Source: Ceratorhiza oryzae-sativae (taxonomy: Eukaryota; Basidiomycota; Agaricomycetes; Cantharellales; Ceratobasidiaceae). From it: a stretch of 64,000 nucleotides of DNA. Below are positions 1-64,000 of this stretch, piece by piece. The translations under genes and the position numbers were made by a program. The first letter of the stretch is position 1, and each line of letters begins with the position of its first letter. The stretch spans positions 620,001 to 684,000 of the forward strand of contig JARWMV010000247.1 of the NCBI GenBank assembly GCA_030998015.1, given 5' to 3'. Below the pieces are notes generated by a model that worked only from the letters and a program-made list of their open reading frames with translations, ran no database searches and was not told where the DNA came from.

Positions 1-2585
1 CCATCCATCGATGTTAGCGCCACTCCTACTCTTGCCAACCCTCGTTTGCCCAATTTGTCTGGCCTCCAACGGGCTCTTCCATTCAGAACTCCTCCAACAG
101 CGAAGATGAACAGGAGGCTTTGATTGAACGGCGTCTGACTGCGTTGGAACTGATGGTTAGCCTGACTGAGGCACGCCCAGGAATGTTCAGGGCACCTATC
201 GGGCCGCAGGGTGAGGGAGAATCTGGGGGCGGAGTGATCGGAGGGGAGAATGGCGTTCAGTCTATTTGGGTATCTACACTCGTAAGGGCATGTCTGAAAG
301 GGATGAGTGAAGTTATCGAGGAAGAGGGAAATGTCACACAGATAGCATGGGAAGAGTGTGAAGATGTGAGTATATTGACCAACTCGTATCTTCATTCTAA
401 CCTCGGCATAGCCTTCTGCCACAGACGATGACTACGGGTATCCACAAATATATGAAGGAGCCCTGGACCGCGCAGCTGTCGCTCTCGGTAAGCCTCACTT
501 TTATCGTGGGTCGTCAGCTCATGAGCCCCGCAGGCGGGCGAGCTTTGCTGCCCGTAGCGTTCCGTGACATACCGGCTATGCTCAGTTCGCCGGAATGGGG
601 CGTACGGCATGCTGGTCTTATGGCTATTGCTGCCGTCGCAGAGGAACATACCAGGTATCTAGGAATCATCTCAAGGGCATTAGTTTTTCCCATTAACATC
701 TTTCAGGTTCTTGAAATGGAAGTTGGGAAAGTCGTGGAATTAGTCGTCCCTGCATTTACGGATCCTCACCCGCGTGTCAGGTTTGCGGCATGCCAATGCA
801 TGTAAGCGTGTGTATGATCCACAAAGCAATTAACTGACTACCTAGCAGAGGTCAGCTATGCACCGACATGGAGGTATGAATCATCTCACCAGCTTGAATC
901 ACATTCTCTCATAAACGAGAGTGCAGGAAATATTTCAACAACGATACACTAAGGAAATTTTGTCGTGTTTGATACCAGCCATGGATTCTCGGGAGGCAAG
1001 GTTCGCGCGTTTGGATGGCTCAACTGACATATGCTAATAACCATCGCTAGAGTACACTGTCACGCCGCCAAAGCCCTCATAAATTTTTGCTGTGGCGTCG
1101 AAGCGGATCAACTCGCGCCATACCTAGACGACATTATTTCTAGGCTACTGCGCTTGCTCAGCAGCCCGCGACGTTACGTTCAAGAGCAGGCTCTTACAAC
1201 GCTAGCTATGGTTGCAGACGCGAGTGCCGAGAAGTTCCGGGTTGTAAGTTCATCCACGAATCACTCGAGCAGGTGTGACCATCGTGATTTCAGTACTATC
1301 CTTCGATTATGCCCCTACTTTTACAAGCATTGAGAACACCGGCGACTCCTGAGACCCAGGTATTACATTGCAAAGCAATGGAGTGTGCTGGGCTGATGGG
1401 TACGCTCCACGACTGGTTCCAACGTGCATATAGTAAATGTTTCGGCTAGGAATCGCCGTTGGTCGCGAAGTTTTCCAACAAGACGCGGAAGAGCTAGCCA
1501 AGTTATTGTTACAGATACAAGGTGGCCCCGGCCGTGTTTGTTTGATTTTTTTCTTATTAACAGTATGTTTAGCGCAACCTACTACGGATGACGACACCAC
1601 GCCAATGCACCTTCAACAAACCTGGGCTAAAGTGTGCCAAGCGATGGGTGATTCGTTCGAACCATACCTTGAGTTTATCATGCCACCACTTCTCAAGAGC
1701 GCAGGGATAAAGCCTGATATCAATGTTGTTGGTATGAGCTATGTTTGGCCTCGGTAAACTTACCAGTAATGACTTGCAGACGACGACGAAATGGAGGCTC
1801 GCGAGGGTTTTGACATGCTTGACTTGCACGACGGCCAGCATGTCGAAATAAGGACGTCAGTGCTTGAAGAGAAGAGCGCTGCTTTTGACGCCCTACTCAT
1901 ACATGCAAGTACCTTGGGCTCCAAACTTGGACCTTACATTAGACCAACCCTTGAGCTGGCGTTACCGGGCCTCAAGGTATGCGAAACTGAACCAAATCTT
2001 ACAAAGCTCACGTTTGCCTAGTTTTACTTTTCAGAAAATGTCCGGGAAGTCTGTACGCTGTAAGGTACTTTCTTTGTGTTGAGGCCAACCAACTTACCGA
2101 ATCGACCAAGCATCATTCCAACATTGATAGCAAGTGGAAACTCTACTGGGGAAATCTCCCCTGACGAAATGAATGCGATATTTCTTCAAATAACCCGGGC
2201 AATTCAACCGGAGGGAGATGCCGGTTTCCTTGGTTCTTTGTGCAAATGCCTTGCGGATTGCCTTCTCGTAGCAGGGCGCCAAGCAATCATTCCGCCACTC
2301 GTGAACGAAATTTCTACGGCTTGCAAAGCTCAGCTTGCGGCGCTGGCGTCCCGAAGAGAGATGCGGGCACGAAGGATTAAGCATGGCCCGGAGTGGGAAG
2401 AAGACAAAGAGGATATACTATTATTACAGGAACTCGAAGATACCGCGTTTGACGAGATGAATCGACTACTAGGATTTTTAGATCCCAACCACCCAGTGAG
2501 TATAATCCCCCGGATAACGGACATGGCTGATGCTTTAATGAAGCTTTTAATCGCCATTGGGTCCATCAAAGAAATGGGCATTTGA
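1..2585 (+). pseudogene. PSE1: Importin-5/Pse1-like karyopherin beta, 3'-truncated
   Basis: This is a nuclear import receptor built of HEAT repeats. The order of conserved blocks matches importin-5/Pse1: an acidic linker with DDDYGYP after the 366-410 intron, MLSSPEWGVRHAGLMAI near 580, DPHPRVRFAACQC near 760, a [12 protein letters not shown] block near 1060, GIAVGREVFQQDAEELAKLL near 1440, DDDE...DLHDGQ near 1785, then EEKSAAFDALLIHA near 1870. Short introns (366-410, 489-519, about 655-705 and several more) separate them. The 5' end lies outside the window. The last recognisable block is GSIKEMG, followed by TGA at 2583. In the family this point is about three quarters along the protein, so roughly the last 250-300 residues are missing. 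No homologous coding continues downstream. I therefore call it a truncated copy; a short isoform is less likely. Family call is strong, pseudogene status moderate. Confidence 0.85.
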
Positions 2586-2775
2586 ATAAACGCGACCCAG
2601 AGACCCGAAGCGTTTCTTGGGCCGATACAGTTGTGTTTAAATGTAAACGTGCGCGATAAATATTCACCGAGATCGAATCCTTGGGAACCCGTATTTGCAT
2701 GTGTGTTATCGTCTCGTCCATGATATGTGAATTCTCTAAGCCAGTTCAATCATACATCATTCAGAGAATAAATAA

Positions 2776-3245
2776 CTACTCTCGATTAAACACTCTTTGC
2801 AAGACCTCGAGGAATGGTTTAGCGAAACGAGAATTTCCGCTTGAGGCGGAGTCTCGACTCTGGGTGCGATCAAATTGGGGCGCCGAGGTAGTAGGAGGTT
2901 CTGTGGGCTCAGCATCGGGGATATAGCCCGGTAGCCCAACCGCAATTCGAGCATCGTGTCCAGCCTTCAGCTCGCGGGCAGCCTCGACGGCCGCAGGATG
3001 AAGCGCTACGAAACCAGAGGGAGGGGATGGTGCAACAGATGGGTCTTCATGCGGAACACCGAAAGTAGGACTCAAAGGGTCATCTCTATTTATGCACCGT
3101 GAGCGTGGATGACAGATTATCGGAAACTGCGCGTACGCAGCTGAGCGCTCGCGCCTGGAAGGCCAGTGGCACCAACGTCGTCGTGCTCTCCTGAACGGAG
3201 AAATTCGTGGTGCCGGTGACCGGTAGACATCTCGAGCAACGTGGG
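2776..3245 (-). CDS. Unrecognised protein, possible last exon
   Basis: A minus-strand frame open for about 155 codons ends at 2776. The first half is arginine- and proline-rich. The second half is acidic, with a PTEPPTTSAPQF stretch and the C-terminus FLEVLQRVFNRE. A CTAAC branch-like site near 3255 suggests an intron acceptor upstream, with earlier exons possibly among the short minus-strand frames at 3271-3522 and 3564-3965, but I could not build a consistent gene. No family recognised; it may not be a gene. Confidence 0.25.
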
Positions 3246-4090
3246 CGAAAGTGTTAGTAAGGGTAGGATCTCAAGGGGAACCTGTCAGTTGGGCAGAACG
3301 TAACGTTGAATCCACGCCGATGAGGAGAAAGGTATGGCAGGCGAGTCTAGATATAGTGCTGAGATATGGCGCAAAACTCTGCCCATTGGGAATATAGGAG
3401 ATCCGAGCTAACAGGTTTCGAGACAGTTGCCAGGAATCAACGCGCAGGCGGTCAGTTGAGCACCCGCAGATCGTTCGAATTATAATACGAAGCCTCGATA
3501 ACAGTCTTCTTCCGAGTTCCAACAGATCGTGGCGGAAATCTTACTGTAAATGGGTGAGTAGCGTCAACCCCTCATCAGTTGTAACATATAGTAAAGATTG
3601 ATCGAGGCCGAGGAGCTGAGAGGTGTGAGAACGGACCAGAGATAAGTCATCAAAAACAAGAAAATGTCGGCTAGATGCCCGTTTTTCGTTGGCCCCATCG
3701 GCCGACCGTCTCGATTAGCCTGGTGTGTTGGAACGGCTGACTGAAAATAGCAGTCAGGCTCAGCGATATGAGGCCCCGATATCAGCAATGGTATCATTAT
3801 GTGAAATATCCTATTCATGTAGTAGCACTTGATTGAAGCCTCGAACCAATAGTCGTCGTCATGAAGATTCCTGATTCGGGATATAGATCCTATTTTAACG
3901 TGTCGAGCGTCGAACACTTTCGCACGGATCTCGAGATTCAACCGCAAGTTCCGTTCCATGGTCATAGCGTTAGGTCTGAATAGTCTGTATCTCCTGGTTC
4001 AAAAATACAAGAGGAGTTCAGGCCGCTGTTCTAGTGCTGTGCGATGCCAATGCCAACCGTTTGAGGGGGAAAGTCAGTGGCTGATTTACA
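3246..4090. other. Interval with only weak open frames
   Basis: Between the unrecognised frame and the TIR element at 4091 I see two minus-strand frames (3271-3522 and 3564-3965) without a recognisable domain. They could be upstream exons of the 2776 frame or chance. No repeats seen. Confidence 0.3.
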
Positions 4091-4319
4091 CGTCGGGAAA
4101 AAGCCCCGGGGCAAATTTGACCTGGTGTGGCAAACCGGGTTGGTTACATCATGTAACTGCCCGGGCTGTGTAATCTCTACAAATTTGCCCTGTTTACCTA
4201 TGGCAAATTGTGCAAACCGGGGTAAATAACGGTGTGTTTCACCTGGGGGAAGGCAAACTGGGAAAATGGGCAAATTGGATGTAATTTGCCCAAATTTGCC
4301 TGGGGCTTTTTTCCTGACG
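4091..4319. mobile_element. MITE-like element with imperfect terminal inverted repeats
   Basis: About 229 bp bounded by inverted repeats of about 27 bp. The left end begins CGTCGGGAAAAAGCCCC and runs into GGCAAATTT; the right end, read in reverse complement, begins CGTCAGGAAAAAAGCCCC and runs into GGCAAATTT. The inside is rich in GGCAAA/TTTGCC words on both strands and has no coding capacity. No clear target duplication is seen. It lies downstream of P450 no. 1 and is probably a non-autonomous DNA transposon. Confidence 0.65.
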
Positions 4320-4942
4320 CACGTGACCAGATGTTCTGATCCGCCAGCAGCATTCGTTCAGGCTTGATGATTATCCGCCATGGTACACTCAGGGAAACCT
4401 CTCTCAACGGATTGTAAATATAGAAACGCATGTAGAAGACAAAATTAGTGCTCAAAGCGGGTGGGACTCATGAGTGGAAAAGTTCAGATTCCGTTGGCAA
4501 CCGGGCCCCAAGAGTGTCATGCAAGGAAGTCAAGAATATTTACCCCACATTAAGCGCGGTTCACCAAAGAGTGGCCAGGAGCAAACTAGAGCTATCCCCA
4601 GAGGATGGCAAGCATTAGAGTTTCCTCACCGAGTGATGGTTGATGGAGGCTCTAAGCTATAGACTATAATATAGCCATGTGGGGTATAATTGAGATAGAT
4701 ACTCCTAAGTGCTTTTATGATCTCACCCATCATTTCCACCAAGTATTCAATGAGGCTTTGGGCAAAATGTTTGTTGGTTCGCGCGACGCTTCCACCAATT
4801 CGTGCCAGGCGATTACGACAGCACCTTGTTGTGCCGAGGGCTGTAACAGGCTGCATATAATGACACTGCATGTCTTAACCCCAAGAAACATGGAATAATA
4901 ACATCAATTTAAATTTGTTTTACTCCCAATAGTTATTACAAT
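4320..4942. other. Intergenic, nothing recognised
   Basis: Short open frames on both strands (4474-4662, 4677-4898) show no family resemblance. This interval is downstream of the minus-strand P450 stop codon. Confidence 0.4.
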
Positions 4943-7599
4943 TTAAATCTCAGTGACGCGAAGCAGCAATTTGGGCACTCTCTCTGGATTATTCTGTTCG
5001 CTTTTCAAAAAGGGGAGCTGAGTCCCCACAGCCTAGATTCCACGAATGAATAAAGTAAATGGAGAAATTAACGTTGCAGATTGCGCACCTCCCATTGAGA
5101 TGGTTCTTGCTGAGATGGCTCGAACTTGAAGCTTTTTACCAGTGCAGCAACCATTACCTCTGGGATCATCTGTCAATGGTGACAGCAAGCGATGGTAGAA
5201 CAAACTCAACTGATCTCCATAACCGCAAACTTGCAGTAAAGGTCAAGATAGAATTCAATTAACTACGAGGCTGAGACACCATACCTTGAAACCACTAATG
5301 CAAGTATATATGCGTGATCAGCTGGGAAAAATCTCGAGTGGAACACCGTCAGCTCGACTCACATGCATGAGGTTGCCCCTCCTCCAAAGGACATCCTGCC
5401 AAAAGAACAAGTCAGAAAAGATGCAACTTTTTTACGCCTTACTAACACCGATGAGTAGACACCGGGGAGCTGAGCTCCAGGTTCCGTCACTTCCTCGAGT
5501 TTACGGCCTATCCAACGCTCCGGCCAAAACTCATTCGCTTTCTCTCCCCATATGCTCTCATGTCGATTCGCCATGGCGAAGCTCATAACGACGCGAGTGC
5601 GCTTCTTGATTGGAATGCTCGTGATCTCGCCATTTGGTGTCTGGACAGGATGCTCGAGTGGAATCACAGTGTCCTTGTTGTTGCTAATTCCGAGGTATCA
5701 TTAATGGAGGCAAATAGTGGAGGGAGAAACTCTCACAATCTATCCGATTGAACCACTGGCCCGTAAAGTCGTAGGGACTCTCGAACGATTGCATCCAGGT
5801 AAGGAAGTTCAAGTAATTCGTCGTTGTCAATGCCGTTCTTGTGTTGTTCGAAATACAAGCCGAGTTCTTCACGCAGCCTGAACTGAACCTCGGGCATATC
5901 TGCCAGAAGACTAAGAATTCGTGACACCATCGTACTGGGATCTCATTAAGTCCAGTATACGTACAGCACAGGAAAATGTACCTTACCTTGTAGTCTCATG
6001 GCCGGCGAACATAAACGTGCTACCACAAGGCTATTAGTAGAGCAATTCTATTCGCCATTTGAGACCCGAAGCTTACTTCATGTGACCAATCATTTCTTCT
6101 TCTGTTATATAATTCTCCGAGCCTTCAACCTCATTGGCCTTCACTGCAACACGAGAACGCCCTCAATATAGATATCGCACATCACACGCAAGTTGTACGT
6201 ACTCAGTAAAGTCAATATATCCCGCCCACGGCCAGCCTGCGATGAAAGCTCTTCCCCAGAAGAGATGAGCGCTTGACGGGCTCGGATGACTTCTTCTGCT
6301 TGCTTGTTCTGTACTGCTACGGCACTCCGAAGGGTTTGGACATCCCTAATGGGAATGTAGCCCACAGCCCAACGGCGAAACGCAGGCGTCCCCAATCTGT
6401 AGAAAAACGGCAATAGGCTTACGAAGGGGTTAAGTTTGACGAACGCTCGCCTGAGAGTGGATAGCATGAATGGTTTGCAACGGTTGATCAGAGTTTAGGA
6501 CACACATGACGTTTTTGGCTGCGATATGGTACTCGTTGCGCTGTCCAGTGAACGAGCCGAATGAGTACCCCAGACCAGCTTCGCCGACGAGCTCCAGAGC
6601 GGCGATAGCCATCCACGGAAAGACATTGACTTCCTTGGACGGGGAGCTTGGCTGATGCAGCTCTTTTCTGATACCATCGCAAGTCTATGTGGGTGTAAAA
6701 TCAATAAGCAGAGTAGGGGCAGCTTTCGTAACGTACTTGTTCAGCAATGTCCGCGAATATTGGCATCTAATGCGTAATTTAGCAGTGAAATGCACTGAAG
6801 GGGCATATAATACCACTGAACAAATGCTTAGCACGATATTTTCGCAGGTGTGGTTAATTTTACTCACATTCACGAAGGAATTTCATAGTGAACACGGGAT
6901 TCAACAACTGCAAGATACTATTGTCGAGTCAATCCACCAAATTAGAAAAACGAGCATACCTTGCGCTGGGTTCGATGCGCATCGCCTTGAAATGATTTAG
7001 CTCGAGTCGACCATCATATTTCCGAACAACATACCACTCAGAGCAAGCAAACCTCCGCCAAAAGCCGACCCCATCAAACTATAGCAAGATTGTTCAGTAT
7101 ACCGCGTAGCGCAACCAAAGGAGCCGACGGGGGATATCACCTACAGACTGGAGCCCTCTGGGCGCTCAAAGTTGGGCCGTTCCTTGACCAAGACCGAATG
7201 CAGAGCGCCTGGATCCATCGTCCAAATTATCTCTTCCTGGAGATTATGCTCAGCAGACGATCGTCGCGAAATTATGTGATAGGACACCTACACCGAAAGG
7301 GCCTTGGATTTTGGCAGTCATGCCATACGTTTTAGCCAGATGCTCATGGTACTGGACGCCGTTTAGCCCAAAAAGATGTGCGAAATGTCCTGAAAAAAAA
7401 TCATATAAGCGGACAGATCAGAGCACAACTTGGGTGCAGTACCCGACATCCAGTTCCCTGGAGGCGGACCCGGCAGCTGAACGAGCAATTTATCGCGACT
7501 AAACAGCTGGTAGAGCAACAGAATCAAGCAACCGCCGAGTGTAAGCCAAATAATGGCAGGAAATCCCCAAAGGGGTGTGCGAAGAGCCTCGGAAATCAT
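4943..7599 (-). CDS. Cytochrome P450 no. 1, multi-exon
   Basis: A heme-thiolate mono-oxygenase, membrane-anchored in the ER, substrate unknown. ATG at 7599 opens MISEALRTPLWGFPAIIW, a hydrophobic anchor, then the proline hinge LPGPPPGNW. Further along: GEAGLGYSFGSFTGQRN (near 6540), I-helix FAGHETT (near 6010), K-helix ESLR (near 5770) after ELPYLDAIV, PERF-region FWPERW (near 5530) and heme loop SFGGGATSCM (near 5375). The heme-loop exon ends right after Cys-Met at a donor, and an intron also precedes the loop. The last exon reads to a TAA at 4943-4945 through PKLLLRVTEI. The heme loop lacks the usual Arg before Cys. All expected motifs are present and the in-frame stops I met fall in plausible introns, so it may be functional. 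Two paralogues lie at 39.7 and 44.8 kb in the same orientation. Confidence 0.87.
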
Positions 7600-8269
7600 G
7601 TCGCAGTGGGGGCCCGTCAAAGAGACCCCGTGCGTTTTTATCCACCATAAGCCCTTCAATTGGTTAGTGCTAGGGATGCACTTATGCAAAACTGTGCCTG
7701 GATAGGACAGCTACCGCGTGCAAGGTTATTGAATCTTAGGGTTCTCTGCTCTCGGAGATAGTGAAATTTGGTCACATTGCTCAGGAAGGCGTTAAACTCC
7801 GTATTGCTGTCTTACGGTATTTGGTGCCTCGAATAACGAAATACACGCGTGGGCAAGGATATATCCAGGACGAATACGTGCCACAACGTCCAACGATCCA
7901 CACATGTGGTCCTTTAGTCACTTCTAAGGTCACTACGCTCATAGAAGTCCAGATCGGTTATGAATCCTCACATGTCCGTGACATGGATGTCGTCCTCTTC
8001 ATACCAAAGTAGGATACAACATGGTCCCATAAACCGGGACCAGCCGAAAGCAGGAAATGCATCAAGGGACAATGACAACAACACACGGACAATCCAGCAG
8101 ACTACAGATAATCTACGATGGTTTGCAATCGTCTCGCGATCCGAGGTGGGAACTCGAACGCGGTCAGTCGCGGTCCAAACTCGAGTACGATCATACGGAT
8201 GCCTTCTCGCAAAGCTGCGAGTTTTACGCGTCAATAACTTGTGCGGAACGTGTGGCTGGATGGATTCAA
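7600..8269. other. Intergenic between P450 no. 1 and NDC1
   Basis: This holds the upstream region of P450 no. 1 and the downstream region of NDC1. Small open frames (7761-8012, 7960-8304) look random. Confidence 0.4.
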
Positions 8270-10516
8270 CTAACCCTCTGCGACTGGCTGAACAACCTTT
8301 TTGATGGCGTCCTCGGTATTTGGTGTTGGATTGGCATTAGTCTCTTCTACAAGCTGTTCGAGAGCACCAAGATATGAAATCATAGCTTCAAGCACGCGGG
8401 GAATATCCCTCTGGACACGGCCATAAGGATCTTCATGCAAAGAATGAGTCACCAGCGTCGACAAGGCTAGGGATTCCAAGTTATTACGGCATTCTAAATT
8501 CCAATCCTTCGACTCACCTTCGATTGCCCAAACATCGGCATCTCGATTTGGTAACAGCGCTTCGAGCTTTGCCTCCTGCCTCTCTACAAACAAAGTATCC
8601 CACGCCCAGCGAGCCCAGAATGCAGCGTTTGGAGGAAGGATGCTCATGATACCGCTCAAGTCGGGCTTAGGGAATTTCCATGTTTTAATTGACGCGGGAA
8701 GCTGCACGGGGATAGACGCCGCAGGGGCAGAGTGCGAAGGTAGGAAGATGGAAGGAACAGTCGTTGGGACGACATTTGCGACAGCGTTGGCAGTTCCAAC
8801 AAACTTGTCAAGTGCTCCAGAGGGAGTCGTCGAGGCTGCTTTGTAGATTGACCCTTGTAAGGTTTTGGAGGTCTGGGCAACGGCGGGTTGGGTGGCCACG
8901 GGTGTCACGGCTGGTAGAGAACCCATCAGATACAGTATCCGACACGTAATAAAGGAGATTTACCAGCCGGGGGAAGGGCGTTTCGATTGTTGACTGTGGA
9001 ATAGTCCTTGCCGAGTAGCAATAGACATTCCCTGCAAACCAGCTCCCATGCGGTCGGGTTGGCCTTGAGATCAGAGAACAAAGCAACACGGCGCGGGGGA
9101 CGATTCACAACAACGTTGGCTAGCTCAGCAAAGGCAAAAAACTGGAAAGATTGAAGTTAGTTTCGTCCTTCAAATGAATGTTAAATCATCATATACCTTG
9201 AAGTAGTCGTTATTGCTCTGCAGACCGGCGATTAAGGATGCATTGGGATCCTCCTTGAACTGGGACAGATGTATGACCTGTATGGAGTGAGCATCAAGAG
9301 ACATTCCTGAGCCGAAACCAAGTACCTGACTAGTATTGATCTCGAACCATGCTCCTGTAATATCCCACAACAATAGCGTTGACAGGTGCAGCACGAACGC
9401 CCTCCAAAAGAGGAACCAGGATACGAGTTGCCAGTATGCGCCAGGTCGTAGAATAAAGTGCATAAAAGGCCTGCATGGAAAAAGTTAGATCTATCGCCCT
9501 GAGCAAACGACAATAGGAATAAGATCAGCTCACCCAACAGCAAACCCAAGCAGGCGGTTCACGATACTCCACATGAACACACGGAGGACGAAATATGCAG
9601 GTATAAACGAGACCGAGTAGACTGCTGCGAATGCCAACGACCGGGCGGAAGATCTCCATGTTGCGGCCTGGGTTCGTTGTTTCAGGCCACCCTACCGACA
9701 TGTGTCAGTGACACATTCTATGGAAGAATAAAAGACCTCTCACAAATCGACGGAGCCACTGGGGATTACGGTTTAGCATGGAATCTAGAGAGGCGTATAC
9801 GATGCCGAGAACAATGTTTCCGCAGACGAGCATGAGGTGGCGCTCGTTCAGGCTCCACGGGTGTCGGCTATGAAGTAATCAGGTCGAGTTTGGCTAGCAA
9901 AAAGAACAAACTTACTTGGAGCCAGTAAATAGCGACAGCTTAATCCCGGGAACATGTGTGCTCACGAAGCTGGCGTACAATGAAGCAAGTACCGCGCCGG
10001 AAAATACGTGTAGCAACAAGTAGAGGTATGGAATTGATATGATTTCGGCCGCAAGAGTTTTGGAACGAGCGTCAGGCAGGGCTTCACGAGCGTCAGCCGA
10101 GATGATCCCAGCGCCACAATATGGCTTACCGCGTCGTCGTATTTTACGAGCCACGAGTGCCGGGAGCACGGCAAAGAGGAATGCGAGGATGAGGTGGAGA
10201 GCGTTGGAGAACGTGAGATATATGATTCCTCCTAGTGTGGATGGCTAGCATCAGCAACCGTACCGTGGGGACAATGTGACGGATGTACCTCTCAGGCTCA
10301 AGGTGGATGCAGGAACAACAACAGCCGTCAGACACATGGCTTTCCAGAGGACCTGTCTGAATCGCTGGCTGAGAATTAGCTGTAGGGCGAGGATGGTCAG
10401 CGCGACTATGGTCTCCAGCAACGGTGTCTCCTTACCCGACATGCTTTCTCGTACGACGTTGCCGACGGCTTCTGGGGGGGTTGGGGCGCGGCCGGAAACG
10501 TAGAGCGAGATGCCAT
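8270..10516 (-). CDS. NDC1: Nucleoporin NDC1
   Basis: Ndc1 is a transmembrane nucleoporin that anchors nuclear pore complexes and spindle-pole bodies in the nuclear envelope. I start it at ATG 10516 (MASRSTFPAAPQPPQKP) because a short intron then joins to LILSQRFRQVLWKAM, the first membrane segment. Hydrophobic segments follow near 10,290, 10,000, 9,800 and 9,400 (LFWRAFVLHLSTLLLWDI-like), as expected of the multi-pass N-terminal half. The soluble half has DPNASLIAGLQSNNDYFK, a GT-AG intron at about 9140-9197, then FFAFAELANVVVNRP and ALFSDLKANPTAWELV. The C-terminus HEDPYGRVQRDIPRVLEAM is typical of the family. At least six short introns. Stop at 8270. No lesion seen; a conserved single-copy gene that anchors this block as ordinary host DNA. 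Confidence 0.85.
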
Positions 10517-11012
10517 CGTGAACAGACTAGAATAATGTCAGTCGAATATCGTCGACTCGAACTGTCTCTTACCAGCGCAACCCCGCGCTGTTGACGTCGA
10601 GAGAAACAAACGCGTGTAGTACAGACGCTTGCGTCCGCGGAACCCGCGCTCTCCCACATAAGCTGGTCACAATCTCGGCCTCGCGCGACACAAGATATAT
10701 AACCACAGGCTACCTCGATCAGACATTAAGAAGATTTGTGAATATACCGTGCGAGTAGACATTTATCATTACTTGGCTGCTTATCTCTAAATAAGGGCCA
10801 ACAGATTCAAAGCCACATTGCAGGTGTCTAAATTGGTTCACAGATGAAAGATGCTTATTTGGCGACGTGGGTCGCAAAATCCAAGCGAGATCTATCGTTT
10901 TTGCTAGGACAGATATAGTGTGGCGTCCAAATATCGGCTTTGTCCATGAATCACATAGCTTTTCAGCACAATCCCAGCCAAGAGTCAAAATGCATGTATT
11001 TACGAATCTACA
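10517..11012. other. Intergenic: NDC1 upstream region
   Basis: About 0.5 kb between NDC1 and the lectin gene. It probably holds the NDC1 promoter and 5'UTR plus the lectin 3'UTR. No further gene recognised; a minus frame at 10719-10988 is unlike known proteins. Confidence 0.4.
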
Positions 11013-11831
11013 TTAAAACTCTTGATATGCGATGTAGGATGCAATACCGGAATTGAAGCGAGTATCAGCCCATGTATCAATTTTCGCCATCATTCCTTTA
11101 TTAGTTACGTCATTGAGATGCGTCTTAATACGCAAGTTTGCTCCGTAATCGATGTCGAATCCGCTGAGTGCGATGAAAACACGGGGTGGGCGATCGAATT
11201 TCTTGTCGAATGTAATAACTTTTGAGTGAGAGCAGTCATTATGAAACGTGTTGGGATCAGTGGTGGCAAAGACACCCATGGTGATATGTGAGCGATTCGT
11301 CGGACACGCGATCCAACACATCCCAACCCCAAACATCTTGGTATCGCTCGTTGGAGAGACGCGCATAGTGAAGCCGGTAGTCGTCACGCTCTCGGCATGG
11401 ACCACCAACCTCCAGTTTTGCTTCTCGCTCAGATCGAGCTCATTGATCCAAACTATCACTCTTGGAGCGCGAGCGAATGCCTTGTCGAACATGATTTCCA
11501 CAGTGCGCGAATCGTCGTCGTTAACGTGACACTGGCCCCACTGGAAGTCTCTGTCGTTCCCACCAACTATATCGAGCCATGTGCAGCCGGCAGAATACAA
11601 TATTGTATCGCCAGAGGCGTCAAGGTGAACAGAAGGTCTAGGCGTCTCGGTCATGTCGTCTATGTGCGCCTGGATGCGAAGGCGCTTGCCACAGTCGATA
11701 TCGAGATTGTTGAGGCCCATTGGGATTTTTGAAACTACCAAGGCGTTCATAATTTCTTTCTCTTGTTTAAGACGAGGCTTATGCCATGGACGGACATCTG
11801 TCACGTAAAACGTATTAACACGGATCGTCAT
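11013..11831 (-). CDS. Protein with three H-type lectin repeats
   Basis: A 272-residue intronless protein. Three copies of the H-type lectin fold (Pfam H_lectin, the discoidin/Helix agglutinin family) follow one another: residues about 28-95 (MGLNNLDIDCGKRLRIQAHI, then SGDTILYSAGCTWLDI), about 96-185 (F-W-Q opening, FDKAFARAPRVIVWINELDL, MFGVGMCWIA) and about 186-272 (FDKKFDRPPRVFIALSGFDI, then GANLRIKTHLNDVT and DTWADTRFNSGIASYIAY). The P-P-R-V/I plus GFD/ELD strand pairs mark each repeat. No signal peptide is visible, so a cytoplasmic or unconventionally secreted fungal lectin is likely; sugar specificity cannot be read. Repeat 1 lacks the leading strand block. ATG 11831 is the only good start. 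Confidence 0.85.
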   Translation of the reverse strand: MTIRVNTFYVTDVRPWHKPRLKQEKEIMNALVVSKIPMGLNNLDIDCGKRLRIQAHIDDMTETPRPSVHLDASGDTILYSAGCTWLDIVGGNDRDFQWGQCHVNDDDSRTVEIMFDKAFARAPRVIVWINELDLSEKQNWRLVVHAESVTTTGFTMRVSPTSDTKMFGVGMCWIACPTNRSHITMGVFATTDPNTFHNDCSHSKVITFDKKFDRPPRVFIALSGFDIDYGANLRIKTHLNDVTNKGMMAKIDTWADTRFNSGIASYIAYQEF

Positions 11832-12494
11832 GATGGGCTATTCCTTTAGAAATCGTATCAATGATGGAGCTGGGGAAGAGGGAGGAGGGCTCCTACTGGT
11901 AGCTGTGGACTGTGGGTGACGCGATGTAGCAATCTCTTGGAATCCTCGCCGCTTGTCTTAAATGGCTAGGCGCAAGCAGGTAGGCAGGAAACGGCCAAGC
12001 CCCAATGAATGCAGGAATCTCCTCGGCCAATCTCCGAAAATCTAGTTAACACGTGATAATGCTCGACTGTCCAAGTAAAGGAGGCGTCATCCATCCGCCG
12101 CCAACTAACTTTTGATCCACATCAAAATCTAGCCGTACATATAAAATCGCCAATAAATGCTGTTTTTTGAGCCCTCTAGAGCGAAATCCGTCAATCGCTT
12201 TATACAAATTGTTGTTTTAGGGTAGCTAAACATGAATATATGCTTCGATTTGTTGCCCGTGCGAGGTACAGAAAGTTTAAAGCTCGGGTTCACTCAGGGA
12301 AAAACCGGAGTGGTGGCCGGGTTGTGGCTGGGTTGTGGCTGACCGGTTTTGTCTTAGAGGCCCATTACATGAGCCACGGGCTCCGGGGGTCAACAGTGTA
12401 ATTGTTTTTTCTACTATCGTCATGCGCTGCAGTGCAAAGCGGAAGGCAAGGCAGGCCAGAGCACAGAATGCCAGAGCCAAAGTGAGATATCCAT
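11832..12494. other. Intergenic with MITE end and a hairpin
   Basis: Upstream of the lectin gene. It includes the partial MITE end at 12,022-12,075 and an AT-rich stretch. A hairpin at about 12,302-12,349 has AAAACCGG and CCGGTTTT arms enclosing GGGTTGTGGCT repeats. No gene recognised. Confidence 0.45.
12022..12075. repeat. Partial copy of the 43.1 kb foldback MITE
   Basis: The words CCGAAAATCTAGTTA, then CACGTGATAATGC and CTGTCCAAGTA follow the reverse complement of the right arm of the element at 43,062-43,247, with a few substitutions. The other arm is not found nearby, so this is a truncated copy. Confidence 0.6.
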
Positions 12495-12495
12495 T

Positions 12496-13484
12496 AGAGA
12501 TGTCGTGCCAGACTCCGTCTGCCAGAATCTGCCAGAATTTCCGGCCTAATTTCCGGCAATGCAGGAGCCGGAGACGGAGCAGGAATCAACCAACACCGCC
12601 AGACTCCGTCACAGGCTCCGTCACATTCCTCCAACTGGCATTCCGGCATTCCAGCGCATTCCGTGTTCTGGCATTCTGGCATTCTGGCGTGTTCCACATT
12701 TCTGGCATTCTGGCACACATTGTTCACTTGTTCAAACATTCTCATGTATCTGTGATGGTGCTATATACTGTCATAAATTCACTGCATTTGAATCAAGTAC
12801 CAATAACAGACTTGTTCTGACAATACCCTTAAACAACAGATGTGTCAACAAGAGGTCTTATGATCCCGTGTAGTTACGATGTTGAGAAACAGTTGTAGAT
12901 TCAATTGAGCACACACAATCATAAGATATAACATCACATGAAACACGCCAGAACACATTCAAAACCAAGAAAATGCTTGCACAGAACACAGGCTGGCAGA
13001 CACGGAAGAAACAGATAATGTCGGAAACACGTGACCCTATCTCACATTAGTTAGACTACAACGTCTAGTGACAACAAGGTGCTCATGCTTACCTATTACC
13101 TTGCTTAAAGCACTAGCAACGTCGCTGGGCGAGAGTCACACTTGCCAGGGCGCTGAGCGTAACAAACGCAAACAGCTGACTTCATTCGACGAGCACTATG
13201 CTTCCTGGCAGGCAGTCCCTGGGTGCTGAGAAGTGCTGGGGTGATAGAAGTGGAGGAGGCAGCTGGCATGTATGCCAATGGTCGAGAGAAAGAGATAAAC
13301 TGTCTGAAGATTTTGTAAGTTGGTTTTGTACCAGTTGTTGACCCACACTACTGGACTGTGTCCTGAAGAAGCTGCCAAAGACATGCAGTAAGAATGTTAG
13401 TATTATAGTACAATGTTTGGAGGCTATAAAAAGGACATACCAGCTTGCACAATTGTGTGTGCAACCATGGCAAATGTTGAAAGG
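12496..13484. other. hAT 3' subterminal region, non-coding
   Basis: Left arm of the hAT element as far as the Gypsy insertion site. It holds TGCCAGAA/TTCTGGCA and GACTCCGTC words up to about 12,750, then AT-rich sequence. Open frames here are low-complexity translations of these repeats. Confidence 0.5.
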
Positions 13485-14264
13485 TGTTATGACCCGCCTA
13501 GCAGACATAACCTAACAACCGAATATTGTACAGATTTATGGCATTTTTCCCGAAGCGGAACAAACCATAAACAGGATCATGTGATCTTGGCGCTTACCCA
13601 ATGATTAAGTGCTGGTGGTTACCCTGAACTCGCTCCAGCATTTCTCTCCCATGTTACCTGGAGCGAGGAGCGAGTTGTCATGTGACCTCAGCGCTTACCC
13701 AATGATTAAGTGCTGGTGGTTACCCTGAACTCGCTCCAGCATTTCTCTCCCATGTTACTTGGAGCGAGGAGCGAGTTGTCACGTGACCTCAGTGCTTACT
13801 CAGTGATCAAGCGCCAGTGGTTACCCTGAACTCGCTCCAGCATTTCTCTCCCATGTTACTTGGAGTGAGGAGTGAGTTGTCACGTGACCTTGGCACTTAT
13901 CCAGCGATTAAGTGCCGGGTGCTTAAGTCCAAAAGTCACATGACCCTTGGACCTCGCGCGGCTCTATAAGATTTGGAGCCACACAAACTTAGGATAAACA
14001 ATTACCTAAGACCTAGTACTATATAGAACCTATAACTGCTATAGATGGCGCTTAGGAAAGGGGGGCCACCGCAGCAACTGCAGTCACATGTATATAAGGG
14101 GAGTAAAGCAAGACTGAACGCCTCAGCTTGCTTTATCTTGTCAACCACCATAGACCATAGCAAACACTGTAACTAGAACACTCAATACATACTGCATAGC
14201 ACCAAACCATCAACGCAGCCACTACTTAAGTGCTCCACAAGGGAGCCTCCAGAGGGTCACGACA
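13485..14264 (+). repeat. 5' LTR
   Basis: 780 bp starting TGTTATGACC and ending GGTCACGACA. It contains three tandem 101-bp units (starts 13,591, 13,692 and 13,793) each with a palindromic TCACGTGA-type site, then a TATA box at 14,091-14,097. The transcript start is predicted about 30 bp later, near 14,125, where AGCTTGCTTTAT matches the primer site in reverse complement. A 9-bp hairpin TAAAGCAAG/CTTGCTTTA spans the predicted start. Confidence 0.93.
14091..14097 (+). promoter_or_regulatory. LTR TATA box
   Basis: TATATAAG sits 28-34 bp upstream of the predicted 5' end of the genomic RNA (about 14,125). The same box is in the 3' LTR near 24,269. Confidence 0.7.
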
Positions 14265-14266
14265 TT

Positions 14267-14278
14267 ATAAAGCAAGCT
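14267..14278 (+). promoter_or_regulatory. Self-priming primer-binding site
   Basis: ATAAAGCAAGCT, two bases after the 5' LTR, is the exact reverse complement of AGCTTGCTTTAT at 14,125-14,136 in the LTR, where the transcript should start. I see no match to a tRNA 3' end. This matches the self-priming arrangement established for Tf1 and the sushi group, where the 5' end of the mRNA folds back to prime minus-strand DNA. Confidence 0.75.
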
Positions 14279-14385
14279 CTTAACTTAACTAGTGGCGAAC
14301 ATAAATATACTACACAGATACTAAGGGCTGAGTACACGAGAAAACCAGCTAACTCCTGTGATACATAAGAGAACATAAAGAAACT

Positions 14386-16221
14386 ATGTCACAGAGACCA
14401 CAAACTCGATCTCAAAGCAGAGTGGCAAATAGTAGGCCACAATCACCCAAACCCATTGCTTCCCCAGAGGCTGAAGGTAACCCAGATGAGACCCTCCAAG
14501 GAATGCCAGGGGGGTTGCCACAAAACCCATGACCAGTGGCTCAACCCAACCCCACTCGGGCCCCCATCCTGGGAGGGGAAATAGGGGGAATACCACTCCG
14601 CAGCCCTCAACCACCAATTCACCTGATAAATCCAGACCCAGAAGATATCTCAAATCCAGAGAGGGATGAGGTAGAAGATATGACCCGAACCATATATGAA
14701 CAAGGCACAGCCTTGGCAGAAGAGGCAAGGACACAACCCCAGCCAGGTCCCAGAGCCATAGCCACTGCCAACCCTATTCACACCATTGCCATGGCCATCA
14801 GGGTGGGGCTCAAGGAACTTAGAGACAATAATCATAGGGAACTAGAAAAGGCAATCACAGGTATAAATCAGTGTCAAATATCACTAACCCGACAAGAAGG
14901 AAATGTGGACTGGATGGTAAGGTCAATGGAAACATCCAACAAAAATGTCCTCTATGTGGCAAAGAACCAGGACGACCTAAAAGCAGAAATGGGGAACCTG
15001 ATAAAAGAATTAAAGGACATCTCCATGGAAATAAACCAGGTACTGGGAATGCAAGAGCGAAAGCTCGAAAGCTTAGAGAAGAAAACCGAAAACACAGGGG
15101 AGATCCTAATCGCACTAGAACAACAGGTAACCGATCTAGGAAATGAGCTCCGGAAAACAACTGAAGCAGGAAGGCCAAGGGAAAGGACAGAAGAAACCAG
15201 GGGAAGAACTAGGGTGGTCATAGGAAGCCCCTCACGATCCCCCTCAGCCTCCCCAGTACGAACACCCTTTCTGGGAAGAACCTTCCAGGCTGAGTCCACA
15301 ATAAGACCCCGAACAGAACCTCCATCCCAAGCAAACCAACCTACCCTTGCTGCAAACCACACTCCTAAGGAGGCGAGACTAGGGAGACCCAGCAAATTTA
15401 ATGGGAAAAAGGGGAAGGAAGCAGAGAACTTCATAATCAGCATGGAACTTTTCTTTGCTGACTATGACAAATCAGCCTTTGATGACCAAAAAAAGATATC
15501 TGCTGTGCTAATGAACATGGAGGATGGGGAAGCAGCAAACTGGGCACAACCTTACTGCTGGAAACTACTAGCAGGCGAACACACAGGTATTCTTGCATCC
15601 TGGAAGGATTTCAGGAAGGGATTCCTGGATGCTTTTAATGACCCAGTCATAAAGGAAAAGACCATCTGGAAACTAAGGAAATTAACACAGACCAAGAGTG
15701 CATTGGATTATGCTACCCAATTCCAGATCCTGATCCAAGAGGTAGACTGGAACCAGGAAGCCCTCAAGGACCAATTCAGGGAAGGGTTAAAACCTGAAGT
15801 ATGACAAGAGATCTTAAGGATTGAAGTACTGGCAAATGAGGCTGAAGGTCCATCATATACCTTAGATCAATTAATTGACTTTGCCTGCAAAATGGACGAC
15901 ATGCAGTTTGCGAACCAGAAAATGAATACAAGGACCAGCAACTCATCAAATTCAACCTGGGCACCAGCAAAATACAAACAAGGGGGGAACAAGCCTTTAG
16001 GGACCAGCAGCAAACAGGGGAATACCCAAACCAACAACATGGTAAGGATACCAAACAGTGAAAAGGACAGGTGAAGGAAAGAAGGACTCTGTATCAAATG
16101 CGGTAAATCAGGGCATGTCCTGAAGGAGTGCCGAGGCCAGTGGACCTACGACAAAGCTAAGATACAAGGGAAGGCCAGCAGACAAGTTGAGGAAGAAAGC
16201 AGCTCTGAGTCGGAAAACTAA
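14386..16221 (+). pseudogene. gag: Gypsy gag, three in-frame stops
   Basis: Nucleocapsid precursor. ATG 14,386 (MSQRPQTRSQSR) opens a frame that runs to TAA at 16,219-16,221. It contains a coiled coil near 15,040-15,170 (RKLESLEKKTENTGEIL), a basic Ser/Arg-rich linker (15,170-15,260), the retrotransposon gag domain (about 15,380-15,800, with FNGKKGKEAENFI and the KDFRKGFLDAFNDP block) and a CX2CX4HX4C zinc knuckle CIKCGKSGHVLKEC near 16,090. The frame is interrupted by TGA at 14,530, 15,802 and 16,072, each consistent with a C-to-T change in an arginine CGA codon. Homology is continuous across the stops, so this is a decayed gag rather than separate genes. Confidence 0.9.
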
Positions 16222-16238
16222 TTGGTCCTACCACTTCC

Positions 16239-19200
16239 ATGTTGGAGGACCCCAATATAACCCCTACCGCAGATGTATGTTACCTCAAGAAGTCTAGTAA
16301 TCAATCAATAATATACACTACGGTAGAGGGAATCATGGAACCAGCTAAGACGCTGATTGACTCAGGATCTTCAACCAACTTCATCGATAAGGCCTATTCA
16401 AGGGAAAAAGGGATTCCAACCACTCCCCTCAAACACAAGAAATCAATTGTGGCCATTGATGGAAATGAAATCAAGGATGCCATAGAAGAAAGGGCAGAAC
16501 TAAACATCGAAGTGGAAGGGAAGACACTAAAATGCTCCCTTTATGTAATGACCCTAGGTGACACAGACATAGTCCTAGGGAAAGAATGGCTTGAAGAAGC
16601 AGAACCTATCATAGATTGGAAAGACCTTACCATCTCATACCCAGATGAAATCAAGGCAAGGGCAGCAAGTGAAAGCCTACAAATCCCAGAAGAATTTAGG
16701 GATTTTGAAGACCTATTTGGGGAAGAAGGTTTCCGAGAACTTCCACCCCACTGAGGTAACCTAGACTTCAAAATGGACCTGATTGAGGGAGCAGAGCTGC
16801 CAAAGCCTGCAAAGAGGTACAGTATGTCGCCAGCAGAAACAAAGGCGCTCAGGGAGTACCTAGAGGAGGAACTAAGAAAGGAAAATAAGGCCCAGCCAGT
16901 CAGTTGTAGCTGCACCCTGTTTCTATGTGAACAAAGCAGATGGAGGGCTTAGGTTGGTAGTTGACTACCGTAAGATGAATGACATCACCAAGCCAGACAG
17001 GTTTCCACTTCCAATCCAAATAGAATTGATTGAGAGACTGAAGGATGCAACCATCTATTCAAAAATGGATGTTCGATGGGGGTTCAACAACATCAGGGTA
17101 AAAGAGGGAGACAAATGGAAAACAGCTTTCAGGACAGGAGAAGGCCAGTTTGAATGCTTGGTCATGCCATTCGGAGTAAAAGAAGGACCAAGAACCTTTA
17201 CCAGGTTCATGATGGAAAAGTTCTGTGATATAATAGACGATTATGTGGTAATCTACATGGACGATGTACTAGTGTTTTCCAGAAACAGGGAAGAACGTAC
17301 AACATGTCAGGGAAGTGTTAAGAAGAATGAGGGAAAACCACCTCTTCCTCAAACCACACAAGTGTCAGTTCTTTGTGAAGGAGGTAAGCTTCATTGGAAT
17401 TGTCATATCCCCAGAAGGGATATCAATGGAAAAGGAAAAGGTAAAGGCAGTTCTAGGATGGCCAGAACCTAACACAGTAAAAGAAGTCCAAGCCTTCCTA
17501 GGCTTCGTGGGGTTGTATAGAAGGTGGATAGAGAAGTTTAGTACCTTAGCCAAACCCCTCACAGATCTCACCCAAAAAGATGTCAAATTCCTGTGGGAAA
17601 GAAAACAACAGGAAGCATTTGAAGCTATCAAGGAAGCTGTAGCAAGAGAACCAGTCCTGATCCACCCAAACCCAAACAGGCCATACATACTGGAAACAGA
17701 TGCCTCAGGAGTGGCCATGGGGGCGGTACTAAGCCAAAAGGGTGATGACAACCAATTGCATCCAATTGCCTTCCTATCGAAGAGCTTCACCCCACCAGAG
17801 AAAAATTATGACACCTACGACAAGGAGTTGCTTGCAATTGTTAGGTCCTTAGAGCACTGGAGGTTATACTTAGAAGGGACAGAGGAACCTATTGTGATAT
17901 ACACTGACCATAGGAACCTCCAGTACTGGCAAAATGCCCAGATGTGGAATAGAAGGCATGCCAGATGGTATCTCACTCTGGCACCCTTCAATTTTCAGAT
18001 TGTGTATAGACCAGGGAAACTCTCACAGAAGCCAGATGCCCTTTCCAGAAGGAGCGACCATGGGGATACCCCTATGGAACCACAGATCATGATTCCAGAA
18101 GAAAGGTTCATAGGTTTCATGGCAGAAGTACAGGGGAATTTCTGGGAAGAGCTTAAAGAAGCTCAAGAAGAAGACGAATCTATCAGATCCTTAAGGCTGA
18201 GTGTGGCAAATAAAGAACAACTACCGCCCTCAGTACAGAAGGAATTTAGACGGTATGAAATGAAGGAGGGCCTATTAAGGTATGACGATAGGCTCTACAT
18301 CCCGGATGACAAGGACTTGAGGTTGAGTCTCCTTGAGGAGTGCCATGACGCCCCAGTGGCAGGTCATCAGGGACAAGCCCGAACACTAGAATTACTATCA
18401 AGGGATTACTATTGGCCAGGAATGAAGGCCCAAGTAAACCGATATGTGGAATCTTGTGAAACATGTCAAAGAAGCAAAGGACACAAACAAGGCACTCCCC
18501 TGAAGTCCTTACCAATCCCATGGAAACCATGGGCAGATGTCGCATATGATTTCATTGTCAAATTACCTGTCTCAAAGGGGTACGACAGTATCTTGACAGT
18601 TGTAGATCGCTTCTCCTGGCAGGCCCATTTTGTACCATGTCTGGAGAGCACCAATGCAGAAGAACTGGCAGAAATATTCATAAGGGAAGTATGGAGACAT
18701 CACGGGACCCCAGAAACCACTGTCTCAGACCGAGGGCCAACCTTTAACAGCCAATTCCTAAAAGCCCTATACAAAGGAATTGGGACAAAGCCCAGATTCT
18801 CCACTGCTTTCCATCCAGAAACAGATGGTCTGTCGGAAAGGACAAATCAATGGGTAGAAGGGTTCTTAAGAACCTTCTGCAATTATAGACAAGATGATTG
18901 GGTAAAATGGTTACCCATTGCCGAATTCTGCCATAACAACCACGTAAATGCTACAACAGGACAAACCCCATTTGAAACAGTATATGGAAAAAACCCAAGA
19001 TGGGTTGTCCGAGAGGGAGAAGAACCATCTGAGGCACCCGCTGCAGACAACATGTGTAATCAAATGGAAAAGGTATGGGATGAGGCAAGAGCCTCAATGG
19101 AATTACACCAACAAATGGAAAAGAAAGGGAGGGAATTCAAGGTAGGAGACAAGGTTTGGCTGCTCCTAACAAACCTCTCGTCCAAGAGACCCTCCAAGAA

Positions 19201-19644
19201 ACTGGACAAAAAAGGGGGGCCCTTTGAAATCACAGAAAAGATCTCATCCCATGCATATCGCCTGGACCTACCTAAAACCATATGTGTACACAATGTATTC
19301 CATGTAAATCTCCTCTGCCATTCACAGAAGATAAAGACTTCCAAAGAAGGCAGGCCAAACCACCACCAATCATAACGGAAAAAGGAGAGGAGGAATACGA
19401 GGTGGACCACATTGCAAATTATGAATGGCGGAATGGCGAGCTGTTTTACCAAATCAGATGGAAGGGCTACGACCCAATAGAAGACACAATGGAACGTGCC
19501 AGCAAGTTTGCTGACATGAAAGAGGTTCTAAATGACTTGCAAAGGCGCTTACCAGACGCACCAATGCCAGTCAAGACAAGTCAGCACTCAGGTGACTCGA
19601 AAGGCAGGCCAAAGAGAACCAAACGAGGATCTGGAAAGCTTTAA
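16239..19644 (+). pseudogene. pol: Gypsy pol: protease, RT, RNase H, integrase, chromodomain
   Basis: Starts at ATG 16,239, 18 bp after the gag stop and in another frame. Aspartic protease active site LIDSGSSTNF (near 16,350). RT from about 16,900, with VDYRKMND, the catalytic YMDD (near 17,255) and the thumb GWPEPNTVKEVQAFLGF. RNase H: TDASGVAMGAVLSQ, YDKELLAIV, IYTDHRNLQYW. Integrase: HH-CC zinc finger ending CETCQRSK (near 18,460), then the D-D-E core with VSDRGPTFNSQF and SERTNQW. C-terminal chromodomain at about 19,395-19,560 (YEVDHIANYEW...IRWKGYDPIEDTMERA). Lesions: TGA at 16,752, and frame changes near 16,885, 17,297 and 19,320. The chromodomain places it among chromoviruses, which target heterochromatin. 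Confidence 0.93.
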
Positions 19645-19730
19645 AAGGAGCCATCCAGGATACCCAAGAAAGGCCAGAGCCTGCTCTACCACCTCACTTG
19701 CACCACAACACACCTGCGAAACCCCAAAAC

Positions 19731-20551
19731 ATGCCTTTTGTCACTCACCCAGTCACACATCCCAACCGTTACACCCCACTTGCTGAAAATCAGGTGGCCC
19801 CACTTTGGCAGCCACCCACCACCAGGTGGCCAGCACCCTACCCTGGCAGGGAAAATCGTCCTAAACCAGGGATGTACTGCTCCAGTGTGGAAGACGCGCA
19901 GAGGTACGCCAAACGACTGTTGCCAGGGGCTAACCTAGTGTACATCCCAAAGAAGTTAAGGGATGAAAGGAACTGGATTGATGATGACAAGTACCTGGAT
20001 CCCAGGTTAGGGGTCCTGACATGGCATGGAAGCCAGAAGCCAACAATGAGAAACGCCTTGTTAAGAACACCGATGTATGTCATCGACAATATCATGGGAC
20101 CAACAGTCAACGTGGTGACCAAGGCAGCAAGACAACAGAGGAGGGCCACAGGCCAAATGGCAGACAGAGGGGACTGGGAGGTGGAGCGCCGGGCAAAGGC
20201 ATTGCTGGAAGAATGGAAGTTGACACCAGCTGCACCATATGTGGGACTGCTGAAGCAACTACCACTGATGAGATGTTTACTGCTATCAGGACGAAGCAGG
20301 CAAACATGAGTGACTTCCGAAATTGGGTGAAGGTGCACCCAAACAAAAACACCAATTATGACACTGATATGATGAGCCTTACATCAAGCCTAGAATCACT
20401 GGTCGTGGCTGAGGAAGAAGCCAAGCCAGAAATAAAGGAACCCACCCTGGACCCAGCTGCGGAGGAAGCCAAACAGGACTGGGACTGGTGGGAAAATGAG
20501 CTTGTCGAAGCTCTGGAGGAGGTGCCACTGTTGGAACCAACCCCCATATGA
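19731..20551 (+). CDS. ORF-X, unrecognised cargo protein (probable frameshift)
   Basis: Sense-strand frame downstream of the chromodomain. The first part (19,731 to about 20,240) is proline-rich, then has a compact-looking block with PKPGMYCSSVEDAQRYAKRL, KLRDERNWIDDDKYLDPRLG and a basic ARQQRRATGQMADRG stretch. After a probable frame change near 20,240 the C-terminal part continues with MSDFRNWVKVHP and a very acidic tail, ending WDWWENELVEALEEVPLL at a stop by 20,551. No family recognised; not part of standard Gypsy pol. A capsid or accessory protein is possible but unsupported. It converges with the antisense gene, with stop codons about 80 bp apart. Confidence 0.5.
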
Positions 20552-20633
20552 CCACTTTGCCTCCCACAAATTGTCTCCCGAATGTATAAGAGTTTTATTT
20601 TTCTTTTACACACCAAACTTAATACATTTCCTT

Positions 20634-21175
20634 TTACTCTCTATTTTTACGTTTGCCCTTGAGGGGCCGGGTATAGGGCTTCTTGCCCCTTTTTTCCTTC
20701 TTATTGGTCTGAACAACTGACCGGGTAGTGGGCTGCAGCCAAGGAGCCTCCCCCCCTGGGAAGTTGGCCATGTAGTTCTGGAAACACCCAGAACCAGACG
20801 CTGCAAAGGGCGAAGCCTCATCAAACAAGGGAGCAGAGCCCTCCTCGAAGAATTCGGCAAGAGCGGCCTGGTGAGACCGCTCCTCAAAGGACTTGTAGTC
20901 CTGATCAATGAGCGCCCAGACACACTCAAGGGTGGCCTCATGGGCCCAACCATCAAGGAGGATGTGCTCTTCTACAGAACGAGTTAGCTATGTGAGAACA
21001 ATGAAGAACAAACACACATACCTGGCACCCCACAGAAGAACCAGTCCCCAACACCTCGATAGAAGTCTTCAAGGGAGGCGTCGCACACAGCATCACAGTA
21101 GGCGCAGTACTCCCCCTCAGGGAGAGACCAGCAGGTGCAGTCAAGGGGATTGTAGTTAAGGGAAATAACACGCAT
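20634..21175 (-). CDS. Antisense spliced cargo gene, 163 aa, unrecognised
   Basis: ATG 21,175 opens exon 1 (21,022-21,175), beginning MRVISLNYNPLDCTCWSLPE, cysteine- and aromatic-rich (EYCAYCDAVC, GDWFFCGVP). A 50-bp GT-AG intron (20,972-21,021: GTATGTGT...CTGTAG) is followed by exon 2 (20,634-20,971) with LLDGWAHEATLECVWALIDQ, an FEEGSAPLFDEASPF stretch and a strongly basic C-terminus KGKRKNRE. The spliced frame is uninterrupted, unlike gag, pol and Rep in the same element. An intron can survive retrotransposition here because it is antisense to the genomic RNA. No homology recognised. It points away from the Rep gene, giving a divergent pair around the 21.2-21.9 kb region. Confidence 0.6.
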
Positions 21176-21427
21176 AGTAAAGACGGGATGAGGAAGGAAA
21201 ACAACAAAACCACAAACATTAAAAAATCACAGTGCAACACAATAACTTGCACAAACATCAAAACAAGGTCTGGTCAGGTGACACCAACAGACACGTGACC
21301 ATCTGCCAGAAAACAAACAACAAAGCATGGGAATCACATGACCTAGCCTAGTCACGTGACCACCTGCCAGAAAACAAACAACAAAGCACAGGAATCACAT
21401 GACCTAGCCTAGTCACATGAATATACA

Positions 21428-21558
21428 CTATCCCCTAACTACCGGAGGGGTCGGAGAGGGGGCACCGACTGAAGTGGGGGAGCAGAGGCCCTGAGCGTAG
21501 CGAGGATCAAGGCCGACATGGAGGAACGGATGGGAGGGCACCCCTCGGAGATGCGTCA
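21428..21558 (+). repeat. Direct repeat copy A, cargo intergenic region
   Basis: Begins CTATCCCCTAACTACCGG and ends GAGATGCGTCA. It matches copy B at 21,688 across the full length, with scattered changes mostly of C/T or G/A type. Confidence 0.85.
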
Positions 21559-21687
21559 CAAGAGAAAGACATACAAGGACAAGCAAGAAAACAAACAAGT
21601 CACATGACATGAAGTGAACATGTGTCCCAAGCAGATGAAGAAAACAACAAGGTCACGTGACCCAGACAATGTCACATGATATGGCCG

Positions 21688-21819
21688 CTATCCCCTGAAC
21701 TACCGGAGGGGTCGGAGAGGGGGCACTGACTGGAGTGGAGGAGTGGAGGCCCCGAGTGCAGCAAGGTTTAAGGCTGACGCGGGGGAACAGATGGAAGGGC
21801 ACCCCTTGGAGATGTGTCA
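21688..21819 (+). repeat. Direct repeat copy B, cargo intergenic region
   Basis: Begins CTATCCCCTGAACTACCGG and ends GAGATGTGTCA. The partner of copy A, separated by about 130 bp containing further TCACGTGA-like sites. Confidence 0.85.
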
Positions 21820-21977
21820 TCACTGAAATAAGGTCATGTGATCACAACAAATGCAAGACGGAGTCATGTGACGATCAAAACGGACTTTGCAGCTTATATG
21901 GACAAGCACAAGGCCCGAGATAACCCGCACTCTCATGCTCTCTTCCCAGTCCCCAAATACCTCTAAAACTGTAAACG

Positions 21978-23264
21978 ATGCTAAGCGGAAATGGATCGAA
22001 CGCAGCAACACCCCAGCCAAGCGGATCAAGCAAAGGGCGGAGGTTGGCGTCACCATCGCCAGCGCCCTTGGTATCAAGCCGAGCCCCCTCGCCTGCTTCT
22101 ATGTGGCCTACGCCGACGGATCGAGGGTCCGAAGAGCTGACCGAAACCGCGCCGGCCCCTCGGTTCTGCGTCCAGACCAGGGTGGTGCTGCTGACCTGGT
22201 CGAAGCTATGCAATCAGCCCTCAAGTGGGCTTGTTGCCTGATACGAGGCGTTCTGCCACCAATGGCCAAATCATTGGGCAACTTTGGCAGTGGTGGAACG
22301 CCACAACCCCAAGGAACTGAACTACGACCCGGCCCAGCCCCTCCATGTCCATGCCCTCTCCATCAGTCAGGAGTGGAAGGGCGGCTGGAACACCCAGAAC
22401 ACCTGGTTCTGGGACTTCGAGGGGCAACACCCCAACATCCTGCTGAAGGACCTCAAGGACGGACCAGGAGGCAACCCTGCAAGGGAGGCTTTCAACTACC
22501 TCTGGAAGGATGTTGGAGCTAACGGCAAGGAGGTAGAGGAGCTGATGGCGGGGGACCTGACCTTGGAAAGGTTGGAGGAAATCCTGGTGAAGGGAAAGGG
22601 CAGGAAAAGGTTGAGGGCGGAGGTGGACCTGGAGGACGGGGTGGAGATTGTTGCCTCGGCAACAAAAAAAGAGTACTATCAGGCATTCAAGTGCTTGCGC
22701 CCCCTCCAGATGGTGACAACGTGGAACTCAGTACAAGCATATGCTGAGTACACGTATAAGGAGGACCGGGGATGCATGCCTGCAATCCCGGTGGAGTTGG
22801 AAGTCCCAGAAGACCAGGCACACATCAACAGGGCAGACTGATGGTTTGCAGAAGAGGCTGAGAAGAGAGGGAGGGGCATGCGCCATTGCATCCTGGTGAT
22901 CGAAGGCAAAACAGGAACTGGGAAGACAGCGTATGCGCGATCCAAGGGCTCCCATAGCCGGATGTGCAACGTCTGGAATGTGGGGAATCTGTCGGAGGAC
23001 GCTGACATCTGGATCCTGGATGACATGGTCCAGTCAAACAGGAAGTACTCGCTCAAAGCCCTGAGCCAGTACAAGGCAGACTTCACAGGCAGATATGCTC
23101 ATGTGAAGTCAATGAAGGTATGGCCGACGGTGATCCTGGGGAATAGCCAGTCAGCCATAATGAAGTGTTGGACAGACATAGAGGGGGAAGAAGGGGACTT
23201 ATGGGTATCCAAAAACGTAGACTGGGTATACTCAGGAGGGAAGCCATTTTTTGTTTTTCCTTAA
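21978..23264 (+). pseudogene. rep: Rep-like rolling-circle initiator (CRESS-DNA virus type)
   Basis: Replication initiators of geminiviruses and genomoviruses nick and join viral ssDNA with an HUH nuclease and unwind it with an SF3 helicase. All motifs occur in order in one frame. Motif I LLTWSK (22,188-22,205). Motif II LHVHAL with His-x-His at 22,344-22,352. A GRS-like block WFWDFEGQHPNI (22,404-22,439), close to the genomovirus form. Motif III YLWK with the presumed nicking Tyr at 22,497. Walker A GKTGTGKT (22,905-22,928). Walker B ILDD near 23,019. Motif C ILGN near 23,142. The frame is broken by TGA at 22,239 and 22,839, so this copy should not make a full protein. The N-terminus is uncertain: ATG 21,978 is in frame, but another frame from 21,935 carries a basic, NLS-like stretch. 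An AATAAA-rich tail follows the final TAA. GC content is visibly higher than in pol. Confidence 0.85.
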
Positions 23265-23374
23265 AAAATAAAAATAAATTATCTTTGTATAAGCTGTTTT
23301 ATTCACAGACCATGTGTCGAGAAGTAAGCTTAAACAAGGAAATAAGCAAGGAGAAAGTAATCTCATGTAGAGTA

Positions 23375-23469
23375 GAGGTTAAGGGGTCTAGCCTGACTCA
23401 TCATCTCCTAGCTGAGCAATTACACATCGAACGGAAGGTCATTGGTTCGAGTCCAGCGCCCTTAACCTC
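23375..23469 (+). other. tRNA-like inverted repeat with B-box
   Basis: Eleven-bp perfect arms, GAGGTTAAGGG and CCCTTAACCTC, enclose 73 nt containing GGTTCGAGTCC (23,444-23,454), an exact RNA polymerase III B-box. I could not fold a convincing anticodon arm or find a good A-box in the right place, so it is tRNA-like or a tRNA relic, not a called tRNA gene. It lies between Rep and the 3' LTR. Confidence 0.35.
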
Positions 23470-23547
23470 CTCGATATATGAGATACCTTTTAGAAACTTT
23501 TAGAACCCAGAAAAGAAACATGCCTTGAGATCCCCCAAGACATGTCC

Positions 23548-23561
23548 AAAGGGGGGGATAA
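23548..23561 (+). promoter_or_regulatory. Polypurine tract
   Basis: AAAGGGGGGGATAA lies directly upstream of the 3' LTR, the expected position of the plus-strand primer. Confidence 0.8.
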
Positions 23562-24442
23562 TGTTATGACCCACCTAGCAGACATAACCTAACAACCGAA
23601 TATTGTACAGATTTATGGCATTTTTCCCAAAGCGGAACAAACCATAAACAGGATCACATGATCTCGGCGCTTACCCAACGATTAAGCGCCGGTGGTTACC
23701 CTGAACTCGCTCCAGCATTTCTCTCCCATGTTACCTGGAGTGAGGAGCAAGTTGTCACATGACCTCAGTGCTTACCCAACGATTAAGCGCCAGTGGTTAC
23801 CCTGAACTCACTCCAGCATTTCTCTCCCATGTTACTTGGAGCGAGGAGTGAGTTGTCACGTGACCTCGGCGCTTACTCAGTGATCAAGCGCTGGTGGTTA
23901 CCCTGAACTCGCTCCAGCATTTCTCTCCCATGTTACTTGGAGCGAGGAGCGAGTTGTCACGTGACCTCGGCGCTTACTCAGTGATCAAGCGCCAGTGGTT
24001 ACCCTGAACTCGCTCCAGCATTTCTCTCCCATGTTACTTGGAGCGAGGAGTGAGTTGTCATGTGACCTTGGCGCTTATCCAGCGATTAAGTGCCGGGTGC
24101 TTAAGTCCAAAAGTCACATGACCCTTGGACCTTGCGCGGCTCTATAAGATTTGGAGCCACACAAACTTAGGATAAACAATTACCTAAGACCTAGTACTAT
24201 ATAGAACCTATAACTGCTATAGATGGCGCTTAGGAAAGGGGGGCCACCGCAGCAACCGCAGTCACATGTATATAAGGGGAGTAAAGCAAGACTGAATGCC
24301 TCAGCTTGCTTTATCTTGTCAACCACCATAGACCATAGCAAACACTGTAACTAGAACACTCAATACATACTGCATAGCACCAAACCATCAACGCAGCCAC
24401 TACTTAAGTGCTCCACAAGGGAGCCTCCAGAGGGTCACGACA
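23562..24442 (+). repeat. 3' LTR
   Basis: 881 bp, TGTTATGACC...GGTCACGACA. It has four 101-bp units from 23,668, one more than the 5' LTR, which exactly accounts for the 101-bp length difference. Most point differences between the LTRs are CG versus TG or CA. Confidence 0.93.
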
Positions 24443-25114
24443 AAACGCCTAGCTCTATTCAATAGGCTCAAACAGTGTATGTTAAGAAACAACTAAAGAA
24501 ATTACTAACCAATGTTGTCTGCACAAGGGCAGAAGCCACAACTGCGTTACACTCACAGGTAGCGCGCTCAGCTGTCCTGAGACCACAGCTGTTGAACAAC
24601 CGCGGACCCCCATTCCTTGTGTTCAACGTTTTTGAGCAGGAGCCCTACTTGGGCACAAGCACCCCACCCCAATCCTCAATCTAAATCAGGTCAGTGACGT
24701 ACAGAAGATTAGCATCAAGTATGCCCTACTAACCAAAGAGTGCAACCAACTATACAATACCTGACACCAATTGTGATGAAATTATGTGGCACTGGATTTT
24801 GCTGAGTACTCTGTTAGCCATAGTGACAAACATAGCGAAACCCTACTTACAAATGCAAAGAAAGAGCATCTGAGATGGGAGGAAGGATGATGGGAGCCCA
24901 AAACATGAGCAGGACAGAGGTTGTGGTATGTGTTGTGTCTCACACTGGTCACATGACCACATTTACTCACACCATATGAATCAGGGTTGGCAAATGTGTG
25001 GTCCTAAACATCAAAATTGTAGAAGGTTTGTATATTTGTGAAGTGTGAGCTGCAGACAGGTCATAAGAATCGTAAAGGATGTAAAAAAAAAGTTTAAAGA
25101 TGCAAGAGAGTGTG
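24443..25114. other. hAT transposase 3' flank
   Basis: Right-hand continuation of hAT sequence after the Gypsy insertion, downstream of the minus-strand transposase stop. Nothing coding recognised. Confidence 0.45.
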
Positions 25115-27640
25115 CTAAACAACAGGGGGCGCCTTCGCCTTTGCTTTACCATTTCCAGCACCAGTCTTAAGCATCTTTGGCGTAACAAGACAACCCAGTG
25201 ATACAAGTCTGGCCTTGTCGTATGCACCAAGTGTAGCCAAAGCCTGGATTGAGTAGGAGCTAAGGTGGTGGTGGCGCTTGCTAACTGTCACACCCACAAA
25301 AGAGAAAAGCTGCTTGATGTCAATGCTTGTCGCTGAGAAAATGTCAGCTGCACATAGTTTCCCCTTGATAGACACTTACCAGGCATGCTCAGTACATCCA
25401 GTGCAAGCTGGGTAAACCCACTCCATTTGTTGCCAGCCATGCGTTGACTGTACCACCATGCCAATGGGTTGCACAGGATCAGATTTCTGTTTGCATCAGG
25501 CAGAGGTGCCATGATTGGCGCTATTTGTGGTAGGTCAAACAATGCAGTACCAGATGTCTGGATACCTTACCATTCACAAACTCATGCACAGGGCATCGGG
25601 AAGAGGCTTGCCTGCTCTCTTGTCCAAAGAGATGTTGCGCGAACAACTGTTTTGTATGTTAGCTGAATAAGATAAGGCCAGAGTCAAGAGCCTTACTGAG
25701 TATCCAAACTGAGAGACCACTGGTGGTGAAGAAGACGAGGTTGCTGGTTGCCCGTGTTGCTTGTAGAAGTCATGGTAGACGTTAACAAGGGCAATTATTG
25801 CGTCTTCAATCCATTCAGGCTCCCAATTGGACATTCAAAGGTATTTTGCATGCATGGCAGGATGACAAACTGCAAGTGAAAGGCGGTTATCTACACAGAA
25901 CAAAATCAGCACTACACAAACTTACAAATAGCAAACTGGTACACATCTGAAGTGTTGGTCTTGCTGTAGTATTCATTTAGCTTCTGGTGTGCCTGGTTGG
26001 CAGTGTGTTGGACATAGAGGGGAAGCGAGTCGTCTTTGCAGATTTTGCTGAACATGTAGTCAAGTGAATCAAGATGAATAATAACGTCCGCAAGCATGGG
26101 GACTTCAGTGCGCAACATGACATTGGTAACAACCTGGAAAGCCTATACACGCTGTCAGCAAATTTAAGCAATTAGATATGCGAACCTGCAGCTTACATTG
26201 AATAGTTGGTTAAGGTTCTGAATGTGCTCGAGGTTGTCTTTGTCGAACTGATAGGGGCGCAGGATATTCACTTGAGGGTTGTCTTGGATTTCAAGACTAT
26301 GATGATACGATACCCATATCCATGAGCAGGGATAAATGCTATAAGAATCAACTCACATTGCTGGGAAGGTGCGCTCGCTGTCCTTTGTCATCTTACCCAT
26401 TGAATTCCAGTGTGTCCGAATGTCCTGCTGGAGGTTATGCAGGAGAGCAATCCCTAGCCTGCAACAAGCATTGCGGAACCACTTCTTTGTGTAGGGGGAG
26501 AATTGAATTTTCTTCCCAAAGTATGCAAGCTAGGAGATTTGTGCCCAGTCAGATGTCAGGTAATAACTACAGGTAACTTGTACGTACCTTCTTCAGGATT
26601 CGCCTGGCCCTCTTTGCTAAGTGCTCGTCGATAGACCCAGGAGTAATGGGTGGGATGTCGTAATTGTCCACCTCCCTCCCAATGTTGCTTGCAAGGTCCT
26701 TGTTGTCGCCATTGCTATCAAGAGCCCATGACGAGTAGTCGCTGTCTTGGTCGTCTTCTTCGTCCTCGTTTCCAGCCTGCTGACATGCAGGGTAAGTAAA
26801 GTTTGATTGATTGCAGCAGTCTTGGCGCACTAACTGCTGTCTCCCCATCTTCCTGGTGCCCATCTTCATCCATTTCCTCCTCCTCCTCCTCCTCTAACTC
26901 GCTGCTGTCGCAAGCAATTGGCTTGCAAAATGGTTTAGCGACCTCCTGTATATAGTGGTTCGCTTAATTGATAGAGTATAGGATACATAACCCACTACTC
27001 ACCTGAGCGCCCAGATTCAGGATGTGACACAAGCAATAAATGTGAGACTTTTGTCCCTTGTGGCGCTTGAGTTTGAATTTGGCCAGGTGATCTAACATTG
27101 TGTCATTGTTCAAGGCAGCATCTCCCACCATACCCCAGAACTAGGAACTGGATGAATACTGATTGATCTTAGCTAGCATACACTTACAATATTTTCAATT
27201 CCAAACTTCTTCAACACCTTGAGCAACTTTCGGGCTAAGTTGTCACCTGTGTGCACATCACTGTCAAAACTAATGGTATAATCAGTACTGCCACTCTTTG
27301 GGCCACCATGTAAACCTCTTAACTTGAGGCACTCCAAGACGAAGCATTTGATTTTCATGGTCGAATTGACAACATCCTGATGGAACATGACAATTCCAAG
27401 GTAGTTGTAACCATTATCTGACAAATAGAGATTGAGTGCAATGTGCATCACCCCTTGCACTCCCTGATGTTCAGTAAGCAGATTATATGGGGTTTGAATT
27501 ATAGTGTGCCTTACCACCAAGTCTCCCTTGATCTTGTCTTGCATCGCACAGTACATCAATTTGATATCAGCGGCAATTGTTGTTCAGTGGGGTTTGTGTC
27601 AACGCGCACTTGGGTGCAATAGACTGTCAAGCTAGCATAC
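25115..27640 (-). CDS. hAT transposase, multi-exon (N-terminus not resolved)
   Basis: DDE/RNase H-like transposase with hAT dimerisation domain. Read on the minus strand: HIALNLYLSDNGYNYLGIVM (near 27,450); the conserved GDAALNNDTMLDHL (near 27,110) and SHIYCLCHILNLGAQ (near 27,025), hallmark hAT strings; an acidic spacer with a Glu run encoded by a (TCC)n tract at about 26,870-26,895; DIRTHWNSMGKM (near 26,400); then the hATC region with NPLAWW (near 25,460), QLALDVLSMP, a short GT-AG intron, and ATSIDIKQLFSF plus TVSKRHHHLSS (near 25,280). Short introns separate the blocks. Upstream exons towards 28.8 kb are likely; one frame there has an AT-hook-like PRGRPVTKALGKRRR. I did not resolve all junctions, so intactness is open. 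Confidence 0.75.
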
Positions 27641-30428
27641 AGCCAAGGTAAGTGCGTTCATGATTAGCATGTAGCACACTTATGTGCAGATCGTTTATGA
27701 TGCTCAGGGGTCGTGAGCATCAGGCAACCCAGAGTGCACAAAATTCATGCACATCCTGTTCGGTCATGTTATCACCAGAGCCGTGGAACCTGTGGTCACC
27801 AAGGGCGGTGTCTTGCTTGGTCGGTTTCCAGCAGTAGCACTCCTTGTGTGTGTGGAATGCTGTCATGTCTGAGACACCCACCTTGTGTGTTACTGTCTTT
27901 TTACACCTGATGACACTTGTAAGTATTCAAACTCTGGCTTAACGATGTGGTACTCACATCAGGCACGTCCAGATGTGCTGAGTTGGGGGCGTACTGCTCT
28001 CCCAGTCGATGACTGGGTCCGAAAACCCATTGTATGCTGTTGTTTTTGCTATGCTGATTTGGCATATCATTGCTGCTGGATACTGGTATGTAAAAAGCAA
28101 TTCAACAGATAAGTTAGCCAGTTTGCTTACTGAGTTCTGTCTCCGGTTCATTCTCTTGCCGTTTCAGTTTTGTTTTCGCCTGACATGCCACAGCAAGAGC
28201 CAAACTAGCCTTGGAGAGGTGACCAGACTTGGACCAGCCATCAGCCTCTGAGAGTGCACACCTTGAGCCAGCAGGAGTGGACACGTGTGTGCTTGATTCG
28301 TAGGGTGTTGGCCAGCACTGTTTTGTGTTTCTCTGGATCACAATTCAGTCCTCTTCTGGAGTTACACACATTAGTCATTGTATGTGTTCAGAATGCTAGA
28401 CCTACTGTTGAGCAGACTAGATTCCTCTCTTCTGCGTTTACCCAGTGCCTTTGTAACGGGTCGTCCCCGAGGCTCTACCAGCCTGTTTGTTGAGTGCAGG
28501 TCACAATGTACAACAACACAACATACTAACCTATTGCAACTACTTCCTTGTTGGAGTCCATTGTTGATTCCACATGATTGGAGTATTTCACAGCAACCAA
28601 GTTCGAAACAAGCTCTATCCAGTGCTCTATGTTTGAACAACACAAGTCTGAGATGAGTGACATAGTCGAAAAGGTTCGTTTTTATAGTAATTTTTGAGCT
28701 AGACAGATACGACCAAGACACCTGCTGCAAGCAAATAATCTTGCATGTGACTGTCCATGCTGTTGTTCTTGACCATAATACCCTCGCCTCCTGGTCACAC
28801 GTATTGTTTTCCCATTCGTCCACGACCGCACGGAACCTATTGGGTCAAAGGTGAGTGCATGTTGACTGTCTGAACGCCACCATCAATGATATTTTTCAGG
28901 CACCCTGTGGGGAACAGATACTGAGCCTGTAGTTGGTCCTTGACTTGTGTTTTCAACACTGCTGTCTATTGCGTAAGTCCCGTTTATTTTTCTTAATGAT
29001 TTACCACTTAATCCCCTACCCGTTCGTAGTAAGCACCCAGGATCTCAGACTCACGCAATGCGTCCCCTGGTCAGTGTATGTTGCATGTGCTCGATTGTGC
29101 CTTTTTTTGCCTAATACCTTGACCCAAATCCACTGACTCGACCTATCTATGAACAGACCAATCCACTGCTCTGGAGCACACTGGGAAAGGACCTCATCTT
29201 TGTGCAGGAGGTTGTTCCCTGGTATGTACTAACGTGCACAACGGCAATCAATCCTGCATGCGCTGACATGTCGTCTTTCGAGATGGATGCCAAGCTTGAT
29301 ACTTCGGCTGTGGACAAAACACAGCGTTGCATGGGCCCAGCCCGTCCCAACTAGTTCGAACAGCAACTCGAGACAGGTGTTGTGTTTTGCAGGTACAAAT
29401 TGGCTCTGTCAACGCACACTTGTACGCCTGGTGTGCAGTCACCTACCCGCAATGGGTTTTGGGCTAGCTCCTGTGCTCCTGTGTACTTGGACGGTAGGTT
29501 TCCAAAACATCTGCCTGCTAGGCCTCTGCTTCGCACCCTATCCCACAAGTCTGGTTGCTCGCATGGAACAACACAAGGTATTGTTTCTTGTTTCTTCCCA
29601 ATATGGGACACGTTATCATCTGACGTTCTTAATGGTATTCTACCACCCAAGGTCACAGTGGTCTCATCACAGGTGTCCTCACCTGGCCTCATATCCCCTT
29701 GCTACACTCCTGTTTGCTACGCCAAGTCTGGTCCACTTGGTGATCCTTGCAACACCTGGCGGAACATGTTGGACACAGTCAGCATCAGTTTCTTACCATC
29801 ATTCGGCGTCAGGTGGGTACCATGTGCAATTATATGTCATTTATTCTAATATTAACTTATGCACATATTGGATGATGGGCTGTCTGACTGCAGGCCAGCA
29901 GCAGTGTGGGTGGTCATTGTTTTCTTGACCCTCCTTTCTATATATCCGAACATGTTCGATCTCACGTTTCTTTCCTATTGTACTCTTTGTCATGTCTTGT
30001 AGCTCCATCTAATGTTGTTGTTGTGTTGAATAGCATGTATATTGTATTCAATCATAGAAATGGATAAGCTCTTTTACATGAAGTTGCATGATGCTTAGTA
30101 TACTTGCCAGATTGGCTGTTGGTTATGAACCTGTGCTTATATCTTGCTGTGGCTGCTCCAGCTGCTCTTGCTTGCTGAACTCCTGTATGTTACATGGTAA
30201 TTCTTGCTATTCTGGCTTCCTGCATTCCTACGTAGGTGCTTGTTCTTGCTATTCTGGCTTCCCGCGTTCCTGCATGTGACAGAATTCTTGCATTCTGGCA
30301 GGTGCTGGAATTCCATATGGAATCTGGCTTCCGGCAGCCAGAGACGGAGCTGGAGCCAGAATCACAAAAATGCACCAGAATCCGTATGCAGGAGACAGAC
30401 TCCTGCATATTTCTGGCATGACATCTCT
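27641..30428. other. hAT 5' region, coding unclear
   Basis: It probably contains the first transposase exons (minus frame 28,371-28,823 with an AT-hook-like motif) and the 5' subterminal repeats (30.15-30.43 kb, TTCTGGC words). A 213-residue plus-strand frame at 29,287-29,928 is not recognisable and has no good start; I do not call it a gene. Confidence 0.4.
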
Positions 30429-30429
30429 A

Positions 30430-30741
30430 TCACAGGGTAAACAATCACATGACCAATGCATGTGATCTTATCAGTCATCCAAGTGACAAGATCCTACATG
30501 TTATTGTCAATACTCATCCTCAACCACTTCATTTTCTGGCACATGGACACCACATATATGCATTATATATGTGCTTCAATGAAAAATAGATTTAACCTTG
30601 TTTTTATAGGCTCTCTATGATTGTTTTACATAGGAAAACATGATGTATGTCATGCAGTTTTGATGGTGCTTAGATAAGCCCTGCAGCATCTGCCTGGTCC
30701 CTACCTTATGTACTTATGTGCTTGTGGCTGATGGACACCAG
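30430..30741. other. AT-rich spacer outside the hAT element
   Basis: Between the hAT right end and the 0.5 kb TG...CA element. No gene or strong repeat seen. Confidence 0.4.
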
Positions 30742-31267
30742 TGTCAGAGCTACAACCAGGTAGGATGACCCAAATGTCTAAGGGGACAATGGGAGACCTA
30801 TAGGCAATGATGCTGGAGGTCTAAGTCACAACATCAAGGGGGAGACGTGTGACAAGGAGTAGGGGTGTGATAAGACACAAGGATGTGGAAGTAGGTGCAC
30901 TTGTCCTTAAGAGGACTGGGCAGAGACTATGGACTATAAGTCACACAGGTAGTAGGGGGGATATGACAGGAGGTCGAGTTCTGAGGCTTAAGGCTCTCAG
31001 ACTCTCCCTTACATATTCATATGATGAGCTATATCAAATACACATATGGTGCAAGACGACTATTGTACAATGTAAGAATGGTGCCATGTAACAGAATATT
31101 CCAGAAGGTACAAACAGAATGTAAACAACAACAAGGTCACATGATCATGTAAGTAATTCTATGCATATATCTGATTAAACAGGACTTGTCCAAAAATATG
31201 AAAAAGAGAGATGTATAAAATATAGGAAAATTGTAGTAAAATCTGCGTCATGGTCTAGGCCATGACA
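30742..31267 (+). repeat. TG...CA element copy 1, probable solo LTR
   Basis: 526 bp beginning TGTCAGAGCTACAACC and ending GGTCTAGGCCATGACA, with a 4-bp flank CCAG on both sides (30,738-30,741 and 31,268-31,271). It is closely similar over its last 430 bp to the copy at 37,360-37,876 in the same orientation. It is inserted in the left LTR of the gag-only element. Confidence 0.65.
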
Positions 31268-31385
31268 CCAGTCACTGAATAAGCAACTGTGGACAGTATC
31301 TAAGTCAGGTGCTTAGGGCTGGGGCTTGCAACATATCTACATTTGCTTAAGCTCTAGATATTCAAGTGTACCCTGACCCTTAACA
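31268..31385 (+). repeat. Left LTR 3' end of the gag-only element
   Basis: Ends CCCTGACCCTTAACA, followed by TTGGTGAAGC as a possible primer site. Its last roughly 50 bp are the reverse complement of the start of the right LTR at 35,369, meaning the LTR has unusually long inverted termini. The upstream part is interrupted by copy 1 of the TG...CA element. Confidence 0.55.
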
Positions 31386-31432
31386 TTGGTGAAGCAACCC
31401 AGGTCCTTATATCAAGTAACTATTAACTAACA

Positions 31433-31870
31433 TTGCCATTTTTGGTCAACCTATTGCCCAAAACAGAATTTCTCAATTTTGACCACTCTGTGTATAGAAA
31501 TACCTTTCTTTCCACAGAATACAACAACATATCTTGGGCTCTTGAGATAGATCCTGTTTGGATTCAAGCCCCAAACCCTACAATTACTGTTTTAGGTTAT
31601 AGTACTGGTGGTCCACCCCCACATATTACTCTGACATTTACCTTTAGGAATTATAGGCCATATATTCCAATAAATTCAGTATCAAGTGCTCTAAGTGCTG
31701 GAATTGAATTTGAAGTCTATATTCAACATTTTCCTTATCAACCACAACCAATAAAAGTTCAACACACATTTATTAGGTCTTTCTGGTCACCCCATACCAG
31801 CTACTGGGATACAGTTTATCAAGCCATTTATCAATTTGTAACTGAAACATATTTTGAAAATTATTCCTAA
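31433..31870 (+). CDS. Unrecognised frame upstream of gag
   Basis: 145 codons, opening without an ATG (TTG at 31,433). Aromatic-rich (WALEIDPVWIQ, FWSPHTSYWDTVYQAIYQF). No family recognised. It overlaps the start of the gag frame; it may be a leader exon or a degraded 5' gene of the element. Confidence 0.3.
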   Translation: MPFLVNLLPKTEFLNFDHSVYRNTFLSTEYNNISWALEIDPVWIQAPNPTITVLGYSTGGPPPHITLTFTFRNYRPYIPINSVSSALSAGIEFEVYIQHFPYQPQPIKVQHTFIRSFWSPHTSYWDTVYQAIYQFVTETYFENYS

Positions 31871-31904
31871 GTACAAATTCATCTTGAATTGGAGAAGAAC
31901 TGTT

Positions 31905-34612
31905 ATGGCCAGTACTTTGAATATGTCTGTGCATGTCCCTGGAAGTTTTTGGGACAGTACACACCACCCATTACCACCTGAAGATCCTTATGCATCAGAT
32001 TCCATGGTAGGAAGTGATGCAGGAGGCAGGCATGTACAATCAGACTATAGTTATCATCACCAAGATACTGTAGATTATGAACAATATTTGGCCATCCCTC
32101 CTGATGGATCTAGTTCATATATTGCTCTTACTCCTAGAGAGCAAAGGCATCTGACTTACCAACCTGCTGCTACTAGGATGACAAACCTAACAAGGATGCA
32201 TCCAGAGATAGCAGATAGGAGAAGGTTAGTTAGAGCAGTAGGTAGGAAGATATATGAACATCCTCATCTCCATGTAATGCACATTAAATATCCATCTATT
32301 GGATGTAGAGAATTCTTCAAGGATCTCTTACAAGAATTGGATTATTTATGTACATTTAGGCCAGAATGGTCTTGGTCTGCTTCTGGAGAACCTGTCATGT
32401 TCATTGACTTGAACAGGCATAGGAGCTTTAGGACTAAGCTCTCTGCTTTTAAGTCCCAACTGCTCCCTATTAGGAGCAGGCATCCTATACCTCACCCAGA
32501 TGATCCTGCATTCCCTGAAACCAGGAAGCATTTTGCTTTCAGCAAGAAACAGCATGAAGTTGCTTGTGTATTATTTAGGGATGAAGTTGAGTGCTTCTTG
32601 GCTTACCTCTTTATTGAACACCAAGCTATGCAAGACCTTGGTAAAGGGAAGCAAAGGGAGCTCAATGAAATAATGTGGGAAAATTCTGAGATCAGATCCA
32701 AGAATCCAGAATATGCTCCAGCCCCTCATCCTAAGCATACTATTGACTCAATTAGATCTCCTACTGGTCATCTAGAATTCAAACCTCTAGAAGTTCAGGA
32801 GGATCCAGATGAGCCAGTGAGTGGTGGAGAGGAGCTAGTTCAACAAGAAGAGCAGGAAGTGGAAGATATCACAAGGATAGCAGATGATTCTGCTGAGGAT
32901 ACTACCATGACTGCAATTCAACCTTCTGGATTTGCATCTACTTCAGCTGTGGCTCAAGGAAGAAGCTTCATTGGCCCTGTAACTAGTTCTCCAGCTAGAC
33001 CAGAAGCTTTAGGTGCAATTACTCCTATAAGGACTCCAAGCAAGAAGAGACTACAAGCTCTATTTACCCCAGAATCAGTTTCTCAAATAGAAGCTACTTG
33101 CATTCTGGGAGTTAGAGGTCCTTCTACTTACCTGGAGAGTTACTTAGGAACTTCATTTATTCCTGTAGATAAAGATTACCCTAGACACATAGGAGTAGGT
33201 CCTAGGCAATCTAGAAGAGTGCTAGAACCTCTATTACCTCCTGCTCAAGTGACTGAAGCTGGTCCTTCAGCTTTACCCACTATTGGAGAAGTAAATGAGG
33301 ATGATACTGATCAGGACCAGGACTCTCCCTTGGTAAATAAACCTGCTAGACCTTGTCAATTGTTTGACAATGCTATTAGGAAGGAACCTTTAGGGGTCAA
33401 CTTAGCAAAGGTCATGCAGTTACTATTGAGGAAGAGTTTCCTCCTCATGAGCAGTACACTAGAAGACAAGCATCACCTTATCCCCCTAAGGCACCAATAA
33501 CCCCTTCTAGGCAAGTAAGGGATGACTCTGGGACTATTCCTCAGCGAGCTGTTCCTCTTATTGTTTTTTTTTTTTTTTAAATCCAGTTTATTTAGTCATG
33601 TCAGCCTGAGGCTATGCATGACTATTTACAACAACATAGCATACATCTTACAGGCCACAGCCTTCCCTGAATATGTCTACCCTCCAGCAGTGTAGTGTAC
33701 TGCCATCCTGAGTTGCTGGTCCTATGGGTCTGGACTGAACCCCAGTGTTTGTCATGTTCTGGCTCATGTGGTCATATTTGTGGTGGTGCCACACCAGAGG
33801 TGCTTGGGGTGGGACCCTGGATGCTGTGCAGTGTGAGGTGGCAGTGCAGGCTGTGGCTTGAACCTGTGTTCCTCCTGCAGTGGGATTTGAACAAGCAACC
33901 TGGCCATGATTAGGTAAGCACAGCAAACCAAAACTGAAATGCTAACCACTGAGCCATCCAGGCCCCTCCCCTTATTGTTACTCCTAGTGAAGAAGACTCT
34001 TCTGAGGAAGAAGCTAGGAGACCTAGGCATAGGAGTTCTAATAGAACTTCAGATGCTGAAGCAGGTAGGCCTACAGAAGATCATAGGGCTGAAGGTTTTA
34101 GAGAGCCTACTGGACCTTCTGTAACTATGACTGGAGATCCTTCAAGGATGCCAGTTTATAGTCCTGAAGGGAATACCTGATTAGGTTTCCAGCCATTAGT
34201 ACCTCAGTCACATTTACCTGCTGATGCTAGCATATGTATGCCACAAGTCTCTAGACCTACTGAAGCTGAAACATTTAGAACTCAGAGGTTTGATCCTTAT
34301 CAACCCTTTGTGATAAATCTAGGACCAGGGTTCTCTGGTCTGGCTTCTACTCCACCTAGGAGGCCACCAGGACCTCCTCCCAGGGAGCCTCCTGCCTCTA
34401 GTGGCAGGAATTTCTCAGGAGGAAGTGCAGGTCCACCCAATCCTCCAGGAGGAGGACAGGGGCCATCTAACCCTCCAGTAGGTCAAAGTTACCCTCAGCA
34501 AGGAGGAGGACATATTCCTCATGTTCCTCCTATTCCACCTATTCCACCCAATACTCCTAGGCCACAAGGACTACCAGGACCACCAGGACCACCTGGACCT
34601 CCAGTGTTGTGA
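31905..34612 (+). pseudogene. Degenerate gag-like protein, interrupted
   Basis: ATG 31,905 (MASTLNMSVHVPGSFWD) opens a frame to about 33,415, where a frame change occurs; the alternative frame continues to the SINE at 33,566. After the SINE the frame resumes (TPSEEDSSEEEARRPRHRSS), is stopped by TGA near 34,180, and ends in a collagen-like GPPGPPGPPGP tail cut by the solo LTR at 34,605; the tail resumes after 35,278 (GPPGNPPNGPYPW). Hydrophilic with acidic and Ser/Pro stretches. It resembles Gypsy gag precursors of basidiomycetes in layout; no zinc knuckle is seen. Assignment to gag is inference. Confidence 0.5.
33566..33970 (-). mobile_element. tRNA-derived SINE, antisense, with target duplication
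   Basis: About 405 bp with a 15-nt T run at 33,564-33,578 (the A tail on the minus strand) and flanking CTTATTGTT at 33,557-33,565 and 33,971-33,979. On the minus strand it starts with a tRNA-like head: A-box TGGCTCAGTGG (33,946-33,956) and B-box GTTCAAATCCC (33,882-33,892), the standard internal RNA polymerase III promoter. It interrupts the gag-like frame. Confidence 0.8.
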
Positions 34613-35273
34613 CCCTCTGGATGCTTCCTTGCGAAGCACTTAAGTAGTGGCTGCATTGACAGTTTGGTGCTATGTGGTATGTATTTGAGTGTTCTAGTTA
34701 CAGTGTTTGCTATGGTCTATGGTGGTTGACAAGATAAAGCAAGCTGAGGTGTCCAGTCTTGCTTTATCCTTCTTAAATATGCCTGTGGCTGCAGTGGCTG
34801 TGGATGTATTATCTAAGCACAATCTGCAGTAGGTGCAGGTTATGTACAGTACTATGGGTTAGGTAATTGTTTGTCTTAAGTTTGTGCAGCTCCAAATCTT
34901 ATAGAGCTGCACAAGGTCTGAGGGGTAGGCACTGAGGTCACATGATCCTGCCATAAGTGCCAAGATCATGTGACAACTTGCTCCTTGCTCCAAGTAACAA
35001 TGGAGAGAAATGCTGGAGCAAGTTCAGGGTAACCACTGTAAGCACTGAGGTCATGTGTTCCTGCTGTAAGCGCCAAGATCATGTGACAACTTGCTCCTTG
35101 CTGCAAGTAACAAGGGAGAGAAATGCTGGAGTGAGTTCAGGGTAACCACTGTAAGCACCAGTTAAGTGCCAAGGTCATGTGACCTTGTTTATGGCTTGTT
35201 CCACTTAGGAAAAATGCCATAAATCTGTAAAATATTCAGTTATTCTGTTATGTCTGTTTGACAGGTCATAACA
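34605..35273 (-). repeat. Solo LTR of the 13.5 kb Gypsy family
   Basis: 669 bp in reverse orientation; reading the minus strand it starts TGTTATGACCTGT and ends CAGAGGGTCACAACA, as in the full element's LTRs, and it has about two of the 101-bp units. A perfect 5-bp target duplication, TCCAG, lies at 34,600-34,604 and 35,274-35,278. It splits the collagen-like tail of the gag-like gene. Confidence 0.92.
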
Positions 35274-35368
35274 TCCAGGGCCTCCTGGAAATCCTCCTAA
35301 TGGTCCTTATCCTTGGATTCAAGGCCCTCCAGGACATCCAGGAGATCAAGGTCCCCTGGAAGGGATGG

Positions 35369-35426
35369 TGTTATGGGTCAGGGTACACTTGAATATCTAG
35401 AGCTTAAGCAAATGTAGATATGTTAG
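35369..35426 (+). repeat. Right LTR start of the gag-only element
   Basis: TGTTATGGGTCAGGG begins the right LTR. About 50 bp mirror the end of the left LTR. I could not find the matching 3' end before 37 kb, so the right LTR is truncated or disrupted further on. Confidence 0.55.
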
Positions 35427-36690
35427 TATACACTAATTGTACTCAATACTTCTTAGACTAGAGTAAGAAGGCTCAAAGTAGTTGCAATGCGATCAAGTAA
35501 CACTCAAGGTAGTCTTAATCTTTCACAGTGTAAACTGACTAATTTATAGGTATAAAGAGCAAGACTACTATGGTCAGGTTCCCTTAGATATCTTAAATGT
35601 AGTTCAGTCCTAGTCGCTTGGACTAACTGATACTAATCTTAATACTAGACTTAAGCAATAGCTTATAGGATAGATGGTGGGCTGCCTAATGCGTGTACTT
35701 CCTCAGCTACAGGTACTTAGATTTCCTCTAATAGCTGGTACTTAATCTCATGCTCAATTAGGCAATATTGTATCCTTATATAACTCTGTATATAAGATAC
35801 AATGAATCAGACAATATATAACTAATATGGTACTTTATTCCTCAGTACTAGTCATATAAGAAATCACACACAGACAAGAGGAAAATAGAAAGAGAAAAGA
35901 AACCAATAACTGGTCTGGGTTGAGTAGAGGAGGGAGATGGTCTGGAAGGGCCTCAGAGGAGGTCCTTTTATACCCTGAGGAGGGCATTCCAGAGCCAAAT
36001 AGATACATGCATGCCAGTGCGATCATCAAAAGAGGGTACTGCTATACTTGGGGTACACCCTAGCCCAGTATAGGATAAAAGAGTAAAGACAGGGTGTGGA
36101 TTGAAGGCATTGATGCATCTGAGACCTGCTATTGGCTTGTAGATCATATTATCATAGTATATACATGTAATGAATGGAGGCTACATCTCAGTGAGTCATA
36201 AAGTGAGTCAGAGAAGCTTCTGGATCAATTAGGAAAGCTCTCCTGACTCACTGGAGTCATTAGATCTTGATTGATGGTCCAGTAAGATTCTAATGATCTT
36301 TGGGCCATTCCGGCGCGAGGGTCCGGTGGATCGCGACGATCCTCGGGCAGCAGATACCGCCGAAGATTAGCTATCGATAGAGCACAAGATCGCTTTGATA
36401 GCGTAAGCGGTTGCCGAGATATGAGCGGTGCGATGTTGTAATCAATATCTCCTGATAAGAGGAAATATTGCAACCTCTGTATCTCTCTGAGATCTTATCG
36501 TAAAAACTTAATAAAATATGCGTTGGAGAGCGGGAAATTTGTACTATTTAATGGAACGGAGAATAGTACAATTCAGAGCGCATACAAATTCAAGTATTTC
36601 ACAAATTAATTACAGAGGCATTGCTTGAGGTTGGCAGAGCAGACTAAAATAATAGACAATGTTAGTGATCCATAACAGATGGCTTGAGCT
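35427..36690. other. Repetitive non-coding interval
   Basis: AT-rich, LTR-like sequence without an identifiable gene. It starts with a second TGTTAG... string that may be another LTR start; a possible end is ATAACA near 36,676. A GC-richer island at about 36,300-36,440 with a minus frame (LRRYLLPEDRRDPPDPRAG) differs in composition but is unrecognised. Confidence 0.35.
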
Positions 36691-38623
36691 ATGTTAGTTG
36701 GGTGCATTCAGCTACACACCCCTCACCTTAATGGGATGAAGTTCTCAGACCAGTGGCTGCATTTGCTCATGCGCAGCCAACTAGACTGGTCATATTGTTC
36801 AGCAACAAAAGCTTCTTGGAAACAACCTGCAGACTGGGAGAATCAGTGTTTATTAGCCTTCCTCAGCATTTCATGTACAGTTGTATGGTACTCCATCCAA
36901 AGCCCCTGCCTCATCGTAAATGCTGACCAAACCAGCATCTCCCTTTTCCCAATTGGGAACAAAACCTGGGAGCAGCAGGGTTCCCACCAGGTCAACAGTG
37001 TGTGTTGTGAGGAAAAGCAACAGGTAAGCTGAAGTTACTCAGTTGCTAATTTGAGCTAAAATCAAAATTATCAGTACACTCTTGTAGTGGCATTGAGCTG
37101 CAGAGGAGACATACTTCCATTTCAATTGGTATGGGGAGGTTCAACCAAAAATGGCCTGCCAAGCCCAACAGCAGCTTGTCAAGATGAGGCCAATGAGCAT
37201 GGTTTTACATACACCCATGGTGACACTTGGCATTGGAGCTTGTTACAAACTACAAAAGAGGTGAGTGCAAAGAATTGTAACTTGGATGAAGAGCCTCTAA
37301 CATACCATTTATAGTGGGTTGTCAGCACTCTGGTCCCATACTTGAAGAAGGTTCAAGAGTGTCAGAGCTACAACCTGAAGGGTAACATCAAACACCTAAG
37401 TGGCAATGACAAGCCTATGGGCAGCAATGCCAGAGGCTGTACTGACAACATCTAAGGTAGGATGTGCAGTGAGGGTGTGATAAGACACAAGGATGTAGAA
37501 GTAGGTGCACTTGTCCTTAAGAGGACTGGGCAGGAGCTATGGACTATAAGTCACACAGGTAGTAGTGGGGATACAACAGGAGGTTGAGTTCTGAGGCTTA
37601 AGGCTCTCAGACTCTCCCTTATATATTCATACAATGAGCTATATCAAATACACATATGGTGCAAGACAACTATTGTACAATGTAAGAGTGGTGCCATGTA
37701 ACAGAATATTCTGGAAGGTACAAACAGAACGTAAACAACAACAAGGTCACATGATCATGTAAGTAATTCTATGCATATATCTGATTAAACAGGACTTGTC
37801 CAAAAATATGCAAAAGAGAGATGTATAAAATATAGGAAATTTATAATAAATCTGCATCATTGTCTAGGCCATGACAGAGAGGAAGAGGGCCTAACACCTG
37901 GAGCACAAGCTATCCTGTACATTGATTGTTGGCCGATTCATGTCTCAAAATCAACCCCCAACAGCTTCTTACCTTGGATGGCCAGAGAGTACCCTGAAAT
38001 TCAAGTTCTTTACATCCCTGCTGGATGTAAGCTTAGAATAACACCTAGTCAAGCACATTGTCAAGCAAGCTGCTCTCAACTTTTTTGCAGGGTGGTCCAT
38101 GCAGCTTCTAAAGAACAGCATCAAACCTGAGAATGTATCATTACTGAACAACTTACCAACACTTCAAAATGCATCGGTTGCCTGGACACTTGAAGCATTT
38201 CTATACCTAAAAAGTCATCCTGAAATTGTCTTGAAGTCCTGGGAGAAGTGTCAAACAGGGGAATGGAATCTTTCGTGGCCAAAACTTACCTGCAACAAGG
38301 CAACAGAACTCTTCTTCTTGACAGCTGCCATGAATGTGGTGTTCTGTTATGAAGTGGCAATCCACAAACTGATCATCCCACACTTGGCCCCTGAGCTCTT
38401 GGCCAAGGAGTCAAATAACCTGAACATGCATGATTTGGAGGGCATTAGTGACGACACATCCCTGTTGGCAGACAAAATTTTTGGAGTGCTTACTGGTAAG
38501 AAGGGAGAGGCAATGCTGGTTGAGGCCACAGGCGTGTTACTACGCACAGGTGACAAAGGAGACATTGAAATTGTTGACACTGGAGTGTTAGAAAACAAAT
38601 CAAACAGAGCTGGTCAGTGCTAA
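36691..38623 (+). pseudogene. pogo/Tigger-like DDE transposase, interrupted
   Basis: DDE_1-type transposase. Exon 1 (to about 37,023) holds LIVNADQTSISLFPIGNKTW, the first catalytic Asp region, and QGSHQVNSVCCEEKQQ, then a GT-AG intron. Exon 2 (about 37,087-37,260) has LSCRGDILPFQLVWGGSTK. Another short intron leads to a 45-bp exon (WVVSTLVPYLKKVQE) cut at 37,359 by the 517-bp TG...CA element. After it the frame resumes with LTPGAQAILYIDCWPIHVSK (second Asp), YPEIQVLYIPAGC, and a C-terminal part to 38,623 (WEKCQTGEWNLSW). I could not place the third acidic residue. Interruption and divergence indicate an inactive copy. Confidence 0.75.
37360..37876 (+). repeat. TG...CA element copy 2, probable solo LTR
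   Basis: 517 bp, TGTCAGAGCTACAACC to GGCCATGACA, same orientation as copy 1. Flanks AAGAG and GAGAG fit a 5-bp duplication with one change. It lies within an exon of the pogo-like transposase. Confidence 0.7.
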
Positions 38624-39716
38624 ATCAATCGAATGGGGGCAGTATACTTACTAAAACATCCTGTTGCTTAAAATAACAGTCTTGGCACTGCCAACCTTCA
38701 TTACCAACATTGCAGTTCTGGGTGGTACAAACCCAGCAGTGCTTGAAGACCTCACAGCTGCCCACACTGTGAAACCATCAGCCAAGGCTGCTGGTAAGTG
38801 AAAACATAAACCAAAGGGCTTACCTGAAGAAGAGGGGTTGAATGGACTCACAGGAGAGGGAGTGGAAGACAATCCTCCAGCCAAACAGACTTGTCGGCGA
38901 GTGGCTAACAAGTAGTTTGGGTTGGTTTAAAGCACAGTGGAAGCAAAGGATCTTGTAATAGATGACTTGGCGGTAGCAGATGGTGGCAGAGACAACAGAA
39001 TTAGGTCTTTAGTTTGTTTCTATTTATATTACATAATATATACTCCTATAATTTGATTTATCTGGGTCTATGCACTGGAGGGTGGCAGACAACAGACAAA
39101 ATATGAAATAGGCACTGCACTGGGGGTCTTCGGACTGCAGACAGCACTTGGTCACTTGTGCATACAGTATATCAATGTTATACCTTTTCTTTTGTTCTAT
39201 CTCCAATTTTATATCTTTTATCCCCTTTTGTACTTTCTTTCAACTGCATACATGCAAATGTATAGCCTGATTTTATCCGTTGTATTCTATATAAAGAAAT
39301 GTACAAGTTGCTCTAACCTCAGTGATGCTGTCACCTCTCTCACAGTGTGCTTGACCACTCTGCTAAGTCAATACAAAGCACATTATTCACTGCACTTCAA
39401 CAGACAAACAAAGTGCCAGGCAGGTGACCCCTGAGAGCTTGGTTGCTGCATGACTTTGGATTGAAATGTACCAACCTAGGGTTTAGCTGCACAGGCCAAC
39501 TTCAGGTTACCCAGTTTAGCACCCATGCCAAATAAAGGAGATAATGGAACAGTGTCACTGGGCTGAAGCAATAGCAGCCACTTATGAATTGCAACTGAAC
39601 GATTCCGTGTCATTTAATCCGATCTCAGAGTACATCATGCATATGCGCATAGAAATGATTTCGGCCAGATAAAACCCTCTTGTGCTAGAGCCACAAGATG
39701 CAAGATATCCCCTAGC
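38624..39716. other. Intergenic: transposon tail
   Basis: From the pogo-like gene to the P450 no. 2 stop. AT-rich; the frames at 38,651-38,911 and 39,156-39,434 are not recognised. Confidence 0.4.
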
Positions 39717-42368
39717 TTAAAGCTCCAAGACACGAAGCATGAGCTTGGGCAGCTTGTCTGGACTATCGAGTTCACTTTTCATGTAAGGAAACTGAACTAT
39801 GAATGCCTATAATTGAATTATGTATTATCCCCAGGAGACCTGACCTTGGCTCGCAACATACCTGCCATTCCGATGGGTTTTGTTGCGATTTCTCAAACCT
39901 GAAGCTAGTAATCAACTCGGCGACCATTACCTCTAAGAAATGGGTGAGTAACAGTTCAAGATCCATGCAGAGTAGACGCAACTGATCTCCATAAGCGCGA
40001 ACTAACAGTCATTGTCAGCTACTAATACAAATCGAATTAAGGATTCCAATTACCTTAAATCCGCTGTGCAAGTATGTGCGTCAGTCAAGTTCTAGGCACA
40101 ATCACACGCTCCAGTCAAACTCACATGCACGCAGCAGGCCCCGCCCCGAAGGACATCCTGTATTTCGGCCCCGTTAGCCAAAAATTGTAAACGGGCATAT
40201 GCTCTCATACTGACATGGAGGAGTATACCCCAGGTAGATGAACTCCTGGCGTGACTTCGTCCAGCCTCTTCCCCAACCATCGCTCCGGCCAAAATTCATG
40301 TGAACGCTCCCCCCATATCTTTGGATATCGGTTGGCTGCCGTAAGGCTTAAAATCAGACGAGTACCCTTTTTGACAGGAATGCTAGTGATCTTCCCATTG
40401 GGAGTTTCGATAGGATACTGGAGCGGAACTACGGTATCTTCCTTGGCGCTGTGTCCAGAATAACGGCATCAGAAAAGCAGAAAGCCAGTGAATAAAGTAC
40501 CAACGTTCTAAAAAGATGGAGCGCAGGGGAGTGTAATCGTAGCGTCTCACGAATGATTGCATCCAAGTAGGGAAGCTCGAGCAATGCATCATGTTTGGTA
40601 TCGTCTCCGTGCTCCTCAAAGTACTGGCGTAGTTCTTCGCGGAGTTTGACCTGCACCTGGGGACGGTCGGCAAGGATGTCGAGAATTCGCGAGAGCGTAG
40701 TACTGGGGGCGGCTTCAGCACAAGACATCCAGGCAAGGAGGTTCTACTCACCTCGTGGTCTCGTGTCCAGCAAACACGAACAAACTATCGCGGAGTGGGT
40801 AAGCCAAGTCGTCTGTGGATATTTTAATTACTCAGGCTCACTTCATATGACCAATGAGCTCTTGGCGAGTTATATGATACTCCGTGCCTTCTGCCTCGTT
40901 CGATTTCACTGCAAAGCCAACAATTCAACCCATAGCCACAATCAATTGCTGGCAACTCATTTTCGCTTACTGAGCAGAGTCATAATGTCCCTTCCTCGTC
41001 CAGCTTGAGTCGAAAGATCCCCCCCAGCAGCAATGAGATTCTGCCGAGCTCGAATGACCTCTTCAGCCTGTTCATTTTGGATTTTTACGGCCCTTATCAG
41101 CTCATTTATCCCACCAATCGGAAGGTACTGCACAGCCCAACGACGGAATGCCGATGTCCCAATTCTATAGGCATATGGCAATAACCCCATATAGGGCTCG
41201 ATTTGATTCACCACACGCCTGTAAACTAATGCGTCCAGTGAACCCGATGGCTAGCCCTCAAACATTTGGAACGTACAGAACACTCTTCACTGCGATATTG
41301 TAATCGTTCCGTTGCCCGGTGAAGGAACCAAGCGAGTATCCGAGGCCAGCTTCACCAACGAGTTCCATCGCTGCAATGGTCATCCATGGGAATAGATCAA
41401 CTTCTTTGGGAGAGGAGTTGGCGACGGAAAGCTCCCTCTTGATAGCATCACGAGTCTATGAAAGGGGTGTCAACCCATGATTAAATAGGTCTAGTTTCGG
41501 CGAGACTTCGCACCTGTCTGGCAATATCCATGAAAACCGGCATCTAGGAAGACAGGGTTAGGACCAAATTTGAGGATGTGCGCATGTCCTACCACTAAGA
41601 GAGCAGTTAGCATGAGACTAGAAACTAAATTCATTTAACTCACATTCTCGAAGAAACCTCATGGTAAAGACAGGGTTTAACAGCTTATAGATGACATTAG
41701 CAAATGGGATAATCGCTCTCTTGAATTACGTGGTCATACCTTTCGCTGAGCTCGATGTGTGTCGCCTTGGATACTTGTTGAGCGTTGTCCCCAATAGAAT
41801 CCACCGATTGACATACCTTCCATGCCAACTAAACCGCCTCCGAAAATCGAGTTTGCCAAACTTGAAATCTACTTTAGTACCAAGCTCATTAAAAGAAACA
41901 CAATAAGACGCATACAGATGGGTGCCAATAGGACGTATAAAATTGGGACGATCTTTGACTAGCACCGTGTGCAGCAAAGCCGGATCAGCTGACCATATAA
42001 TCTCCGCCTGGAACTTGGCTTTAGTAGCACGCGAGCGGGAACTGAAAAAGCAGACTAACACCAAAAGCACTATCAATTTTCGCAGTTGGTCCATACGTCG
42101 CTGCTAAATGGTCTTGATAACGAACAGAATTTGGACCGAGAACATCCTTAATACGACCTGGCATATTGATATGAATGTGCAATGGATAAGGGGAACACCG
42201 TGTGGCTACTTACCACTAATCCACGACCCCCGTGGGGGGCCAGGCAGCTGGGCAAGCGCCTTGGTCGGGCGAATAAACCTGTAAAGTACTAGGGCGATAC
42301 TGGCACACAGCGCGAGTAAAATAGCATTGGAAGTTCCAATAAAATTGGAGAGAAATATCAGAAATCAT
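39717..42368 (-). CDS. Cytochrome P450 no. 2, multi-exon (possible N-terminal frame lesion)
   Basis: Paralogue of P450 no. 1 with the same intron pattern. Order on the minus strand: MISD start at 42,368, anchor NAILLALCASIALVLY, hinge LAQLPGPPRGSW (near 42,240), ELVGEAGLGYSLGSFTGQRN (near 41,340), I-helix FVFAGHETT (near 40,765), K-helix RETLRLHSP (near 40,540), ETPNGKITSIPVKKGTRL (near 40,390), FWPERWLGKR (near 40,275), heme loop MSFGAGPAACM (near 40,145), VMVAELITSFRFE (near 39,900), and C-terminus KLPKLMLRVLEL with TAA at 39,717. Apparent stops fall in introns that match those of no. 1. The ATG matches the paralogue's MISE start, but the anchor is in a different frame from it, so a one-base lesion or unrecognised intron lies near 42,345. 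Confidence 0.8.
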
Positions 42369-43061
42369 GTTTTTCTGCTCAAGAGTATGATATCGAACCA
42401 GACCGAGCTCATCGCTTTATATACCTAGTGAGCCGCGCGGAATCTCGCAAGTTGCGTAATCGCGACAGCAGTAGAATCATTAACTACAGCCTGATGATAG
42501 GGCAGCGCGGCAATCAACCAGACCCAGGGTTCGAAATAAGTAATAGCAACGGCCAAACGGTCACAAGAAGCGTCGCAAAGGCACCTCTTTGAAGATGTCG
42601 TATAGGAGCAAGAAGCTCAACTCTGCTGTAGTACAAACCTACGTATATAATGATTATAGATACACATATAAGTTCTCAGATTTGCTCCACTCCGTCCTGC
42701 CCGCGTGCGAAAACTCCCTACGCAGTGAGCATGTGTCGTAGCATTAGTAAGCATGTTAACATGAATGCTCTTCCTTCCGTCAAGTTATGCATAATGAAAC
42801 TGACCTTTGATAATCATGGTTACGGTACAGGAGCGGTGTTATTGTACTTCGGAATGCTCGTTCGTGCAGGGTTAAACTAGAATGCGGACGCGAGGCGGCT
42901 GAAAGTGAAGGGATAACCCCTTTTAGTCCGATGTCGGCAACAAAGAAATCCTACAGTGTCATTCGGCTGATGACCCAAATGAGGCAAATATATATGGCAT
43001 TGTAGATGGATTTGGAGATACTTGCGTGAGTGCAGCCAATGGGAATTTGAACGTAGAATCA
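42369..43061. other. Intergenic, P450 no. 2 upstream
   Basis: Contains the presumed promoter of P450 no. 2. No gene recognised. Confidence 0.4.
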
Positions 43062-43247
43062 CTCAGCCAAACCCCGAAAATCTAGCTAGCATATACTAGC
43101 TCCACAGGTCTAAGTATGCTTCCGGGCACACGCTAGATCCGAAGTAGCACGGGCTACCAGTGCTATCAGCATCTGATTAGCGCTCAGAAACATACTTAGA
43201 CAGCGGGCATTATCACGTGCTAACTAGATTTTCAGGGATTGACTGAG
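43062..43247. mobile_element. Foldback MITE
   Basis: About 186 bp with roughly 29-bp terminal inverted repeats: left CTCAGCCAAACCCCGAAAAT continuing CTAGCTAGCA, right arm ending TGCTAACTAGATTTTCAGGG then ATTGACTGAG. A second inner pair, GTCTAAGTATG/CATACTTAGAC, is perfect over 11 bp. No coding capacity. A partial copy is at 12.02 kb. Confidence 0.75.
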
Positions 43248-44756
43248 GATTTGAAGGTTGTGATGATGAATCGCTTTCCAAGGTTTTCAAGTACGCTTAC
43301 ACACATGTATTTTATACTCGGCCTAGCCGCCCCGAGTCGGCCGTTCGGGTGTCTGCGACCCCGCCATGGGCGGTATGCTTGAAAATTTTGGGACAGCTGT
43401 AGGCGGCCCAACGAGATGGCAGGGCTGCCCAGACTGCAACCACGGGGATCACCCTCACGAACATCCTCTGGGCGGCACTGGCTCAGGCCATGTAGTTATA
43501 TGCAATAAAATGCAACTATTTAATGTATGGGTCAAATTACGGCCAACCAGGGGGCCCTAGGGGTACCCTGGTTCCGCGCGCATTTCCCATCCCGCCCACC
43601 ACCAGCTATACATCCCCTTTCCCCCGTCTCCACCGAGTGGACGGTGACCTTTTAAAAACGACGCGAGCGCCCACGTACACGTACCTCGCCGGTAGCCTCT
43701 GTGCGAGGCCAAGGCGCACATGCACTGTCCGGCCCTCTTTGTCGGTCGAGTGCTCCGCAAATCCTCCAACTGCTAGCTAGCCTGCGGTGGCAAACCGCTG
43801 TCTGAGTAAGCTTCGAGGCGCCCACTAGGCCCCGATAGTGCTGGAGGCTGGTGCTACTCTGGGCGTAGTATCAAGAATCTTGTACTTCCATGCCGGAGGG
43901 ACATCGAAGGGTCGATAGGCGTCCTTTAGCATCCACTGATGTCCAAACAGGCTTCACCAGCCTACAGCTGAACCTATCACAATGGTCTTCCATGGATTTA
44001 TTTTTTGACAGGCTCCCTGCCACCGCATGTGGACGTGAAACAAGAACCTGGAAGCTCGATGGATCTCGATCAAACCCTGGTCCTTCTCACAGTACATATT
44101 TTTTATGAATTACTTTTATATTGCCCTTTTCGGCGCGACATTGCATACTAGCCTTTTTCTCGACACAGTGCCGCTCGTGCTCCACTGCAAGTCTTCTTAC
44201 AACCTGACGCAATTTGGCTGGCCGCATTTACTCCGGTTGCAATATCACGTGTACCCTTAGCCAGCTCGACGAAAGATTCAAATGTATCGTCATATCTGCT
44301 TCCCAATATTATAATGCCGGCTGCTGGCTTACTCAAGTGCATCGATTGCAGTAGTACATCATTGTGCTATCGCGGCTTAAAATCTGAACGAGATGAAACA
44401 AGTGGACGTGCCCTTCGGAGGAAGCACTGGACGCAGTTGACTAACAGACAGTCGGTCAGCAGCCGAATTTACTTTACACCTTTGAGGGCGCTTGCCACTT
44501 ACATTAGTCTTGCAGCCCTACCGTGCGGCAATTGCGATATCTCACCTCGCAGGCAGCGTGAACCCACCAAAACTTATACTCATATGTTTTAGATGTTATA
44601 ATACATGACTTAATAAGCGACTGACGGTTGAATACCGCCCGTTAGTCCGTCGTTTAACGAACAGCCTGAAAATTGGGAGTTCAACTCACATGCTGCAAGA
44701 CTTTTGTAAGCAAGTGTACATTGACCCGCAATGAAAACGGCAGTTATCATCTAATC
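43248..44756. other. Intergenic, nothing recognised
   Basis: Includes a GC-rich stretch (about 43,320-43,800) with overlapping frames on both strands but no domain, and a small hairpin near 44,620. No gene supported. Confidence 0.4.
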
Positions 44757-45690
44757 TTACGTTCTCGCCAAAAGCGCAATGACCCGCAGCGGCAACTTGA
44801 GGAGCTTGTCGCGATTACTCTGTTCACTTTGAGTATGGAATAAATGAATAAATGAATAAAACCCGTAACGATGGTGATAGTAATAGAATGGTGAATTACG
44901 CCATACCTCCTATTGAGATGGCCGTAGGTGAGATGGTTCAAACTTGAAGTTCTTGACCAATGCAACCACTGTGACCTCTAGAATAGTTTGCAAGTAGGTA
45001 TAAGTCGATCAACCAGAGTGTAACACAAATGATCTCCAGAATGGCAAACTGATCAGCAGAGTCAGCAGCCAAGGGGGTTGATGAAGTATGCATATATAAA
45101 TGCGTTGGATTCACTAGCTCATTAGGTATGCACGGATAGAGGCGTAATTATCATCAAATCAAGTCGTCAGTTGCACTCATGTGTACGAAGTCGGCCCTGC
45201 CCCGAACGACATCCTTTTATCCAACTTGGTCAATGCCAGAAAAAAGAGCAAAGATTCTGGACTAACATTGACGAATATACCCCAGGTAGGTGGGCTCCTG
45301 CTTGCGTCACATCCTCCAGCTTGCTCCCGATCTCCCCATATCTTCGTGTAACGGTTGGCCATAATACGTGTTCATTTTTTGAGCTGAATGATTGTGACTA
45401 CACCGTTGGAGGTCTCCACAGGAAACTGAAATGGAACAACGGTATCTTGCTCGTTACGAAGGTCAGAGTCATTAAAAGGGCATAATCAAGCGGTAGTGGC
45501 AAAACCACTGAAGTTCTAGTCAAACTTAGTATTGGCCTGTGCAGTTGTAGAGTCTCTCGAGCAACTCCATCCAAGTAAGGTAATTCGAGCAATGCGTCGT
45601 GATTGACATCGTCCTGGTTCTGGCCGAAGTATTATTTTACCTCTTCACGAAGTTTAACTCGTATCTTCCAGCGGTCGGATCAATTCGGTG
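44757..45690 (-). pseudogene. Cytochrome P450 no. 3, truncated and inactivated
   Basis: Carries only the C-terminal third of the P450 family seen at 4.9 and 39.7 kb. REEVK is followed by an in-frame TAA, then YFGQNQDD and ELPYLDGVARETLQLHRP: the K-helix ExxR reads ETLQ, so its Arg is lost. The heme loop reads MSFGAGPTSYT, where Tyr replaces the Cys heme ligand. The C-terminus reads KLPLRVIALLART with TAA at 44,757. Upstream exons are missing. Loss of both invariant residues rules out P450 activity. Confidence 0.85.
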
Positions 45691-45905
45691 CCTAGAGTCA
45701 GGGTCCCGATCGGCCAAACAAACAGAGATAATACCACAGCCACAAAGACATGACCGTTGATTCACACAAAGCGTTATATTGATGACAACAATAAATCCAC
45801 GTTGTACAATGCAGCCAGTCGGTCACAGCGCGGTCTCACTGATACAAACAAATACCCCACTATAGAAAGGTCGAGAAAAGAGCTATTCACATCCCATAGC
45901 CACGA

Positions 45906-47327
45906 TTATAGATCCATATCCATCGCCATACTCACATCGTCCTCCCACTTCAACCCCTGCTTCCCTTCCTCCTCAGGCTCCTCTTCCATCCCGTCCTCGT
46001 CCCTATCATGTCCAGCGCCGCCTCTCAAACTACTCATCCCGAAACTCGACGAGCTAATTGACCGACCCATGCTACTCAGACGCATCGAGCCAAGATGGGC
46101 TGCAGCATCACAGCCAGCATGAGACGAACTAATCATGTATTCGTGCCCGCCAAAGCTCATCGCAGTATTATTCGGCGGACGAGATTGGTATCCTGGCACA
46201 GCCATCGCCGAAGAAGATCCGTAGCCACTGTCCTCACGCTCATCGTCCTCGTCACCACTCGATTCGTCCCGGTCGTCGATAGCCGATGTCGATACTGATT
46301 GTTCACGTTCACGATAATCCGAGTGGTGGGGGAGGTGAGTGGTGGAGGTGGGAGTGTTTGTGGTCGGAACTGAGGACCCAGGTGTGGGTAGAAGCCCTCC
46401 AGACAAGTACGCAGGCCAGAGTGATCTATCTTCCGGAAGACTCGTCCCTACGCCGTTCTGAGGCGAGATGTGAGATAAAATCGCGGCAGCCTATGAGATA
46501 CACAACATCAATCACGTCATCACGAAGCGAATGTACCGAATGAACAAACCTCGAGCATCTGGACCTGCTGATGTTTACTCAGCAGAAACTTGCTTGCCTC
46601 TCTCCAATGAGGCGAGTGCTCCCATCGATGCTTGACCAAGCAATTCGGATGTCGATATACCTATAAACGGCAATTATTAATAATCGGATCGCATATGGGC
46701 ATACGAGAAATTCCGTGACAGCAAAACAAGAAATCGTCCGTCATCGTGGCACCAAGGGGGAAAAAAAGACAAACATAGATACACTCGAGATCACACACCT
46801 TGGAACAAGTCTCACACTTGAAGATTTGTCCCTTCTTCTTCCCGCCGCCGGACCCGTTTGCCGGAGCTTCGGTCTCGGTCAGAACCGAGGCGGGCAAGCC
46901 GGACGCAACAGGCGAATCTCCAGTGGATGGGCTAAGCACCGGACAAACACGGTCAGCCCAAAAGCCTAAAGTAATTCCCCCACAAGCAAATTCCAAGCAC
47001 TCACCCGTTCCGGAGCGGTACGACAACGGCTGGGCTGGACACGGCGTTGGCTGCGTCGCTCATCCGTCTCCTGGTTTGCACTGCCCCGCTCAGCCTCCTC
47101 TTGTGTGTGCCATTCGCGGGAGCAGGTGAAGGCCGAACGACGGACGCTGTTGTCGAGGACCGAGAGGCATGGACAAAGCGGCCCAGCGCCGGCGCCGACG
47201 ACGCAGGTTGGGGCGATCCCGCGCTCGAGAGCGACAGCAGCGAAAGGGCAGCTTGAGTGGTGGGGACAGGGATATGATTCGTGGTCATCGTATACTGCTG
47301 AGTCATTGAAACTGTAGTGAGCGGCAT
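45906..47327 (-). CDS. C2H2 zinc-finger protein
   Basis: Likely DNA-binding regulator. ATG 47,327 opens MPLTTVSMTQQYTMTTNH, a Ser/Thr/Pro/Ala-rich N-terminus with a basic patch (HKRRLSGAVQTRRRM). After an intron near 46,950-47,005 comes a KKKGQIFKCETCSKV exon whose zinc finger is completed across a second intron by YRHPNCLVKHRWEHSPHW (CX2CX12HX3H). A helical stretch KFLLSKHQQVQMLEAAAILS follows, then an acidic, Ser-rich C-terminus (DESSGDEDDEREDSG, EEEPEEEGKQG) to the stop at 45,906. One canonical finger only; similar single-finger proteins are common in basidiomycetes. Frame intact as far as I can follow. Confidence 0.75.
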
Positions 47328-47922
47328 GGTCAATCTATTTGTGTTCGTACTTACAATACACACTCGACGCTCTCAACTAACGCGTTGACTAACAGGGGGG
47401 CAGAAGAGCAAGACAAGATCGAGTGATTAAAGTAGCGCGAAATGATATTGGAATTTGGGGACAAGTAATCTGGAACCAAGAGAGAAAAAATGAGGGATTA
47501 GTGACGTCGTATTTATATTCCAAGAGTGGCAGAGTCTCAAAAACGCCAAGAGCTCAGAGCAGGCTCAATCCAGACAGGTGCAGTCCGACACCCGGTCCAA
47601 AGACAGAAAATACACACTCACAGGTGTGGATGCTGTCGTGTGTTGCGTGCGCAGTGTCCCAGCCGGTGATGGCAGCAGAAAAAAGTTATGAGGATCGCAT
47701 ATCAACTCGGTCGTGGACTATCCTGCAACAAGTCAATCTGTCTAATTTGCATCCGTCGATTACACATCAGGGTCATGTGTTCAAACAAAGGACTCAGCCA
47801 CGCATACACCCACTAAACCCCGTTCAGGCGAACTTTAAAAAAGGTGATACTATACAGGCATACCAAACCGTACACAGTCATCCGGGACAATGAGCGGCTA
47901 AAACTCTAATAATAATCCTAAA
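47328..47922. other. Intergenic between zinc-finger and membrane protein genes
   Basis: Upstream region of the zinc-finger gene and 3' flank of the next. A plus frame at 47,423-47,893 has no recognisable domain. Confidence 0.4.
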
Positions 47923-49676
47923 CTATACCTGCGAAGCCCCTTTTTCAACATCGGCGTCGTTCGGCTCATTGGTCGCTATCGACTCGTTGACAGACAAAGC
48001 ACTCGGCATACATTTGACATCATTCAACATGATATCGCCTTGCTGCTCGGTCGTAATCGTGACCTGCGATTTAAAATTTAGGCTTGCTACATTTGCCGGA
48101 GGAGTATCGAGCTCACCTGCACGCTCATCTGATGGTTCTGGTCCCCATCGTCATTGCGGCTTTTCATAGCGTCACCAATCCTGCTCAAGATACCAGGGCC
48201 TTTGGCAGCCCTAGTCCTCTTCTTTCCCTTTACGTTCTTGCTAAACACGACACTATCATTCCCTGCAGTCGACCTCCCATTGGCATTAGTCGACGACCGA
48301 CCGAGTCCAGCGTTGTTTGGCATATAATCGTACATCGAATCCGGGTACTGCGTCCCGAACCGCACAGGAGATTTGAGTACACCATCCTCAACCACATGAG
48401 AATGGTGGGATGTCGGGCCTGCAGGACCTTGCGTCGGGGCCCCGGGGGTCAAGCCCCCTGTCGGAGGCGTGCTCTCCCCTGATGAACTGGCGTTGTCCGT
48501 AACCCAGAACAAGACGAGCGCGTTCAACGTCACGTCGGTTCCGCAGCTCCCGAGGCAGACCCAGCCGAGCTGTTCACCGTGCATGATGGTCAACACGGCA
48601 ATATTAACCTGTGCCAAAGGTCAGACACCGCAATCATCGACGGAAGATAGTGAGGGATGTACGGTAGAAGTTGTCAGCGCAGCACCAGCAGCAAACAAGG
48701 TTCGCATCGCCATCTTCCGAATCCTGGGGTTCACCAAGCGACTGCGGAACAGCGGCCACAGAAACATCGACGTCAAGAATATGTTGATATACAGATCGTA
48801 TATTAACAACGACAGCGACCTGCATTGACCCATCAATTCAACACATGGATCCTCCGCCAAGAACGGTGGTAGGCACTCACGCATATTTCCGAAGTCCGAT
48901 TATGCAAGCTCGGTCTGGGCGAAAAAATGCGACCCGACCTAGGAACACATTGATACCGAACCCTGGCTGATAAATGAGAAACATGATAGTGACATACCTA
49001 TAAGCATGATGATTAAAACGGCAACATATGGGAGCATTGTGACAAAGCACAACCAATAAACCTTGGACTGGAATCGAGGTTGATGTGTGCCTCCCCAAAC
49101 GATATGAACCTGGACCCAGCTCAGCAGCAATCTTCACAAAATTCGAGAAAGCGGATCACCTTTTCGATTAAAAACCAGTATACCATAACCTTGCTAAACG
49201 CGTACAACACGATGCACGCGTAGATGCCCAACGAGCAATTGAGGAAATTGCTGGACATGCCGGCGCCGTTGATCAATATACCAGCTATTCGGCAAGGTCC
49301 AATCAGCACCTAACAGAAATCCGCACACGTTCAAACACGTACTTGAAAAAAGAAACAGCCAGCTAGGGGTATGGGATGAGCATGCGAGAAATGAACAGGC
49401 CGCGAGATGAGGACTCACGAGTCGGCGAATACGAGCAGAATGCATAACCGCGGCCATGACATGCCGGCCCAAGTATCCCAGACCAGCAGGTTCTTGGTCC
49501 GACGGGCAAAGCAAAAAGCAAGAACAGAGCAGCCTTTATTGCCCATTGTCAGTTGCGATGAGAGAAGACGATACGAGGGACTGACCGCCAAGATGGATAA
49601 AGCTGGATAGCGTCTGCATACCCCTATTGGGGAAGACGACACCTGGGGGCAGCGACGGATGATCCGTATACGACAT
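47923..49676 (-). CDS. Multi-pass (about 7 TM) membrane protein
   Basis: ATG 49,676 (MSYTDHPSLPPGVVFPNRG). Hydrophobic exons follow, separated by short introns: FARRTKNLLVWDTWAGMSW (near 49,480), GIYACIVLYAFSKVMVYWFL (near 49,200), VYWLCFVTMLPYVAVLIIML (near 49,040), SLSLLIYDLYINIFLTSMFL (near 48,800), then RKMAMRTLFAAGAALTTSTV and IMHGEQLGWVCLGSCGTDV plus TLNALVLFWVT (near 48,500-48,700). The cytoplasmic tail is Ser/Gly-rich and polar (48,090-48,490), with a last exon ending DADVEKGASQV and TAG at 47,923. The ALTTST and GWVCLGSCGTDV blocks recall an uncharacterised 7-TM family of basidiomycetes; a receptor role is possible but not shown. Confidence 0.7.
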
Positions 49677-51393
49677 ATCAAGAAAGAACGACCAAGTGGG
49701 AGAGCAGGAGCAGAAAGGCTATCTCTGCATCGTATGCTCGTGTGGTTATATACCAGCAACGAGGCACCCGGCTCCGGTCACTGATCGACGCGAAAGAGGG
49801 GCCGGACCAACTGAATCCGGCAGGCACCGATAAGTAATCCGTTCCAGATCATCATGCCCGCGGTAAATTGACATGGGCCACGACCAATGGCCTCCCTGTG
49901 CCTCTTGTGCTTTTCGGGGCTTGAATGCAGCGGCCAGCGAGAGACCAACAACTCCTGAGAGCTGTCGGCCTCTGGCCGAGTGAGCCACCTCGCACTCGTA
50001 GAACATCGAGAAACCGGGTGAAAGGGTCATCAAACGATAGGGTAGCGCCTATGGGCTTGATCGAAATCTATCACGCGCTTGTGACGAAACGAATAGAAGT
50101 GGCCGAGTCGATGTTTGGCGATCGGTGTGTCAATTGATTACGTTGGAGAAAAACTTTCAAGGTCTTGGTTACGAGCTTAAATTGTTATCTGCTTTTTTGA
50201 TTGCTCCCGAATTTCTCCGTCAAACAGGCGCGCGGTCTCGTCTTATTGTATCTGAGTCGTGTTGGTGGACAAACCCCAAGGTAGGGCACCTCAGTGAACC
50301 GAGGAGGGCTGAAACTGGGGTCAGCAAAACGCCCAGCGCCGAAGGGAGGACGTCGAAGGCTGGTTCTCAGTGTTTTTCATGATGGCGAATTCTAAGGCTT
50401 GCCTCTTTCGTCATCGCCTAGTTACTTCTACCTCTGCAAGCCCCATAGTGACGAGGCGGATCGAACTTGAAAGGTTTAAGACTATGCGACAGATCCAACA
50501 TAACTTGGTTGAAAAATATGCTGCGAACTTGTCTCCTCGCATGAATCCATTCAGCTGCTCCTCATTTGCTTCTCGCGTTTGTTTCTTTCGCCGTCGTCAT
50601 CCTATTCCGAAACCATCCGGGATAGTTCGCAGCTCGCGACTGCAGGCACTAGACCGCCTTGTCGCTGCTGAGACGCATCATTTTCATCATTTTCATTACG
50701 GCCATAGCACCGATACTCCGAAGTGATGTGGCATATTGGGCAGCATGGAAAGTCCGAATGACAAGTTAAATAACATCAGAGCACAGTCGACCCACCCCGA
50801 CAGGTGTTCCCCAACAGGGAAGAGCCCACGGAACACACGTAAATTCAGAGATAACCCAGACACTAACCATTTACACTGAGCCAGAGGGTACATCGATCGG
50901 TGACTGTTGTGACAATCATGAGCTTGCCTCTGCAAAATCAGGAGGCGAGACTTGTCACCTGCATGCTAGCCAACCCCAGCTGGCACGCATCGGCAGGTTT
51001 TCGGCACCGAAATTAGAGGTGGACAATCAATCTCAAGGAGGGGTCCTGACGCACGTGGTTCACGCACGGGCTTAGCCAGCTAGCCGGCCGGATAGCCATC
51101 GGTCCATTTCATGGGGAATTCTGAGGTCCCTACGCCACAACGCCACCATCATTTATCCTGGTATTCTACCCCTGAGACGGAAACTAGACCAGTGAGGTTT
51201 AAAATCGAAGAGTATGATAAATGGTTAGTCATATGCGCTCATTAACCCGATGAGGCTTAAATCTGTCGCAGGTAAAGGCCGAGTGTATATCGATGGCCTT
51301 GGTGTGTCAAGGCAAAGTTCGGATGATGGCCTAGATTGTAGGATCAACGCCAAGCATGATCTAGCACGGTTGTGGTGTGAGCACAGCTCGTGT
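49677..51393. other. Intergenic, nothing recognised
   Basis: About 1.7 kb. A plus frame at 50,370-50,726 (MANSKACLFRHRLVTS...) lacks known motifs. Probably the promoter of the membrane protein gene plus spacer. TCCTGACGCACGTG at about 51,043 equals the sequence at the right end of the 4.1 kb MITE. Confidence 0.4.
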
Positions 51394-53666
51394 CACCACA
51401 GTTCACTCGATTTTTTCCCGGCGCTGTCCAGGCGGGATGGGGCGGGACAGGATGGGACGGGACGGGACAGGGTGGGACAGAGGTGGGCAGCCACAGGACC
51501 TGGCGGGAAAGCGCGTGGATGTCCGTCATAGGACATCGTATAGGAGGATCGACGGAATTGCCAATTGGCCGCCAATCCTGCTAAGGCAACTCGTCGCCAA
51601 CGCATAACCTGCTCTTGACCACGACCACGACCACGACAGACTCCACAGTCGCTCGGAAAACGCGTAAAAATTTACCTGTAATTATTGTACCGATTACATA
51701 GACCGAATACATCATTTTACCAAACATGGACGACGACGAGACGATGCAACTGGCGGTGGCGGAAGCGAAACGAGTGGGTATGAGGACGTAAAGAGACCGG
51801 TCGCTAACTATTTCACAGTGGAAAATTAGCGTTAACACACTCCTGGGTCTCGATCGAAAGCCGTGCGACTGCAACTGCTGCAAACTCGAGAAGGACTTCC
51901 CGCCCGCCACCATTGCAAAACACTTGAACATTTATGGAGAAATACATCCTGCGATCGACAGCAGCAAGAGCGCGCTGGTGGCTAATAATGCTGGTCCTTC
52001 TCGTTTCAGCCCTGGCTCTGTGCATGGCTCGTGTGGCTCACGTGGCTCTCCTTGGCGCTTCGCTCCTCCCTCGCTTGGTTCTCTCCCTCGCCCCCGGCTC
52101 TCTCCCACTCCACTTGAAATTCCTAATCAAACAGACGATGCGGAAATGGAATATGCTAGTGGCTTGTCTTGCTCTAGTTCACGACAACCTGTACCTGTGC
52201 CTCCATGACTGGTTACTCCTTCGGCAATCCATTGTGGCTCGATCCGAATGATATGCCTTTTACTACTTGGATTAACATATTGCATGGATTTGGCAAACGC
52301 AGGGTTGAAATCCTTGCCTTCAACAGGCGTTCCCTTGCAAGCACTGCACTGCTTTGTAAAAAGCTGCAAAAGGTGAGCTATATGCGCTGAAATAAGCAAC
52401 CTATTACTTACGGCATTTGCTTGTGTGTTCATTAACATCTGGCGCTTGTGCCTTCCAACACTATCCTCGAATGTATTTGTCTCTTTTTGTGTAGTGTACT
52501 TCTTGTGCTCAACCCAGGTAAGAGCCTTGAAGTGTGCGAATATCTGTTCATCACTCAGGCTATCCAGGAACTTGCGTTGGACACTCGGCTCAGACTTCTT
52601 CTGGAAATCGACATCGCTCTTGATACGTCGCTGGTGTTTTGGGGCCTTAACAGATTGGGTAAGCTCTCCTTCGTCACTCTTGTCTTCAATGGTCTGACGC
52701 TTTTTGGGGGTCTTGGGTGGCGGAATCTTTTCTGTGCTTGGCAGAAAGGCAAGGGCGTTTCAACACTACTGCAATCTGTTCCATAGGAACAGGGTTGTCA
52801 TTTTGGTCTAGAATAATGACACAAAGTGCACGCTTTCTCTCACCATAATATTGCAGCTCATCTTCCTCACCAATGTCTAGGTCCTGATTGTTCCCGCCCC
52901 TGCTCGAATCACGATTGTCACCATCGTCACCTTTTTCATCCTCTCCAGCAATTTTGTTTCCCTCGCCTTCGCATCCAGACTTGTCTTTGTCGCTCGAACT
53001 CCCTTTAGCCTGTCCCTTGCCACGGAATTTAGAGAACTGGTGAGCAAATAATACGCATATATTCTGATTTGATTGCTGACCTTCAGCTACTTTGTGACTG
53101 GAGGCCTGAACCCACAGTTTGCGCATATTCGAACCACCAAGCTTGGGCTGTAAGTATGAGTGATTCTTAGTCGGCTTTGATTTGGACTGGGATTGACGCG
53201 CAGTCGTCTCAGGCCTCGATTGGGGAGCCACTTTGGTTTGTGTATGGTGATGGGGGAGAAACCAAGCAAGAAGTGAGTTCATGCGCCTGTTCTTTATGTG
53301 ACCGCGTGTTGACCTACCATCTTGTTGTTTTTCACGGCGCCGAACCAGTTCTCGAGACTGAAAAACGAGGGATTGGCTACCGCCACGACTGGCTTGGGTG
53401 GAGACTTATCGTTCTGGGCATGTACTGACTATAAACGAATAATAGTAATTATTTTAGATTACATGATACGGCTAGATAAGGAAGGATATCGCGGGACAGG
53501 GAAGGACAGCGCGGGATGCCGAATTTCCTGAACCTGTCCCACCCTGTCCCTCGAGCATTATCCCAGACGCGTCCCTGCGCCATCCCGCTCTGTCCCGCCC
53601 CGCCCCGTCCTGTCCCGCCCCATCCCGCCTGGACAGCGCCAGGAAAAAATCGAGTGAACTGTGGTG
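51394..53666. mobile_element. DNA transposon-like element with G-rich terminal inverted repeats
   Basis: 2,273 bp. Both ends read, outside in, CACCACAGTTCACTCGATTT, then a stretch reaching GGCGCTGTCCAGGCGGGATG, nearly identical over about 60 bp, then decaying G-run repeats (GGGACGGGACGGGACAGGGT on the left). TGT lies outside each end and could be a 3-bp duplication. Minus-strand frames inside (about 53,280 down to 52,130) are acidic or basic and low in complexity, with no catalytic domain recognised, so it is probably non-autonomous or of an unfamiliar type. Confidence 0.75.
52686..53282 (-). CDS. Unrecognised frame inside the G-rich TIR element
   Basis: About 198 codons in two linked parts: an N-terminal basic part (SRPETTARQSQSKSKPTKNH, MRKLWVQASSHKVAEGQQSN) and a charged Asp/Glu/Gly-rich part (DKSGCEGEGNKIAGEDEKGD). 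Further minus frames (KCSACKGTP-like near 52,370) may be later exons. Could be an N-terminal part of a transposase; no support beyond position. Confidence 0.3.
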   Translation of the reverse strand: MNSLLAWFLPHHHTQTKVAPQSRPETTARQSQSKSKPTKNHSYLQPKLGGSNMRKLWVQASSHKVAEGQQSNQNICVLFAHQFSKFRGKGQAKGSSSDKDKSGCEGEGNKIAGEDEKGDDGDNRDSSRGGNNQDLDIGEEDELQYYGERKRALCVIILDQNDNPVPMEQIAVVLKRPCLSAKHRKDSATQDPQKASDH

Positions 53667-55972
53667 TGTCGGCGAAGGGCTTATCTCCGTCTCCTGTGTA
53701 TATCCCTTGCTGAGTTAGGTACTCTTCGTTGGATCACCGGGACGTGTCAAACCTGTTGGTCGCCCATATACTATTGATGGGTTCATTTCCACTTGCCATT
53801 CATACCTTGCACCGCTCCCTGGAGCCTGCAGATCAGAACGTAATCAATTTGGGGTCGGACTTTCTGTTGCTGTTTCAGGTGGCGTAGACTTATTAGTAGG
53901 CAGGAAATCTCAGCCACCTCCAAAAGCGAATCAAATTAACATAGCTATCTAAAGGCCTTTCATTATCCGCCAGGTATGCTGTACGGCGGGTATCGATTGA
54001 AGGGACCCTAGGGCAATCACAGCCCCCCTACCCGTGCAATAGAATTATTATCTCGATGGTGGAGAAGACATGCTCAGAAGGAAGAACAAATTTCCAAAAC
54101 GTAAAAGGTTGAGGGACGGGAAAAAACACTGAGTGGAGTTTGGAGTTGAATGGTCGTACTTCTACAAAAGTGCGCCGGCTATTGCAACTGACGCCCAGTC
54201 TCATCTACGTGAATGATTTAGAATTTTTGTGAGTTCATGCACTGATTCAAGGAACCCACCCACAGCCTCGGCAAACGGTTGGGGGCCAATCTTTCCTGCC
54301 TTTCACCAGCTTCGGGTATTGCAAAGCAAGCTGAACTCGCTCTTGGACACTAAGTACCATCAAAAGCGTTGCATATTGGGTTTTCTCCTTATTTTCAATC
54401 CGATTCAGCTTTTGTTAGCTAACAATCAAAGCGACCGGCGTACCCTTATATATTCGAGTAACATAAGCGCCTCTAGTCGTTCCCACAAATTGTTCGATAT
54501 CCGCGTATGCACTCTTGTTCTCTGCTTCAAGAGATGCTCTCTGAAACTGCGACAGCCGTCGGCAACTACTCTGGGCGAGGTTCTCAAATCCATAGCGTTC
54601 GAGAACTTTGTATACTGTAAGCTCCTGAAAAGCCCGACTCACTTGCGTGAGTGTTCGAGATGAGCGATCCTAATGAGCTTACCATTGTGATTGAATCGAT
54701 GAAAACTTCGTGAATGAGAGTGTTCGCTATCGCTTTCATAAGTATTTTATCCTTAATTCTTTATGCCCTTTCGAGCCGCTCAAGTAAATACCGAGAGTTA
54801 TTAAAGTCAATCTATTTGCACATTTGGAGTAAAGCCCAAGTGGCTGATTGGATAGCCCCAGACATACGCACCATAGCTTTAGTAAAATAGTGGAGCGACA
54901 ATTTGACAGGTGAATGTGTGCCCCTGGCTTCTTCCAGACGAGGTCGGCATTCGTGTGAGCCACTATTGCCGTTTCACATAAAGTTGGCGGAGCGCTTATT
55001 TTTTGATCCAATAAATACAGACAGTATTCCTGACATTCTAGATGAAGTACGAGGGTTGAGAGTAAATGAATGATACGAAAATAATTGCATGAATGAGTCT
55101 GATCGATTAACAGAGAGAAAATGAGCCTGGACAGACGGTCGAGGAAGACCTCTGTACGGTAGACTTGGAACTATCGAGTTTGCTCCCTGTCGATCGATTC
55201 CTTTTGTCAGTGCGGTCATTTTTGTCTCTTATACAATCACTAAATCCTGCGGGTTCGCGCAAAAAACGTTTCAAAAGGTCAGTATTCATTTGATCAAACA
55301 ATAAACGGTCCACCAACTTTGTGTGAAACAGCAATAATACCGGGAGCGGCGCTGGTGGTGAGAGTGAAGCCCACGGGGGTTCAGAGTTGCTACTATAACT
55401 GACTGGCGGAGTCACCTGGCCCGCATTTAGTCAAGCGGTCCTGGCGAGCTTCGAGTACATGTTGATATTCAAATACCGTGCAGGTAAGGATAAGAGGAGC
55501 TCTGAACTCGTATAGAGTGGGTAGATGCGGTTCATCGTTGGCGTCGAGTGCATAACGGCCATAACCTATTCGTCAGCGAGTGCCTAGATGACGAGCGATA
55601 GCAAGGCATACAAGCTCGGAATTTCTGATGGTGATCAATTGCTCAAAAAGACGTTCGTGTTTCAAGCTTGGCTACAGGTTGCATTGCCAGCTCGTAGAAC
55701 AAGGTCATACCATGAGGTCATGTGACCTCTAGATATCAAGTTATCTCCTAGTTAAATGCAACGGGGTCGACTTGAATGCCATCAGCACTTGTAACCTGGA
55801 TGTACAATTATCGAACGAACTCATTGTCACAGAGTAGCGTTTGCACGAATATAACCAAATATTGAATTTCGATTGGCTAACTCGATATCGGGACAGCTTT
55901 ATTCTGTAAAAACTCTCAATCTACTAATCGAGTCATTTAGTTTGGCGGTTAAATGCCCATGGGGTGCCATTT
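53667..55972. other. Intergenic, nothing recognised
   Basis: About 2.3 kb of AT-rich spacer. Minus frames at 54,415-54,642 and 55,107-55,415 show no domain. No clear repeats seen by eye. Confidence 0.4.
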
Positions 55973-57598
55973 TTAAGGGACACCATCCCGTTCGCGTGTC
56001 GAAAGTCGCATTGGACCAAATTCCATGGATATACCTACCGTTACGGCAAGTCTGACGCGGCACTTGCGACGTTTGCACGAGAGTTCGTGCACTGACCTTA
56101 CTATCTCATCTATGTGCCCCTCGTAAGGGGCCTCAAAGAGGAATGGCTCCCATTGTCGGCAGCTGATCGTAATTGGTTGTGCAGAAGCCGGCTTGGACTC
56201 AAATACTCTTCCCTCTTCGTAGTCTCTGATCGTCCACGATGTGAGCCGTCTAAGGCTTGGAAGGGCAGAAGCAAGCAATCCTAATTGTTCCAGCTCGAGT
56301 ATTTGGTAAGCGAGGTCCAGCTCCTCAAGGTCTGGCAAAGTACCGAGAACATCGTCCCATGTACCGTAATCGAATTCAATGCTAGCTAGCCTGAGGCGAT
56401 GAAGGGACAGTTGGCGGAAAATGTCAAGAAAATCCTGATATAGTATGAAACCTCCCACAACGCCGATTGTAAGTATAGTAAGGTCAGTTAGGCGTGCGGT
56501 GTTATGTGAGCAACATCTCATTGCGTATCATGACGCAGTTATTCATCTTTCGGGTTCATCACAATCATACGAGTCATAAATGACCGTAAGAGCAACCAGG
56601 TTGCGGAAGAGTGGCGCCGAATCACATATGAGTTGCATCACCAATGTATTCACCCCACGCAGCGTCAGATGACGAAGCGCAGGAAACGAGTCGTCGGGCA
56701 AATTGAGTGGATCATCCCATCGGAGTATCCGTTGACTCCGGTCGTCAACAACAGTTAGGCTTTCGAAACAAGTGAGTTGGCCGAACATCTGGAAAAATAT
56801 CTTCCCGGAGAAAGCTCCGCCCAAGTTCACGCTACGGAGGCATTTCAAGGTCGAAATGCTCTCGCATAGTGTAACAAGAATATGTAAATCGCCGTTCTCT
56901 GGTGGTCGCGGAAAAATGTGGAGCGTGTCCAGTAGTGGGCACATTAGATGCATGTGCCTGACGAGGTCTATACACACGCTCGCGTCAATCCACGCATGTT
57001 GCTGTTCGAAATGTTCTTCAGAATGGCTTCGGTTGAGTATAGAGCGCATGCACAACTCCCTCAGGCTAGGGACAAGCAACGCGGAGATCCAGTGAATGGG
57101 GAGGCGATCTGCGGGGGCAGGCGTGTATAGAAAGACGCGCTGTAGATTGGGGAACAAAGTCGGAATGTCCAGCTCTTTCGTTGAAGGGGTTGGTCGGGGA
57201 AAGTCGATCACATAGGGTGCTCGTGTTCTAAGTGTTTTTACAAAGGGTGAATATATTGTAATACGCGTCAAGTCAAGCGTGGGGGGAAATTGAAAATACT
57301 ACATCACTTGTCAGTCCTGCGTAAGCGTCTGGGATCGTTGACTCACAATATGCTGGGGTTGCTTTGCTTCCTGTCCTGTTATTATCTCCATGCCTGGTAT
57401 CAGTGATAGCGCCGGCTTTAAGTCGACATCCTCCCATAGAAGTGGGATCACACAAGCGAATATAGAACGAGAGAGGTACAATAAACTCGCAAGCTCGCTT
57501 CGACCAAGCTGGCTGCACACAAGATGAAGAAGCTCTGGGATTATCAAGGCCCGAGTTGATGCGGTCGCATGAGGATCTGGATGCGTATATATCTCCAT
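55973..57598 (-). pseudogene. F-box/LRR-like protein with two in-frame stops
   Basis: SCF ubiquitin-ligase adaptor type. ATG 57,598; the F-box lies at residues about 15-60 (RALIIPELLHLVCSQLGRSE, LASLLYLSRSIFACVIPLLW). An intron near 57,290-57,345 leads to a long exon with leucine-rich, repeat-like segments (TLFPNLQRVFLYTPA, LLVPSLRELCM, CLRSVNLGGAF, FPALRHLTLRGVN, DLEELDLAYQILEL, ALPSLRRLTSW), as in the expanded F-box families of agaricomycetes. The frame has TGA at about 56,543 and again eight codons later, after which homologous-looking coding continues in the same frame to 55,973. Both could be CGA-to-TGA changes. Short introns cannot remove them by obvious GT-AG sites. Likely a recent pseudogene, or a truncated 5' product of about 320 residues. 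Confidence 0.7.
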
Positions 57599-58005
57599 CG
57601 ATGCAAGTAAATTACAGGATGCGCGCGTTTAGATGTGTTCAAAGTTGTTTTGAGGCTAAATCTATCGGGCAACGACTTGCTAGGGAGACAACAGGTGGTG
57701 ACCACGTGGATGGCCGTTGACATTGCTCATGTTTGTAGCCAATCTAGGATCGGCCTCCGACTCAACCTGACTCATCTCTTCGGTGTGGTTAATCTTTTTT
57801 CGATCGTCATCTTACTCAGATGCCCGGCGCGCAGCATGGTTTTGCTGCCTTCCCATTTCAGAGACCTTGTCATCTCGAGGGCTTTTTAACTAAAATCTTC
57901 CTCTGTCTTTCAACCAAACCCCCCAAGTTGACCGCTCGATTTGGGACTGAGTCAACTGGCTTTCCAATCTTCTTAAGCCTGTCCGCCCATATTGTATACG
58001 TGATA
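57599..58005. other. Divergent promoter region
   Basis: About 0.4 kb between the minus-strand F-box gene and the plus-strand transporter gene. No other feature recognised. Confidence 0.4.
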
Positions 58006-59660
58006 ATGCCTCGCGTCGAATTGCCTAGACACGGTCTCTTGAATACTCTGAGTCCTCCCTACGGCTCAGTTGATACACGCGAGAATCCGCCAGCTCCTTT
58101 AGAAAGGGATAATACCGCTAATCCCCTTCGTAACTTCTACAGCCGCAATAAAGGGATTCTGATCATCTTCCTCAGTCAAATGCTGCTAAGCACCATGTTC
58201 ATCGGCTTGAAGCTTATGACGGTTTTGGATAAGCCCCTCCCAACATTCGAGGTGAGCTGCGTTCGCACCGTGAACATATGCAGGTGGTAGTGTTGATCAC
58301 AACCTAGCTTGTCGCGATACGGATGGGTATCACCTGGGTATGCTCTCGCGTATATATGTAAGCACCCATTGCCATATATTGTAATAATGTCTGACCAAAT
58401 GGCTGGTTCCAGGTTTTGGGCGAACATTCCTAGTCCGAACCTAGGTCCCAAAGGAGTCCGCAAGTGGCTCATGATTCGAGGGTTCGTTGGGTAAGGTCCA
58501 ATTATTCATCAAGTTTTACTTTTCTTTGTAAGCTCAATTCCGCAGATTCTTTGGAGTCTTTGGATTATATTACGCAATTCAACATATGCCGCTCTCCGAC
58601 GCTACTGTCTTACATTCTTAGCACCAACCATGACCTCTCTCATCGGTTTCATATTTTTGAAGGAGACTCTGTCGTTGAAACAAGTGTTGGCTGGACGCAC
58701 GCAGATCGTTTTCTGGGTGAAATATAGCGCTCACGACCAGTTTGAGTAGTTACCTCGCTTTGTGGTGTTATGCTTATCGCTCGACCTGCGTTTCTATTTC
58801 GGAATGGAGGGGTCAGAGCACACATTCTGGATACGACGGGGACGCAGCGGATGGTGGCAGTATGGTATGAGCGCTGCATGCTATCAGATTTTTCCATACG
58901 CTAAAATTCCGCTCTAGCGTCGCTTTGGTTGGCGTGCTTGCGACGTCGATCGCATGTAATTCGTTTACTTTGGGTTACACCGAAATTCGTCGTGCTAAAA
59001 TTATATAGATACTTCAATTCAGATGATCGGCAAGCGCGCGCATCCTATGCATGCAATATCCTACTACTCGTTGTGGTTAGTCGAGTGATGAAAACATTCT
59101 GTATGACTACTGATCGTCGCTGTTAGCTGCGTGATTATGGGTAGCGCTGGAATGATTATCACCGGCGCCGAATGGGTTTGCCAAACCAGTGGACCTTTAT
59201 TCTTGCTCTGCTATTCATTGGTTTGTTTGGATTCCTTGCCCAAGAAAGTTTTTTACTATTCTGCATTCTAGCGGCGCCAATCTTATGCTCTGTTACTCGA
59301 GATTTTCCTGACTGTGGGTCTACAACATGAGACCGCGTCCCGGGGCACACTGGCCATGTACATCCAAATCGTGTTTACCGTCACGTTTGAGTACCTCGCT
59401 TTTGGGACTGTTCCGAGCCGGCTCAGCGTAGCAGGGGCTGTGATCATTATTGCGAGTGCCATCTACGTCGTGGTACGTCGTTCCAGAAATTGACTCTCCG
59501 CCGATCACTCAGTATATCACAGCTGAGCAAGACGAAATTGGCAGTACTACCAATCGGGGATATAGAGGAGGCCAACGGAATTTGGGACGGGCAAGTCCCA
59601 GTTTGCCGGGGCGATATCGAATCCGGTGATGACGGCTCAAGCGTCCAGCGCGCCGTGTAG
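58006..59660 (+). CDS. EamA-type (DMT superfamily) transporter, possible frameshift
   Basis: Ten-TM drug/metabolite transporter family, membrane protein of unknown substrate. ATG 58,006 (MPRVELPRHGLLNTLSPP), then a first TM NKGILIIFLSQMLLSTMFIG, PTFE, an intron (58,252-58,301) and LVAIRMGITWVCSRVYM. Further exons: FWANIPSPNLGPKGVRKW, FFGVFGLYYAIQHMPLSDAT (near 58,560), APTMTSLIGFIFLKETLSLK, SLCGVMLIARPAFLFRNGG, then EIFLTVGLQHETASRGTLAM, YIQIVFTVTFEYLAFGTVPS and AGAVIIIASAIYVV. A last intron leads to LSKTKLAVLPIGDIEEANGI and TAG at 59,658-59,660. One base seems to be missing after DATVL near 58,612, which would shift the frame. Confidence 0.78.
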
Positions 59661-60348
59661 ATATCTTTGATTAATCCCGAGAAACATCGGTGATCCTACC
59701 TGATGATATGCGCGGAAGGGCAAAGCAAGCCCGACTCTTCCGGCTCGAACACGTTTCCTGGATCCTTGCGGGGAAAGCCGTAAGATACTGGAGTCCAAAC
59801 GATCAAATGCGGAGGCGAGATGAGGTTGTGTGGAACTTGTGGGTCTTTCACGAGTTTATGTACACAGAGTCTCTGAGAGAAAGTATTCATGCGTGGTCTA
59901 GATTGCTTATCACAGGTTGGGATGACCTGCCACAATCCTTCTAAACAGAAACTCGCTTTGTTGGGCACATTTAGTTCCGGCGCTCAGATATCGGTGTGGC
60001 AGGGTTCGGCCTTGACCCAAATAACCTTGGCTTGAAGTGAAGGGCAAGTAGTGACATTGAATCAGCGTCCAAGAAGCGACCGACGCCCACAATCATTTGA
60101 TTCCTACCGCTCGGCGAGCTGAACACGACGATATATGTCCCAATTACCCCATATGCATTGTAGATTTGATCGGCAGGTGAGAGTAGCCGCCCGTAGGACA
60201 TCTGTCAGGGATAGCCGTCGTGCCACTGGCGCGCGAGTCCGGGCTGTGCCTAGACCGAGAGCCAACGAGGCAGGACCAAGCTCAATATGAATCGTCTGTT
60301 GCGGCGATCGTATAGGTGCCCCCCTTCCTCTTCTCTACGTCGACGCCC
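59661..60348. other. Intergenic, nothing recognised
   Basis: About 0.7 kb. Frames on both strands (59,690-59,944 plus; 59,971-60,201 minus) are unlike known proteins. Confidence 0.4.
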
Positions 60349-62300
60349 ATGCCCATTACGACTGTAACGATCGACGACACTTCTGCCCTCATCAGTACCA
60401 CGGCGTCGGCGGCGTGCCATGGACAGACTCCCCTACGAGCGACCAGAGCTAGGCAACTACTGGGACAGCATACCATTCGACACAGATATGGCGGGCCTCT
60501 GCGACATTTTTGTTTGATGGGGTTGCTGTGTCGCGTCTTCGCGTGAGTCGTTTCTGATATCCCGGTCTACGTGTAATGAACGTGATTATCTGGACTAGTG
60601 CTAAACGATCTCGTCATGTACGTGAATTCGCCCGTTTTGTGACGGCCTTGATTCAATCCCGCCCTTGTTAGGGGGCGTACGGGGTATACCTCGATGGACA
60701 ATATGCTTTTAACAACAATGGCTATTCGCTTGATCCGCAGTTCAAGCAGGTTATGTATTCGGTCGACGGCCTCGTGCCTGGCAAGCATAATCTTACTTTG
60801 ATTAATATCGACCCCTCCAACCAGACATACACGGAGGTCGACTATATCACATGGGTTACATCGATGAATCCCAAGTACGCATGCAAGGCCCAGGTTCCTC
60901 GAGGATGTTCTGACATACACGCTTGTAGCTTGACAGAGAGCCTGGGTCCAGTGATCTCTCATACTTCTCAAGATATGACTTGGAGTTCCTTGGCCGCATG
61001 GTCTTTGGAGCAGGATAGTGACCCGACAATGTTGGTTGCTGTCCTTTATTATAATTACTTACGACTAACGATCTGTCGGGCCCAACAGGGTTACATCGAC
61101 GGACGGCGCGAGCGTCACCATTAGATTCTCTGGTAGCTCATCATACCCTTGCCCAACGGTTTTTGGTTTCTGACTTGCGCTGGCAGGCAACGGAATCATG
61201 CTTAGTGGGAAAACCGGGATTGCGTACGGAATGTTCAGGTATGCTCATGTCCATCTGGTGGCTTCGTTGTCTGATTGTCAATAATCCAGTGTACAAGTCG
61301 ATGGCAATATGCCTCGTCAACTCAACGCATCCAGCCAACAAACCCACTCTACCCTTCTTGTGCGTGGTTGACATCTCACTGTGGCATTCGTTCTAAACCC
61401 TTTTCTCTAGTATCGCGAAGACAATCTTAAATCAGGCAACCATACTCTTACAGTTATCAACAATGGAGGTGGATATACCTCGCTTTCCATCGGCTCCGCC
61501 ACGCCGATCATCTGGTCTGAAGGCCCCAATTCTTCTTCTAATTCTCATTCCAACCAAGGCGCCACCCGCAACCTGGGTGCCATCGTAGGTGCCGCTGTTG
61601 GTACGGTCGTTGGTTTCGCAGCCGTATTACTCTTTGCCCTATGGTTCCTACGTCGCAAAAGATCTAGACAGAGAGTTGCGGACGAGCTCAACCAACGACC
61701 CCAGACAACTTTCTTAGACCCAACACCATTCATTCTTCCTCAATCCCCTCAACTCCCCCAATCTCCAAACCGCCCGTCGTACGAAAGTCGATCCAAGTCG
61801 GACGTATATGTACAGTATCCCCAAGTCGCGTTGGGTGCTGGACCGAGCTCTCCAGGCCTTAGCTCGCCCGGCCTAAGCTCGCGTGGCAGCTTTGACTTCG
61901 GACGCAGATCAGCGACCATGATGACTGGCTTTGACTCTTTTAGTGCTGGCCCTAGCAGTTCGGGACGCGGACCTGGGTCTGACTTTGATCGGGGTACGAT
62001 AATTGGCAACCCCGCGCGGTATCCGGGTTCGACGGTGTATGACGTGGAGTCCATGCGGGATCGGTGAGTCTCTTTGCGCATTCGTTTTTCAAAGAGAAGA
62101 GGCTGATCCTATTGACGATTATTTCCAAAAGCGATGCTGGGCCGGTTGTTTTGCCTCAGTTGCCACCGGCGTACAGTGATGCCAGTCCGACGCGACCAAC
62201 GACTGCTTCTCCATCTACGTCGTATCCGCCTCAGTCTCCTACTCCTGAGCAACCCAGTTCGAGTGCTTCCGACTCGAAAGCACACCCACCAACCCGATAA
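60349..62300 (+). pseudogene. Single-pass membrane protein with Gal-binding-like ectodomain, 5' part degraded
   Basis: Starts near ATG 60,349 (MPITTVTIDDTSALIS). Pieces of a fungal galactose-binding-like domain follow in changing frames: GNYWDSIPFDT, SATFLFDGVAV (near 60,510), then VYLDGQYAFNNNGYSLDPQF (near 60,680) and GLVPGKHNLTLINIDPSNQT (near 60,770). A second similar block ends SGNHTLTVINNGGGYTSLSI (near 61,440). A single TM segment NLGAIVGAAVGTVVGFAAVL plus LFALWFLRRKRSRQR lies near 61,570-61,680. The cytoplasmic tail is Ser/Pro/Gly-rich with YSDASPTRPT, and the stop is at 62,298 after an intron near 62,065-62,130. The 5' frame changes (ISTT to YHG-like, then TAG) look like lesions; the 3' half is clean. 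Confidence 0.6.
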
Positions 62301-63941
62301 GGCCAGGGCACAGCAGCAAAGAAAATTATATACTGGCTTAGGGAAAACGTTCCTGGACTAACATTGGGGGACTGTATTTTTATGTATTTTTCTTTTGTTC
62401 TTGCTTTCCATAGTCTGGGCGTCGGCGAACCTATCCTTTGTACATATATGCGCATTTTTCGCTGTTGTATAATCACTTTTTCGTATGCAAGTTGCAATCG
62501 GTTCTTTGGGGTTGCTATCAGTGCAATTGCCTTTGAGTTTAGTCTTGAGCTTGAGAAGTATCTTGCTTACTAGGTCACTCTTCGCGCCACAACACGAAAC
62601 GATCAAAATACGAATGCTAGTCGCCTACCCTCATGTTGTTGAACAACCACCCCAAAAGCCAGCCCCACCCCGGCGCTTATGTTTGTTGAACGATGATTGC
62701 TGTGATGAATCAGCTTAGTTGTCGATTATGAAACACTACAATATCTATCCCCATTTGCAGGCTTTGGTATGTGTCTTGGTTATTGTGCACCCAGGATAAA
62801 ACCACAGCTTGGATTGATCTAATTTGCGACCAACGCTATTAATATGGTGCGTATATAGAAGGTTTCACTCACTCAGGGCGAATTGGGTAGCATATTGCAC
62901 GTTTGATAGCACCACCCGTCGCAGCGCCCCCGTTGAAACAGCGTTATCGCATCCCGACATTTTTTACCAGTTCAGACCTATGCAAATCTCCATAAGCACA
63001 GAAAGAACGCAATAAAACGTAGAACACGTGTAGTACCACGATCCATTGAGTATACCCTCTGTTAGCAAAGTATATCATTAAAACAGCTTCGCTGCCTGCT
63101 GAGGCATGCTTTGTTTGACATCATACATAACATAAATTCTCTGCTACGGCTCTCAGAATAGTAACATCACAACGACGTCGTGGGCAACGCGACTTAAACG
63201 ATCCCAGAACCTCAAAGTGCATGAATTTGGTGTAGGTTAGCAATTCAACGAATTGAAAGCCCCGATATCCTATGGTGTGCGGAAAGTCAACGATAGGATG
63301 AAACTGTTGCCATCCGGCTCCCAAGCAGTCGTTGTGGGTGGGACTTTTCGCCACAACCTCTCATGGTGCGCTACTCATTGATGGCGAGGCTTTCACAGCG
63401 ACAACAGAAAATCATTCAGTTTGCTTGGGCAAAAGGCTAAACCTTTCAGCGGGGAGCCAGGTTACCCGCTGTTATTTGCTTTCATAAAACAAGGTTTCAT
63501 CGATGCTCGCCCATCTTCACATGCAACCTGCGCTTGGCGCGTATGGAGCCTCGCCTATGATTGCCTGAAAATGGAAAGTGTCTTACCACGTAATCCAATA
63601 AAGTGGCAGACAATCCCGAGTTCGTATGGACCTGACGTGGGCTGTCAAATTCCAGGCAACATCGCAGGGTGGCTTCGGGCTTGGCACGTCTAGCATGTTC
63701 GTCGCAGTGGTCGATGGGATGGCTATTAACTTCAACAATTCCATATCCTCCTTTCACGTGCTCAGCGCCTGAAAATCTCCAAACGGAGCCGCATATAAAG
63801 ACATACCATAAGCACTTCATGTAACTCACTCCACTTTTAATTTCTCCTAGCGTATATTCATTCAGAGACACACCACACTCCTTCCAAATCACTCTCTTTC
63901 CGGATCATACCCTGTCCAATCTTCTCTTAAAACATATCAGG
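62301..63941. other. Intergenic, nothing recognised
   Basis: About 1.6 kb. Short frames (62,824-63,015 plus; 63,121-63,354 minus; 63,421-63,693 plus) have no domain. The last 200 bp probably hold the promoter and 5'UTR of the secreted-protein gene that follows. Confidence 0.4.
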
Positions 63942-64000
63942 ATGAAATTCTTCGCAGCCACCCTTCTTCTTACTCTGTCTACGCTGGTATCTGCCGTACC
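63942..64000 (+). CDS. Secreted protein, first codons only
   Basis: ATG 63,942 in a clean context opens MKFFAATLLLTLSTLVSA, a textbook signal peptide with a Val-Ser-Ala cleavage site, and the frame runs off the window end. Family cannot be judged. Confidence 0.7.
   Translation, partial: MKFFAATLLLTLSTLVSAV

Follow-up and report, generated by a model that had tools for sequence, protein, structure and literature searches.

Probable selected Rep-type cargo in a chromodomain Ty3/Gypsy LTR retrotransposon lineage of a Ceratobasidium-like fungus

Described systems and the host element in the window

Extra ORFs are known in LTR retrotransposons. LTR retrotransposons with a captured ORF3 after pol and insect retrotransposons with a viral SF1 helicase (PMC5408684, PMC6338049) share with the element reported here an accessory gene, viral in the insect case, placed after or fused to pol, but the accessible parts of these papers describe no HUH endonuclease combined with an SF3-type Rep. 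The nearest precedent is provided by the rotifer Terminons, giant Penelope-like retroelements that have accessory Rep proteins (PMC6431247), and the present element is therefore not categorically new. According to the available portion of that paper, Terminons likewise combine a retroelement with a rolling-circle Rep-type protein, and circular intermediates were suggested by its author; they are, however, telomere-attached, endonuclease-deficient and without an LTR integrase, whereas the element described here is an LTR Ty3/Gypsy element whose cargo appears to be a Rep of the geminivirus/genomovirus type. In the geminivirus-like transposable element of Tuber melanosporum, as presented in the accessible text (PMC3198968), a multi-copy geminivirus-like rep is also carried by a fungal mobile element, but by one with terminal inverted repeats, transposase ORFs and no obvious target duplications, and the word 'retrotransposon' is absent from the available main text. 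Among the titles and abstract openings listed by full-text searches of open-access papers, we found no LTR retrotransposon with a virus-type Rep. The novelty that an earlier note on this DNA had claimed for rep as LTR retrotransposon cargo is tempered by the Terminons.

The window is the whole stretch of DNA that was analysed, 64,000 nucleotides of contig JARWMV010000247.1 from Ceratorhiza oryzae-sativae (GCA_030998015.1). The rep-bearing element within it belongs to a chromodomain Ty3/Gypsy LTR retrotransposon lineage of a Ceratobasidium-like fungus (Table 1): paired LTRs with TG...CA ends enclose gag and a pol whose RNase H-integrase order and C-terminal chromodomain are as in Ty3/Gypsy (Pfam). 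As had been noticed earlier, rep is flanked upstream by integrase and chromodomain (Pfam matches to RT_RNaseH, Integrase_H2C2 and Chromo, with rve below the cut-off) and downstream by the polypurine tract and the 3' LTR, and its HUH motifs I-III, GRS-like block, Walker A and B and motif C do share one plus-strand register, although two in-frame stops make the window copy a broken one. Between pol and the 3' LTR the cargo block comprises orfX, a reverse-strand gene, a noncoding block and rep. Leaving aside 101 gap columns, the window LTRs are identical at 757/780 positions, and each of the 23 differences between them is a transition, a pattern compatible with methylation or RIP-type decay. Repeats of 101 bp lie inside both LTRs, with one fewer in the 5' LTR. 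An exact target duplication is absent in this copy, whose flanks read AAAGG and AAACG.

Table 1. Features of the rep-bearing element, in window coordinates.
Feature	Position	Strand	Remarks
5' LTR (TG...CA)	13485..14264	+	pairs with 3' LTR; 101 bp (one internal repeat) shorter
gag frame (Retrotrans_gag, Ty3_capsid)	14536..15804	+	Pfam
pol in pieces: RT, RNase H, integrase, protease-like frame (by position only)	16239..19375	+	broken in window copy
RT, putative	frame 16927-17472	+	
chromodomain, pol C-terminus	19375..19644	+	Pfam Chromo
orfX	19698..20551	+	split over two frames in window copy
reverse-strand gene, two predicted exons	20634..21175	-	open in window copy
conserved noncoding block unit 1, candidate cis element or origin	21421..21571	+	
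conserved noncoding block unit 2	21681..21831	+	
rep-like gene, first ATG 21978	21978..23264	+	in-frame stops 22239, 22839
motif I (LLTWSK) of rep	22188..22205	+	sequence
helicase part of rep: Walker A, Walker B, motif C	22878..23264	+	
polypurine tract	23548..23561	+	
3' LTR with 101-bp internal repeats	23562..24442	+	

Rep occupies the same element position in many insertions

Searching the fungus's own genome (48.8 Mb) with a 128-residue helicase-side piece of the protein gave at least 150 rep matches, the best 150 of 189 candidates being scored, and the best non-self matches were 94-95% identical. An open frame of at least 420 codons was present in 36 of the 150 scored matches (four of these 36 also list a stop inside the match), and a frame of at least 429 codons in 16 of 20 fetched 10-kb loci, which were picked mainly for intact frames and are thus not a random sample. 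This confirmed that the Rep-like frame is real, with intact copies elsewhere in the genome. Fifty database proteins match an intact copy at 48-81% identity, all of the named ones from Ceratobasidium, and the protein family has 83 database members.

The view that rep is cargo of the element was borne out by its linkage to the chromodomain. For rep and chromodomain alike the counts refer to the best 150 of more candidates: rep lay on the same strand 2-12 kb downstream of the chromodomain in 124 of the 150 scored chromodomain matches, and at 2.2-4.7 kb in 116 of them, while as controls it was found on the opposite strand in 4/150 and upstream in 3/150. In the other direction, a chromodomain was present upstream of 126 of the 150 scored rep matches, leaving 24 without a scored chromodomain. 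Three of the 26 chromodomain matches without a scored rep were read; in one, a degraded rep had escaped the search, and the other two appear to have been cut by other insertions. In 18 of the 20 fetched loci the pol side of rep is occupied by element sequence, which reaches the chromodomain or pol in 17 (in L018 it begins at orfX); the exceptions are L010, where another LTR lies directly upstream of rep, and L027, where the targeted rep has no matching upstream sequence and a second rep runs to the locus end.

Independent insertions with different target duplications, a check set beforehand, also carry rep at the same position: six of eight other copies have exact 5-bp duplications, all different (TATGC, TGCTA, CAGGG, CTACA, ACATT, CCTGA), one of the six (L014) with about 1.3 kb extra between the noncoding block and rep, and in the remaining two (L024, L011) the duplications do not match. 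These data show that rep sits at the same element position in many insertions and is moved by ordinary LTR integration, and a one-off insertion of rep is ruled out by the genome-wide linkage together with the target duplications. Two rep copies of different subfamilies lie a few kb apart in each of L017 and L027, and probably result from nested insertions.

Identity of the cargo protein

The protein family contains HUH motifs I, II and III and the SF3-type helicase motifs Walker A, Walker B and C, in the order I, II, GRS, III, Walker A, Walker B, C. Across the rows of the family the HUH residues are conserved in 52/55 and 51/55, the Y of motif III in 54/57 and its K in 54/62; the helicase part keeps GKT in 62-63/64, DD in 60/60 and 56/59 and N in 53/55, and the GRS residues between motifs II and III are G in 62/63, H in 57/63, P in 62/63 and N in 58/61. 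With a mean agreement of 0.69 between rows and query, the key residues of motif II, GRS, motif III, Walker A/B and C are near-invariant. Motif I varies most, with T in 31/51 rows and W in 36/51; of the 20 rows without its T, 16 are gene models in a different frame at that point. When residues 62-429 of an intact copy were shuffled 200,000 times, the ordered motif pattern, which was composed after the sequence had been seen, never occurred.

The motifs most strongly resemble those of a Botrytis genomovirus-like Rep, given in the accessible text as MLTYAQ, LHIHA, ...HHPNILPIR (GRS), YVGK, GDTRLGKT, IFDDI and FISN (PMC8309985), for which the element Rep has LLTWSK, LHVHAL, ...QHPNILPK, YLWK, GETGTGKT, WILDDM and ILGN; HPNILP in the GRS is common to both in a by-eye comparison. 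The GRS is a geminivirus motif that also occurs in genomoviruses and, according to the available part of PMC7468197, was not detected in cruciviruses. As far as the accessible descriptions go, the Reps of Genomoviridae and Geminiviridae show the same motifs I, II, GRS, III, Walker A, B and C in order (PMC8309985, PMC7468197), but the element Rep is very divergent, retrotransposon-borne and not accompanied by a detectable canonical nonanucleotide, and at about 428 aa it is longer than the 321 aa reported for the Botrytis agent (PMC8309985). Set against the viruses themselves, the locus is an integrated element in which no canonical nonanucleotide, no significant stem-loop and no capsid was recognised. 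Helitrons, for their part, encode a RepHel over about 1,500 aa in the description available (PMC6431247) compared with the 428 aa of the element Rep, and no Helitron or PIF1 match was among the families listed for it.

Profile searches gave a weaker signal. Eight of 33 family members matched Pfam Gemini_AL1_M, the best at E 0.0045 and 17.5 bits where the cut-off is 24 bits, with the match stopping at Walker A in the six placements shown, and Gemini_AL1 matched 1/33 (E 0.23); nSTAND3 matched 21/33, around the P-loop. Unrelated Pfam families reach similar E-values (Jiv90 0.0048, P53_TAD 0.0052) and the Gemini_AL1_M matches are below cut-off, so that alone they prove nothing, and because the scores fall under the curated cut-offs we call the protein Rep-type and do not assign it to Gemini_AL1 or Gemini_AL1_M. 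A PDB sequence search gave no match with the rep profile and two unrelated weak ones with a single sequence, and two poor AlphaFold models (pLDDT 35 and 51) gave no fold match at E<=0.001. No match was obtained in a Gemini_AL1 search of the fungus's own genome, nor in its control. As to bridging Reps, protein searches of viral contigs and plasmids found nothing Rep-like, and a degenerate Walker A pattern picked out 1 stretch in viral contigs and 8 in genome contigs, none of them Rep-like.

The absence of above-cut-off profile hits and of a confident fold match, and the similar scores of unrelated families, are what an unrelated P-loop protein with HUH-like motifs arising by chance would give. 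Seven ordered motifs whose key residues are conserved, together with the GRS-like motif located between II and III, argue against such a protein, which we consider very improbable. The cargo protein is very probably a Rep, judged from its sequence, and motif order and GRS point to the geminivirus/genomovirus type. The assignment to that type made in the earlier note is supported by the motifs, GRS included, but by neither an above-cut-off profile hit nor a confident fold.

Selection, gain and possible function of the cargo

Divergent subfamilies of the element have kept rep under long purifying selection. These comparisons took open pieces only, with stops skipped. Over rep codons 201-429, the comparison of subfamilies A and B gave omega values of 0.05-0.08 in 15/15 pairs (pN 0.047-0.068, pS 0.47-0.54); the earlier note had called for such a test across copies. 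Codons 1-190 have diverged recently between A and B (omega 0.27-0.58), and the value of 0.12-0.15 over the whole gene is a mixture of two mosaic parts, since identity profiles show that rep is mosaic through recombination, the break lying near codon 190-200. A or B against C gave pN 0.14-0.18 at near-saturated pS (0.74-0.79), and for the same comparisons the pN of pol (0.17-0.18) is like that of rep, whereas orfX evolves faster, with an omega of about 0.25 for A-B and a pN of about 0.35 in comparison with C. Five pairs within A and B gave omega 0.35-0.48, and two pairs within C gave 0.54 and 1.39 with wide intervals, values that fit old constraint followed by decay after insertion.

Many rep copies are broken, the window one included, and insertions of endogenous viral sequences, into host genes or into transposons, have been reported in several cases (available text of PMC3198968), as would suit an endogenised viral rep that was inserted once and then copied passively. 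Such a history predicts neither the omega of 0.05-0.08 between subfamilies over codons 201-429, nor the conservation of rep at near-saturated synonymous divergence, nor the retention of catalytic residues across species; dN/dS rules passive hitchhiking out, and we attach next to no probability to it. Rep is very probably a selected Rep-type cargo.

Rep is carried by older copies as well. In four of these (L050-L053) rep follows the same noncoding block, with rep segments 46-77% identical to the intact copy (tblastn), and LTR-like sequence follows rep in two of them, L050 and L051. A sister Ty3 element with 52% pol identity, identical 276-bp LTRs and a TTCTT duplication has its 3' LTR beginning 11 bases after the pol stop, and neither rep nor orfX was detected by tblastn in 7.3 kb of its pol and 3' side. 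Since this sister lacks the cargo, the approximately 3.9 kb were most likely gained in the rep lineage; that they were gained there and not lost in the sister is probable, and rests on one sister element.

In geminiviruses and genomoviruses a divergent reverse-strand gene lies across a noncoding block from rep. The ambisense layout of the cargo, with its conserved intergenic block, resembles that of a circular ssDNA replicon. The reverse-strand gene (163 codons plus stop, read from 21175 to 20634) has a predicted 50-nt GT-AG intron at 20972-21021 and a product whose C-terminus is basic, with K or R at 13 of the last 30 residues. The noncoding block of about 150 bp between this gene and rep is present once or twice per copy. 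Ten units, taken from the window and from seven loci that include older types, align over it; identity to subfamily C is 79% for unit 1 and 73-75% for unit 2, compared with 71% for rep DNA. The remaining part, orfX, is open over about 300 codons in other copies and is 36-50% identical between subfamilies (tblastn); Pfam gave it no noteworthy match, and a homologue search found nothing at E<=0.01. Since other Ceratobasidium do have rep homologues, their elements may be without orfX, or it may be unannotated there.

A hairpin origin in the noncoding block was considered and dropped. Both window units have a short CCCCT...AGGGG arm pair, but the arm is absent from older subfamilies, the DNA folds of the block are not better than those of shuffled sequences (z 0.06, -0.72, 0.27, 0.32), covariation is negligible (two-sided change in 1/30 predicted pairs) and no Rfam match was obtained at E<=1. 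The canonical nonanucleotide TAATATTA[CT] is absent from both strands of 13001-25000. The earlier suggestion that a replicon had been captured, which could provide a DNA-circle or rolling-circle stage, found no backing in either the nonanucleotide or the folding of the candidate origin block.

The best explanation that we can offer, put forward tentatively and at somewhat less than even confidence, is that a selected Rep cargo amplifies element DNA by rolling circle. A chromodomain Ty3/Gypsy lineage would have gained the cargo block between pol and the 3' LTR; Rep protein would be made from the element and would nick extrachromosomal (LTR-circle) element DNA at or near the conserved block; the nicked DNA would be amplified by rolling-circle replication, and the integrase would thereby be supplied with more DNA per transcript. 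That Rep acts on the element's own DNA at all seems to us evenly balanced. Rolling-circle amplification in particular is the favoured mechanism, if a slightly more tentative one than the explanation as a whole, as it would explain why endonuclease motifs, ATPase motifs and a nearby cis block are all kept. A retro-replicon, in which reverse transcription serves to make and move the DNA while Rep multiplies circles from the internal origin block before integration, is a more doubtful elaboration.

Selection on rep might alternatively reflect counter-defence, with Rep kept to hinder host silencing, DNA methylation or cell-cycle control and so raise element expression, its nuclease being unused on the element. 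Geminivirus Rep is reported to lower host methyltransferases (accessible part of PMC6338049), and the transition-only differences of the window LTRs (23/23) make silencing pressure plausible; a pure suppressor, though, needs neither the endonuclease nor the ATPase motifs that are kept, and suppression explains the selection but not the kept noncoding block. We regard counter-defence as unlikely. Less likely again is interference with viruses, whereby Rep would bind or nick the origins of circular ssDNA mycoviruses to the gain of host and element. The resemblance of the element Rep to Reps of fungal genomovirus-like agents suits this idea, as does the proposal, in the available text of PMC6338049, that retroelement-borne viral domains are antiviral, but no circular ssDNA virus of the host was found, and selection on a multi-copy mobile gene points more simply to an element function. 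If amplification of the element by its own Rep is the true function, a selected viral-type rolling-circle initiator would bring two replication strategies together within one LTR element and would be one route by which ssDNA-virus genes spread through eukaryotic genomes; Rep cargo may give retrotransposons a second way of copying DNA, and rolling-circle amplification of LTR circles becomes directly testable.

Several minor features accompany rep. Mosaic copies include the window (19648-23264) and loci L012, L016 and L022-L024; L012 and L024 are 63-79% identical over about 1.0-1.5 kb before rep (the ends of orfX and of the reverse-strand gene) and 71-89% identical from about rep nucleotide 600 on, the rest being 91-100%. 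In many copies the N-terminal part of rep is overlapped by a second open frame (21887-22522 in the window), and a related alternative-frame start (AYADGSRVRRAD...) is used by several gene models of Ceratobasidium AG-Ba. Selection on an overlapping frame there found no support, since the low synonymous change between A and B at the rep N-terminus is accounted for by the mosaic break. Also in AG-Ba, the C-terminal tail of protein P0029, for which tblastn reported no match to the reverse-strand gene at E<=1e-3, resembles by eye the basic tail of that gene's product, a hint that the reverse-strand gene may be close to rep in that fungus as well. Between rep and the 3' LTR, a tRNA-like stretch (23377-23467) on which ARAGORN and Rfam made no call has, by eye, a 9-bp terminal stem and a T-loop-like GGTTCGAGTCC.
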